A stretch of 46,619 nt of DNA from an uncultured bacterium (GTDB taxonomy: Bacteria > Patescibacteriota > Patescibacteriia > Patescibacteriales > UBA12465): NCBI GenBank assembly GCA_903874345.1, contig CAIQRY010000044.1:1-46619 (forward strand), given 5' to 3'. Positions 1 to 46,619 of this stretch are shown in pieces. The notes beneath the pieces were generated by a model. It made no database searches. It was not told where the DNA came from and was given only the letters and a program-made list of their open reading frames with translations. A program made the translations under genes and the position numbers. Each line of letters begins with the position of its first letter. Positions within the stretch are counted from its first letter, which is position 1.

Positions 1-1105
1 CCGCCTTTACCTTCCTTCCTTCGCCGCCGAGTTTTAAGCCTAAGCGATGTTCAGACGGTGAAATGCTAACGACTTCAAAATTTTTAACTTCGCCCGGATT
101 GAATAATTCGGTAATTTTTTCCTTACCGCCTAAATTCAATTGGCTGATATGCGCTAAACCGTGAATTTCTTCATCGAGTTTAACAAATAAGCCAAAAGGA
201 TTAACTTTCAAAATTGTCCCCGGGACGATTTGCCCGATTTGATATTTAGCACTGGCTTCTAGCCACGGATCTTTCATTAATTTCTTAGCGCTTAAGAAAA
301 CTTTCGCGCCGTCAATGGAAATGATTTCCGCCTTAACCTTGTCGCCGACTTTATACATCTCGCTCGGTGAATCAATTCTCTGCCAGGCTAATTCCGAAAT
401 ATGAATTAAGCCTTCAATATTCTCGCCGAAAGCAACAAACACGCCAAAATTCGTAATCGCCGTAATCCGGCCATCAACCGTCATCCCTAAACGATATTTA
501 TCAAGCGCCGGTTTCTGCTTTTTGTTCCAGACATCCTTTTCACTGAAGATGACTTTATTTTCATCCTCGCTTAAGGTCATAACTGTTACTTCGAATTCCT
601 GACCGACAAATGATTTTAATTTTTCTAAAATCTTGCTCTTATCACCGCCGGAAATACGCGGATAATTATCAGGCGCGAGTTGCGAGACCGGCAAGAAACC
701 ATCAATCTGGCAATAACGACTGAGTAAACCGCCTTTATTGGCGTCCATGATTTTAACTTTAACCGTAGTCTTTTCTTTTAAAGCCAGACGTAAATTCTTC
801 CAGGCTTTTTCCTGACCGACTAAACGGAAAGATAATTCTAATTCCCCGTTTTCATTTTCTTCATCAATAACCGCGGCTTCGATTTCATCGCCCGGTTTCA
901 AATCCGAAAACTCCGGTACTTCGTTATACATTTCCGGACCGCGGACCACGCCCATCAAGATGCCGTCGACATCTAATTTCACTTCCGATTTAGAAGCGGC
1001 CACGACGCGACCCTTAACAATATCTCCGACTTGCGGAATTTTAATTTGATCTTTGTCCAACAGCTTGGCGAACTCGCTGTCTTTTTCTAAATCTTTGTCT
1101 TCCAT
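1..1105 (-). CDS. rpsA: 30S ribosomal protein S1 (C-terminal part outside the window)
   Basis: S1 binds mRNA on the small ribosomal subunit and helps load poorly structured or SD-poor messages. The 367 in-window residues show a short acidic N-terminus (MEDKDLEKDSEFAKLL) and then consecutive S1 OB-fold repeats. These are recognisable by GDIVKGRV, GMTVDGRITAITNFGVFV, IEGLIHISEL and IHGLAHISQL. The frame is still open at base 1, so the C-terminus is missing. The start ATG at 1105 follows an A/T-rich stretch with no good SD. Expression is from a consensus promoter at 1220-1248, giving a leader of about 105 nt that can fold. S1 leaders are autoregulated in several bacteria, so this one may be too (inference). 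Confidence 0.95.
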   Translation of the reverse strand, partial: MEDKDLEKDSEFAKLLDKDQIKIPQVGDIVKGRVVAASKSEVKLDVDGILMGVVRGPEMYNEVPEFSDLKPGDEIEAAVIDEENENGELELSFRLVGQEKAWKNLRLALKEKTTVKVKIMDANKGGLLSRYCQIDGFLPVSQLAPDNYPRISGGDKSKILEKLKSFVGQEFEVTVMTLSEDENKVIFSEKDVWNKKQKPALDKYRLGMTVDGRITAITNFGVFVAFGENIEGLIHISELAWQRIDSPSEMYKVGDKVKAEIISIDGAKVFLSAKKLMKDPWLEASAKYQIGQIVPGTILKVNPFGLFVKLDEEIHGLAHISQLNLGGKEKITELFNPGEVKNFEVVSISPSEHRLGLKLGGEGRKVKA

Positions 1106-1212
1106 ATAATAAAAAAATTTCCTTCAACCCGATAAAAATCGAGTTCCGCGACCACCTAGGGGTAAGACCCTTAAAATCCGCGGAATTGCTTAGAGGTGAG
1201 TATTTAATTGAT
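1106..1212 (-). promoter_or_regulatory. structured 5' leader of rpsA
   Basis: The roughly 105-nt leader between the predicted start site and the rpsA ATG contains nested inverted repeats. The outer arms are GTTCCGCG near 1143 and CGCGGAAT near 1179 (+ strand), pairing with one G-U. The inner arms AGGGGT and ACCCTT lie around 1159-1172. No T-tract follows, so it does not look like a terminator. It may be a control site for S1 or another ribosomal protein. Confidence 0.4.
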
Positions 1213-1219
1213 TATTTCT

Positions 1220-1248
1220 AGTATAAATGAAAAATCTTTCGCTGTCAA
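1220..1248 (-). promoter_or_regulatory. promoter of rpsA
   Basis: Perfect -35 TTGACA (1243-1248) and near-perfect -10 TATACT (1220-1225) are separated by 17 bp, reading leftward into rpsA. It is divergent to the promoter of the gene at 1326. Confidence 0.85.
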
Positions 1249-1268
1249 GACATTCAAAAGAAACGAAA

Positions 1269-1297
1269 TTGACAAAGCCAGGACTTAAAATTAAGAT
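1269..1297 (+). promoter_or_regulatory. promoter of the gene at 1326
   Basis: -35 TTGACA at 1269-1274 and -10 TAAGAT at 1292-1297 with a 17-bp spacer. The predicted start site is near 1304, leaving about 22 nt before the ATG at 1326 and no clear SD. Confidence 0.75.
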
Positions 1298-1325
1298 AAT
1301 AGTGGACCTTTAAAAAATACGTACC

Positions 1326-1787
1326 ATGGACAAGAAAGAACTAGTTAAAATTGGCGACCCCAATGTTAATTTGGTCAAAATTTATCTTCGTAATAAAGCG
1401 AACGCCCAAACCCAATTGAATTTTTATCGCCGGGAATTGGCCCAAATCTTTGTCCGTCGCTTATCCGGCCGAATTGATGATCACTTTTTCCCCCTGATTG
1501 AACTTCTCTCTTACAAAGACCGCGGCGAAGAACTGAATGGCCCGTTGTTAATGGCTCTTCTTGCGGAAAGCATTCACTTTGAAGAAGACGGAGACCACTT
1601 AGGCGAGCCCTTCTTGAAAAATGCTTTCTGCTTCGTGGGTGGTGAAGAGCTACGGAAAATATATCCTGACGAGCTTTCCTTGCAGCAAGTCTTAAATCAG
1701 GCGAACAAACTATTCGCGCCCGTCTTTACACTGCGCTTTGCCGATTTCGACGACCCGAAAGTAGAATTTCTCCTGGAGGCCGGCTAA
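1326..1787 (+). CDS. hypothetical cytoplasmic protein, 153 aa
   Basis: I do not recognise this protein. It is soluble, has no signal peptide or membrane segment, and is mixed charged/hydrophobic. Its N-terminal half looks helical (NKANAQTQLNFYRRELAQIF). It has Asp/Glu-rich patches (HFEEDGDHLGEP, RFADFDDPKVEF) and a single Cys. It is a monocistronic unit with its own consensus promoter upstream and a strong hairpin terminator 27 bp after the stop, divergent from rpsA. It was probably kept as a stand-alone gene. Function is unknown. Confidence 0.75.
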   Translation: MDKKELVKIGDPNVNLVKIYLRNKANAQTQLNFYRRELAQIFVRRLSGRIDDHFFPLIELLSYKDRGEELNGPLLMALLAESIHFEEDGDHLGEPFLKNAFCFVGGEELRKIYPDELSLQQVLNQANKLFAPVFTLRFADFDDPKVEFLLEAG

Positions 1788-1813
1788 GCCCTCAACTAAA
1801 AAAATCAAAAACA

Positions 1814-1842
1814 AAAAAACGGATCTCAAACATCCGTTTTTT
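1814..1842. terminator. bidirectional rho-independent terminator
   Basis: An 11-bp stem (AAAAAACGGAT at 1814-1824 with ATCCGTTTTTT at 1832-1842) and a 7-nt loop, with A- and T-tracts on opposite sides. It serves the + gene ending at 1787 and the - gene ending at 1867. Confidence 0.85.
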
Positions 1843-1866
1843 ATTAAAAAATTTTATTTCTTATTT

Positions 1867-2703
1867 TTAAAAACAATCTAAAAAATTTTTTTCTAAATCC
1901 TCTAAATCTTTTAAACCCTGTAAATATTTTTCTTTAATTGGCCCCTCATTATTAATTAAACCTTGAGAATAAAGATACCAATCCGCTAAATAAGCTTGCT
2001 TATCCGCGCCGATCATAATTGTCCCACCGGCCGGGTTGTTATGAATAAAACCCATTTCCGCCGCTTGCGTATAAGTTTTCTTAATCTGCTCGAAGATGTC
2101 CGCGAGTGGCCAATTCTTCTTAATTTGTTCCTTGCCGGCCATAAGAATTTCACTCAGATCAGAACCAGTAATAAATTCTTCTAAAATCGAGCCTCGCAGA
2201 TCATCATAAACAGCCCCATAAAATTTCGGTACACCTTTAACACCCTGCAAATCTTCTAGCGCCTTGGCTTCATTATATAAATAATCAATGATTAATTTGT
2301 CTTGATGATGGTCAAGCGGATTGATTATCTCATAGCGTGGTTCGGAATCGGTCCGCCAGGGCGTGTTAGAGACCGCGGCGAGCGAAAAGCGTCGTTCCAA
2401 ATCTTGAACATCGGTAAAAGTTCTTTCTAATAGATATATTTCCTGACCCGTTTTCGGGTCAAAAGCTCTTAACTTAAAAAGCGGCCCAAAAACGCCGCTA
2501 CTACAAATTTCCCTCTCGCCCCTCAGTTCTAAGTCGTGCTGCAATAATTCATCTTTAACTTTAATTAAGTCGGGTAAAACCAATTTTGCCTCTTTATTTA
2601 GCGGCCCCTCTAGGTCTTCAATCTGTTCCGGCTTAAGCGGTTCATCATCAGGATTAAAGACTAATAAATCCTCATGATCGTTAGGGTGATAAATTTTGGA
2701 CAT
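1867..2703 (-). CDS. divergent protein-kinase-like fold protein (possible pseudokinase)
   Basis: The 278-aa protein has an acidic N-terminal ~50 residues and then a layout like the kinase/aminoglycoside phosphotransferase fold. A Glu-bearing helix (DYLYNEAKALEDLQ) is followed by VPKFYGAVYDD, then a hinge-like EEFITGSDLSEIL. The region matching the catalytic loop reads GFIHNNPAGGTIMI, and the region matching DFG reads AYLADW. The metal-binding Asp (ADW) is present, but the HRD catalytic Asp is replaced by Asn (HNN), and no clear ATP-binding VAIK lysine is seen. It could be an inactive scaffold or an atypical phosphotransferase. The kinase link is my inference from motif order. It shares the terminator at 1814-1842 with its convergent neighbour. 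Confidence 0.6.
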   Translation of the reverse strand: MSKIYHPNDHEDLLVFNPDDEPLKPEQIEDLEGPLNKEAKLVLPDLIKVKDELLQHDLELRGEREICSSGVFGPLFKLRAFDPKTGQEIYLLERTFTDVQDLERRFSLAAVSNTPWRTDSEPRYEIINPLDHHQDKLIIDYLYNEAKALEDLQGVKGVPKFYGAVYDDLRGSILEEFITGSDLSEILMAGKEQIKKNWPLADIFEQIKKTYTQAAEMGFIHNNPAGGTIMIGADKQAYLADWYLYSQGLINNEGPIKEKYLQGLKDLEDLEKNFLDCF

Positions 2704-2763
2704 ATCTTTATTGCCAAATTTATTATTTACCTGACAAGGTTACCATAAATTAGCGAAAAAATC

Positions 2764-2795
2764 AAAAAAAAGTGACCCCGGATTTTTGGGGTCAC
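2764..2795 (-). terminator. terminator of the gene at 2820-3614
   Basis: A perfect 8-bp GC-rich stem (GTGACCCC at 2772-2779 with GGGGTCAC at 2788-2795), 8-nt loop, then seven to eight T on the minus strand. Confidence 0.9.
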
Positions 2796-2819
2796 CTGCT
2801 CTAGTCAGGAGCGAAGGGT

Positions 2820-3614
2820 TTACTTCCATCTGATGACGGAAATCTGATAATCAATTCCCTCAGGCGGAAGCTTAAGATAATTTTTGAGACAAACACTGGA
2901 AAAGGTTGTTTGCTTGTCACCAAGAATAATGTAGGATATTTCTTCGGGCTTAATCAGGGCCGGAATAAAACATTCCCTGGGGAAATCGAGGATTAAAGCC
3001 TCTTTTTCCTGTAAATTAGCCGCGAAGATAATCGCTTTGTCCGCTTTAGCATTGTTAACATTAACCAGATTCTCAGTCGAAAAGAAAAACTTTTTGTAAT
3101 TAGAAGTTTTATCTTTTCCGCGGGTCAAGCTAATCGTAGCGCTGACTTCAAGATAATCCAGGGCTGACAATAATGTCAGACCTTGTCTGGCCGCTTCATC
3201 TTTCTCTTCTTGCCAGGAAAAATACATCTCCGGGTTACTCGAGAAGTCAACGAGGCGCCAACCCACGCCGCTAACCTTAAGCGGCAGCGCCGGGGAATGA
3301 ATCTTCCAAAACATTGCGAGGTCGCTAGTGTTCAGACCGAACACTGGCACAAGATAAAAATCTGACCCGTTGGTGTTTTTTTCGAGACATTTCCTTAGAG
3401 TCGTTTCGGAATAAGGAATAATTTCTTCAGGAGCATTCGTCGCGCCTATTTCCTGATCATTAGTAACCTTATAGGTTAATTTGGACCAGAAAACGGAGGC
3501 CTCTTGCCGGGAGATAAATCTCTCCCCTAATATTTCCCGCGCTTTTTGTGGGGAAACCTGTCCCCAGACATTAAGCAACGGTATTAAAAACAATAATAAT
3601 ACCAATTTCTTCAT
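2820..3614 (-). CDS. exported hypothetical protein with signal peptide, 264 aa
   Basis: The N-terminus MKKLVLLLFLIPLLNVWG is a classic Sec signal peptide, with cleavage likely after VWG, so the product is probably secreted. The mature part has two Cys (KCLEKN, PRECF) plus a late one (SSVCLKNYL), alternating beta-like stretches and no recognised catalytic motif. I do not recognise the family. It is monocistronic: consensus promoter at 3698-3726, a ~77-nt leader, and its own GC-rich terminator. The neighbouring VWA protein also has an export-type hydrophobic segment, so both may work at the cell surface (inference from position only). Confidence 0.75.
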   Translation of the reverse strand: MKKLVLLLFLIPLLNVWGQVSPQKAREILGERFISRQEASVFWSKLTYKVTNDQEIGATNAPEEIIPYSETTLRKCLEKNTNGSDFYLVPVFGLNTSDLAMFWKIHSPALPLKVSGVGWRLVDFSSNPEMYFSWQEEKDEAARQGLTLLSALDYLEVSATISLTRGKDKTSNYKKFFFSTENLVNVNNAKADKAIIFAANLQEKEALILDFPRECFIPALIKPEEISYIILGDKQTTFSSVCLKNYLKLPPEGIDYQISVIRWK

Positions 3615-3697
3615 GATTACTGGGGGTTTTAATGAATTTTTAAATAACTTTAGGTTGGTCTTAAATCAGCTTTTTAAACTAAAATAAGCAACTATTA

Positions 3698-3726
3698 TTT
3701 ATACCATAAGTAAAAATATATGTCAA
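3698..3726 (-). promoter_or_regulatory. promoter of the exported protein gene
   Basis: -35 TTGACA (3721-3726), 17-bp spacer, -10 TATAAA (3698-3703). It sits just past the end of the upstream VWA gene, so this gene is transcribed separately. Confidence 0.85.
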
Positions 3727-3739
3727 TAGTAGGCTAAAA

Positions 3740-5650
3740 TTAGTTATAACTAGTAACCCTGACTAGTTTATCGTGGCCATATTCATCTCCGATAGAAAAC
3801 TTATTGACAATAATATTTTCATCATCAATATTTTTCAATTTTTCCGCGTATTCTTTATGTAAATTATGCCCCAGGCCCTTAGCCGTTGAGTATTTCTCTA
3901 ACTGTATCTTTGTCTGTTCGAAGGCACCGGTTGGCTTGGTAAAATCTTTGATTAAACCATCTAAATCCATCTGCAAATATTTTGCTTGTTTATTTTCAAG
4001 ATAAGGGACCACCATCTTAACATAAACATCTTTATCGGCGGCTTCTTCCTGCATCTTCATTAATTTATTATAAGTAACGTCCTGAAATGACTCGTCTGTA
4101 AAAGTAACCATCCATCGGTTTTCATTGACATTTTTTTCCGAACTAAATCTGTCTAGACCCTCCAAGGTCGAGCTAATTACTTTTTCTTGAGTATTGCCGC
4201 TGGTCGGAACTTGTCTTAAAACCTGGACGGCTTCGTTAATATTCTTACATACCTTAAAAGAATTGGCATGATCCGAAAAAAATTCGATGGTTATTTCCGC
4301 TTTAGAATCGGGATAATTATCAAGCAAATATTGGGCGATCCCAGCTATCGTGGGCGCCATTGACGGGCTAATATCAATAGCGATCAATCCTTTCGTATTA
4401 TTATTAATCGGCGGCAGCTCAATGCGTGGATGAGACGTAACCGATATCGAGTCGGGTGTTGGCCCTAATTCAACCGGAATATTAGGAATCTTCTGCATCG
4501 TCATACCTTCCGCCATCAAATTAACTTTCACATAGCGGCATTCTTCTAATAATTTCTGGTACTTATCCGGGTTGCTTTGCTTTATTTTTTCAATTTCTTT
4601 TTCCGTATAATTTTTACCATTGTCTTTTTTCAAATCGGTTAGATAAGTAATCCCGGCTTCAGGCCCGCTCTTGCTGTCAGCGACCTTAATAATAATTGGC
4701 TTTTCGGCAATACCATCAAGTCGTTCCGGGTTTAAGCCGGAAGGCACTGCTTTATATTTTTCTTTGGCCTCTTTTACAAATTCATTAATACCCTCTTCAA
4801 CCGCTTCCGCTCCATTAATACCTCTATTTTCAGCTAAATTGGCATTTCCTCCTCGGCGCTCGTCATCAATTTTATTTTCAAGAACAAACTTATTAGTTTT
4901 AAGTGGCGGATTATCCCAATTATTAGTTTTCCGTTGATCACTCGAAGAATACATGACTATGTCATGAGACATAAAATCATGATAATTCGCCTCATTAATC
5001 TGGCTGAGAAAAAGCTTAACCTGCGCTTTTATTTGCTCGGCTTGATCGGCCGGAATATCGGCTTTATCTGTCTCATAACTATTAGATAGATCCAATTGAG
5101 CTAAATTATTTAAATCTAGGTTTTCCGATGATTCGGCGTCAAGATGATAGGTTTTATCACCGCCTTCTATTTTCTTTTCACTCTTATCATTAAGCTCAAT
5201 ATTAAACTTTTTAGCGCTCGTCTCTGGTTTCGTCGGCTCCGCCGCCTGCGCCTGAGGCGCAAATTTCAAAAATAATAAAAGAGAGACAAACGCCGCTTTA
5301 CCGGCCTGGCTGCGAATCATCTTTTTAAAAATATTCGGATCCTGATAGGTCTCGACTTGACTCGCGAGCGACTCCTTTAAGCTCTGATTAAAATCCTCAA
5401 TCTCGGCGATATTGATATTCTCATCGCCCATGGCGTATTTTAAATATTCCTCCGGATTCATACCGGTAATCGCCTCTAATTCTTCCGGCGACATTTCTCC
5501 TTTTTCGTCTAATTGCCCCTGAACTTTTTCGAGGTCTGACAAAAGCGAGCGATCGCGACCGCTTTCGTTTACTTTAAATTCTTTTTCTGGCGCGGGCGCC
5601 TTGCTCTCTTCTTCGCTTTGGCCGAACCCTAATTTATTCCAAATACTCAT
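3740..5650 (-). CDS. membrane-tethered von Willebrand factor A (VWA) domain protein
   Basis: The 636-aa protein has three parts. Residues 1-117 are acidic and helical, with no N-terminal signal. Residues 118-136 are a hydrophobic segment ending in AQAQAAEP, like an internal signal anchor or cleavage site. Residues 137-636 are the large remainder. A VWA domain starts near 420 with a complete metal-ion-dependent adhesion site: DxSxS (D426, S428, S430 in DISPS), Thr487 (TSGNT) and Asp519 (FTDES). A region around 230-295 (YSSSDQRKT ... NLAENRG) weakly recalls OmpA-like peptidoglycan-binding domains. VWA domains bind protein ligands through a divalent metal. The gene lies 20 bp after the gene at 5671-6249 and is probably co-transcribed with it. 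Partner and role are unknown. Confidence 0.75.
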   Translation of the reverse strand: MSIWNKLGFGQSEEESKAPAPEKEFKVNESGRDRSLLSDLEKVQGQLDEKGEMSPEELEAITGMNPEEYLKYAMGDENINIAEIEDFNQSLKESLASQVETYQDPNIFKKMIRSQAGKAAFVSLLLFLKFAPQAQAAEPTKPETSAKKFNIELNDKSEKKIEGGDKTYHLDAESSENLDLNNLAQLDLSNSYETDKADIPADQAEQIKAQVKLFLSQINEANYHDFMSHDIVMYSSSDQRKTNNWDNPPLKTNKFVLENKIDDERRGGNANLAENRGINGAEAVEEGINEFVKEAKEKYKAVPSGLNPERLDGIAEKPIIIKVADSKSGPEAGITYLTDLKKDNGKNYTEKEIEKIKQSNPDKYQKLLEECRYVKVNLMAEGMTMQKIPNIPVELGPTPDSISVTSHPRIELPPINNNTKGLIAIDISPSMAPTIAGIAQYLLDNYPDSKAEITIEFFSDHANSFKVCKNINEAVQVLRQVPTSGNTQEKVISSTLEGLDRFSSEKNVNENRWMVTFTDESFQDVTYNKLMKMQEEAADKDVYVKMVVPYLENKQAKYLQMDLDGLIKDFTKPTGAFEQTKIQLEKYSTAKGLGHNLHKEYAEKLKNIDDENIIVNKFSIGDEYGHDKLVRVTSYN

Positions 5651-5670
5651 ATGTTTTTTGCTTAAATTAT

Positions 5671-6249
5671 TTATTTTTTTAAGTTAAAAAAATTATCAAT
5701 CAAGTCATTTGGCGTCTCGCCGGTTTGAGTAGACAAGACTTTGAGAAATTCCTGCCGACTGAAAGAACCTAATAACGCCTGCGCGGCCACTTCTGCTTTT
5801 TTAGCGCCTAATTTACTTAATAATAAATTAAGATAGCGGTTAAAGTTCTTATAAAGAACCACGCGTAATTGAAATTGGTAGTTAAGATCGTCGTCCGAAA
5901 TTGATAAAAGTTTTTTAGTTTTAATTATTTCTGTTAAGTAATATAGAATATCATGATTAAAATCGACGATCGGGAAAAAATTATCTTCATTCTCCTGATT
6001 AATAAAGTTTAGGGTGCGTGTTAAATCTGGTTTTACTTTTAATTCCCATTTATCAAATTCCGGATATTTTTCTAAAAACTCCGGGAGACTAACCCCTTCT
6101 TTAATAAAGGCTAAAATCTCATCCGCTTTTTTGGGATCAGAAATAATTAATCCAGGTAAAATTTGACTAATTAGACTCTCTAGTAAAATCCGATCCTGCC
6201 AAAAAGAATTAGGTTTATCACCTTCTTTAATTGTTTGTGTCTTGTTCAT
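5671..6249 (-). CDS. hypothetical helical protein, 192 aa, upstream partner of the VWA gene
   Basis: I do not recognise it. The sequence is almost wholly alpha-helical by eye, with leucine-rich helices (DRILLESLISQILPGLIIS, YLNLLLSKLGAKKAEVAAQALLG), no signal peptide and no clear membrane span. The last third (SRQEFLKVLSTQTGETPNDLIDNFF) looks like a small helical domain. It is the first gene of a two-gene unit with the VWA protein 20 bp downstream, so a role as its cytoplasmic partner is plausible. A TATTAT -10-like box lies just before the ATG, so the message may be leaderless. No good -35 is seen. Confidence 0.65.
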   Translation of the reverse strand: MNKTQTIKEGDKPNSFWQDRILLESLISQILPGLIISDPKKADEILAFIKEGVSLPEFLEKYPEFDKWELKVKPDLTRTLNFINQENEDNFFPIVDFNHDILYYLTEIIKTKKLLSISDDDLNYQFQLRVVLYKNFNRYLNLLLSKLGAKKAEVAAQALLGSFSRQEFLKVLSTQTGETPNDLIDNFFNLKK

Positions 6250-6302
6250 GCTTTAATAATAGCATTATTTATGACGAAAAATAAAGGTTGGGGCGAGGAT
6301 AT

Positions 6303-6330
6303 AAAAAAGCTGAGGAGTGAGCTCAGCTTT
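6303..6330 (-). terminator. terminator of the gene at 6347-6763
   Basis: A perfect 9-bp stem (AAAGCTGAG at 6306-6314 with CTCAGCTTT at 6322-6330), 7-nt loop, followed by TTTTTTA on the minus strand. Confidence 0.85.
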
Positions 6331-6346
6331 ATCTTGTCAGAATCAA

Positions 6347-6763
6347 TTAAAGAGCGGCTTTTAAGTCGATGGCCTCAACTTGCTCGGCCGTGACCTCAAT
6401 CATCCTTTCGCTGCCGTAATAATACGGGCTTAAAATGATCGTGTGTGTGTACTTCTTCCCCTCTCGGCAATAATTAATTAATTTTCCATTGTGGAAGTAG
6501 CCGCCGAAATGGCTAAACTTGAGCTTAGTGTCGAGCTGACTCAGCTTCGAATCTAAATGTGTTTTGCCGTTAAGACTCAACATATTATGAAGCCCGAAAG
6601 TAATATCCTCTGAATAGCCTGTACAAAAAACTGACTTGGTCAACTTTTCGCTGGCGTCGATAAGCGCCAAACAGGCTTTTTTGGTTTCGTCGCCGCAATC
6701 CCGAGAATTAAGAATAACGAACTTCAGAATATCAAGCTGTCTTTTAGTTACCTTCTTTTTCAT
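6347..6763 (-). CDS. hypothetical protein, paralog of the gene at 7506-7958 (copy 2)
   Basis: The 138-aa soluble protein has no recognised domain but is clearly homologous to its neighbour at 7506-7958. Both begin MKKK. They share ILNS+D..DE.KK.C.ALIDAS...TK near residues 15-45 and THLD...LxTKxxFSxxGGYFxN near 82-110. The Cys in the ALIDAS block and the His of THLD are conserved. The C-terminal third (YYYGSERMIEVTAEQVEAIDL) differs. It is the last gene of a four-gene cluster (9021 to 6347) that ends at the 6303 terminator. Function is unknown; the duplication is seen directly in the protein sequences. Confidence 0.75.
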   Translation of the reverse strand: MKKKVTKRQLDILKFVILNSRDCGDETKKACLALIDASEKLTKSVFCTGYSEDITFGLHNMLSLNGKTHLDSKLSQLDTKLKFSHFGGYFHNGKLINYCREGKKYTHTIILSPYYYGSERMIEVTAEQVEAIDLKAAL

Positions 6764-6793
6764 CCCTTAGATTATTAGATTAATATTATCTGG

Positions 6794-7333
6794 CTATTCC
6801 ACGGTCACAACCGGTGAGGTTGTCCAGCCGCTATTCTGGTCATCGTCCATTTTCATGCTTTTATGCAAGGCCAGAAATGTTATTTTGCAACGGGAAATGT
6901 CGATCGGTTTATTCAACCGCTCAATCGTCCGCCAGCCCTCTTCATCAATCGCCCCGAATTTATAAGTTGAATTCCAGGTACGAACAGTGAATGGGGCTTG
7001 AGGGATAGTGACCACATCCTTCATAGGAGAAGCGATGCCGACTTTCTCATAAATCTCTCCGATAGCGCGCCGGCTCGCTGCCCCGGCCCCGCCCGGAGCA
7101 TCAACGTCGCCCCTGAGATCGGGGTGCTGCATTTGCCAAACATTTTCCCAGGCTTTTTCGCAGGCCGGCATAACATCTGCCAATTTTTTGTTCTCATCTG
7201 CCGCACAGAAGAAAATACTTAAGATTACAATCACGCCATTCGGCGAGAAACCGCGATCCAGGAAGGCTTCGATTTTCTCAATCTCTTCCAGGTTAAACCG
7301 CGAGGTCATTTTTTCTTTTAATAACTTGTCCAT
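6794..7333 (-). CDS. hypothetical protein, about 179 aa
   Basis: The frame extends upstream to a TTG at 7387, but the consensus promoter at 7391-7419 predicts a transcript start near 7384. I therefore choose the ATG at 7333 (MDKLLKEKMTSRF). The N-terminal half is helical (FNLEEIEKIEAFLDRG) with a hydrophobic stretch (GVIVILSIFFCAADENK) that could be a buried helix. A Gly/Ala-rich turn (DAPGGAGAAS) precedes a beta-rich C-terminal part (APFTVRTWNSTYKFGAID). The family is not recognised. It lies between the two paralogous genes and 30 bp before the second copy, so it probably shares their transcript. Confidence 0.65.
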   Translation of the reverse strand: MDKLLKEKMTSRFNLEEIEKIEAFLDRGFSPNGVIVILSIFFCAADENKKLADVMPACEKAWENVWQMQHPDLRGDVDAPGGAGAASRRAIGEIYEKVGIASPMKDVVTIPQAPFTVRTWNSTYKFGAIDEEGWRTIERLNKPIDISRCKITFLALHKSMKMDDDQNSGWTTSPVVTVE

Positions 7334-7390
7334 TTTGTCTATTTTTAGTTCAACCTTTGATTTGTTAAGGAAAAAGTAATTTAACAAAAA

Positions 7391-7419
7391 ATATTACCAT
7401 TAAAATTACATGGTGTCAA
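7391..7419 (-). promoter_or_regulatory. promoter of the 6794-6347 unit
   Basis: -35 TTGACA (7414-7419), 17-bp spacer, -10 TAATAT (7391-7396), reading leftward. It places the transcript start near 7384, downstream of the TTG at 7387, which argues for the ATG start at 7333. Confidence 0.8.
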
Positions 7420-7447
7420 TTATAAATCTTTGACTTTTTTTGGATAT

Positions 7448-7475
7448 AAAAAACCGCTGCTTTGAAACAGCGGTT
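7448..7475 (-). terminator. terminator of the gene at 7506-7958
   Basis: An 8-bp stem (AACCGCTG at 7452-7459 with CAGCGGTT at 7468-7475), 8-nt loop, then six T on the minus strand. It separates copy 1 of the duplicated gene from the next unit. Confidence 0.85.
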
Positions 7476-7505
7476 AGGCAAAAAATTTGGGCAGTTGAAA
7501 CTTGC

Positions 7506-7958
7506 TTATTGCGCGACAGATCTCGACAAATTGTGGAGAGTGTCTTTCAGCTCGACCCTGGAAACTCGGTTTTTGTTGATGCTCGTAGCCTGGCGATCAT
7601 AGCGGGTATCGGAGAGCCAAACGGTAAAATCCCATTTGCCTTTGACGCGTATTTTGGAATACCAGATCTTATTGCGGAAATAACCACCATGAAAGGAGAA
7701 ACGATACTTCGTCCCCAGGGCTGTCATAATCGCATCCAAGTGGGTACTGCCAACGCTACTGACCATCCGGTCAATCCCTGGAATTTCACCGTCGATAGGC
7801 AGGTCCTTAATTGTAAAATAAACCGGTTTCGTAAAACCCTGGCTGGCATCAATCAGAGCGAAACAGATTTTCTTGTCTTCATCATCAGCGTCTTTGGAAT
7901 TCAGGATCAAATACTTCAAAGCACTGATCTGTTCTTTGCTTGGTTTTTTCTTTTTCAT
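7506..7958 (-). CDS. hypothetical protein, paralog of the gene at 6347-6763 (copy 1)
   Basis: The frame can be extended upstream to 8108, but that would overlap the 3' end of the gene at 7996-9021 by more than 100 bp. The internal ATG at 7958 gives MKKKKPSKEQISALKYLILN, which aligns with the MKKK start of the paralog, so I use 150 aa. Shared blocks are LILNSKDADDEDKKICFALIDAS and STHLDAIM followed by FHGGYFRN. The C-terminus is Arg/Ser-rich and unlike the paralog. It is soluble with no known domain. It follows the 7996-9021 gene by 37 bp and is probably co-transcribed with it. Confidence 0.75.
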   Translation of the reverse strand: MKKKKPSKEQISALKYLILNSKDADDEDKKICFALIDASQGFTKPVYFTIKDLPIDGEIPGIDRMVSSVGSTHLDAIMTALGTKYRFSFHGGYFRNKIWYSKIRVKGKWDFTVWLSDTRYDRQATSINKNRVSRVELKDTLHNLSRSVAQ

Positions 7959-7995
7959 CTTTTCTAAATTATGAGACAACAATTTACATTCGGAA

Positions 7996-9021
7996 TTATT
8001 CTTTCTCAACCATTTGCAACTTGGTGACATGCAGTGTTCCTTCTTTGGTACGGAAGTAATCCGTCGTGCGATAAAGAAACCCGATTGTTTTTTCATTGAT
8101 AAGCTCATCCGGTATCTGGCTGATTAGATAAGCATAATTCGGCTCATAGAAATCCGCCATCTCCCCGAATTCCTGGTAAACATTAATCTCGGCGCCGAGC
8201 TTATATGGTTTCGGGACAGGAGTAGTTTCGTTTTTATAGTGCAGGTGGCTGCCGTTTAAAGCAATCCAAATACCGATACGCATGAATAGCTTTTCAATCT
8301 CGCCTGGGGCAATAAAGTAATAGCCCTCTTTGTAGAAATTAATAATCGGCTTAATCTGCTCTTTTAACCTGTTCGCCCTTTCAAGATCAACCGGCTTAAT
8401 TAAGCCCTGGACCGAAGGATAAGCATCTTCCAGGCCTGACCCTTCCCCGTTTTTGCCGTAGAAGATAATGGAAGTTGATTGATAGTCACTGTTGAGAACA
8501 CGCGGGCTTCCTTTAGGATTAAGCGCGAAGGCAACTGTGTCCGGTAAAATATCAGCTGGTATCTGCGCCATGAGTTCGGCAAAGCTGATTTTACAGAAAC
8601 CATAATAACCGCCAATCCTGACAAAAATATCCCTGGTCGCCAGTGGCTTGAGGCCAACAGCTCGCGTTGTTAATTCGCTACCTTCTTCAAAATTAAAGGC
8701 CTGTGTTCTGGGATTACAATGATTTTTCACATAGAAGAGATCAAAATACTTTTCATCCTCTTCGCTGGTGGTGTAAATTTTCCCGTTGATTCCTTGCATT
8801 GCCGGCTTAACATATTTGATCTGCTTCATCCTTTGCGCCAGAATTTTGTCAGAAATTTCCGGAATTTTTTTCTCCCATTCGTAATCACTCAGGGCGAGGG
8901 CCAGAGCCTTTCTCGGATTTCTTTCGCCTTTATAGGCGAGCGAAGGGTTTCTCCCTCTTTTCCTTTTAGCAGCCGCGTGAAGAATAACTTTACGAGCAGC
9001 GCTTACTTTAACATTTTCCAT
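7996..9021 (-). CDS. hypothetical protein, 341 aa, with possible internal repeat
   Basis: I do not recognise the family. The N-terminal ~35 residues are strongly basic (ARKVILHAAAKRKRGRNPS), suggesting nucleic-acid or ribosome contact. Two later blocks resemble each other: ISFAELMAQIPADILPDTVAF near residue 170 and NYAYLISQIPDELINEKTIGF near 300. They may be two copies of one small domain. There is no signal peptide or membrane span. The start ATG at 9021 lies ~60 nt downstream of a consensus promoter. It is the first gene of the unit that includes paralog copy 1. Confidence 0.7.
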   Translation of the reverse strand: MENVKVSAARKVILHAAAKRKRGRNPSLAYKGERNPRKALALALSDYEWEKKIPEISDKILAQRMKQIKYVKPAMQGINGKIYTTSEEDEKYFDLFYVKNHCNPRTQAFNFEEGSELTTRAVGLKPLATRDIFVRIGGYYGFCKISFAELMAQIPADILPDTVAFALNPKGSPRVLNSDYQSTSIIFYGKNGEGSGLEDAYPSVQGLIKPVDLERANRLKEQIKPIINFYKEGYYFIAPGEIEKLFMRIGIWIALNGSHLHYKNETTPVPKPYKLGAEINVYQEFGEMADFYEPNYAYLISQIPDELINEKTIGFLYRTTDYFRTKEGTLHVTKLQMVEKE

Positions 9022-9083
9022 TTTCTGTTTTGGGTTTAGACTTGGGTTTATATTGAATTTTTAAGGTAATTACTTAACAAAAG

Positions 9084-9112
9084 AATATAACATTGAATAT
9101 TTGTTCTGTCAA
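9084..9112 (-). promoter_or_regulatory. promoter of the gene at 7996-9021
   Basis: -35 TTGACA (9107-9112), 17-bp spacer, -10 TATATT (9084-9089), reading leftward. Confidence 0.85.
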
Positions 9113-9181
9113 TAATTAAGATTTGGGCGAAGTCTAGCTCACTGCCATCTTGTTCGATCCCCGTTATCATCCTATTCAAAC

Positions 9182-9212
9182 AAAAAAGACAGAATTACAT
9201 TCTGTCTTTTTT
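9182..9212 (-). terminator. terminator of the tmRNA-tRNA operon
   Basis: A long perfect stem (AAAAAAGACAGAA with TTCTGTCTTTTTT around a 5-nt loop), symmetric enough to act both ways. It lies 7 bp past the 3' end of tRNA-Gly. Confidence 0.85.
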
Positions 9213-9219
9213 GTTTGTG

Positions 9220-9291
9220 AGCGGGTAACGGGAATCGAACCCGTCTCTCGACCTTGGCAAGGTCGCATAATAGCCACTATACGATACCCGC
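9220..9291 (-). tRNA. tRNA-Gly (GCC)
   Basis: A 72-nt cloverleaf on the minus strand. The acceptor GCGGGTA pairs with TACCCGC, the T-loop reads GGTTCGATTCC, and the anticodon loop TTGCCAA gives anticodon GCC. The discriminator is U, as usual for bacterial glycine tRNA. CCA is not encoded. It is the last RNA of the ssrA/tRNA-Leu/tRNA-Gly series. Confidence 0.95.
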
Positions 9292-9310
9292 AAAAAATTT
9301 CTTCTCAAAG

Positions 9311-9394
9311 TGCCGCGGGCGGGAATCGAACCCGCACTGTATCGCTACAACTGGATTTTAAGTCCAGCGCGTCTACCAGTTCCGCCACCGCGGC
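9311..9394 (-). tRNA. tRNA-Leu (UAA)
   Basis: An 84-nt class II tRNA with a long variable arm. The acceptor GCCGCGG pairs with CCGCGGC, discriminator A, and the anticodon loop CTTAAAA gives UAA. The T-arm reads GGTTCGATTCC. CCA is not encoded. It lies 24 bp from the tmRNA 3' end and 19 bp from tRNA-Gly, so the three are probably cut from one transcript. Confidence 0.95.
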
Positions 9395-9418
9395 TTTAAT
9401 TCCGGCCAACCAAATCTG

Positions 9419-9805
9419 TGGAGATGATGGGAGTTGAACCCATGTCCAATCGGTTTTTCTAAATACCGGTACAAGATTATCCCGATTTTGTTGTTTAACT
9501 CTAGCCATCAAAAGTCGAGCAAAAAGCGATTAGAGCGATCTTCCTATTTGTTTCGGCGTTAACTGGAAAGCGCGATTAGCTGCCTATCTTCATGTTTATG
9601 ACACCGGCCGACCGTTATGAAGACTCACGGCGACCGATGGTTATAGCTTAATTTGTTTTAGGCCATAACTGGAGCGTAGCTCGGAGTTAACCAAGTGAAC
9701 GCTTTTGCCGTTTTGGCATTTGTGTTTTTTAGTCAGTTTAGCGTGGTAACCAAGCACGTCTTGAATATTTAGAAAAAGGTCCGACTGTCGATTCCTTTCA
9801 TCCCC
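9419..9805 (-). ncRNA. ssrA: transfer-messenger RNA (tmRNA)
   Basis: tmRNA rescues stalled ribosomes by acting first as an alanyl-tRNA and then as a short mRNA. The tRNA-like ends are clear: 5' GGGGATG (ending at 9805) pairs with 3' CATCTCC (from 9420), discriminator A. The 5' part reads GGGGATGAAAGGAATCGACA, the T-arm GGTTCAACTCC. The tag reading frame ends at a TAA at 9658-9660. It has the one-piece form of ~387 nt with pseudoknot-like paired segments on both sides of the tag. It starts only 13 bp after the smpB stop codon with no convincing promoter between, so it is probably co-transcribed with tig-smpB. CCA is not encoded. Confidence 0.95.
9658..9729 (-). other. tmRNA proteolysis-tag reading frame
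   Basis: Reading back from the TAA, the frame is open for 24 codons to a TGA at 9733-9735. The tag probably starts at AAA (9727-9729) or the AAC after it, giving (K)NTNAKTAKAF followed by TWLTPSYAPVMA. It ends in Ala but has PVMA where many bacteria have LAA. The exact resume codon is inferred. Confidence 0.55.
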
Positions 9806-9818
9806 TCTTCAGAAATTT

Positions 9819-10277
9819 CTATCCTCTCTTTGTTAAAGACCGGAGTTGGCGGTCAGTTTCCCGTTTCTTAATCGTTTCCCGTTTATCGAACTTCTTCTTA
9901 CCGCGGGCAACCGCGAATTCCAGCTTCAGAAAACTATGATTAGTATATATTTTGAGCGGGATTAGTGTCAAGCCCTCTTCTTTCTTTTTGCCTAATAAAT
10001 GGCTGATTTCTCCTCTTTTTAAGAGTAATTTACGTTCTCGCGTCGGATCATAGTCCGGGAGCGGTCCGGCCTGCTTATAAGGCGCGATATGACAATTGAT
10101 TAAATATAGTTCGGTCTTATTATTTTTCGTCCGCAAGCTAATATAGCTACCTTTGAGGCTAGCTAAATCATTTCGAACTGCTTTTACCTCATAACCAAAT
10201 AAAACGAGACCCGCTTCATAGCGGTCGAGCAGTTCATAATCAAAACTAGCTTTTTTGTTGATGGCCAGTGCGGACAT
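9819..10277 (-). CDS. smpB: SsrA-binding protein SmpB
   Basis: SmpB binds the tRNA-like part of tmRNA and mimics the missing anticodon stem in trans-translation. The 152-aa protein has the family hallmarks: ALAINKKASFDYELLDRYEAG, GYEVKAVR, SLKGSYISL, INCHIAPYKQA and DPTRERKLLLKRGEI, and a basic C-terminal tail. Length is normal. The start ATG overlaps the end of tig by 32 bp, implying translational coupling, and the tmRNA gene begins 13 bp after the stop. RNA and protein partners are therefore made from one locus. Confidence 0.96.
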   Translation of the reverse strand: MSALAINKKASFDYELLDRYEAGLVLFGYEVKAVRNDLASLKGSYISLRTKNNKTELYLINCHIAPYKQAGPLPDYDPTRERKLLLKRGEISHLLGKKKEEGLTLIPLKIYTNHSFLKLEFAVARGKKKFDKRETIKKRETDRQLRSLTKRG

Positions 10278-11556
10278 AATTCCAATCTTTAAGCTGCGTA
10301 ATTACTTTCTCGTTAGTTAAAACATTACTTAAATAACCGTGATAACCCGGTTCGACAATCATCTTTAATATATCCTGATTCTGAGCATATTGTTTTTTAA
10401 GCTCATCAATTTTCTCATGAATTTCTTTTTCCGTCACGTTTATTTTTTCAATAATCGCAATTTCGCGAATCGCTAAGGCCGCTTTGACGCGCTTCACGGC
10501 GTTCGGCGCTAAATCTAGCATTAATTGCGCTCGAGTTTTTTTAAGATGGCTTAAATAATCTTCGAACTTACCGCCCTGGCGAATAACGCTCTGCTCAAGT
10601 TCGCCTAAAATATTATTCGTTTCGCTTTCAATAAGCGCGTCCGGAAAATCTCCGAACTTAGCATTATTAATTATTTTTTCAACCATCTCAGATTCGCTTT
10701 TTAAATCCGCGTTCCTTTTTTTTTCAGCAAGGAGACTATCCGTAATCGTTTTCTTTAATTCTTCTAAATTCTTAACCTGAAAAAATCCCGCAAACTGATC
10801 GTTTAATTCCGGGATGGCCCGAGTATAAGCGTCTTTAACCTTAACTTCAAACTCAACTAATTTACCGGCTAAATTTTTCTGATGGTGATCGTCGGGATAA
10901 GGTAAATTAAATTTCCGTTCCTCGTCTTTTTTTGCGCCGATTAAATGATCGTCGAAACCAGGCACGAAATATTCCTTGCCGACTAAAACCGCGAGGTCAT
11001 TATGCTGCCCGCCTTCCACCGGGACCTTATCTAAAAACATTTTAATATCGACCACGGCCTTATCGCCTTTTTTTATCGGTTCTTCGCTTAAGACTTCAAC
11101 CGCCCGCATTTCCTGTAATTCTTTTAAAGACTTAGCTAATTCCTTTTCGTCCATTTTTACTTCCTCTTCTTTTATTTTTAAATCCTTATAATCGCCTAAA
11201 GCGACCGTCGGTAGTAATGACAAAGTAATCTTATATTCAAGCGGATTATTAGGAGCAAGTTTTGTAATACTGACATTCGGCTGACCAAAGGCCTGACGCT
11301 CCATGGTATTTTTCTCAATCACTTCGTCTAAAGTTTTATGAATCGCGAGGTGTGCCGCTTCTTCGAGAATCGTCATCTCGCCGATTTTCTGTTTCAAAAC
11401 TTCTAGTGGCGCTTTGCCCGGACGAAAACCTTCAATCTTCACATTCTTAGCAACTTCTTCCGCACCCTTAACAATATACGGTTCGAATTCCGCGAGCGTG
11501 AGTTCAACTGTTAACTCTATTTGCGATTTTTCTAAATCTTTTTTGGTGACTTGCAT
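10246..11556 (-). CDS. tig: trigger factor (ribosome-associated chaperone / prolyl isomerase)
   Basis: Trigger factor holds nascent chains at the ribosome exit tunnel. I take the ATG at 11556 (MQVTKKDLEKSQIELTVEL), giving 436 aa, the usual family length. The open frame runs further upstream but beyond the predicted transcript start. The N-terminal ribosome-binding domain carries the signature GFRPGKAP near residue 45. A central FKBP-type domain follows (KKGDKAVVDIKMFLD ... FVPGFDDHLIGAKKDEERKF), then the helical C-terminal arms. It is driven by a good promoter at 11618-11645 and a leader with a 7-bp hairpin. smpB overlaps its 3' end. Confidence 0.95.
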   Translation of the reverse strand: MQVTKKDLEKSQIELTVELTLAEFEPYIVKGAEEVAKNVKIEGFRPGKAPLEVLKQKIGEMTILEEAAHLAIHKTLDEVIEKNTMERQAFGQPNVSITKLAPNNPLEYKITLSLLPTVALGDYKDLKIKEEEVKMDEKELAKSLKELQEMRAVEVLSEEPIKKGDKAVVDIKMFLDKVPVEGGQHNDLAVLVGKEYFVPGFDDHLIGAKKDEERKFNLPYPDDHHQKNLAGKLVEFEVKVKDAYTRAIPELNDQFAGFFQVKNLEELKKTITDSLLAEKKRNADLKSESEMVEKIINNAKFGDFPDALIESETNNILGELEQSVIRQGGKFEDYLSHLKKTRAQLMLDLAPNAVKRVKAALAIREIAIIEKINVTEKEIHEKIDELKKQYAQNQDILKMIVEPGYHGYLSNVLTNEKVITQLKDWNYVRTGHQQKS

Positions 11557-11617
11557 AGGTCTTAAAGTTAGGATAAGCGGGCTTCTGACCCGCTTTAATT
11601 TATGAATAATTGTTTTT

Positions 11618-11645
11618 ATTGTAGCAGTTTTTAAGGAAAAATCAA
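11618..11645 (-). promoter_or_regulatory. promoter of tig-smpB(-ssrA)
   Basis: -35 TTGATT (11640-11645), 16-bp spacer, -10 TACAAT (11618-11623) with an upstream TG giving an extended -10. The leader contains a hairpin with arms AAGCGGG (11575-11581) and CCCGCTT (11589-11595) and no T-tract after it. Confidence 0.75.
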
Positions 11646-11667
11646 GCGACACTATTAAAATTAAATA

Positions 11668-11694
11668 ATAAAAAACGCAGGTGTTTCCTGCGTT
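11668..11694 (-). terminator. terminator of the gene at 11714-12130
   Basis: A perfect 8-bp stem (AACGCAGG at 11674-11681 with CCTGCGTT at 11687-11694), 5-nt loop, then TTTTTTA on the minus strand. Confidence 0.85.
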
Positions 11695-11713
11695 GAAATT
11701 TGGTTTTTGGCTC

Positions 11714-12130
11714 TTAAACTTCGTAAGGATAGGAGAAGCGATGAGCCATACAGGGCGAATCAGCTTCAACATAAAGTTCAAATTGTCCGAAGTCACAACC
11801 TGGTTGGTCCCTATCAACAGAACCTGGGTATAAGATTAGAACAAAATGCTCTTCCGTTCCTGCTCCTTCATAGTGCTGAGATAACTGGATCTTAATCCAT
11901 CCTTTGTCTGCCGAGGAAAGATAACAAGTATAGGCAACATCGCCAATCCAGTTCGTTGCTTTAGGGTCAATAAGAAGCATAAAAGTCCTATCGTCACCTT
12001 CCATCCAAAGAAGTAACGGGAAAAAAGAATCTTTTTGCGCTGCAGACTCCTTAAGGATAGTCTGAATTGATTTGTTTAATCGGAAGCGACCTGATTTCCA
12101 AAAAAGAGGTGATCTTTTTACTTCTCTCAA
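11714..12130 (-). CDS. hypothetical protein with unclear start, at least 138 aa
   Basis: I do not recognise this small soluble protein. It looks beta-rich (FFPLLLWMEGDDRTFMLLID, EHFVLILYPGS, FGQFELYVEADS) and carries three Cys. The only NTG start in frame is the TTG at 12130. However, the frame stays open and coding-like for 29 more codons upstream (KLKDDLRISEREERLIAAL) to a TAG at 12218-12220. A promoter at 12253-12281 lies further upstream. The real N-terminus may use a rare start codon, or a one-base frameshift may separate it from a TTG preceded by AGG near 12216. It is monocistronic with its own terminator. Confidence 0.6.
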   Translation of the reverse strand: MREVKRSPLFWKSGRFRLNKSIQTILKESAAQKDSFFPLLLWMEGDDRTFMLLIDPKATNWIGDVAYTCYLSSADKGWIKIQLSQHYEGAGTEEHFVLILYPGSVDRDQPGCDFGQFELYVEADSPCMAHRFSYPYEV

Positions 12131-12252
12131 GGCGGCGATTAATCTTTCTTCCCGTTCGCTGATCCTTAAGTCGTCTTTTAATTTCGTAAGTCCCCTAATC
12201 TTGATTTTTGGTTCAACCTAAAACTTTTTTAAAACAACAAATTATTCCCCTT

Positions 12253-12281
12253 ATCTTATCCCTTCCCGGCTCTTTTGTCTA
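12253..12281 (-). promoter_or_regulatory. probable promoter of the gene at 11714-12130
   Basis: -35 TAGACA (12276-12281), 17-bp spacer, -10 TAAGAT (12253-12258), immediately after the hppA terminator. Each box has one mismatch to consensus. Confidence 0.6.
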
Positions 12282-12285
12282 GACC

Positions 12286-12315
12286 AAAAACGCCTCGGTT
12301 AACCGAGGCGTTTTT
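12286..12315 (-). terminator. terminator of nusA-hppA
   Basis: A perfect palindromic stem AAAAACGCCTCGGTT / AACCGAGGCGTTTTT (12286-12315) with T-tracts both ways, 21 bp past the hppA stop. Confidence 0.9.
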
Positions 12316-12336
12316 ATTTCTAAATTCGATATCAAA

Positions 12337-14343
12337 TTAGAGGAGCAAGCCGACGATGAGTAGGGCCACAATGTTTAAGACCTTAATCATCGGGTTGATC
12401 GCTGGACCGGCTGTATCTTTATAAGGATCGCCGACCGTGTCGCCGGTAACTGCCGCTTTATGTGCGTCCGAACCCTTGCCGCCAAAATTACCCGCTTCAA
12501 TATATTTTTTAGCATTATCCCAAGCGCCACCGCCCGAGGTCATTGAAACCGCGACAAAGATACCGGTCACGATCGAGCCAACCAGCAAACCACCTAAGGC
12601 TTCAAGACCGTATTCATGGCCCAACATATTAAAACCAAAGCCCACAATAATCGGCGCGACAACCGGAATCAAGGCCGGGATAATCATTTCTTTAATCGCC
12701 GCTTTCGTAACGATATCAACGGTGCGACCATAATCCGGTTTTTCCGTGCCGTTCATAATACCAGTTTTTTCCTTAAACTGAGCGCGTACATCTTCGACGA
12801 CCGAACCCGCCGCGCGACCGACCGCTTTCATGGCCATCGCGCCGAACAAGAACGGTAATAAACCGCCGATAAATAGTCCAATCAAAACATAAGGATTATC
12901 AATCAAGAATTGCGCATTACCGCCGCCTAATTTTATTTTCGCTGTGAAATCCGCGAAGAGAACCAGGGCCGCTAAAGCCGCGGAGCCAATCGCGTATCCC
13001 TTCGTTACCGCTTTAGTCGTATTGCCAACCGCATCTAAGGGATCTGTAATATTTCTCACATCGTCACCGAGCTCCGCCATTTCCGCAATGCCGCCCGCGT
13101 TATCCGTAATCGGACCGTAAGCATCAATCGTGACGATAATACCGGCCATTGATAACATGGCCATGGCTGCAATCGCGATGCCGTATAAACCGCCCAAAGA
13201 ATAAGCGCCTAAAATCGCCAAACAAATGACGATAACCGGCCAGGCCGTTGATTTCATGGAAACCGCTAAACCGGCAATGACGTTCGTGCCGTGACCAGTT
13301 TTACTCGCTTCCGCGATGCCTTTAACCGGAGAAAATTTTGTCGAAGTATAATATTCGGTAATAACAACTAATAAACCCGTAACTACTAAACCGATTAAAC
13401 TTGCTAAATATAGTTTAGAGCCTTGGGCCGCCACCGGTAATAATTTAATAGCCGCCGGATAAAAAGCAATCGCCGATAAAACACCAGCGGCAATTAAACC
13501 TTTGTACAAAGCGCGCATGATATTTTGTTTTTTACCGAGACGGATAAAGAAAATACCCACGATTGAAGCAACGATCGAAATCGCGCCTAAAATTAAGGGG
13601 AACAAAATAATATTATCGTTATTCGGAAAAGTTAAACTGCCTAAAACCATGGCCGCGATTGAAGTCACGGCATAAGTTTCGAACAAATCCGCCGCCATGC
13701 CCGCGCAATCGCCGACGTTGTCGCCGACATTATCGGCAATCACCGCCGGATTACGAGGATCGTCTTCTGGAATACTCGCCTCGACTTTCCCGACTAAATC
13801 CGCGCCCACGTCCGCTGCCTTCGTATAAATACCGCCGCCTAAGCGCGCAAAAATAGAAATAAGCGAACCGCCAAAAGCAAAACCGATCAAAGCATGTAAA
13901 TCATGAGTCAAAAAATAAAAACCAGCTGTCCCGAGCAAAGCTAAACCAACGACTAGCATACCGGTAACACTGCCACCCATGACCGCGACTTTTAAGGCTT
14001 TAGCTAAACCGCCACGCGCCGCTTCTGTCGTCCGGACATTAGAGCGCACGCTCACAAACATACCGATGTAACCGGTTAAAGCCGAGAGGGCCGCGCCTAA
14101 AATAAAGGCGGCCGCTGTTAACCAACCTAAAACAAAGCCGATGATTAAAAATAGAACCACAGCCACAATCGCAACCGTTTTGTACTGTCGATTTAAGAAA
14201 GCCTTGGCGCCGGCTTGAATCGCCTTAGCAATTTCTTTCATCTTGTCGTTACCTTCCGGTAAACGGAGGATGGAGGCGATAACAATTGCGCCGTAGATGA
14301 CAGCGACAATCGCGCTCCCAAAAATTAAGAGGGTCAGCAACAT
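12337..14343 (-). CDS. hppA: K+-independent membrane-bound proton-pumping pyrophosphatase
   Basis: This integral membrane enzyme couples pyrophosphate hydrolysis to ion pumping. The 668-aa sequence has about 16 hydrophobic segments. Catalytic motifs include [20 protein letters not shown] near 170, DNVGDNVGD at 204-212 and a late [19 protein letters not shown] block. The residue that sets potassium dependence in this family is Lys444 in GNTTKA. Lys there marks the K+-independent class, which pumps H+. The gene starts 6 bp after nusA and shares its promoter and the strong terminator at 12286. In a small fermentative genome it would let biosynthetic pyrophosphate help energise the membrane (inference). 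Confidence 0.96.
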
Positions 14344-14349
14344 AGTTTT

Positions 14350-15720
14350 TTATTTAGTTTTTTTAGTTTTTGTTTCTTTAGTTTTTTTAACTTTTTTGGC
14401 CGCTTTCTTTTCGCCTTCAACGTTTTCGCCTTCAACGTTTTCTTCGCTAGCTTCCGCTTCGCCTGTCACGGTTTTTTCACCGGCCGCTTCTAAGACCGCG
14501 TTTTCTTCATCAAGTACGGCTAATTCTTCGTCGCTCGCCGCTACTTTTTTCTCGCCTTCTTCCGAGGCCTCAATAATATCTATTTTCCAACCGGTGAGTC
14601 GTGCGGCGAGGCGAACATTTTGTCCGCTTTTACCAATCGCGAGAGATAATTTATCCGGCGCGACTTTCACAACCGCTTTATGTTCGGCCTGATCTAATTC
14701 TAAACTCATAATTTTGGCCGGGGCTAAGGCATTGCCAATAAATTTTTCCGCATCTTCGTTGTATTCAATAATATCAATCTTCTCACCGCCTAATTCCGAA
14801 ATAATTGTTTGGATACGAGAACCGCGCTGCCCGACGCAGGAACCGACTGGGTCAACGTTGTCGGCGTCAGTCCAAATCGCGACTTTCGAGCGCGACCCGG
14901 CTTCGCGGGCGACCGCTTTAATTTCTACTAAGCCGTTTGATACTTCCGGAATTTCGAGATAAAAAACTTTTCGTAAAATTTCTTCGCTGCGGCGGGATAA
15001 AATAATTTCCGGCCCCTTATGTCCTTCGCGTACTTCCTTAATATAAACCTTTACGCGCATACCGGTTTCATAACGTTCGTTATAAATCTGTTCTTCGGCT
15101 GGCAGGAGCCCGATTGCCTTACCTAAATCAACAAAAACGAAGCGTCCTTCCCGGCGCTGCACAATGCCGGAGACCACTTCTCTTTCTTTCCCTTTGAATT
15201 CGCCGAAAATCATATCTCGTTCCATCTCGCGTAATTTCTGGATAATAACCTGCTTCGCGGTTTGAGCGGCCATACGACCGTAACTATCTGGAATCGGTAA
15301 CTCTGTTACTACTTCCTCGCCAATCACGGCATCATGTTTTAAAATCGCCGCTTCTTTAAGTTGAATATCCGTCTTCGGATTAAATTTTTTCTTCCCTTCT
15401 TCCGCCGGCTCCTCTTCAACTACTTCCGGACGAAATTCCCTAAACTCTTCCTTTTTTAATTCTTTCGGGTTAGGATTATATAAATTCGCCAGCATTTCCC
15501 GTTCTTCTTCTTCGGGTAAATTATCGACCACAGTTTTCACATCAAAAATTTCCGATGTTCCTAAATTCGGATCGAATTTCACGCGAATATTTTGATTACG
15601 TTCACCGTAGTCTTTACGATAAGCGGCCGCCAGTGCGAGTTCAATCGCACTAATCACGGATTTAAAATCGAGGTTCTTTTCCTCGCACAGCTGCTTAATC
15701 GCATTGCTGATTTCTGACAT
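14350..15720 (-). CDS. nusA: transcription termination/antitermination factor NusA
   Basis: NusA binds RNA polymerase and nascent RNA and tunes pausing and termination. Domains in order: N-terminal polymerase-binding domain (MSEISNAIKQLCEEKNLDF, AAYRKDYGERN) and an acidic insertion around 90-130 (EEEPAEEGKKKF). Then come an S1 domain (GIVQRREGRFVFVDLGKAIG) and two KH domains (DPVGSCVGQRGSRIQTI; LSLAIGKSGQNVRLAARL). The Glu/Lys-rich tail ends KKVKKTKETKTKKTK and includes a 15-bp tandem DNA repeat encoding GENVE twice. There are no C-terminal acidic repeats of the proteobacterial kind. It is the first gene of nusA-hppA, with an attenuator-like hairpin in the leader. Confidence 0.95.
   Translation of the reverse strand: MSEISNAIKQLCEEKNLDFKSVISAIELALAAAYRKDYGERNQNIRVKFDPNLGTSEIFDVKTVVDNLPEEEEREMLANLYNPNPKELKKEEFREFRPEVVEEEPAEEGKKKFNPKTDIQLKEAAILKHDAVIGEEVVTELPIPDSYGRMAAQTAKQVIIQKLREMERDMIFGEFKGKEREVVSGIVQRREGRFVFVDLGKAIGLLPAEEQIYNERYETGMRVKVYIKEVREGHKGPEIILSRRSEEILRKVFYLEIPEVSNGLVEIKAVAREAGSRSKVAIWTDADNVDPVGSCVGQRGSRIQTIISELGGEKIDIIEYNEDAEKFIGNALAPAKIMSLELDQAEHKAVVKVAPDKLSLAIGKSGQNVRLAARLTGWKIDIIEASEEGEKKVAASDEELAVLDEENAVLEAAGEKTVTGEAEASEENVEGENVEGEKKAAKKVKKTKETKTKKTK
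14411..14440. repeat. perfect 15-bp tandem repeat in the nusA tail
   Basis: The unit TCGCCTTCAACGTTT occurs twice back to back, in frame, encoding a repeated Glu/Asn/Val/Gly pentapeptide in the low-complexity C-terminal tail. It is a likely site for length variation between strains. Confidence 0.9.
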
Positions 15721-15749
15721 ATAATTTGATTAGTTAATATTAGATAGAC

Positions 15750-15778
15750 AAAAAGCTAATTGTATGAACAACTAGCTT
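15750..15778 (-). promoter_or_regulatory. attenuator-like hairpin in the nusA leader
   Basis: In the transcript, AAGCTAGTTGT (15768-15778) pairs with ACAATTAGCTT (15753-15763) across a 4-nt loop, an 11-bp stem with one G-U, followed by a run of T. It lies between the nusA promoter and ATG, so it has the form of an intrinsic terminator. NusA itself enhances pausing and termination, so autoregulation is a natural reading (inference). Confidence 0.6.
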
Positions 15779-15786
15779 CTAAATCT

Positions 15787-15814
15787 ATTATACCAGATTG
15801 TCTAATTTTGTCAA
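15787..15814 (-). promoter_or_regulatory. promoter of nusA-hppA
   Basis: -35 TTGACA (15809-15814), 16-bp spacer, -10 TATAAT (15787-15792) with a TGG extended -10 element. Confidence 0.85.
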
Positions 15815-15821
15815 AATTAAG

Positions 15822-16256
15822 CTAATAGGGGTAATAAGCGTTAACATTATTATTAATTGCCGCGTTCAAGCGTAATATAATAAAGCGGGTAATCGCCCAA
15901 GAGAGCATAATAATCACTAAACCAATAACCGCGTTAGTCAAAAGCTTAATTGCCTTGCGCGTTTCCTCTTCATTACCGCCCGAGGTCATATATTTAAAAC
16001 CGGCAAAAAGGGTTAAGCATAAAAAGATAACAGCCAAGAGTCCTAAGGCGATACTAACCACCTTAAGAATAATCTGTCTGATATCCGTAGTCTTGTTTCC
16101 GTAGACCGCACCGATATCAGTCATGCCCGTTTGGCTCTGGTACAAAGTATTATCCTGAGCTTGTGCGGGTATAGCTGGGGCAAAAGGAAAAATTGCGAGT
16201 AAAGTTAAAAAACTTAAAAACAATAAAGAAAAAATGTGTTTTTTAGTGATAATCAT
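15822..16256 (-). CDS. type IV secretion pilin-like membrane protein (VirB2/TrbC-like)
   Basis: The 144-aa protein has a Sec signal peptide (LLFLSFLTLLAIFPFAPA, cleavage likely after AQAQ), a ~25-residue mature N-terminus, and two membrane helices (VVSIALGLLAVIFLCLTLFA; AVIGLVIIMLSWAITRFIIL). They are joined by the short charged loop KYMTSGGNEEETRKAIKLL. That layout and the GFKYMTSGGNEEE turn match the pilin-like proteins (VirB2/TrbC type) common in Patescibacteria. No other secretion or conjugation gene is in the window, so it is either an orphan subunit or works with components elsewhere. It has its own promoter, divergent from the flippase gene. Confidence 0.75.
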   Translation of the reverse strand: MIITKKHIFSLLFLSFLTLLAIFPFAPAIPAQAQDNTLYQSQTGMTDIGAVYGNKTTDIRQIILKVVSIALGLLAVIFLCLTLFAGFKYMTSGGNEEETRKAIKLLTNAVIGLVIIMLSWAITRFIILRLNAAINNNVNAYYPY

Positions 16257-16261
16257 AAATA

Positions 16262-16270
16262 TGATATAAT
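16262..16270 (+). promoter_or_regulatory. extended -10 promoter of the flippase gene
   Basis: TGA-TATAAT with TATAAT at 16265-16270. The -35 is poor (TTTAGT-like). An AAGGA SD at 16312-16316 lies just before the ATG at 16319, one of the few clear SD sites here. Confidence 0.6.
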
Positions 16271-16284
16271 TGAATTACACTTTA

Positions 16285-16313
16285 ATTATATAAAAATTCC
16301 CCTAAAAAAACAA
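16285..16313 (-). promoter_or_regulatory. promoter of the pilin-like gene
   Basis: -35 TTGTTT (16308-16313), 17-bp spacer, -10 TATAAT (16285-16290), overlapping the divergent leader of the flippase gene. Confidence 0.7.
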
Positions 16314-16318
16314 GGAAA

Positions 16319-17797
16319 ATGAGTTTAGCCGCCCGGATCGCCCATAATACAGCTCTGCAAATAGGCGGCAAGATAGTTTCGACTGTCTTGGGTCTTTTTT
16401 CTGTCGCCCTAATTACTCGTTATTTAGGCCAGGATGGTTTCGGCGAATATACTACCGTCGTGACCTTCTTAACCTTCTTCGCGGTTATTGCCGATCTCGG
16501 GTTAACTCTCGTGACTGTCCAGATGATTAGCGGACACCGCGATGACGAAAATAAAATTTTAAACAACCTTTTCAGTCTGCGTTTAGCTTCGGCAATTATT
16601 CTTTTGGCGCTGGCGCCTATTCTAGTTATCTTTTTCTCTTATAGCCAGGCGGTTAAAATCGGCGTTCTAATTACGGCTGTGTCTTTCATCTTCCCGGCCT
16701 TAAATCAAATTCTCATCGGCTTTTTTCAAAAGAAACTAATTATGGACCGCGATGCGGTGGCTGAAGTGGTCGGCCGTCTCTTTTTGATTTTCGGAATCAT
16801 CTACGCAAAAAAATTAGGCGCGGGTTTAAATGGTATTTTAATCGCAACGGTCGCGGCGAGTGCTGTAAATTTTATTCTTCATTATCTTTTTGCCTGCCGT
16901 TACGCCATTGTTAAGCTGGCGCTTGATTTTTCTTTATGGAGAAAAATTCTGTCTAAGTCCTGGCCGTTGGCAATTACTATCGTCTTGAATTTAATCTACT
17001 TGCGCGCCGATACTTTAATTCTATCTTTATTCCGTAGCCCGGGCGAAGTTGGTCTGTATGGTGCCGCTTATAAAATTATTGATGTCCTAACGACCGTGCC
17101 TTTTATGTTCGCTGGCTTAATTCTACCTATTTTAACGGCCGCCTGGCTTGAAAATAATCGCGCCTATTTTAAAACCGTCCTTCAAAAATCTTTTAACTTC
17201 ATGGCTATTGTCGCCATTCCACTCGTCATCGGGGCGCAATTTTTAGGCCAACCAGTTATGCTCTTTGTGGCTGGCCGCAATTTCACGGAAAGCGGTCTAA
17301 TCCTCCAATGGTTAATTTATGCCGTGGCCGCAATTTTCTTAGGCGCGATGTTTTCTCATGCCGTCATTGCGATTGATAAACAAAAACGCATGATCGGTTT
17401 TTATGTTTTTACTAGCCTTAGCTCCTTGCTCGCTTATTTATATTTAATTCCACGCTATTCTTATTTCGGCGCTGCAGCCGTGACTATTTATAGTGAGCTA
17501 CTCATCGCCATTTTTTCCGCTTATTGCGTTCATAAATATAGCCGCGCTCTACCCAACCTCTGGGTTTTCTTCCGCGCCTTAGCGGCCGGAGCGCTGATGG
17601 GACTTTTCCTTTTATTTTTTACACCGCTTTACCAAACTAGCTTAGGAGGAGTAATCTTATTAATACTTGTTTCTAGCGTGCTTTATTTCTTTTTCTTATA
17701 TTTCTTGGGTGGCATTAAGCCGGAAGACTTGAAAACAATTTTTAAGCGCCAAAAGAAAGTAGGTGTTCAAATTTATGACTCCACGGATAATTTTTGA
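16319..17797 (+). CDS. polysaccharide/oligosaccharide flippase (Wzx-type, MATE/MOP superfamily)
   Basis: The 492-aa integral membrane protein has about 12-14 hydrophobic helices and the N-terminal signature of polysaccharide export flippases (GGKIVSTVLGLFSVALITRYLGQDGFGEY). It continues into LADLGL-like and YGAAYKIIDVLTTVPF segments typical of the family. Members move undecaprenyl-linked glycans across the cytoplasmic membrane. No glycosyltransferases flank it here, so the substrate cannot be named. A clear SD (AAGGA) precedes the start. Its last 23 bases overlap the start of the downstream pseudouridine synthase, so the two are probably one transcript. Confidence 0.88.
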   Translation: MSLAARIAHNTALQIGGKIVSTVLGLFSVALITRYLGQDGFGEYTTVVTFLTFFAVIADLGLTLVTVQMISGHRDDENKILNNLFSLRLASAIILLALAPILVIFFSYSQAVKIGVLITAVSFIFPALNQILIGFFQKKLIMDRDAVAEVVGRLFLIFGIIYAKKLGAGLNGILIATVAASAVNFILHYLFACRYAIVKLALDFSLWRKILSKSWPLAITIVLNLIYLRADTLILSLFRSPGEVGLYGAAYKIIDVLTTVPFMFAGLILPILTAAWLENNRAYFKTVLQKSFNFMAIVAIPLVIGAQFLGQPVMLFVAGRNFTESGLILQWLIYAVAAIFLGAMFSHAVIAIDKQKRMIGFYVFTSLSSLLAYLYLIPRYSYFGAAAVTIYSELLIAIFSAYCVHKYSRALPNLWVFFRALAAGALMGLFLLFFTPLYQTSLGGVILLILVSSVLYFFFLYFLGGIKPEDLKTIFKRQKKVGVQIYDSTDNF

Positions 17798-18530
17798 GAA
17801 TCAAGATTATTTAATTATTGATAAACCCGCCGGTCTCGCTGTTCATGGCGGCGGGAATATTAAAGAGGCAACTTTAGCCGACTGGCTGATTAGCTGCTAT
17901 CCCGCCATAATCAAAGTCGGTGACGACCCTAGTCGGCCCGGCATTGTTCATCGGCTCGACAAAGACGTCAGCGGTCTAATGGTTATTGCTAAAAACCAAG
18001 CTACTTTTGATTGCTTAAAGGATCAATTTAAAGATCGTGAAATCAATAAAGAGTATATCGCTTTAGTTCATGGCGCTTTAGCGCGGGATCATGGTGAAAT
18101 AAACTTCCCGATTAAACGTTCGAGCTCTGGTTTTAAAATGGCCGCCCTCCCTTTAAACGCCGCTGATCTTTTAAACCGCCCCCATCCTCGTGGCCGTGAC
18201 CAAGGCAATATGGCCGGCGTTTTTAAATCGCGCGAGGCCCTAACCGAATTTCAGGTTATCCAAAAGTTTATCAACTATACTTTAGTGCGCGTTAAAATTA
18301 AAACGGGGAGAACGCATCAAATTCGCGTTCATTTCTTTGCTTTAGGTCACCCGCTCGTGGGCGATGATTTATACGCCACGCCAAAAACCAAGGTTAAAAA
18401 CAAAAAACTAGCCCTGGGAAGAGTCTTTTTAATGGCCAACCTACTCTCATTTATTGATAAAGACGGTCAAAAACAAAGTTTTTCCCTGGAGTTACCAAGC
18501 GACTTAAAAGCCTTCTTACCCCGTAATTAA
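17775..18530 (+). CDS. RluA-family rRNA/tRNA pseudouridine synthase
   Basis: This enzyme isomerises specific uridines to pseudouridine in structured RNA. The sequence starts ENQDYLIIDKPAGLAVHGG, the usual opening of the catalytic domain. It carries the catalytic motif GIVHRLDKDVSGLMVIAK, with the Asp in HRLDK, and ends with the KTGRTHQIRVHF and GHPLVGDDLYA motifs. There is no S4 domain, so it is a short RluA-type member of 251 aa; the exact target cannot be told. I take the ATG at 17775; a GTG at 17763 is possible. It overlaps the flippase by 23 bp. Confidence 0.92.
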   Translation: MTPRIIFENQDYLIIDKPAGLAVHGGGNIKEATLADWLISCYPAIIKVGDDPSRPGIVHRLDKDVSGLMVIAKNQATFDCLKDQFKDREINKEYIALVHGALARDHGEINFPIKRSSSGFKMAALPLNAADLLNRPHPRGRDQGNMAGVFKSREALTEFQVIQKFINYTLVRVKIKTGRTHQIRVHFFALGHPLVGDDLYATPKTKVKNKKLALGRVFLMANLLSFIDKDGQKQSFSLELPSDLKAFLPRN

Positions 18531-18556
18531 AAACCGTAAAATCCAGCTATTTGGTT

Positions 18557-18592
18557 AGGGCGCCCTTATTTTTTGACGCCCTTCTGGTTTTT
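18557..18592 (+). terminator. probable terminator of flippase-rluA, overlapping the next promoter
   Basis: A 6-bp GC stem (AGGGCG at 18557-18562 with CGCCCT at 18577-18582), then CTGG and TTTTTT. The -35 box of the next gene lies within it. Confidence 0.45.
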
Positions 18593-18601
18593 TACTATAA
18601 T
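18573..18601 (+). promoter_or_regulatory. promoter of the DsbA/GILT-like gene
   Basis: -35 TTGACG (18573-18578), 17-bp spacer, -10 TATAAT (18596-18601). It shares bases with the hairpin that ends the upstream transcript. Confidence 0.85.
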
Positions 18602-18645
18602 ATAGAACAGTCGATTTAAAAAATTTAAATAAATTTCATAACCCT

Positions 18646-19665
18646 ATGAAGAAAATTATTCATCATTTAAAAACTCGCGAGGGGTTTTTGCGTATTGTTT
18701 TACCGATCATTTTAGTGATCGTCTTGATTTTGGTTGTTGCCTTCTCCCTTAACCATTCGAAAAAATTAAATCCGAATGAAGCGAAGACTAAGGCGGAAAC
18801 TTTCGTCAATACTTATTTGATGCAATCCGGCCAAAAAGCGACTATTAAAAATGTCGTTAAAGAATACGGCTTATATAAAATGACGATTGACATCACCTCT
18901 GGCGAAGTCGAATCTTATTTGACTCGCGATGGAAAATTATTCTTTCCGCAGGCTTTAGATATTGCAAAAATTTCTCAAGGCAAAGCAGCGACCACTGATA
19001 CAAAAGCCAACGCGGCCGCGGCTACGCCGAGCGCCACGGTATCAACTAAAAACAGCAAACCGAGCGTCGAACTCTTTGTGATGAGTTATTGCCCTTACGG
19101 CACGCAGATTGAAAAAGGCATCTTGCCCGTCTTAGCGGCCTTAGGAAATAAAATCGACTTTCAATTAAAATTTGTTGACTATTCCATGCATGGCCAAAAA
19201 GAATTATCTGAAAACTTAACTCAATATTGTATTGAAAAGGAACAGACCGCTAAATTACAGGATTACTTAAAATGTTTCTTGGTGGGTAGCGATTCCGCGA
19301 CTTGTCTTAGCCAAACTGGAGTTAACACTAGTAAATTAGCTACTTGCGTTTCCAAGACCGATAAACAATTTAAGATCACAGAAAATGCGACTAATAATGT
19401 TGGCTACCAAGGCAGTTACCCGGGCTTCGATATTAACAAAACTGATAATCAAAAATATAATGTTGGCGGTTCTCCGACTTTGGTTATCAACGGTCAACAA
19501 ATTGATGCCGCGCGCGATTCCGCTTCTCTCTTGAAGACTATCTGCAGCGCTTTCACAACCACACCGAGCGAATGCAACGCAACCCTGTCTAGCGCTTCTC
19601 CAGCTCCTGGTTTCGGGACTGGGACAGCGGCAAGTGGCAGCGGCGCGGCTGGTTGCGGACAATAA
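18646..19665 (+). CDS. membrane-anchored DsbA/GILT-like thioredoxin-fold protein with monothiol CPYG site
   Basis: The protein (339 aa) has an N-terminal membrane anchor (residues ~14-34, LRIVLPIILVIVLILVVAFS), a small domain (~42-110), and a low-complexity Ala/Thr linker (~112-137). A thioredoxin-fold domain follows: VELFVMSYCPYGTQIEKGIL (C149 of CPYG) through to the cis-Pro loop GGSPTLVING. The second active-site Cys of CxxC is replaced by Gly, but five further Cys follow in QYCIEKE, LKCF, TCLSQ, ATCVSK and ICSAF, then one in SECN and one in a Gly/Ser-rich tail ending GCGQ. It resembles GILT-type and DsbA-type oxidoreductases and should act outside the membrane. It is monocistronic. The substrate is unknown. 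Confidence 0.8.
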   Translation: MKKIIHHLKTREGFLRIVLPIILVIVLILVVAFSLNHSKKLNPNEAKTKAETFVNTYLMQSGQKATIKNVVKEYGLYKMTIDITSGEVESYLTRDGKLFFPQALDIAKISQGKAATTDTKANAAAATPSATVSTKNSKPSVELFVMSYCPYGTQIEKGILPVLAALGNKIDFQLKFVDYSMHGQKELSENLTQYCIEKEQTAKLQDYLKCFLVGSDSATCLSQTGVNTSKLATCVSKTDKQFKITENATNNVGYQGSYPGFDINKTDNQKYNVGGSPTLVINGQQIDAARDSASLLKTICSAFTTTPSECNATLSSASPAPGFGTGTAASGSGAAGCGQ

Positions 19666-19685
19666 AAATAACCTGATATTAGATA

Positions 19686-19715
19686 AAAAAGACGAGTCTA
19701 TCGGCTCGTCTTTTT
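19686..19715 (+). terminator. terminator of the DsbA/GILT-like gene
   Basis: A stem AAAAAGACGAG / CTCGTCTTTTT around an 8-nt loop, T-rich on both sides. It insulates the downstream HTH-ATPase cassette. Confidence 0.9.
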
Positions 19716-19732
19716 ATATCATATATATAGGC

Positions 19733-19777
19733 CTCAAAACTATTGACTTTTTAAGACAAAAATAGTAATGTTTTGAG
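19733..19777. promoter_or_regulatory. inverted-repeat operator candidate around the HTH-ATPase promoter
   Basis: Perfect 8-bp arms CTCAAAAC (19733-19740) and GTTTTGAG (19770-19777), 29 bp apart, bracket the -35 and overlap the -10 of the cassette promoter. Centre-to-centre distance is 37 bp, about 3.5 helical turns. This is the natural place for the cassette's own HTH protein to bind (inference). Confidence 0.5.
19743..19771 (+). promoter_or_regulatory. promoter of the HTH-GHKL ATPase cassette
   Basis: -35 TTGACT (19743-19748), 17-bp spacer, -10 TAATGT (19766-19771). It lies inside the 19733-19777 inverted repeat. Confidence 0.7.
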
Positions 19778-19831
19778 AACCCTAAAATAAGGGAAATTAA
19801 CCTGATCATTAACAATCAAAACATATACCTT

Positions 19832-20575
19832 ATGAGAGATCTAAAAGTCCAGGAATGCCTGGAAGTATTTAAAAATGGAATATCCGCCAAGATGGCTGGA
19901 GACGGCCCGGGGTGGCTTAAGCGCTACTTTAAATTATCTGACCCATTTCTTCTGGAATCATGGCTAAGCGGCAAAAAAATACCGACCGGCCTGAACATGA
20001 TTAAAATGGCATACTATCTCCACAGAAATTCGTTTCCTGTGGTCGAATTAGCCTCCGCTACGCCGACTATCATACTAGTAATCAAAATACTGGCTAATGA
20101 TATTGCGACCCCCCGAGAGGCAACCGATGCTGTTGGTTATAAGGAAGAGTCTGATCTTTATAAAGTTCTGCTCGGCAAAAGAGGTTATTCTGACAAAGCT
20201 TATAACGCTATGCAGCTTTTTATTAAGCAATATTCTTCTAAAATTGCTCCGTCAGAAATGATGGGTATTCCTACTCATGATACTTCTACCGCTCTACCAA
20301 CGACCCCTTGCCCTAACCAGGATCAACTAACCATCGACCTGCTCCATACTATCGGCAGTATCGGCGTCTGTCTGGAACCACTCTTAAAAAAATTAACCGA
20401 GTCTACTCCCGAGGAAAGGCAAAATTTTCGCACTTCCTTAGGTACGGATGAACGCGGTTTGTTTCAGATGTCCAATGCCTTCTACCGGGTAGCCGGATTA
20501 ATGAACGCTCTGTGCAGTGAAAAAAGTTTAGGAAATTTCATAAGTAAAACCAAAAAACCAGATAACCATGCATGA
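19832..20575 (+). CDS. putative tandem helix-turn-helix DNA-binding protein, partner of the GHKL ATPase
   Basis: I do not recognise the family, but two segments look like XRE-type HTH units. The first is SDPFLLESWLSGKKIPTGLN followed by MIKMAYYLH (residues ~36-65). The second is DIATPREATDAVGYKEESDL followed by YKVLLGKRGYSDKAYNAMQLF (~90-132). A Thr/Pro-rich linker (~145-165) leads to a helical C-terminal part (DLLHTIGSIGVCLEPLLKKL). There is no signal peptide or membrane span. Its last 8 bases overlap the start of the ATPase gene, so the two are translationally coupled and probably interact. The operon promoter sits in an inverted repeat that this protein could bind. It could instead be a target-recognition subunit for the ATPase. 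Confidence 0.65.
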   Translation: MRDLKVQECLEVFKNGISAKMAGDGPGWLKRYFKLSDPFLLESWLSGKKIPTGLNMIKMAYYLHRNSFPVVELASATPTIILVIKILANDIATPREATDAVGYKEESDLYKVLLGKRGYSDKAYNAMQLFIKQYSSKIAPSEMMGIPTHDTSTALPTTPCPNQDQLTIDLLHTIGSIGVCLEPLLKKLTESTPEERQNFRTSLGTDERGLFQMSNAFYRVAGLMNALCSEKSLGNFISKTKKPDNHA

Positions 20576-22256
20576 ACTAACCATGAACTTCCATGCCGGC
20601 AATGCCTTACGAAACATTGCTGATAATTACCCAACTCTCAGTAAGGTTGTGCTCGAATCCATTCAAAACTCAATTGACTCCGGCGCCACCTTCATCAGTG
20701 TGTTCATTAACTATTTTGAGCGCGTTATAATTATCAATGACAATGGCTGCGGCATAAGCCCCTCTAAGATGGAGTCGGCTATGAAATCAATCTGCGAATC
20801 CAACAAGAAAGTGGGTTGCTTAGGTCAATTCGGAATCGGCTTGATGGCGCCCCTGGGTAAATGTGAAGAGTTTTTTATTACTTCTTCGCCGCGCCCGGGA
20901 CATAATGGCTATCACCGTTGGCATTTCGACTGCGAAAAGATTTTGGAAAGCAGCGAACTATCGAGAATTCCCGAGGAACCATTACCGGATTTTATCTTTA
21001 GCCAAACCGGGAGAGGTGCGCCTAATAGCCGCCCCGTTGACTGGCGGACTCAGGTAAAAATCAGGAAGTTCACCAAGGACAAGAGCATTAATAATATTAT
21101 TGTCTCCGATCTCCAGTCCCTGGTTCTCAATCAATTCTCCGAACCAATGAAAAAGCTGGGGACGAAAGTTAAAATTACCGCTCGCCGTAGCAAAGACAAG
21201 GATCACGACGAAAGCATCGCTTTCGTTGCCGCTGACTTTCAAGGCGAAAAGTTGCCCCCGATTATTTACGATGAGAATAAGCCAAGCCAGACCACTTTTC
21301 GTCTTTATCTCTCCCCTAAAACTACCCGGGGGCGTAAAGGTTTCATCCGGGTTGGTGTTGAAAACGACGCCTTTCGAATTCCAATGACGACGCTTGCAAA
21401 GTCAATCCGCGGCTTAGCCGAGGAAGAAACTTTATCCATTCTTCTTTCTGGAGCTTTTGAGGGCACCATCGACTCTCGCGCTTGTTCCTTACATACTAAC
21501 CGGAAGGAATTCCGGGAAAACGATGCCTTGATGACTTTTTGCCTGCACCTTAATTCCTGGGCGCAAAATCATGGCACCAAGCTCATCTTAAGTCTCAAAG
21601 ACGAACAACGCGATCTCCGTCTTCAGGCTGTCGGAGCTTATGTCTTGGTCAAAGTGGAAGAGGGCCTCATAGATATGCCCCACCTCCAGGGCCTGGTCAA
21701 AACTTTTAAAATCGGCACCATCGGTGTTGGTCATAAAGGCTTTGAAACAACAACTAAATTACAAGATTTCCCGACTAAGGCTGTCCGCCATAATTCGTCG
21801 GAGCATCATTCAAGTGACTCGGAAAATCTGACTAGCCAAACTACTCCCAACCACGGTAGCGGACAAAGCCACCCCGGACATATGCCTCTTACGGTTTCTG
21901 GTCCCAATGGCAATAAACGCAAAGTCGTTAAAGGGCACAGCACCGGACTACAAATTGCCTACGAGGAACTTCCCGGTAACGATCATCACTGGGAAATCGA
22001 TCCAGAAAGCGGTACTATCACTTTTAACATTAGGAGTGATATCTGGGCAAAAATGGAGCCCGTCGACAGAAATTTGATTCTGTATTTGCAATACTGCGTT
22101 ATCAAGGCCCTTGAGATGCTTCTCGAGCCCCCTGTTTCCCGAAACGCCCTTTATGAATTCCTGCAGCGGGAACTCAAAACAGCGGCCATGTTCATTATCC
22201 AGACTTGTTCTTTACAACCGCGGAAAGCCAAGGTTGAAGTCGGCAAACGACTGTAA
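20568..22256 (+). CDS. GHKL (Bergerat-fold) ATPase, MutL/MORC/HSP90-like, of unknown system
   Basis: The 562-aa protein opens with a complete Bergerat nucleotide pocket: motif I LESIQNSIDSGA (E30, N34), motif II NDNGCGIS (D58, G60, G62) and motif III GQFGIGLMAP (G86, G89, G91). This is followed by a likely S5-type transducer region (~200-350, with TRGRKGFIRVGV and SRACSLHTNRKEFREND). A low-complexity His/Ser-rich linker follows (~400-460), then a conserved-looking C-terminal domain (HHWEIDPESGTITFNIRSDI, LYLQYCVIKALEMLL). It has no kinase, endonuclease or topoisomerase catalytic motif that I can see. MORC-like ATPases of this build occur in bacterial restriction-type systems (family knowledge). 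The ATG at 20568 lies within the 3' end of the HTH gene. Confidence 0.8.
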   Translation: MHELTMNFHAGNALRNIADNYPTLSKVVLESIQNSIDSGATFISVFINYFERVIIINDNGCGISPSKMESAMKSICESNKKVGCLGQFGIGLMAPLGKCEEFFITSSPRPGHNGYHRWHFDCEKILESSELSRIPEEPLPDFIFSQTGRGAPNSRPVDWRTQVKIRKFTKDKSINNIIVSDLQSLVLNQFSEPMKKLGTKVKITARRSKDKDHDESIAFVAADFQGEKLPPIIYDENKPSQTTFRLYLSPKTTRGRKGFIRVGVENDAFRIPMTTLAKSIRGLAEEETLSILLSGAFEGTIDSRACSLHTNRKEFRENDALMTFCLHLNSWAQNHGTKLILSLKDEQRDLRLQAVGAYVLVKVEEGLIDMPHLQGLVKTFKIGTIGVGHKGFETTTKLQDFPTKAVRHNSSEHHSSDSENLTSQTTPNHGSGQSHPGHMPLTVSGPNGNKRKVVKGHSTGLQIAYEELPGNDHHWEIDPESGTITFNIRSDIWAKMEPVDRNLILYLQYCVIKALEMLLEPPVSRNALYEFLQRELKTAAMFIIQTCSLQPRKAKVEVGKRL

Positions 22257-22275
22257 CCCTGGAAGCTCAATATAC

Positions 22276-22305
22276 AAAAGGTCGGTCTTATAACCGGCCT
22301 TTTTA
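22276..22305. terminator. bidirectional terminator between the ATPase cassette and gdhA
   Basis: A stem AAAAGGTCGGT / ACCGGCCTTTT around CTTATA (one G-U), with T-tracts on the plus side and A-tract pairing on the other. It closes both convergent units. Confidence 0.8.
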
Positions 22306-22333
22306 ATTTGTCTTTTATTATATGCTAACTCCT

Positions 22334-23560
22334 TTAGATTCTTCCGCGCAACTTCTCCGCCGCCAAAACTCTTTTGACAGCTAAAATATAAGCGGCCTGT
22401 CTAAGAGTAACCGAACCATTCTTCTCTTGATACTTTTCATAGACACGCGTCCAATTTTTTTTCATTTTCTGATCAAGTAGGTTGCGAAGGTATTCTTCGT
22501 CTAAAATCTGCCCCGTGCGGTTTTGCGCCCATTCAAAGTAGCTAACAATGACACCGCCGGAGTTGGCTAAAATATCAGGCACGACAAGCTTTTTATTTTG
22601 CGCCAAAATTTTATCCGCGGCGTAGGTTATCGGCCCATTTGCGAGCTCGACTAAATAGTCGGCTTTAATATTTGCCGCGTTCTGCTCCGTAATCTGATTT
22701 TCTAAAGCCGCTAAAACTAAAATATCCGTTTTTAATTCTAATAACTCAGCGTTCGTCACTTTTTTCCCTTCACTCCAATCGCCAACTGCTTGTCCACTAT
22801 TTTTAAAAGCCGCTAATTTATCAATCGCTAAACCGGCTTCTTGATAAATCCCGCCGCGGCTGTCGGAAACGGCGATAACCTTAAAGCCATCATGATATAA
22901 TTTCTCGGCCATGAATAAGCCGGCATTACCGAAACCTTGGACAATAATACTAATCTCTTTCTTGGCGCTTAAAAATTTACTGATCATTTCTTTGGTCACG
23001 AGATAACCACCTTGCGCCGTCGCGTCGCCTCTTAAAGCGATACCGCCGACTTCCAATGGTTTACCAGTAATCATACCCGGTTCGTGATGCCCAACTTTCT
23101 TCTCAAATTCATCAAGCATCCAAGCCATAATCTGCCCGTTCGTATAAACATCGGGCGCCGGGACATCTTTGTCTTGGCCTAGATATTCATAAAACTGATC
23201 AATAAACTCGCGGCTGACCTTTTCTAATTCTTTTTTATCCGCTACCTTCGGGTCGAATTTAACTCCGCCCTTGGCTCCGCCGTAGGGAATATCCGCTAAG
23301 GAGTTTTTTAAGGTCATCCAAAAAGCTAATGATTTTACTTCATCTTCCGAAACTTCCGGATGAAAACGAATGCCGCCTTTGCCCGGACCGAGCGCGCGGT
23401 TATAAACGATGCGCCAGGCTGGATATTTTTTTCCATTAATGTCTAAATCCGCATACTTAACTTGGACTGGCTCTTTTAAAACCGCCATATCCGCGTCGCT
23501 AATGTTTTCTAGGATTTGAATTTCTTGTAAACGCTGTAAATTATCTTCAAAAATACTCAT
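22334..23560 (-). CDS. gdhA: glutamate dehydrogenase (Glu/Leu/Phe/Val dehydrogenase family)
   Basis: It catalyses reversible oxidative deamination of glutamate to 2-oxoglutarate and ammonia. The 408-aa protein has the family hallmarks: RALGPGKGGIRFHPEVS, the catalytic-lysine motif PYGGAKGGVKFDP, DVPAPDVYTN, a Rossmann dinucleotide site (IIVQGFGNAGLFMAEKL, VIAVSDSRGG) and VPDILANSGGVIVSYFEW. Length is normal for the hexameric small type. It starts 4 bp after trxA in the csoR-like/trxA/gdhA operon, so its expression should follow the thiol/persulfide-type repressor at the operon head. The pairing of GDH with such a sensor is unusual. Confidence 0.93.
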   Translation of the reverse strand: MSIFEDNLQRLQEIQILENISDADMAVLKEPVQVKYADLDINGKKYPAWRIVYNRALGPGKGGIRFHPEVSEDEVKSLAFWMTLKNSLADIPYGGAKGGVKFDPKVADKKELEKVSREFIDQFYEYLGQDKDVPAPDVYTNGQIMAWMLDEFEKKVGHHEPGMITGKPLEVGGIALRGDATAQGGYLVTKEMISKFLSAKKEISIIVQGFGNAGLFMAEKLYHDGFKVIAVSDSRGGIYQEAGLAIDKLAAFKNSGQAVGDWSEGKKVTNAELLELKTDILVLAALENQITEQNAANIKADYLVELANGPITYAADKILAQNKKLVVPDILANSGGVIVSYFEWAQNRTGQILDEEYLRNLLDQKMKKNWTRVYEKYQEKNGSVTLRQAAYILAVKRVLAAEKLRGRI

Positions 23561-23564
23561 ATTA

Positions 23565-23897
23565 TTATTTAATTAAATTTTCAATTTCTCCTTTTAAGGA
23601 TTCTTTATTTCTAAGACCAATAAATTCGCCAATCATTTTCCCGTCCTTAAATAATTTCATATTCGGGATGCTTTGAATCTGATATTCCTCCGCTAAGTTG
23701 CCGCTCGTCGGCGCTTCCGTGTCGACTTTAGCAATCTTAATTTGGCCGGCCAGTTCAACGGCTAGTTCATCTAAAATCGGGGCCATCATCTGACAGGGCA
23801 TACACCAGGTCGCCCAAAAATCAACTAAAACCGGTAAGTCACTATTTAAGACTTCGGCCGCAAAATTATCTTTGTTTAATTCTAACGCTTGAGACAT
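23565..23897 (-). CDS. trxA: thioredoxin with CMPC active site
   Basis: This is a general protein disulfide reductase. The 110-aa single thioredoxin domain has the motif VDFWATWCMPCQMMAPIL, then KVDTEAP, and the cis-Pro loop IQSIPNMKLFKDGK. The active site is CMPC instead of the canonical CGPC. The residue after the first Cys affects redox potential, so this protein may be tuned differently. There is no signal peptide, so it is cytoplasmic. It sits 10 bp after the CsoR-like repressor gene and 4 bp before gdhA. No thioredoxin reductase is seen in the window. Confidence 0.95.
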   Translation of the reverse strand: MSQALELNKDNFAAEVLNSDLPVLVDFWATWCMPCQMMAPILDELAVELAGQIKIAKVDTEAPTSGNLAEEYQIQSIPNMKLFKDGKMIGEFIGLRNKESLKGEIENLIK

Positions 23898-23907
23898 ACT
23901 TTTAATT

Positions 23908-24156
23908 TTAATTTTTATTATTTATTACTTCTTTAAAAATTTTTTCAATCTTCTCTTTCTCGGTTATTCTCTTATCAAGAAGACAATGACTAAATTCTTC
24001 GGCAATAATTTTTTCCATAAGAGATGACATTGCCGACTTAACAGCTTTAAGTTGAATAATTAAAGAAAAACAATCTCGCTTCTCTTCGGCGAGCATTTTT
24101 TTTGCTCCTTCCAGTTGTCCAATAATATTATTGATTCTTTGCTCCGTGGTTTTCAT
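23908..24156 (-). CDS. CsoR/CstR/FrmR-family (DUF156) transcriptional repressor, CstR-like
   Basis: This is a small all-helical repressor of 82 aa. The family signature is clear: QRINNIIGQLEGAKKML, then EKRDCFSLIIQLKAVKSAM, then IIAEEFSHCLLD. In copper-sensing CsoR the ligands are Cys-His-Cys spaced +25 and +29. Here Cys29 and Cys58 keep the 29-residue spacing, but the His position is Glu54. Two Cys without the His is the pattern of persulfide-sensing CstR rather than copper sensors. It heads the operon with trxA and gdhA, and a C4TAG4 operator lies in its promoter, so it is likely autoregulated. The ATG lies ~2 nt from the predicted transcript start. Confidence 0.88.
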   Translation of the reverse strand: MKTTEQRINNIIGQLEGAKKMLAEEKRDCFSLIIQLKAVKSAMSSLMEKIIAEEFSHCLLDKRITEKEKIEKIFKEVINNKN

Positions 24157-24164
24157 ATACGACT

Positions 24165-24194
24165 ATTATATCGTATACCCCCTAGGGGTGTCAA
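24165..24194 (-). promoter_or_regulatory. promoter of the repressor-trxA-gdhA operon
   Basis: -35 TTGACA (24189-24194), 18-bp spacer, -10 TATAAT (24165-24170). The transcript should begin at about 24158, practically at the ATG (24156), so the message is leaderless or nearly so. Confidence 0.88.
24178..24188. promoter_or_regulatory. C/G-tract operator for the CsoR/CstR-like repressor
   Basis: The perfect palindrome CCCCTAGGGG (24179-24188), within TACCCCCTAGGGGTGT, lies exactly between the -35 and -10 boxes. C-tract/G-tract palindromes flanked by TA are the known operator type of this family. Occupancy would block polymerase. Confidence 0.8.
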
Positions 24195-24221
24195 GGCATT
24201 AAGGCTAAACTAAAAAATTAA

Positions 24222-24248
24222 TAAAAAAGGGTCGATTTTATTCGACCC
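24222..24248 (-). terminator. terminator of the gene at 24279-25031
   Basis: A perfect 7-bp stem GGGTCGA (24229-24235) / TCGACCC (24242-24248), 6-nt loop, followed by TTTTTTA on the minus strand. Confidence 0.85.
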
Positions 24249-24278
24249 TGTTCTTTAAGCTAACTATTTGCCTCTGGT

Positions 24279-25031
24279 TTACATCCATTTTTCAGCTTTA
24301 ACGAGGCAGACGCCAGCCTTATTTTGGCTACGCGCTTTTTCCGCCGTCATAAACGTGATTTTACCCTGGGCAATCCCCACGCAAATTTCTTCGCTATGAT
24401 CGTTCGTAAAGGTGGTGCTATAGAACAATGATGGATAGCTACCACCGTTCTCCTGACCAAGCATCAAAATATCCAAGAGAAGCTCAATGAGCAAATTAAA
24501 ATCCAGACGATAGCATTCCTTGGGGTGTTGTTCTTTTTGCGACGCCGCCGGTAAATTAGCGAGTGGATTTTCATAGCTGACCAGATACTTACCCGGCACT
24601 CCTTTCTGGTTGTTTTTACGATGACCACCCCAGTTATGACCGGGAAATTTTTTAGCCATCTCTTCAACGGAAAAACCATGCAAGGCAACTTCCTTAAAAT
24701 GAAAATTCGGGTCGCGGAAAGCCGGTTCTTTACTGCTCGGAGTATAGGTTTCAAGTTCTCTCTTGGGGCGGACTAATTCCGGGCCCCAAATTTTAAGCGT
24801 TTGCTCGTAAGTAATCGCTTTAAAATTTTTCAAAGTATGTTCAACGGCAGCGACATCAATAATGGTCTGACCGCTCTTTAAAATCTTATTCAACTCTTTC
24901 TTAGCCTTACGGTCCTTAACTCTTTCCAAAGATTGGATAATTGAGCTAAGCTTTTCGTTGTTTAAAGCACCGCTTGCAAACAAGGCTTCAAGTCGAACAA
25001 GCAATTCTGGTTTAATCAGTGTTTCTTCCAT
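24279..25031 (-). CDS. hypothetical protein, 250 aa
   Basis: I do not recognise it. The N-terminal ~75 residues are helical and charged (LLVRLEALFASGALNNEKL, VKDRKAKKELNKILKSG). A middle section contains SVEEMAKKFPGHNWGGHRKN, with a conserved-looking Trp/Gly/His cluster. The C-terminal half has a leucine-rich helix (FNLLIELLLDILMLGQENGG) and a short beta-rich end (EEICVGIAQGKITFMTAEKA). It is soluble, without signal peptide. It starts 34 bp after the methyltransferase gene and has its own terminator, so it may be the last gene of the recQ-methyltransferase unit. No function can be given. Confidence 0.7.
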   Translation of the reverse strand: MEETLIKPELLVRLEALFASGALNNEKLSSIIQSLERVKDRKAKKELNKILKSGQTIIDVAAVEHTLKNFKAITYEQTLKIWGPELVRPKRELETYTPSSKEPAFRDPNFHFKEVALHGFSVEEMAKKFPGHNWGGHRKNNQKGVPGKYLVSYENPLANLPAASQKEQHPKECYRLDFNLLIELLLDILMLGQENGGSYPSLFYSTTFTNDHSEEICVGIAQGKITFMTAEKARSQNKAGVCLVKAEKWM

Positions 25032-25065
25032 GGGGGGATAGTTTAAAATGGTAAGGTACTTATGT

Positions 25066-25770
25066 TTATTTGGTCCAAATAGCCCAAAAATTATAATGGT
25101 CTCTTTTCAAACTTATTAATTTTAAACCCGCTAAACGCCCGAGTTTCTTAAGTTCTTTCTTAGTAAAAGCATGATAATAACGCTCACTCGTGGCTTCGCC
25201 CTGCGCGTTCTTCCAGGGGAATAATAAATCATTAAAACCCAGCTTATTCCTTCCGATAATTTTAAGCCCGTAATTTTTAAAAAGCAAGGGGCGATGTTTC
25301 GGGCTCACCCAGAGATTCCAAGAGCTAAGAATAAGCCTCCCGGAGGTGTTTAAGGGCACGGCGAGTTGTCTTAAGGCTTCTATTCTTAACTCACGACTCG
25401 GAATATGCTGCAAAACCGCTAAACAAAAAACGTAATCATACGTACCGCTACTTATTTCTTTAACCGATTCTAATTTCAAAATATCAGCGACTAGAAATTT
25501 TTGCGTCGGATAATTTTGCGACGCTATTTTTACTAATTCCGCACTATTATCAAGGCCTAAATATTCAATTTTATTATCCGGCAAAACTTCCAAGAGCCGC
25601 CCATTACCGCAACCGACGTCTAAAACTCGACTGCCAGCGCTTACTTTTTCGGCCAGTTTTTTTATCTCCGGCCAGACTTCTTTTTTTCTGGTCAAATTAA
25701 AATCCGCCGCAATTTCCTGATAATTGCGTTTCACGAGGGCCAGTAATTCCGCGACGGTTTTTTGATCCAT
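25066..25770 (-). CDS. class I SAM-dependent methyltransferase, Trm9/ALKBH8-like
   Basis: The SAM-binding motif is clear: SRVLDVGCGNGRLLEVLPD (motif I), YLGLDNSAELVKIA, and DYVFCLAVLQHIPSRELRIE (motif IV/post). It resembles eukaryotic Trm9 (tRNA wobble cm5U methylester synthase) at both ends. The N-terminus reads VKRNYQEIAADFNLTR ... WPEI, against a similar VYNEIA..F..TR..WP block in Trm9. Near the C-terminus LLFPWK then ERYYHAFTKKELKKL precede a final NFWAIW, like the Trm9 PW / RYYHL / EL / NW pattern. The comparison is from memory. It lies 6 bp after recQ. An Elp3 homologue, which would make the cm5U substrate, is 4 kb upstream on the same strand. Confidence 0.75.
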   Translation of the reverse strand: MDQKTVAELLALVKRNYQEIAADFNLTRKKEVWPEIKKLAEKVSAGSRVLDVGCGNGRLLEVLPDNKIEYLGLDNSAELVKIASQNYPTQKFLVADILKLESVKEISSGTYDYVFCLAVLQHIPSRELRIEALRQLAVPLNTSGRLILSSWNLWVSPKHRPLLFKNYGLKIIGRNKLGFNDLLFPWKNAQGEATSERYYHAFTKKELKKLGRLAGLKLISLKRDHYNFWAIWTK

Positions 25771-25776
25771 AAGATG

Positions 25777-27555
25777 TTAGCCCAAGTATTCCTTATAACG
25801 ATAATCAGCTCCGCCCTTATCTTTCGTCCGCTTAAGTTTTAAGCAACCATCGCATTGCCCGCAGTCGGCCGGATGATGATCACCGAAATATTTCAAGATA
25901 TAGCCCTGACGGCAGCCGAGATGATAAACATAGTTTTCCATCTCATCAAGTTTCTCATAAGCCCGGGACGCTTTGGCTTTTAAGGCCTTAAAATCTAAAT
26001 TTAAATCTTCGGGCATGACTAATTTTAGAACCCTAATTTCCGTACCGCGAAAAGGCGGTTTATATTCGACTAAATCTTTTTCGGCTAATTTCTTAATCGC
26101 CCGAAGTAACGAATCTTTTTTTACTTTTAAAACAATGGCTACTTCCTCCGGATTAAATTCCCAACCTTTTACTAAATCATGATGATATTTCTCGCCAAGC
26201 TTCTCGACAATCTCAATCTGACTCTTGGCGCGCTTGCCTAAAGACGCGGCCACTTCCGCCCAATCTTTTTTTGTTTTTAAATAAGAATTCGAATTTTTTT
26301 CATTCGGCCGGCTGATATAACCCTCTTTTTCTAAAATTTTAAGCGCGGTACCAATGGCCATTTCCGGGACCGAATCCGATAAATTCTGAGCGATTTCGGC
26401 GTAAGTAATTAGAATGGACGCTTCCGGATCGATTTCCATTTCCGCTCGTCGCCGCAAAAAATCATAAATTTCTAGAATAATCGCCGGGTCTGGATTATCG
26501 CCTTTGATAAAAAACTCCCGCAAATAGCGATCTTGCTGATGATAGAATAATAAACAAAAACTTGGCTTCCCATCGCGCCCGGCGCGCCCCGCTTCCTGAT
26601 AATAAGCTTCAATTGTCCCCGGCAGATCAAAATGAATAACAAAACGAATATCTTTTTTATTAATTCCTAAACCGAAAGCGTTAGTCGCCACGACAACTTG
26701 CGCCCGCCCTTTCATAAACTGTTCCTGAACCCAATTGCGACTGTCCGTATCCATGCCGGCGTGATAAGCCACGGCTTTAATATCGTGATCGGTTAAGGCT
26801 TCCAAAATTTCGTCAGCCTTGGCTCGCGTCCCAACATAAATAATACCGGTGCCTAAATCTGGATTAGTCGTTAAGATATTTAAAACATTTTCTAGCTTCT
26901 GACCGTTACTCGCTGGCACAACCGCAAACTGCAAATTCGGACGAGCAAAACCAGTAATAACAATATCCGCTTCTTTTAGATTTAATTGTTTAATAATATC
27001 GTCGCGTACTTCCGGCGTGGCCGTGGCAGTTAAAGCCACAACGGTCGGTGAACCAACAAAACGAATCGCGTCCTTGAGTCTTAAATAACTCGGCCGGAAA
27101 TCATGACCCCATTGACTGATACAATGCGCTTCGTCAATCGCGAACAAAGAAACTTTGATGTTTTTTAATTCTTTAGTGAACAGTTGATTATAAAAACGTT
27201 CCGGCGCGATATAAACTATTTTATAAATTCCCTCTTTAATTTGTCCTAACCTTTTTTCCGTTTCCGCGGGCGAAATAGACGAATTAATAAAAGTGGCCGG
27301 GATGCCAACGTGTTCTAAAGAGTCAACCTGATCTTTCATGAGCGCAATGAGCGGCGAAATCACAATTGTCACGCCCTCAAGAATCAGAGCTGGTAATTGA
27401 TAAATTAATGACTTCCCGCCACCGGTGGGCAAAACCACAACTGTGTCTTGATGCCCTAAAATGTTATCAATTGCTCTTTCTTGCCCAGGCAAAAAAGATT
27501 CATATCCGAAATGAATCTTTAATAACTCCTTTAATTGTTGCTTTTTCGTAACCAT
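25777..27555 (-). CDS. recQ: RecQ-family ATP-dependent DNA helicase
   Basis: This is a 3'-5' DNA helicase of recombination and repair. The 592-aa protein has motif 0 ([14 protein letters not shown]), Walker A ([16 protein letters not shown]), motif Ia, and DEAH box ([20 protein letters not shown]). Motif III ([14 protein letters not shown]) and motifs V/VI ([32 protein letters not shown]) follow. A winged-helix region comes next, and then the zinc-type Cys set at the C-terminus ([22 protein letters not shown]). There is no HRDC domain; a short form is common. The Cys-rich element sits after the winged helix region rather than before it as in E. coli RecQ. It probably heads a unit with the methyltransferase. 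Confidence 0.93.
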
Positions 27556-27583
27556 TGACTTATTTATAAGTATGTGGTATTAT
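27555..27583 (+). promoter_or_regulatory. promoter of the small membrane protein gene at 27612
   Basis: -35 TTGACT (27555-27560), 17-bp spacer, -10 TATTAT (27578-27583). It overlaps the start codon region of the divergent recQ. Confidence 0.8.
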
Positions 27584-27611
27584 TACTTGAAACCCCAAAA
27601 ACCTGTCCTTT

Positions 27612-27848
27612 ATGAAATTTAAAATATTTGCAGTCGCCCTTGCTTTAGTAGCAATTCTTTTCATCAGTAGCGGAGTAACAATTTTGACAATGAAATTTTA
27701 TCATTTGTCGTCATCACTCGCTAGCCTGAACAAAGCGGTTATAGAAACTGACGGATTAAGCGCTATGGTGTTTGTCATCATAGGCCTACTATTCTGCGGA
27801 ATCGCCCTTGGCTCATTATTTTTAGGCATCAAGGAGAAGACTGTTTAA
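27612..27848 (+). CDS. small two-helix membrane protein, 78 aa
   Basis: Two hydrophobic helices (IFAVALALVAILFISSGVTI and SAMVFVIIGLLFCGIALGSL) are joined by a ~25-residue loop (MKFYHLSSSLASLNKAVIETDG), with a short basic tail. I recognise no family. It is a monocistronic gene with a consensus promoter and a strong terminator, which argues that it is real in spite of its size. With both ends polar it should span the membrane twice. Function is unknown. Confidence 0.65.
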   Translation: MKFKIFAVALALVAILFISSGVTILTMKFYHLSSSLASLNKAVIETDGLSAMVFVIIGLLFCGIALGSLFLGIKEKTV

Positions 27849-27863
27849 CCAAGCTGATCGAAT

Positions 27864-27899
27864 AGTCGTTCCTGTTTTCCGGAACGACTTTTTTATTTT
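27864..27899 (+). terminator. terminator of the 27612 gene, overlapping the folD stop
   Basis: A 9-bp stem AGTCGTTCC (27864-27872) / GGAACGACT (27881-27889) and then TTTTTT. The T-tract includes the folD stop codon on the other strand (27893-27895), so the convergent genes share these bases. Confidence 0.85.
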
Positions 27900-28684
27900 C
27901 TCCGTTTAAATATCTCAAGTGCATTTTTAAATAAGAAAGCGATAGTCATCGGTCCGATGCCGCCGGGAACCGGCGTGATATATGACGCCTTATCTTTAAC
28001 GTCCTCATAATCAACATCGCCTAAAACTTTTCCCTCGATTGTCGTAATCCCGATATCAATTAAAACTGCGCCGTCTTTAATCATCTCTTTTTTCACAAAA
28101 TGCGGTTTGCCTAAAGCACTGACCAAAACGGCTGCTTCTCCAGATTTCTCACCCAAATAAACTTTAAGACCTTGCTCTTCTAAAATTTTCTTTACGCTTA
28201 AGCCAAAGACTTCTGAATTATGTAAGACGCAGGCTGTTTTACCCGTGGCTTTAAATTTTATCTCTTCTAAGCAAGCTAAAATTGAAGCTAAAACTGGTGA
28301 CATGACATAATCCGGGTGCTGGGCGTGAAAACCGTCCACATCTTTTTTCGGATCAAGCGCGGCAATAATTTTATCAGCGTCAAATTGTGACGGCAGAGGA
28401 AGCTGCACTAAAATTCCGTCAACGCTCTCATCTTTATTTAAAAAATTTATGACGTCGAGTAATTCGGTTTCGGGTGTGTTCTCCGCCATCTCATATAAAT
28501 GCGTATCGACGCCTACTTTTTTCCCTTCCCGCTCTTTTAAGGAAACATATAATTTCGAATCCGCTCTTTCGCCAACTAAAACAATAGCCAAGTTCGGCCT
28601 TGGCCCCTTAAAATCAAAAATTGTCTGAGCAATCTGGTCTTTAACGCGTTCCGCGATTGTTCGGCCGTCTATTTTTTTAACCAT
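27893..28684 (-). CDS. folD: FolD-like methylenetetrahydrofolate dehydrogenase/cyclohydrolase with degenerate cofactor site
   Basis: FolD interconverts methylene-, methenyl- and formyl-tetrahydrofolate. The substrate half is intact: SKLYVSLKEREGKKVG (Tyr and catalytic Lys), GILVQLPLPSQFD, and DPKKDVDGF with the active-site Asp. The dinucleotide half is unusual. The loop before PCTP is short and reads MSPVLASI, the GxS..VG.P motif reads LHNSEVFGLS, and the THxxT segment is replaced by LGEKSGEA. The C-terminal TPVPGGIGPMT motif is normal. At 263 aa it is ~20 shorter than typical. The protein may keep cyclohydrolase activity with altered or lost NADP dependence (inference). It follows glyA by 1 bp. 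Confidence 0.88.
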   Translation of the reverse strand: MVKKIDGRTIAERVKDQIAQTIFDFKGPRPNLAIVLVGERADSKLYVSLKEREGKKVGVDTHLYEMAENTPETELLDVINFLNKDESVDGILVQLPLPSQFDADKIIAALDPKKDVDGFHAQHPDYVMSPVLASILACLEEIKFKATGKTACVLHNSEVFGLSVKKILEEQGLKVYLGEKSGEAAVLVSALGKPHFVKKEMIKDGAVLIDIGITTIEGKVLGDVDYEDVKDKASYITPVPGGIGPMTIAFLFKNALEIFKRRK

Positions 28685-28685
28685 A

Positions 28686-29930
28686 TTATTTAGTCGGGAT
28701 CGGAAATTGTTCGCACAATGTTTTAACTTTTTGTTTTAAGTCGCTTAATTTTTCTTCGTTCTCCTTATTCTGTAAAGCTAAATCAATATATTCGACGATT
28801 AACTTCATTTCCGGTTCTTTAAGCCCGCGCGTCGTTACCGCCGGTGTGCCAATTCTGACGCCCGAAGGATTCATGGGCGGATTCGGATCATTCGGAATCG
28901 TGGAGCGCGAAACTGAAATACCAATTTTTTCTAGAGTCTTTTCCGCTTCTTTACCAACCAAACCTTTATTATTCAAATCGATAACCATTAAATGATTATC
29001 CGTTCCCCCGGAAATAATTTTATAGCCGCGCGCGATAAACTCCGCGGCCATGGCCTGCGCGTTTTTAATTATCTGTTTTGAATATTCAATAAATTCCGGT
29101 TTTAGAGCTTCGCCGAAAGCGACCGCTTTAGCCGCCGTAATATGATCATGCGGCCCGCCCTGCATACCGGGGAAAACCGCGCTATTAACCTGCTTCGCAA
29201 ATTTTTCCTTGCACATAATAATCGCGCCGCGCGGTCCGCGCAAAGTTTTATGCGTCGTGGTTGAAACTACATCGAAAATTGGAACCGGATTATTTAATAG
29301 CCCCGCCGCGATAAGACCGGCGATATGCGCAATGTCCGCAAAAGTATAGGCCCCGATTTCATCGGCAATATCTTTAAATTTCTGCCAATCGATTTCTCTT
29401 GAATAGGCCGAAAAGCCAGCGACAATCATTTTCGGTCTTTCCCGCAGCGCGACTTCTCTAACTTCATCCATATCAATCACGCCTGTTTCCGGGTTGCAGC
29501 CATATTGAACAAAATTATATAAACGACCGGAAAAATTAACACTATGGCCGTGTGATAAATGACCGCCGTGATCTAGCTTTAAACCTAAAACTTTATCGCC
29601 CGGATTTAGGAAGGCCATATAAACCGCGGCATTAGCTGGTGAACCGGATAAAGGCTGGACATTAACATGCTCGGCCTGAAATAATTCTTTCGCCCGCTCA
29701 ATCGCTAGGGTCTCAATTTCATCAATATTATAATTTCCGCCGTAATAGCGCTTACCGACGTAACCTTCGCTGTATTTATTAGTCAGAACCGTGGCCATCG
29801 CCTCTAAAACGGCCGGGGAAACATAATTTTCCGAAGCAATAAGCTCTAATTCCTCGTTTTGGCGCTGTTCTTCCTTCTCAATAATGGCCCAAACGGCGGG
29901 ATCTTGTTGTTTTAAGTGGTCGTATTTCAT
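28686..29930 (-). CDS. glyA: serine hydroxymethyltransferase
   Basis: This PLP enzyme converts serine and tetrahydrofolate to glycine and methylene-tetrahydrofolate, the substrate of FolD. The 414-aa protein shows ELIASENYVSPAVLEA, TNKYSEGYVGKRYYGG, the PLP-lysine motif VVSTTTHKTLRGPRGA, and FPGMQGGPHDH. All are canonical and length is normal. It is first in the glyA-folD one-carbon operon. Its promoter (29938-29966) predicts a transcript that begins at or next to the ATG, so translation is probably leaderless. Confidence 0.97.
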   Translation of the reverse strand: MKYDHLKQQDPAVWAIIEKEEQRQNEELELIASENYVSPAVLEAMATVLTNKYSEGYVGKRYYGGNYNIDEIETLAIERAKELFQAEHVNVQPLSGSPANAAVYMAFLNPGDKVLGLKLDHGGHLSHGHSVNFSGRLYNFVQYGCNPETGVIDMDEVREVALRERPKMIVAGFSAYSREIDWQKFKDIADEIGAYTFADIAHIAGLIAAGLLNNPVPIFDVVSTTTHKTLRGPRGAIIMCKEKFAKQVNSAVFPGMQGGPHDHITAAKAVAFGEALKPEFIEYSKQIIKNAQAMAAEFIARGYKIISGGTDNHLMVIDLNNKGLVGKEAEKTLEKIGISVSRSTIPNDPNPPMNPSGVRIGTPAVTTRGLKEPEMKLIVEYIDLALQNKENEEKLSDLKQKVKTLCEQFPIPTK

Positions 29931-29937
29931 ATCTTTA

Positions 29938-29966
29938 ATCTTAGTTTAGAGGTAGTGTTTTGTCAA
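29938..29966 (-). promoter_or_regulatory. promoter of glyA-folD
   Basis: -35 TTGACA (29961-29966), 17-bp spacer, -10 TAAGAT (29938-29943). The start site is predicted near 29931, against the ATG at 29930. It lies in the short space after the elp3 stop at 29972. Confidence 0.85.
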
Positions 29967-29971
29967 AATAA

Positions 29972-31552
29972 TTAATTTTGCTGCTTTACCATATATCCCT
30001 CTTCTAATTTATAGCCTAATTTTCTGTAATATTCGCGGACGCCGACCCCGGAAATAATTGCGATTTTATTGGTTTTCGCTCTACGAGCAATCTCTTCCGC
30101 TTCTTTAAGTAATTTCTTGCCTAAACCGCTATGCTGTATTTTCTTTTGACCGCCCACCGCGACTAATTCCCCGTAAACATGAAGTTCGCGAATAAGCGCT
30201 GGCGCAATCGGACTATTAAAATCCATTCTTAACCGGCAAAAACCGTACAATATTTTTTTATCTAGACTGTCAGCGCTAATAAAATATTCTGTTCCGCCGG
30301 AAGACGGGTATTTTAGAACATTAATCTGATAATCTTTAATCGGCTGGTCTTTCGCTTCACGACAGCGGATACAATTACATTTGACGCCGCGCTGCTGCAT
30401 GATTTGCCGCAAATTTGTAATTTTATTACCGGCGATAATTGATTCTTCCGGAATATCGCGGATGAGCCGGATGATGCGCACATAAGTCGGCACAACTTTT
30501 TTACAATCAACAATTAATTTCTGTAAAACCGTGTCCGAATATGGCTTATACTTTCCTTGTTTATACCATTTATAGAGCAAGCTGCCCTTTGTTACGACCG
30601 TGGGATAAAATTTAATCTGATCCGGCTGAAATCTCTCGTCCGTAAATAATTTTTTAAACAAAGCTAAATCTTTTTTCGGCGTGGCGCCCGGAAGAGCCGG
30701 CATAAGATGATAAGTAATCTTAAAACCAAATTGTTTTAAAAGTTTGGTCGCCGCCACAATTTCTTTAACACCATGTCCCCGCTTATTTAATTTTAAAATC
30801 TTATCATCAACCGCCTGCACGCCGATTTCGACGCGCGTACAGCCTAAATCGCGCATTTCTCTAAGTTCTTTTTCATTAATATAATCCGGTCGTGTTTCTA
30901 GAGTTAATCCGATAAGATTATATTTGGCGCTTTCGTTTTTATTTTGCTCTTTAATTAATAACTGTTTTAATTTCACGAGACTTAAATTCTTCGCATAAGC
31001 GCGCGTCAAATCAATTTTCTTTTTTTGATAATCATTAACCGCCTTAAAACAATTTAAAATATACCAATATTTATACTTGGTCGGTAAATAACTCCAGGTG
31101 CCGCCAATAACAATGATTTCAATTTTGGTCGGTTCGTGTCCGTTCGCTTCGAGCGCTTTTAAACGTAAAGAGACTTGTTTATACGGATCGTAGCCGCAAC
31201 GAATCGCGCGCATGACCGCCGGCTCGTTTGATAAATAACTAGCCGGCACATCGCTTTCGTGTGGACAATAAGCACAAGTGCCTGGGCAAGGATAGGGCTT
31301 AGTTAAAACCGCGACCGGCGCGATGCCCGACATAGTGCGAACCGATCTTTTGCGCAGTAATTTTTCCAGATTCATGAACGGCTTGATTTTTTTTGCCAAC
31401 ACTAAAGACCGATATTCTTTTAAAACATCGGAATTTAAAATCTTCGCTAATTGATATTCCTTGCAAATCGCCCGCTTCGCCTCTTCCAAGCCGTCCCTTG
31501 TTTTAAGCGTCGGGCCGTAATTTTGCAGTAATTTTTTTATTGCCTCTGACAT
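29972..31552 (-). CDS. Elp3-like radical SAM tRNA uridine-34 carboxymethylase (acetyl-CoA dependent)
   Basis: Elp3 adds carboxymethyl to wobble U34 of tRNA using a radical SAM domain and acetyl-CoA. The 526-aa sequence has the Elp3 signature: CPGTCAYCPHESDVPASYLS (Cys89, 93 and 96, a CxxxCxxC cluster) and EPAVMRAIRCGYDPYKQV. TLETRPDYINEKEL, GCTRVEIGVQAVDD and YHLMPALPG follow. A C-terminal GNAT domain has GELVAVGGQKKIQHSGLGKK. Stand-alone Elp3 homologues occur in some bacteria and archaea without the rest of Elongator. It is transcribed from its own region upstream of glyA. A Trm9-like enzyme lies 4 kb further on. Confidence 0.93.
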   Translation of the reverse strand: MSEAIKKLLQNYGPTLKTRDGLEEAKRAICKEYQLAKILNSDVLKEYRSLVLAKKIKPFMNLEKLLRKRSVRTMSGIAPVAVLTKPYPCPGTCAYCPHESDVPASYLSNEPAVMRAIRCGYDPYKQVSLRLKALEANGHEPTKIEIIVIGGTWSYLPTKYKYWYILNCFKAVNDYQKKKIDLTRAYAKNLSLVKLKQLLIKEQNKNESAKYNLIGLTLETRPDYINEKELREMRDLGCTRVEIGVQAVDDKILKLNKRGHGVKEIVAATKLLKQFGFKITYHLMPALPGATPKKDLALFKKLFTDERFQPDQIKFYPTVVTKGSLLYKWYKQGKYKPYSDTVLQKLIVDCKKVVPTYVRIIRLIRDIPEESIIAGNKITNLRQIMQQRGVKCNCIRCREAKDQPIKDYQINVLKYPSSGGTEYFISADSLDKKILYGFCRLRMDFNSPIAPALIRELHVYGELVAVGGQKKIQHSGLGKKLLKEAEEIARRAKTNKIAIISGVGVREYYRKLGYKLEEGYMVKQQN

Positions 31553-31625
31553 GCTTTTAAGATATAATTAAACCAGTGTCTGCCTAACAATATAACATTA
31601 TAATCTAATTTTTAACAAGACCTGT

Positions 31626-32762
31626 ATGCGTCTCAAAAATCTTAAAATTGTCCTATTTTTAGCCTTATTTTTAACGCCATTCGCGGTCGTAAAGGCGGCT
31701 AATTTCGAGGCTAACAGCGCGGTTTACGTGGCTAAAGACCAGATTATTGCCGGTAACTTATATGCCACAGGTCAAACCGTGACCATTGATGGCAATATCG
31801 CCGGCGATTTAATTGTCGCGGCCCGGACTATTAACGTTAACGGTCGGGTTGATGGTGACATTATTGCCGCCGCCTCGAATATTACGGTTAACGGTGAAGT
31901 TGGCGGGAATATCCGCGTCCTCGCGAGTGCGATAAATTTAAATGGCCCGGTCGCTCGTAACATTAACGCTTTTGGCGCCAATGTTATTTTGGGTAATAAC
32001 TCCAAAGTTGGTTGGGATGTTTTACTTATGGCCGCCGGGGCAGAAGTGCGCGGCGAAATAGACGGCAGTTTATCAGGTCGTGCTAATCAGATTTTAATTG
32101 CCGGCCAAATTAATAAAAATGTTGACTTAAATTTAGACAGACAAGCCAACCAAAGCTTGACCGTGTCTAATGACGCGATAATTAAGGGGGACTTAAATTA
32201 TACTTCTCGCTCGGCTGCTAAAATTGCTAACCCGACTAGCATCTCTGGCAAAGTTAACCAGAAATCGCCACTCGCGGAAAACAAAAATAATATCGCGACT
32301 TGGCTCTGGCGTCATTTGGTCGCGATTTTTTCAGCCATTGTCGTCGGTTTAATCTTGGTTTTTGTCACGACTAAATTTACGCCTCATATTTTAAAAAGTA
32401 TCGAAGAGAACCCGGGGAAGTCATTGCTCCACGGCTTAATTATCATGTTAGTCTTGCCGCCGATTGCTTTACTCTTAATGTTTACGGTCATTGGTATCCC
32501 GCTCGCTTTAATTATCGGCGCTTGGTGGCTAGTCGCGATGTATGTCGCCCGAATTATCACGGCGATTTTAGTCGGTGAATTATTATTCCAGAAAATATTT
32601 AAGAATCATAAGCCCGCTTTAATCTGGTCCTTGGTCTTAGGCGTCGCCGTTCTCTGGCTTATTATCGCAATTCCTTTCGTCGGTTGGATTTTCGCGCTCA
32701 TTGCCATTTGGCTCGGCTTGGGCGGTGCCTGGGCTTTTGTCTCGAACCAACTAAAAGCTTAA
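31626..32762 (+). CDS. exported polymer-forming (bactofilin-like) protein with C-terminal membrane helices
   Basis: The 378-aa protein begins with a signal peptide (IVLFLALFLTPFAVVKAA). About 180 residues of regularly repeated short beta turns follow, about every 17-20 residues (TIDGNIAGDLIVAA, NVNGRVDGDIIAAA, TVNGEVGGNIRVLA). This is the pattern of the polymer-forming bactofilin beta-helix (DUF583-type). The C-terminal third has four to five membrane helices (LVAIFSAIVVGLILVFV; ALLLMFTVIGIPLALIIGAW). Because the beta-helix follows a signal peptide it should be outside the membrane, unlike cytoplasmic bactofilins. It lies 6 bp before the phosphohexomutase, so the two are co-transcribed. Confidence 0.82.
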   Translation: MRLKNLKIVLFLALFLTPFAVVKAANFEANSAVYVAKDQIIAGNLYATGQTVTIDGNIAGDLIVAARTINVNGRVDGDIIAAASNITVNGEVGGNIRVLASAINLNGPVARNINAFGANVILGNNSKVGWDVLLMAAGAEVRGEIDGSLSGRANQILIAGQINKNVDLNLDRQANQSLTVSNDAIIKGDLNYTSRSAAKIANPTSISGKVNQKSPLAENKNNIATWLWRHLVAIFSAIVVGLILVFVTTKFTPHILKSIEENPGKSLLHGLIIMLVLPPIALLLMFTVIGIPLALIIGAWWLVAMYVARIITAILVGELLFQKIFKNHKPALIWSLVLGVAVLWLIIAIPFVGWIFALIAIWLGLGGAWAFVSNQLKA

Positions 32763-32768
32763 TCTTCT

Positions 32769-34859
32769 ATGAAGAATCTTCTGTTAGAAGCAAAGACGGG
32801 ATTTAAAACTCTAAAATTAAAAGAGTCTTATAAAAAAGCGGCTTTAAAAAACCTAGCTCTTTGGCTTACCAAGGAAGAGTTTAAAGATTATGTTCCTCAG
32901 ATAAAACATTTGATTACTAAAAAACATTGGGAATACTTATTAGATTCTTTTTATCAGGTTATCCCTTTCGGCACCGGCGGCCGACGCGGTGAAGTCGGTA
33001 TTGGGCCGAATCGTATTAATCCCTGGACGATTAAGGCTTCCGCCCAAGGCCACTCACAATATCTCCTTAAAAAACACGGCGTAAAAGTAAAAAACGCTGG
33101 CGTTGTTTTTGCTTATGACGTTCGCGAGTTTAATGGCAATCAATATTTAGATAATGCTCTAAAAAATCCCGTCAAAAATCTAAAAAGCGTTGATTTAGCC
33201 AAAGCGGCCGCTGAAGTTTACGCCGCGAATGGCATCAAAGTCTATATGTTCAACGGCATTCGAACTACGCCGGAATTATCTTTTGCGGTCAGATATTTAA
33301 AAGCCGCAGCTGGCGATGTTTTTTCCGCTTCGCATAACCCGCCCGACCATAATGGCAAAAAACTTTATGATGAATTCGGCGGGCAATTAATTCCGCCCGA
33401 TGACGAGATCTTAGTTAAGGAAGTGACTCAAAAAGTTAAAACCATAAAACATTTGGCGTATCAAAAAGCGACCGGTCTAGGTTTAATTGTTAAAATAAAA
33501 TCCGATGTTGATGAGGCTTATCTCCGGGCGGCCGCCAAGGTTTCTCGCTCGTCGGCGCGAAATATAAATATTACTTATACTTCCCTTCATGGTTGCGGCC
33601 TAACGTCTGTTTATAAGGTCCTAAAAAATTCCGGCTTTAAAGTTAAGCTAGATACTAAAACCAGCCGCCCGAGCGGTCGTTTCGAAAATATTACTTTTAA
33701 TATTCCGAACCCGGAAGTAGTTGAATCTTTTGACACAACTTTAAAGTTCGCTCAAAAAAATAAAAGCGATTTAATTATTAGTAGCGACCCGGACGCCGAT
33801 CGCATCGGCCTAATGGTTAAACATAAGAAAGACTGGGTCTTCTTAAATGGCAACGAAATCGCCACGATTTTAGTCGGCTATGCCGCCACTAAAAACAAGG
33901 GCGGTTTAATTGTTAAAACGGTTGTCACGACCGATCTAATAAAAAATATCTGTGCCGCCAAAAGATTACAGTTAACCGGCGACCTTTTGGTCGGCTTTAA
34001 GTATATAGCGGCCGAACTCAATAAATTAGAAAAAAAAGGTAAAAATAAAAATTTTCTTTTAGGCGCTGAGGAAAGCAACGGTTATTTGGGCGGCGATTAT
34101 GCGCGCGACAAAGATGCGGCCGGCGTGGCTGTCTGGCTTGCGGAATTAGCCGCTGAACTAAAAAAGAATAAAAAGACTTTAATCGACTATTTAAATAATC
34201 TTTATAGCGAGTACGGTTACTTCCGTAATTATTTAACCGAGGTTCGTATTCTGGGCGCGATTGGACAAGAAAAAATTAATCATTTGCAAAAAACCTTAAG
34301 AAATAATCCGCCTAAAAAATTTGGTAATTTTAAAGTCAAAAAATTCGAAGATTACTTAAAACATAAACCGCTCGTTTCTGGAACCGACCGGGTTGCGAAG
34401 AATATGTTGGTCTTTCATCTCACGCCTTTAAAAGGAGTAAACTCAATTAAAGTTACTATCAGACCGTCTGGCACGGAACCAAAAACAAAAATCTATTTTG
34501 AAATTGGGACAAAGTCGGTCGCTAGCTCTAAATTAACTAAAACGAAAGCCGAAACAGAAAAATTATTAAATACCTTGGAAAAATCCGTCATGACTGATCT
34601 TTACCGCTTAATCGGCGTTGATTTCCCGGAGCGCGGTTTTCTTTTGTTCTGGCAATTACCGCTTAACGATAAATTAAAATATTTTCAGATTGAACCCCAA
34701 ATTGAAAATTTAAGAAAAGAAATTAACCTCCAAAAACGTCGCGAGCAACTCTTTAAATTATTATCCTTTTTGGGTTCTAACCCCCTGGAAAAAATCGATA
34801 AAGCTTTTATTGCCAAGAATAAAAAACCCATCCTCAAATATCTTAGACTCAACGCTTAA
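32769..34859 (+). CDS. phosphoglucomutase/phosphomannomutase family protein
   Basis: It moves a phosphate between C1 and C6 of a hexose via a phosphoserine enzyme. The 696-aa sequence has the substrate loop TGGRRGEVGIG, the active-site serine motif FSASHNPPDHNGKK, the metal loop SDPDADRIGL, the sugar loop EESNGYLGGDYA, and the phosphate-binding RPSGTEPK. This is longer than the usual 450-580 aa: an N-terminal ~60-aa helical region and a C-terminal ~100-aa tail after the RPSGTEPK domain are extra. Which sugar it uses cannot be told. It is convergent with glmS, so both could feed hexose phosphates to wall and glycan synthesis. Confidence 0.93.
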   Translation: MKNLLLEAKTGFKTLKLKESYKKAALKNLALWLTKEEFKDYVPQIKHLITKKHWEYLLDSFYQVIPFGTGGRRGEVGIGPNRINPWTIKASAQGHSQYLLKKHGVKVKNAGVVFAYDVREFNGNQYLDNALKNPVKNLKSVDLAKAAAEVYAANGIKVYMFNGIRTTPELSFAVRYLKAAAGDVFSASHNPPDHNGKKLYDEFGGQLIPPDDEILVKEVTQKVKTIKHLAYQKATGLGLIVKIKSDVDEAYLRAAAKVSRSSARNINITYTSLHGCGLTSVYKVLKNSGFKVKLDTKTSRPSGRFENITFNIPNPEVVESFDTTLKFAQKNKSDLIISSDPDADRIGLMVKHKKDWVFLNGNEIATILVGYAATKNKGGLIVKTVVTTDLIKNICAAKRLQLTGDLLVGFKYIAAELNKLEKKGKNKNFLLGAEESNGYLGGDYARDKDAAGVAVWLAELAAELKKNKKTLIDYLNNLYSEYGYFRNYLTEVRILGAIGQEKINHLQKTLRNNPPKKFGNFKVKKFEDYLKHKPLVSGTDRVAKNMLVFHLTPLKGVNSIKVTIRPSGTEPKTKIYFEIGTKSVASSKLTKTKAETEKLLNTLEKSVMTDLYRLIGVDFPERGFLLFWQLPLNDKLKYFQIEPQIENLRKEINLQKRREQLFKLLSFLGSNPLEKIDKAFIAKNKKPILKYLRLNA

Positions 34860-34870
34860 TTAAAAAATAA

Positions 34871-34900
34871 AAAACCGCCCTAATAATTTAAGGCGGTTTT
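34871..34900. terminator. bidirectional terminator between the phosphohexomutase and glmS
   Basis: A 9-bp stem AAAACCGCC (34871-34879) / GGCGGTTTT (34892-34900) with A/T tracts on both sides. It closes the convergent units. Confidence 0.85.
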
Positions 34901-34916
34901 TATTATTCCTAACTAA

Positions 34917-36716
34917 TTATTCAACGGTCACCGACTTGGCTAAATTTCTCGGCTTATCAACATTTAATCCTTTGCGGTCGGCAATGTGGTAGGCTAAAAG
35001 CTGTAACGGAATAACGTTAACAATCGGCGAAAATAATTTATTAACTACCGGAACTTTAATCAGATAATCGGCGAGCTTGGCGATGTATCCATAATCCTGA
35101 TCAACCACGGCAATGATTTTCCCGCCGCGCGCTTTAACTTCCTGCATGTTGCTGATAATTTTTTCGCTCAAATCATTTTTCGTAGCGATAAAAACAACCG
35201 GCATCTTCTCATCGATTAGCGCTATCGGCCCGTGTTTTATTTCCGCGGCCGGATAACCCTCGGCATGAATATAAGAAATCTCTTTTAATTTTAAGGCTCC
35301 TTCAAGGGCGACTGGAAAATTTAAACCACGACCCAAATATAAAAAATGGTCGGTGTTTTTAAACTTTAAGGCAATCTTTTTAACTTCTTTATCAACTTTT
35401 AAAGTTTGTTCGACAATCGCCGGTAAACGTTTTAAATCCGCTAATAATCTGGGGTCTAATTTTTCGTGTTTTTCCTGCTTTAAATATAAAGCAAAAAGGA
35501 GGAGCGCGCCGACCTGCGAGCTAAAAGCTTTGGTGCTCGCGACGCCAATTTCCGGACCGGCGTGCAGATAAATTCCGGAGCCAACTTCCCGTGTCATCGT
35601 TGAACCAACGACGTTAACAATCCCCAATGTCTTAGCGCCTTGTTTTTCCGCTTCCCGAAGGGCTGCTAGTGTGTCCGCGGTCTCGCCAGACTGCGAAATC
35701 GCAATAATTAAATCGGTTAGTTTAATTAACGGCTGGCGATAACGGAATTCGGATGCATAATCGACTTCAACCGGAATACGGGCGATTTCCTCAATTAAGT
35801 ATTTACCGATTAAAGCCGAATGCCAACTCGTCCCACAAGCGACAATAATAATTTTTTCAAAATCTTTTGGCCCAACCTTAACCGATAATTTAATTTTATT
35901 ATCCTTAACTCGACCACTCAGTAAATTATTTAAACTTTGTGGTTGTTCAAAAACTTCCTTAAGCATGAAATGTTTAAATCCTTTTTTTTCAATCTGGGCT
36001 GCGCTCATTTTTACGTCTTCAACCTGGCGATCCATTTTCTGCCCATTCAAATTCTTAATTTTATAACCCTTGGCGTCGATAATCGCTAAATCGCCATCCT
36101 TAAGATAAACTACTCTCTTTGTATATTTAAGAAGCGCTGGGATATCAGACGCAATAAATGTTTCATGCTTACCAATTCCTAAAAGCAAGGGCGAAGAACG
36201 GCGCGCCGCGACTAATTTGTTCTCTTTAACGCTTAGCGCGACTAAGCCATATGAACCCTCGATCAGCGCTAACGCTTTTGAAACGGCGGTTTCTAAATTA
36301 CCCCTATAAAACTTTTCGATTAAGTGTGCTAAAACTTCCGAATCTGTTTCCGAAGAAAACTGATGGCCCTCTTTAATTAAAATTTTCTTTAAGGCCTGAT
36401 AATTTTCAATAATTCCGTTATGGACTACAGTAATTTCATGCTGGCAATCAAAATGCGGATGAGCGTTGCGTTCGCTCGGCACGCCGTGAGTGGCCCAACG
36501 AGTATGCGCAATACCGATGACGCCCTCGATCTTTTCCTGTTTAAGAGCTTTTTCTAAACTCGCGACCGGGCCGACTTTTTTATTGATAATAAAACCGCCT
36601 TTTTCTAAAACACAAATACCGGCGCTATCATAGCCCCGGTATTCTAATTTTTTCAATCCGTCAATTAAAATATTCTTCGCCGGCTTCCCACCCAAATAAC
36701 CGATAATGCCGCACAT
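34917..36716 (-). CDS. glmS: glutamine--fructose-6-phosphate aminotransferase (isomerising)
   Basis: It makes glucosamine-6-phosphate from fructose-6-phosphate and glutamine, the first step to UDP-GlcNAc and peptidoglycan. The 599-aa protein starts MCGIIGYLGGKPA with Cys2 as the N-terminal nucleophile. The glutaminase domain includes EYRGYDSAGI and AHTRWATHGVPSERNAHPH. Two SIS domains follow (IVACGTSWHSALIGKYLIEE, IAISQSGETADTL) and it ends KPRNLAKSVTVE. Length is normal. It is the last gene of a six-gene operon that starts with the Fe-S protein at 41669, 10 bp after the DUF4342 gene. No glmS ribozyme is seen upstream. Confidence 0.97.
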   Translation of the reverse strand: MCGIIGYLGGKPAKNILIDGLKKLEYRGYDSAGICVLEKGGFIINKKVGPVASLEKALKQEKIEGVIGIAHTRWATHGVPSERNAHPHFDCQHEITVVHNGIIENYQALKKILIKEGHQFSSETDSEVLAHLIEKFYRGNLETAVSKALALIEGSYGLVALSVKENKLVAARRSSPLLLGIGKHETFIASDIPALLKYTKRVVYLKDGDLAIIDAKGYKIKNLNGQKMDRQVEDVKMSAAQIEKKGFKHFMLKEVFEQPQSLNNLLSGRVKDNKIKLSVKVGPKDFEKIIIVACGTSWHSALIGKYLIEEIARIPVEVDYASEFRYRQPLIKLTDLIIAISQSGETADTLAALREAEKQGAKTLGIVNVVGSTMTREVGSGIYLHAGPEIGVASTKAFSSQVGALLLFALYLKQEKHEKLDPRLLADLKRLPAIVEQTLKVDKEVKKIALKFKNTDHFLYLGRGLNFPVALEGALKLKEISYIHAEGYPAAEIKHGPIALIDEKMPVVFIATKNDLSEKIISNMQEVKARGGKIIAVVDQDYGYIAKLADYLIKVPVVNKLFSPIVNVIPLQLLAYHIADRKGLNVDKPRNLAKSVTVE

Positions 36717-36726
36717 ATTTTTTTAA

Positions 36727-36996
36727 TTATTTTCTTTCCACCTCAATCTTGCATTTAGAAACTAAGGCCGCTAAGGCGCCTAAGGCTGCTAAAACCGGAG
36801 CGAAAACCGCGCCGACCACGGCGAAGGTCACTGGGATTTCCATCATCACCTTCCCTTTCTCGTCTTTAATCATAATCCGGCGAACATTTCCTTCTTTAAT
36901 TAATTCTTTAACTTTTTCTAAAAGCTCATGGCCGCGAACCACAAATTCTTCCTTTAGTTCTTCTTTACCAAATTGTTTTTTAGTTTTTTTAGGCAT
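36727..36996 (-). CDS. DUF4342-type small protein
   Basis: The 89-aa protein matches the DUF4342 pattern as I know it: EEFVVRGHELLEKVKELIKE, GNVRRIMIKDEKGKVMMEIP, then a hydrophobic Gly/Ala-rich stretch (FAVVGAVFAPVLAALGALAA) and a short tail VSKCKIEVERK. The function of the family is not known to me. The hydrophobic segment could be a membrane anchor. It is 13 bp after the small membrane protein and 10 bp before glmS. Confidence 0.85.
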   Translation of the reverse strand: MPKKTKKQFGKEELKEEFVVRGHELLEKVKELIKEGNVRRIMIKDEKGKVMMEIPVTFAVVGAVFAPVLAALGALAALVSKCKIEVERK

Positions 36997-37009
36997 AAAT
37001 TTAAAATAA

Positions 37010-37426
37010 TTATTTTTTAAATTTCTTACGTTTATAAACTTCTTTAGACTTTCGCGTAATCGCCAGAATCGTTAAGACGGCGATATAAGAGGAAATAACC
37101 GAACCCGGGAGCTCATAGGGGTGCGGCCAGATGAAACCGGAAATAATTAGTAAAAAAATTAAAACCGTCCAAATAATAACAAATATCTCCCCCGGATGCT
37201 GCCCGTGATGATGGTGATACCAGCGTTCGAATTCTTTATCGCTCGCATAAATCGCGAGCGAAGCGATATAAACGGTCGACAAAACGTCTAAAATCCCACG
37301 GCAACCATTATTCGTTAAAAAATCAGCGATGACTACTAAGAAGAAAAGGACTGACCAAATATTAATTAAATAACGCCAAAATTTAAAATCTTTAGCGATT
37401 AAATCTTGATTAAAAAATTTAGCCAT
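37010..37426 (-). CDS. hypothetical membrane protein, 138 aa
   Basis: I recognise no family. There are about four hydrophobic segments (YLINIWSVLFFLVVIADFL, VLSTVYIASLAIYA, IFVIIWTVLIFLLIISGFIW, VISSYIAVLTILAI). A striking His run lies between the second and third (YHHHHGQHP), and the C-terminus is basic (KSKEVYKRKKFKK). The His cluster could bind metal or haem. It is directly downstream of the NOX-type reductase (5 bp), so an accessory role for that enzyme is plausible (inference from position only). Confidence 0.7.
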   Translation of the reverse strand: MAKFFNQDLIAKDFKFWRYLINIWSVLFFLVVIADFLTNNGCRGILDVLSTVYIASLAIYASDKEFERWYHHHHGQHPGEIFVIIWTVLIFLLIISGFIWPHPYELPGSVISSYIAVLTILAITRKSKEVYKRKKFKK

Positions 37427-37431
37427 AAATT

Positions 37432-38754
37432 TTAGAGGGAAAATTTTTCAAAATAAACATATCTACTATTAATTCTAAGCTCTTTCAAGCTCGCACGCAA
37501 GCTTGCCATCATCGGCCCAGGACCGCAAAGATAAAAATCGCGCTCGGCGTAATCAGGAATCAAACTAATAATTTTATTTTTGTCTATTCTGCCCTTCTCG
37601 CCCAACCAGGATTCATCTGCACTTAAAACAGGGGTAAAGCGACAATTAGTTATTGCTATTTTTTCTAACTCTGCCTTAAAAATTAAATCACTCGTCTTGG
37701 TTGCGCCATAAAGAATAACAATATCCCGCCCGTTTTTACTTTCGCTTTCCGCCAACGCCCGGAGTGGTGTGATCCCGACGCCGCCGGCGATGAAGGCTAG
37801 TTTTTGATTAGTTGTCCTTTGCGGCGTAAAAATGCCATGCGCCCCATCAATTAAAACTTTGGTGCCGACTTTTAATTTTGCCGGTAGCTTAGTTGTATAA
37901 TCGCCCAGCGCTTTAATCGTAATTCTTAGCTCCTGCCCGTTAAAAGCCTGCGAAAAAGAAAAAGGATGCGCTTCCCCGATTAAATTAAAACTCAAGAAAC
38001 GAAAAATGGCGAACTGTCCGGGCTGAAACTTAAATTGCTCTAAGTTCTTGCCACGCAGATAAACCGAAATTGTTTGGTCGTTCTCTTTAATAACTTTATC
38101 GACATAAAATTCATGCCGCCAAAATAAATATAAGGGCTTAATAAATCGATAAGGAATAAGTAAACAAAGAGCTTCAAGGTATAAGACGAGCCAATAAGCC
38201 GCAAATAATTTTTGCTGGAAATCGCCGCCTAATTTTAATTGGTGCCCGAAGGCTAAAATAATTGCGAGATAAGTAAGGAGATGAATATAATACCAGACCT
38301 CATATTTTAAATACTTCTGAATCGCCCCCCAGGATAAAACGATCGTGATTAAAAAAATCATAACCGCGATAAAGGCTGGCGCTAATTCCCAGGCGATTAA
38401 AAAGTTGGCGACTTGTCCTAAAAAAGTATTTTGACTATTTAAACCGTAACCGACAATTAAAAACAAGGGGTGTAAAAAAATAAAAGTCCAAGCAGCAAAA
38501 CCATTGAAGTGATGCCATAGGCTTAAACGATCGAAACCAAATGTCTGTTCTAGGAATCTAACACGACCAATTAAAATTAACTGCCATAAAATAAGATAGA
38601 CCGCGACTAAACCGGTAATCCGTCCTAAAGCGATAAATAAACCGGCCTGGCTGCTTAATAATAAGCTACCAGACTGCAGCCACCAAGCCGTAAAAATTAC
38701 ACCTAGATTAGCTAAAAATATTAAGATAAACCCCGTTTTTTTCATACAAAACAT
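37432..38754 (-). CDS. NOX/ferric-reductase-type transmembrane haem-flavin oxidoreductase
   Basis: It would pass electrons from NAD(P)H through FAD and two haems across the membrane. The N-terminal half has six hydrophobic helices. Haem ligands fit the NOX layout: His81 and His95 (14 apart) on one helix (WHHFNGFAAWTFIFLHP), His158 and His171 (13 apart) on another (YIHLLTYLAIILAFGHQ). The C-terminal half has the FAD loop (GEAHPFSFSQ), the NAD(P)H loop (AFIAGGVGITPLRAL) and YLCGPGPMM. At 440 aa it is the compact prokaryotic type. The start overlaps the glucan phosphorylase stop by 1 base. The final acceptor (oxygen, iron or another) is not shown by the sequence. Confidence 0.88.
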   Translation of the reverse strand: MFCMKKTGFILIFLANLGVIFTAWWLQSGSLLLSSQAGLFIALGRITGLVAVYLILWQLILIGRVRFLEQTFGFDRLSLWHHFNGFAAWTFIFLHPLFLIVGYGLNSQNTFLGQVANFLIAWELAPAFIAVMIFLITIVLSWGAIQKYLKYEVWYYIHLLTYLAIILAFGHQLKLGGDFQQKLFAAYWLVLYLEALCLLIPYRFIKPLYLFWRHEFYVDKVIKENDQTISVYLRGKNLEQFKFQPGQFAIFRFLSFNLIGEAHPFSFSQAFNGQELRITIKALGDYTTKLPAKLKVGTKVLIDGAHGIFTPQRTTNQKLAFIAGGVGITPLRALAESESKNGRDIVILYGATKTSDLIFKAELEKIAITNCRFTPVLSADESWLGEKGRIDKNKIISLIPDYAERDFYLCGPGPMMASLRASLKELRINSRYVYFEKFSL

Positions 38755-40382
38755 TATTTATTATTAATATCTAGTTTATAAATATCCGACATATATTGTT
38801 TAACTACTCTTTCCGTATTAAACCGCGAGGCGTTCAAACTAATAGTTGAGCGGCATAATTCTGTCCATTTTTCCGGCGCTTGATAATAGAGTGGCAAAAT
38901 TTCTTGTTCTAAAACATCATATATTTTTCTTTGCTCATTAATCAACCAGCCGGTTTGCCCCGGGACATATCCTTCGCCCCACCAACCATCAAACGTACTT
39001 AGTTGCGGCACGCCATTATGCGCCGCTTTCATGCCGCTAGTCCCCGATGCTTCATTAGACGGGAGCGAGGTGTTAAGCCATAGGTCTACGCCGGAGCTTA
39101 ATAACTTCGCGAGGGGTATTTCATAATTTTCTAAGAAGACTATTTCTAATTGGCCGGCATATTTCTTTTTAAAATTATAAATATCTTTAATAATTTGCTG
39201 CCCTTCTTCGTCTTGCGGATGTGCCTTGCCGGCATAAATAATTTGCAGGCGTCCAAATTTATTTTGTATGTTTAGCAGCCGCCCTGGATCACTTAATAGC
39301 AACGTTGCTTGTTTATACATGACCATCCGTCTCGCAAAACCAATAGTTAATGCCCCCTCATCTAATTTAAGATCTTGAGCCTTTTCAATATAAGCAAACA
39401 ATCTTTTCTTTTCAATGGCGTGCGCGTCATAAATTTCCGCAAGCGGAATTTTAATTGCTTCTTTTAAAATATCATTCTTCTCTCGCCAGCCCGGTAAGTA
39501 TTTATCATAAAGCTTTTTATATTCCGGCGCTGTCCAGGCTACGGAATGAACTCCGTTGGTTACGACAGCAACCGCTCGCTCCCGAAAAATCTCGGCCACA
39601 ACTTTTTGATGGAGGTTCGAAACCGCATTTAAAGAACCGCTAAGAAACACTCCTAGTTCGGTCAAATTAATTTGATTGTTGTTAATTAATTCTGATAGCT
39701 CCGCCGGAAACGCCGCTTGGTATTTAAAAAATAATTCTTTGGGGAAAATATCTTGGGCTGCCTGAACCGAGGTATGCGTTGTAAAAACGCATTGGCGCCT
39801 AACTTCCGCTATTTTTTCCGATGTCGGCCCGGCCTTTGAACTTAAAAACAGTGACAACGCCGCTAAAGCGCTATGACCCTCGTTAAGATGATATCGCGCG
39901 ACCTCATAATGCAAAGCGTTTAAAAGAGCGACGCCCCCTTCCCCTAAAATAATCTCCTGCTGCAAACGATATTCCTGATCGCCGCCATATAAGTAATCAG
40001 TCAGGCTTCGAAATTCTTCCTTGTTTTCTGGCAAATTCGTGTCTAAAAAATAAACCGGGACGGTCGCGCCGCCCTGTCCTTTTACTACGTATTGCCAGGC
40101 CCCAATCGTTACTTCTTCGTCGCCTATCTTAATTTTAGTCTGAACAGATAACTTGCTTAGCTGTGAACGGTCCGCTGCAATGGGGAGAGCGCTTTGCACG
40201 CCATTTTCATTAACTTTCTGTTCAAAATAACCGTGATTATTTAATAAAGTTAAGCCCACAAAAGGCAAATCTAAGTCCGCCGCGGATTTTAAAATATCGC
40301 CCGCTAAAATTCCTAAGCCGCCGGCATAATTTTTTAAACCGTCCTCAAGAGCGATTTCCATGCTAAAATAGGCGATCACCAT
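38754..40382 (-). CDS. alpha-glucan (glycogen-type) phosphorylase, short form
   Basis: It releases glucose-1-phosphate from alpha-1,4-glucan using PLP. The 542-aa sequence starts with the short-form signature VIAYFSMEIALEDGLKNYAGGLGILAGD. It includes HLNEGHSALAAL, VTNGVHSVAWTAP and GFARRMVMYKQA. The PLP region is SNEASGTSGMKAAHNGVPQL, with Lys in SGMK, and is followed by STFDGWWGEG. It lacks the long N-terminal regulatory extension of muscle- or E. coli-type enzymes. It implies storage or scavenging of glucan. It starts 15 bp after the Fe-S protein and overlaps the NOX-type gene by 1 base, an odd setting for a glucan enzyme. Confidence 0.93.
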   Translation of the reverse strand: MVIAYFSMEIALEDGLKNYAGGLGILAGDILKSAADLDLPFVGLTLLNNHGYFEQKVNENGVQSALPIAADRSQLSKLSVQTKIKIGDEEVTIGAWQYVVKGQGGATVPVYFLDTNLPENKEEFRSLTDYLYGGDQEYRLQQEIILGEGGVALLNALHYEVARYHLNEGHSALAALSLFLSSKAGPTSEKIAEVRRQCVFTTHTSVQAAQDIFPKELFFKYQAAFPAELSELINNNQINLTELGVFLSGSLNAVSNLHQKVVAEIFRERAVAVVTNGVHSVAWTAPEYKKLYDKYLPGWREKNDILKEAIKIPLAEIYDAHAIEKKRLFAYIEKAQDLKLDEGALTIGFARRMVMYKQATLLLSDPGRLLNIQNKFGRLQIIYAGKAHPQDEEGQQIIKDIYNFKKKYAGQLEIVFLENYEIPLAKLLSSGVDLWLNTSLPSNEASGTSGMKAAHNGVPQLSTFDGWWGEGYVPGQTGWLINEQRKIYDVLEQEILPLYYQAPEKWTELCRSTISLNASRFNTERVVKQYMSDIYKLDINNK

Positions 40383-40397
40383 ATTACCATTAATATA

Positions 40398-41669
40398 TTA
40401 ATGCTGACTCAACTCACTATATAATTTACTAGTTTTAGTTTTACGAAGAACTTTTAAAAACTGGGATTTCAACTGACGATTAGCGATTAAAAATTTAGCC
40501 GGGCTTAGTTTAAACAATATACCAACTAAATGCCTAAGTAATTCATTCGTCCATAAACCATAATTATCAAAAATATAATTCTGTAATTTATTTGTTTCAA
40601 TAGCATTAATCACGCAGCGTTCAAAACTATCGAGCGGAACCATAACTAGTTTTTTGCGGCGTTCGATGGTTATCGCCTTTGCCCCACAGCGCCGCTCACA
40701 AACGCCGCAGCCAATACAAATATCTGTATCCACCGTCGCCTGTCCATCAATAATTTTAATGGCGCCCACCGGACACTTGGAAACGCAGACGCCGCAAGCC
40801 ACACATTTCTTCGAATCAATTTGCGCTTGAAAATTACTGTTTATCTTTCGGCGGTAGCCTATTTTCTTATACGCCAAGAGCGCTTCGCAACAGCAACTAC
40901 AACAATTACAAATCCAATTAACTTCATTTTGAATATTGTCTCCGATTTGAACTAAACCGTAATCAACACATTTATCTAAAATAGCTAACGCCTCCTCCTT
41001 ATTAATTTGTTTTGCGATTTTATGCTTGATTAAACTCTCCGCGGCCGCGTTAAAAGTTAAGCAGACATCTTGCGGCGCCTGGCAAACCTTGCCGAGATGT
41101 TCCATCTTATGACGACAATAACAAGTCCCGACCGTAATATGACTCGCTGAGTTGATAATGTGCGTGGCCCGCTCATAATCAAGAACTTCTGATTGATCTT
41201 TAATTTGGATACTCCTTTCTTGCACTAGAGCGCGGGCAATCGGTGTTTTTTGCATTAAGGCTTTGGCTACAAAATCGTCCTCTTCGTTAATATAATGATA
41301 AAAAAGTTCAGACAAAACTTGACGATCAAAGCGACCATCGGTTCGCATTAAGGCAAATTCAAAAAACCCCGCCATCGTCGGCGCTAAAACATAAATCTGC
41401 GTACCTTGATTATTCATGTCGAGAAGTAAGCCTTTACTCGCCAATTCATTCAAAATTTTTCCGGCTTCTGTTTCTGATAAATGCCATCTTTTGGCTGCTT
41501 CTTTAACATCGAAAGGCATGATCGGTAAAAGAGAAACTCGCGCCGCCTCCTCGGCCGTAAATAAAATTTCCAAAATTTTATACAATGATTCTGATTCCGG
41601 GGCGCCCTGGGCATGCCGGTCCAGTCGCTTTTGCAGGGAAAAATAATTTTTAGAAGTAATGTGGCCCAT
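40398..41669 (-). CDS. winged-helix/ferredoxin-type protein with Cys-rich region and two [4Fe-4S] motifs
   Basis: The 423-aa protein starts with a winged-helix-like region (PFDVKEAAKRWHLSETEAGK, LNELASKGLLLDM). A middle segment has several Cys clusters (VGTCYCRHKMEHLGKVCQAP, WICNCCSCCCEAL). Two ferredoxin motifs follow, CVACGVCVSKCPVGAI and CIGCGVCERRCGAKAI; the second ends in Gly instead of Pro. A basic C-terminal ~100 residues follow. Proteins of this build are known in anaerobes as 4Fe-4S binding proteins of unclear role. It heads the operon with the phosphorylase and NOX-type reductase. It could be an electron carrier, or a redox-sensing regulator given the N-terminal domain (inference). 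Confidence 0.8.
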   Translation of the reverse strand: MGHITSKNYFSLQKRLDRHAQGAPESESLYKILEILFTAEEAARVSLLPIMPFDVKEAAKRWHLSETEAGKILNELASKGLLLDMNNQGTQIYVLAPTMAGFFEFALMRTDGRFDRQVLSELFYHYINEEDDFVAKALMQKTPIARALVQERSIQIKDQSEVLDYERATHIINSASHITVGTCYCRHKMEHLGKVCQAPQDVCLTFNAAAESLIKHKIAKQINKEEALAILDKCVDYGLVQIGDNIQNEVNWICNCCSCCCEALLAYKKIGYRRKINSNFQAQIDSKKCVACGVCVSKCPVGAIKIIDGQATVDTDICIGCGVCERRCGAKAITIERRKKLVMVPLDSFERCVINAIETNKLQNYIFDNYGLWTNELLRHLVGILFKLSPAKFLIANRQLKSQFLKVLRKTKTSKLYSELSQH

Positions 41670-41707
41670 AATAATTAATTACTATTTATTCTAAAATATG
41701 CTCTTAT

Positions 41708-41737
41708 ATTATACCTTGAATTGGGCGGCTAAAACAA
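41708..41737 (-). promoter_or_regulatory. promoter of the Fe-S / NOX-type / glmS operon
   Basis: -35 TTGTTT (41732-41737), 18-bp spacer, -10 TATAAT (41708-41713). Six tightly packed genes follow down to the terminator at 34871. Confidence 0.7.
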
Positions 41738-41753
41738 TCGGACCCCAGATAAA

Positions 41754-41780
41754 TAAAAACTCGGAATATTCCGAGTTTTT
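41754..41780 (-). terminator. terminator of the tRNA-Arg/tRNA-His unit
   Basis: A perfect palindrome AAAAACTCGGAATATTCCGAGTTTTT with T-tract on the minus strand, about 7 bp past the tRNA-His 3' end. Confidence 0.85.
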
Positions 41781-41787
41781 ATTTATG

Positions 41788-41859
41788 GGTGCCCACAGGG
41801 AGTTGAACCCTGACTATCGGGACCACAACCCGACGTTCTACCGCTAAACTATGGGCACC
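41788..41859 (-). tRNA. tRNA-His (GUG)
   Basis: A cloverleaf on the minus strand. The acceptor GTGCCCA pairs with TGGGCAC, the G at -1 is encoded and faces C73, as required for histidine identity. The anticodon loop TTGTGGT gives GUG. The T-arm is GGGTTCAACTCC. CCA is not encoded. Confidence 0.95.
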
Positions 41860-41880
41860 ATACTATAAATTGTGAAACCG

Positions 41881-41952
41881 TACGCCCGGGGGGAGTCGAA
41901 CCCTCATCTAGAGCTTAGAAGGCTCCCGTTCTATCCGTTGAACTACGGGCGC
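41881..41952 (-). tRNA. tRNA-Arg (UCU)
   Basis: A 72-nt cloverleaf on the minus strand. The acceptor GCGCCCG pairs with CGGGCGT (G1-U72 wobble), discriminator A. The anticodon loop CTTCTAA gives UCU. The T-arm is GGGTTCGACTCCC. CCA is not encoded. It is 21 bp from tRNA-His and in the same transcript. Confidence 0.95.
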
Positions 41953-41965
41953 ATAATTACTGCTT

Positions 41966-41994
41966 ATATTAATAAAAATATAAGTTCCTGTCAA
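41966..41994 (-). promoter_or_regulatory. promoter of tRNA-Arg/tRNA-His
   Basis: -35 TTGACA (41989-41994), 17-bp spacer, -10 TAATAT (41966-41971), about 14 bp before the tRNA-Arg 5' end. It lies just past the TrmH-family stop. Confidence 0.85.
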
Positions 41995-42006
41995 CCAAAA
42001 ACAATC

Positions 42007-42804
42007 TTATTTACTATTCCTCTGTCTTAAAGCCTCAAAAGTAATTATGGCCGTAGCCACAGAAACGTTTAAAGAGTCAATTCCGCTTTGCATCGGTATT
42101 TTTATCAAAGCATCAACTGTTTTTAACCATTTATCGCTCAAGCCATTAGCTTCTGACCCTAAAACAATCGCCGCCCCTCCCTTTAAATTAACTTTCGTAT
42201 AATCCTTGGTCGCGTTCGTCGCGGCGGCTAAACTTTTAATCTTATTTTTTTTTAGCCAGGCGCTTGTTGTTTTGAAATCGGCCACCGTAACCGATTCAAC
42301 AAAAATAAACCCTTCGCTCGCCCGGATAACATTCGGATTATAAATATCCGTCTGATTATCGTTGATAATAACCGCTTCTACGCCGGCCGCATAGGCCGTC
42401 CTAATAATCGCCCCGAGATTACCCGGTTTCTCAACCGCTTCTAAAATAATAATTAAAGGATTTTTACTCAATTTTAAATTAGTCAGATTCAAATCCGGTG
42501 TCTCGCCTAAAGCTAAAAAGCCGTCCGGTTTTTCTTTATAACAAATTTTATTAAAGGCTCTTTCCGCTACTTCCGTAATCTTTTCTGAGTCTAAACCAAA
42601 TAAATTACCGGCTAAGCCATTTTTTTTCTTAATTAAACTCGGACAATAAAATAATTCTCTGATTTTAAGCCCGGCTTTAACCGCTAGCTCAATTTCTCTG
42701 GCGCCATCAATAATAATTAAACCTTGTGCCCGGCGTTCGCTGGCTTTTTTTAACCTAACTAGCTCCTTTACTCTTTTATTGTCCCCACTTTGAATAATAG
42801 TCAT
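42007..42804 (-). CDS. TrmH/SpoU-family RNA 2'-O-methyltransferase
   Basis: The enzyme methylates the ribose of a specific tRNA or rRNA residue using SAM. The 265-aa protein has the N-terminal substrate-binding part (VKELVRLKKASERRAQGLII) and the knotted SPOUT domain. Its motifs 1-3 are ILEAVEKPGNLGAIIRTAYA, AIVLGSEANGLSD, and IKIPMQSGIDSLNVSVATAI. The conserved Arg, Glu and Asn/Ser are all present. The exact target site cannot be told. It sits just upstream of tRNA-Arg and tRNA-His, and a tRNA-related role is possible but not shown. A TATAAT box at 42829-42834 may be its -10. Confidence 0.93.
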   Translation of the reverse strand: MTIIQSGDNKRVKELVRLKKASERRAQGLIIIDGAREIELAVKAGLKIRELFYCPSLIKKKNGLAGNLFGLDSEKITEVAERAFNKICYKEKPDGFLALGETPDLNLTNLKLSKNPLIIILEAVEKPGNLGAIIRTAYAAGVEAVIINDNQTDIYNPNVIRASEGFIFVESVTVADFKTTSAWLKKNKIKSLAAATNATKDYTKVNLKGGAAIVLGSEANGLSDKWLKTVDALIKIPMQSGIDSLNVSVATAIITFEALRQRNSK

Positions 42805-42870
42805 ATCATTTGCTTTAATACCGCTTTTATTATATCCTAATTGGCGAAAATATAGAAATCAACTTGAGTA

Positions 42871-42879
42871 TGATATAAT
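42871..42879 (+). promoter_or_regulatory. extended -10 promoter of the PBP gene
   Basis: TGA-TATAAT with TATAAT at 42874-42879. No good -35. The start site should be near 42886, giving a leader of about 14 nt. Confidence 0.5.
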
Positions 42880-42899
42880 ATTTTTATAATCTATAATTT

Positions 42900-45752
42900 A
42901 TGCCTATTCCTTCTCTACAACACCGTAATTCCTTAGCCTGGCGCAATTCTCAGAGCAGCCGTGGCTCAAGACGAAGCGCGGGTCATAAAAAAACTAAAAT
43001 AACCAGAAAATTAATTATTACGGCCCTGTTTTTAGCCGCTTTTTTTATTGTTTTTGGTTCTATCTACGTCGTGCTTGTCTCCCGTAACCTACCTAACCCG
43101 AATCAATTAATTAATCGCGACGTGGCTCAAAGCACAAAAATTTACGACCGAACCGGGCAAACTATTTTATACGAAATAAGCGGCGATCAAAAGAGAACTC
43201 TGGTCCAGTTAAAAGATCTGCCTAATTATGTAAAACAGACAACAATCGCAATCGAAGATAAAAATTTTTATAATCACGGCGCCTTTAGTATCTGGGCGAT
43301 GTTTCGCACGGCGATTACCGACGTCTTGTTTCGTCGTCGCGCCGGTGGTTCAACCCTGACCCAGCAATTTATTAAAAACGCGGTTTTAACTAATGAAAAA
43401 ACTATTAGTCGCAAAGTTAAGGAGCTCGTTCTTTCTTACCGCCTAGAACAAAAATTTTCGAAGGACGATATTCTTCAGATGTATTTAAATGAAATCCCCT
43501 ATGGCTCTAACGCTTACGGGGTTGAAGCGGCCAGCCAAAAGTATTTCGGGAAAGAAGCTAAGGACTTAAAATTACCAGAGGCCGCCGTCTTGGCCGCGAT
43601 TATTCAATCGCCGACTTATTATTCTCCTTACGGTACCAATAAGGATTTGTTGCTGAGTCGTAAAAATTATGTTCTAAATTTAATGGCGGAGCAAGGTTAT
43701 ATCTCTAACGATGAACGAGACGCGGCAAAAAAAACCGAGCTTGTTTTTAAACCACTTGGTAATAATATTTTAGCGCCCCATTTCGTCATGTATATTAAAG
43801 ACTTGCTTACTGAAAAATATGGCGAAAAAATGGTTGAACAAGGTGGCTTAAAAATTTATACGACTTTAGATTTATACAAGCAACAAGCGGCCGAAGAAGC
43901 GATTACTAACTTAACTAAAAATTATCCAAAACAATTCAATGCTAATAACGCCGCTTTGGTTGCGATTGATCCTAAAACTGGGCAAATTTTAGCCATGGTC
44001 GGTTCTCGTGATTATTTTGACGACACGATTGACGGCCAAGTTAATGTCGCGACGCGACCACGCCAACCTGGTTCTTCTATGAAACCGATTGTTTACTCGG
44101 CTTTATTTGAAAAAGGTTACACACCAAATACTATTTTGTATGATGTAAATACCAATTTCTCAACCGACCCCTCTAAACCTTATACTCCTCATGATTATGA
44201 TCTTAAAGAACGCGGCCCTGTCTCCGTCCGCCAAGCTCTAGCCGGATCCTTAAACATCCCAGCGGTTAAATCAATTTACTTAGCCGATATTAATAATGTT
44301 CTTGATCTCGCCGACAATTTAGGCTACACGACTCTTTATCCTCGTAACCGTTTTGGCCTCTCCTTGGTCTTAGGCGGCGGTGAAGTAAAATTATTAGAAC
44401 ATGCTAACGCTTATAGCGCCTTCGCTCGTGACGGGCAAATTAGCCCTACTACCGGCATCTTAAAAGTGGAAGACAAGAATGGAAACGTGATTGAAGAATA
44501 TCAAGCCTCAACTAAGCAAGCGCTTAGCCCTCAAGTCGCTCGTGAAATTAATAGCATCTTAACTGATAATAGCGCGCGTGCTTTTATCTTTGGTGAAAAA
44601 AATCACTTAATTTTAAGCGATCGTTTGGTCGGCGCTAAAACCGGAACCACTAATGACTATCACGATGCCTGGACCATTGGTTATACCCCCTCGCTCGTCG
44701 CCGGTGTTTGGGTTGGCAACAATGATAATGCAGCGATGAAAGGAAAGGCTGATGGAAGCGTCGTGGCCGCCCCTATTTGGCAAGCTTTTATGGCTAAAGT
44801 ATTAACCGGCACGCCGGTTGAAACATTTAAGGCGCCCGATGATTATACTACTGGTAAACCAATTTTAGACGGGCAAACCCCTACCCAAACTATTAATATT
44901 GATAAAAGCACGGGTCTGCCGGCTACTTTCACCACGCCCCCGGAATTAATTGAAACCCGCAGTCTGCCCGCTTATCATAGTATTTTATATTACGTTGATA
45001 AAAATAATCCCCTAGGGCCGCCTCCGACTAACCCCGCGCAAGACCCTCAATTTAATCTTTGGGAAAGCGCTGTCCAAGCTTGGGCGGCTAAAAACGCGTC
45101 GACTTCAAGCTCTACTCTGGTGATTGATTATAACGACTTACATAAACCGGAGAATCTGCCAAATATTAATATTATTTCTCCTTTAAAAAATCAGACCATA
45201 ACCGCGCCTAATTTAGAGGTGCAAGTTGAAGCCAGCGCGCCGCGCGGTCTAAGCCGAGTAGATTATTATATTAATAATAATCTCTGGGAAACTAAATGGG
45301 GCAACCCAGCTCTTTTTACCGAACCGGTTAATTTTTTAAGTAACGGCTATCAAACCTTAAGTGCTAAGGCTTGTGATGATGTAGAAAATTGCACCAGTGT
45401 TAATATTAATTTTAATCTACTCATTAAAAACAACCCAGTCTCGACCGGTAAAAACGCTGTTAAAATAAGTGGGTTAACCAGCGGCGCCGCTTTAAACACT
45501 AGCAATTTCCCTTCTAATATAAATTTGCAAATCGACCACCCCGAAAGAACGGCCAGTGTCGATCTCCTACTCAGACGAACTGACACGGGGGTAACTAGCC
45601 TTATTAAAACCCTTAATAATTTAAGTGGTAGTGCTAACACCGTCTCCTGGGATACTCTGCCTACTCCTGGTTCCTATGCTGTCTACGCCGAGCTTCACGA
45701 CTGGAACGGCGACAACCTAAAGAGTAATGAAATAACCATAAGTATTCAGTAA
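42900..45752 (+). CDS. class A penicillin-binding protein (glycosyltransferase/transpeptidase) with C-terminal Ig-like region
   Basis: It builds and cross-links peptidoglycan. The 950-aa protein has a basic cytoplasmic N-terminus, one membrane anchor (~38-60, LIITALFLAAFFIVFGSIYV), and a GT51 glycosyltransferase domain (catalytic Glu119 in AIEDKNFYNH; GGSTLTQQFIKN; YLNEIPYGSNAYGVEAAS). A transpeptidase domain has SxxK at S392 (PGSSMKP), SxN at S450-N452 and KTG at 580-582. After ~660 comes a region with Ig-like beta sandwich segments (LEVQVEASAPRGLSRVDYYI; INLQIDHPERTASVDLLLRR), about 230 residues, probably outside and perhaps glycan- or protein-binding. An extended -10 promoter and a bidirectional terminator frame it. 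Confidence 0.96.
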   Translation: MPIPSLQHRNSLAWRNSQSSRGSRRSAGHKKTKITRKLIITALFLAAFFIVFGSIYVVLVSRNLPNPNQLINRDVAQSTKIYDRTGQTILYEISGDQKRTLVQLKDLPNYVKQTTIAIEDKNFYNHGAFSIWAMFRTAITDVLFRRRAGGSTLTQQFIKNAVLTNEKTISRKVKELVLSYRLEQKFSKDDILQMYLNEIPYGSNAYGVEAASQKYFGKEAKDLKLPEAAVLAAIIQSPTYYSPYGTNKDLLLSRKNYVLNLMAEQGYISNDERDAAKKTELVFKPLGNNILAPHFVMYIKDLLTEKYGEKMVEQGGLKIYTTLDLYKQQAAEEAITNLTKNYPKQFNANNAALVAIDPKTGQILAMVGSRDYFDDTIDGQVNVATRPRQPGSSMKPIVYSALFEKGYTPNTILYDVNTNFSTDPSKPYTPHDYDLKERGPVSVRQALAGSLNIPAVKSIYLADINNVLDLADNLGYTTLYPRNRFGLSLVLGGGEVKLLEHANAYSAFARDGQISPTTGILKVEDKNGNVIEEYQASTKQALSPQVAREINSILTDNSARAFIFGEKNHLILSDRLVGAKTGTTNDYHDAWTIGYTPSLVAGVWVGNNDNAAMKGKADGSVVAAPIWQAFMAKVLTGTPVETFKAPDDYTTGKPILDGQTPTQTINIDKSTGLPATFTTPPELIETRSLPAYHSILYYVDKNNPLGPPPTNPAQDPQFNLWESAVQAWAAKNASTSSSTLVIDYNDLHKPENLPNINIISPLKNQTITAPNLEVQVEASAPRGLSRVDYYINNNLWETKWGNPALFTEPVNFLSNGYQTLSAKACDDVENCTSVNINFNLLIKNNPVSTGKNAVKISGLTSGAALNTSNFPSNINLQIDHPERTASVDLLLRRTDTGVTSLIKTLNNLSGSANTVSWDTLPTPGSYAVYAELHDWNGDNLKSNEITISIQ

Positions 45753-45755
45753 AAT

Positions 45756-45785
45756 AAAATAGGCCCCAAAAGGGGCCTATTTTTT
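45756..45785. terminator. bidirectional terminator between the PBP gene and dnaN
   Basis: A stem AAATAGGCCCC / GGGGCCTATTT around AAAA, with T-tracts both ways. Confidence 0.88.
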
Positions 45786-45793
45786 AAATTCGT

Positions 45794-46619
45794 TTATTGT
45801 CTAATCGGCATAACAATATATAAATAACCGTTTTCTTTCTCTGACTTCAGAAGACAGGGTGTAGTGCTGTTAATAACTCCTATTTTAACTCTTTCTCCTT
45901 CGATATTATTTAAACCATCTAACAAATAGCGGTAATTAATTGTAATTTCATTATCAATCCCCTTGGTTTCTGCTTCTAATTCTACTTCACTCTCGCCGCT
46001 TGCGCCCGAGAAAGAAGAAACGATGATCTTGCTTTTAAAAAATCGGAGTGTAATGTCATTAATACCCGTCTTAGAGAAAAGGGCCGCCGCTTTAACTGCT
46101 CGAATTAATTCCGTACGCTCTATTAAAGTGTCTGTTTGTGTTTTAACTGGGATAATTTGTTTATAGTCCGGGTAATGACCGTTAATTAACCGGGAAATTA
46201 AGTCAACGGAATCAACCGTAAATAGAATCTGATTTTCTGATAAATAAATTTTTACTTCTTGAGCATTCTCCGTCTCTCCTAGACCATCAAAGCTATTTAA
46301 AACCCTTAAGAGCTCTTGAACGGTCTTGGCAGGAACAATTATTTTAACTTCTGAATTGAGTTCTTCGCCTATAAAACCCAACTCTCGTTCGGCCAAGCGA
46401 TAACTATCAGTTGCGGCTAAGCTAAGCTGCTTTTTATTAAAAGAGAATAAGACCCCGGTTAATTCCATTCTATTCTCGCTAGTTGAAACCGCAAAAACTA
46501 CCCCGTTTAAAGCCTTCTTTAACTCCTCAATTTTACAAATATAGGGGTTATTTTTAGGATTAGTGGGGATAAGCGGGAACTCCTTGGCCGACTCCCCCTT
46601 TATTTTCGTTTTATAATTA
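45794..46619 (-). CDS. dnaN: DNA polymerase III beta subunit, sliding clamp (N-terminal part outside the window)
   Basis: DnaN forms the ring that holds the polymerase on DNA. About 274 residues are in the window. They show the domain 2 opening (EELKKALNGVVFAVSTSENR then MELTGVLFSFNKKQLSLAATDSYRLAERE, the conserved ATDSYRLA), IIVPAKTVQELLRVLNSF, LISRLINGHYPDYKQIIP, and the family C-terminus INYRYLLDGL and CLLKSEKENGYLYIVMPIRQ. About 100 N-terminal residues lie beyond base 46619. An internal ATG at 46468 is not the start. It is convergent with the PBP gene. Confidence 0.95.
   Translation of the reverse strand, partial: NYKTKIKGESAKEFPLIPTNPKNNPYICKIEELKKALNGVVFAVSTSENRMELTGVLFSFNKKQLSLAATDSYRLAERELGFIGEELNSEVKIIVPAKTVQELLRVLNSFDGLGETENAQEVKIYLSENQILFTVDSVDLISRLINGHYPDYKQIIPVKTQTDTLIERTELIRAVKAAALFSKTGINDITLRFFKSKIIVSSFSGASGESEVELEAETKGIDNEITINYRYLLDGLNNIEGERVKIGVINSTTPCLLKSEKENGYLYIVMPIRQ

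Follow-up and report, generated by a model that had tools for sequence, protein, structure and literature searches.

A sporadically acquired gene pair of Patescibacteria combining a probable DNA-reading protein with a GHKL ATPase

Introduction

MORC and paraMORC proteins are found mainly in restriction-modification (R-M) operons, together with helicases and nucleases (Iyer et al. 2008, PMC2292703), and VcSduA is a Shedu protein that carries both a GHKL domain and a PD-(D/E)xK nuclease (PMC12137116). In the CapK-CapS regulators of immune operons, a GHKL kinase is combined with a STAS repressor (PMC13373217). MORC2 offers a precedent for a DNA clamp that compacts DNA (PMC12216690), and KorA-KorB a precedent for long-range silencing, in that case of plasmid RK2 (PMC11790492). 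Little is understood of the MORC-like GHKL proteins of prokaryotes, and Patescibacteria are scarcely named in the open-licence papers on anti-phage defence systems that we searched.

Here we analyze two adjacent genes, P1 and P2, in a stretch of 46,619 nucleotides from an uncultured member of the Patescibacteriota (the whole stretch is called the window below). The pair is an undescribed, sporadically acquired unit of Patescibacteria, and our search of the open-licence literature did not find it described. A minimal pair of this kind, without nuclease, helicase or methylase, raises the question of whether a GHKL clamp and a sequence reader are enough to silence bacterial DNA.

Results

Organization of the gene pair

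Reading of the open frames of the window gave two genes on the same strand that overlap by 8 bp, as had been noted in the initial annotation of this DNA. The pair and its surroundings are laid out as follows.

18646..19665, plus strand: thioredoxin/DsbA-like gene, left flank; not counted in the unit, delimits the empty site of relatives
19686..19715, plus strand: terminator-like hairpin of the upstream gene, with an 11-bp exact stem
19743-19771, no strand assigned: candidate promoter TTGACT-17-TAATGT, within 19733..19777 and framed by the inverted repeat CTCAAAAC/GTTTTGAG
19832..20575, plus strand: P1, 247 aa; predicted tandem XRE-like helix-turn-helix (HTH) domains, linker, C-terminal helices
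20568..20575, plus strand: 8 bp common to the end of P1 and the start of P2
20568..22256, plus strand: P2, 562 aa; GHKL ATPase, Hsp90/MutL-like middle domain, C-terminal extension
22276..22303, plus strand: terminator-like hairpin 3' of P2
22334..23560, minus strand: Glu/Leu dehydrogenase, right flank; not counted in the unit, delimits the empty site of relatives

The overlap likely couples translation of the two genes, and overlaps of 4 to 17 bp occur in several homologous P1-P2 pairs. The two reading frames are not a product of chance, as conservation of the pair extends to distant genomes. The initial annotation had described a self-contained two-gene unit with its own promoter and with terminators at both ends. 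The unit itself is supported, and hairpins were located on both sides, but the one at 19686-19715 ends the thioredoxin-like gene and is therefore a flanking element and no boundary dedicated to the pair; on the left, the inserted segment starts at this hairpin or beyond it. The promoter fared less well: although the TTGACT-17-TAATGT candidate is present, the promoter scan predicted none 5' of P1, and its yield did not exceed that of shuffled sequences. The inverted repeat around this candidate is possibly a P1 operator. A block reading ACTATTGACTT was found again 5' of the copy of the pair in another genome of the genus (G748, locus L014).

P2 is a GHKL ATPase outside the tested families

P2 carries the residues that define GHKL (Bergerat) proteins, namely the N-box Glu/Asn (E30, Q33/N34), DxGxG (D58-N-G60-C-G62) and GxxGxG (G86-Q-F-G89-I-G91). 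N34, D58, G60, G62, G86, G89 and G91 are invariant in 15 of 15 aligned P2 homologs, and position 30 is Glu in all 14 homologs that cover it. The complete pocket proposed earlier is thus confirmed, with every named residue in place and conserved. Pfam assigns the domain to HATPase_c_3 (E=1.7e-13, 51.2 bits, cut-off 25). In the structural model, the GHKL domain (~1-130) is followed by an Hsp90/MutL-like middle domain (~131-318), a long helix of 49 residues (319-367), a disordered linker of 75 residues (383-457) and a small C-terminal alpha/beta domain without family assignment (462-561). The best PDB matches of the model are to HtpG/Hsp90, followed by GyrB and MutL-type modules (E about 1e-12 to 1e-10), and profile searches match P2 to MutL, HtpG and MORC2. 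A conserved stretch around R312 may resemble the segment that bears the catalytic arginine in the middle domain of Hsp90. Neither Pfam nor the structure matches revealed a nuclease, TIR or other effector domain in P2; with its ATP site intact and no nuclease detected, the protein agrees with the earlier description of a GHKL ATPase devoid of nuclease motifs.

We also compared P2 with individual GHKL families. A histidine kinase, a housekeeping family with which P2 might have grouped, is excluded: HATPase_c scores 23.7 bits, under its cut-off of 26.4 (24 bits against 51 for HATPase_c_3), and there is no HisKA-type domain. The MutL equivalog model gives 28.9 bits versus a cut-off of 180, with a match confined to residues 26-73; the NCBIfam MzaB model gives 20.4 bits versus 850, and the sacsin model scores far under its cut-off. 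P2 is a member of the GHKL superfamily which, at full length, belongs to none of the tested families. In one homologous locus (L005:9694-11404, the same copy as L017), the P2 frame is broken near the N-terminal Glu, by either a frameshift or an assembly error.

Among described proteins, MORCs and paraMORCs share with P2 the GHKL domain, an S5-like middle module (in P2 from the predicted structure), an intact ATP site, a C-terminal extension and a sporadic, laterally mobile distribution. In contrast to the R-M loci of MORCs and paraMORCs, SFII helicase, methylase and nuclease genes are not recurrent neighbours of P2 (within 5 kb, 15 loci); P2 has instead a constant partner with probable tandem HTH domains, and a full-length match to a described family is absent. 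MzaB of the MZA anti-phage system also has an N-terminal GHKL domain (PADLOC MzaB E=1.1e-6), but only this part matches P2, and P1 has no PADLOC match. VcSduA combines its GHKL domain with a clamp-like middle domain, as P2 does, but carries a PD-(D/E)xK nuclease, whereas none was detected in P2.

P1 is probably a DNA-reading protein

The AlphaFold2 model of P1 (pLDDT mostly 87-97 from residue 31 on) displays two separate helical bundles (~25-65 and ~78-133), a disordered linker (145-165) and C-terminal helices (168-240). The sensible Foldseek matches are of XRE type (for example C.BclI, DdrO and CapH); they are weak and none is significant, the best, to C.BclI, having a probability of 0.84. 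The Pfam search of P1 gave no hit, and HTH_3 was weakly matched in two of 11 P1 relatives. Thus, the two HTH-like segments proposed initially find a counterpart in the two bundles of the model and in its XRE-type matches, but not in any significant sequence or Foldseek match. The two halves of the HTH region have net charges of +5 and 0, from which DNA binding is not obvious. Judging from the model, P1 is probably a DNA-reading protein with two XRE-like HTH domains.

The pair is rare, sporadic and consistently linked

P2 was found in four of 380 genomes drawn across the phylum, five of 381 genomes of the class, two of 16 members of the genus and two of 39 members of the family, and two further families gave 2/21 and 1/101; these draws overlap and their counts are not additive. 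A profile scan of genome contigs returned ten long P2 matches and six restricted to the GHKL part, and all long matches in named groups are of Patescibacteria type. Candidate relatives outside Patescibacteria (ANME-2, Methanothrix, another Euryarchaeota, Fibrella, Myxococcales and Nitrospiraceae) cover the GHKL part only and are without P1. P2 gave no match in phage or plasmid records at E 1e-5.

At every Patescibacteria P2 locus with upstream sequence, P1 lies directly before P2, with gaps of -17 to +68 bp in the ten loci measured; at L037, P1 is in first position and P2 reaches the contig end. Neighbouring genes vary between P2 loci, save for shared synteny in two Saccharibacteria and in family f10. 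In the two Saccharibacteria (L022 and L006, the latter being the same copy as L021), the pair directly follows groEL, and in family f10 a P-type ATPase gene lies upstream. According to the initial annotation, its defence-type reading would fall if the pair were a core gene in fixed context; the pair withstands this check, being sporadic and in contexts that change. A third conserved partner, also raised there, was not found: none follows P2 in the window, and the products of the genes after P2, of 225 aa in L005 and 288 aa in L007, are unrelated to each other.

P1 diverges faster than P2. Mean identities are 21% for P1 and 31% for P2, with values of 51% versus 87% between L021 and L022, and 21% versus 51% between the window and L014. 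The distance matrices of the two proteins correlate (Mantel r 0.75, p 0.0002), which may come in part from shared descent. Faster divergence of P1 and correlated distances would fit a recognition subunit with a co-evolving effector.

In the window, 2,668 bp separate the thioredoxin-like gene from the dehydrogenase gene, a clean insert of ~2.7 kb; the same two genes are 68-129 bp apart in eight genus mates, which represent the empty site. In five further genomes of the genus, the dehydrogenase match was absent. No target-site duplication was found at the edges of the insert. In G748, the pair lies on a different contig from the two flank genes, and was therefore gained independently or relocated. 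The best explanation is that the pair was horizontally acquired, as part of an overall reading that we hold tentatively. In two more genomes of the genus, a different single gene is found at this intergenic position (L073:2935-3684 and L074:2825-3376), and the site may be a preferred place of insertion.

P1 relatives also pair with a ParB-like protein

A P1 profile detected relatives in 16 of 381 genomes of the class, with P2 present in only five of these. Where P2 is missing, the P1-like gene is followed in eight of 11 cases by a same-strand gene for a ParB-like protein of ~265 residues; one of the others is cut off by a contig end, and two are solo. The ParB-like partner carries a 'DGRHR' box, and its N-terminal part is collinear with ParB, for which hhalign gives 57% along 160 columns and 0.3-6% for controls. 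One member matches Pfam ParB_N (E=0.04), and a phage member, at L131, matches the ParB-like family phrog_1033 of PHROG (E=1.4e-6). These comparisons point, with moderate confidence, to a ParB fold, and the partner is likely another nucleotide-gated DNA clamp. The P1 proteins associated with it form a single tree group (support 97/91). P1-like relatives thus pair with either P2 or a ParB-like protein, so that one reader family is combined with two unrelated nucleotide-switch proteins.

The phage locus (L131:4249-5786) holds a P1-like gene followed by a ParB-like gene with a 4-bp overlap, on a 107-kb IMG/VR contig that encodes a tail sheath, DnaB, DNA polymerases and an adenylosuccinate-synthetase-like protein and stems from a large tailed phage. 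ParB-like relatives on three other viral contigs (L132, L133 and L134) have other proteins 5', and no P1-like neighbour is recognisable. Between the P1-like and ParB-like genes of L113, L114, L115, L117, L118 and L120 there is a small conserved ORF (~80-100 aa, NGxHGPYAVAR...KKRAGWRA), which had no Pfam match in the two members tested. The solo P1-like genes belong to family f10 (L122:7016-7699 and L123:5847-6440); by our own reading of the sequences, they lie near a P-type ATPase gene, as in the full cassettes of this family, which suggests loss of P2.

Discussion

We infer that the most economical reading of the pair is that of a reader, P1, and a clamp, P2. P1 would recognise specific DNA sites through its two predicted XRE-like HTH domains and use its helical tail to dock P2, putatively a homodimeric clamp, gated by ATP, of the GHKL/Hsp90-MutL-MORC type. 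ATP would close the N-terminal gate of P2 round the DNA brought by P1, and hydrolysis, through the catalytic Glu30 and residues of the middle domain, would reset it. Once loaded, the nuclease-free clamp could occlude or compact the marked DNA and thereby silence it, the target being most plausibly foreign or mobile DNA. This mechanism, acting in a horizontally acquired pair, is somewhat short of an even chance in our estimate; if true, it would extend the repertoire of Patescibacteria by an accessory DNA-control system. A DNA-reading subunit that recruits an ATP-driven clamp had been suggested in the initial annotation; that part is plausible and is strengthened by the ParB-like pairing of the reader family, but the neighbourhood, PADLOC, and phage and plasmid searches gave no specific support to the defence role attached to it.

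The ParB-type sister pairs make a reader plus a nucleotide-gated clamp a shared theme. The same reader family with a ParB-like partner offers a natural comparison of ATP-type and ParB-type clamps. KorA-KorB also joins a DNA-bound partner to a nucleotide-gated DNA clamp (PMC11790492), and it is the sister systems of P1 that have the ParB-like protein; in the window, by contrast, the candidate clamp is a GHKL ATPase, and silencing is its presumed role. A more doubtful proposal is that reader-clamp pairs form a general architecture, shared by Patescibacteria with at least one large phage, and that MORC-like and ParB-like clamps can replace each other in it as silencing effectors; if it holds, the clamp loaded by one tandem-HTH family would be a GHKL ATPase in some cases and a ParB-like NTP clamp in others.

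Other readings were weighed against the same data. An anti-phage role is possible, and the pair could be a dedicated anti-phage or anti-plasmid system and not a silencing clamp: P1 would detect a cue from an invader, and the GHKL protein would either signal to a toxic or blocking effector or constitute one itself. Its sporadic and mobile nature, the fast divergence of P1, the weak MzaB match of P2 and the GHKL domains of known defence proteins (VcSduA, PMC12137116; MORC/paraMORC R-M loci, PMC2292703) are in line with this. However, defence genes are not enriched within 5 kb of the 15 loci, where defence neighbours are not consistent, our searches found no nuclease, TIR or other effector domain in P2, PADLOC assigns the pair to no system, and P2 has no phage or plasmid match; we thus consider a dedicated defence system rather unlikely. 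The genes rIIA-rIIB of phage T4 present another GHKL protein beside an HTH-like one (rIIB adjoins rIIA, and its N-terminus is HTH-like by our own reading), RIIA proteins are among the structural matches of P2 (E 1e-10 to 1e-5), and the P2 profile aligns to the GHKL domain of T4 rIIA (hhalign 91%). That P1-P2 is a domesticated pair of this sort, for exclusion or counter-exclusion, is nevertheless very improbable: the likeness in sequence stops at the GHKL domain, and rIIB is not similar to P1 (3-5%), so homology does not extend to both partners.

Control of transcription, with P1 repressing its own and other genes and P2, as a GHKL switch of the kinase or chaperone kind, releasing or maturing P1, would follow the logic of CapS-CapK, which proves that pairs of a DNA-binding protein and a GHKL protein exist (PMC13373217). 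The probable HTH-GHKL pairing and the inverted repeat round the candidate promoter suit this idea, but the P1 model is nearly all helical, with no STAS domain or STAS hit, P2, by its HATPase_c_3/Hsp90-MutL type and its middle domain, differs from an anti-sigma kinase, and there is neither a conserved downstream gene to regulate nor a downstream immune operon; its probability is low. Partition or maintenance, the reader and nucleotide clamp forming a centromere-like stabiliser of an integrated or episomal element, draws on the ParB-like partner family, a member of which is encoded by a large tailed phage. Here the recurrent neighbour families include no ParA-like or mobile-element family, seven of seven tested genomes have a ParB above the Pfam cut-off elsewhere, and the cassette of the window is a lone two-gene insert, leaving this reading a slim chance.

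A defence-island context was also considered and set aside: a recurrent defence family is absent, and PADLOC matches are mostly generic. In the window, the strong DpdF/PsyrT matches of PADLOC probably arise by generic cross-match from a gene at 25777-27555, which we read as a RecQ-type helicase and which shares 80% identity with an ORF of L083 along 418 aa.
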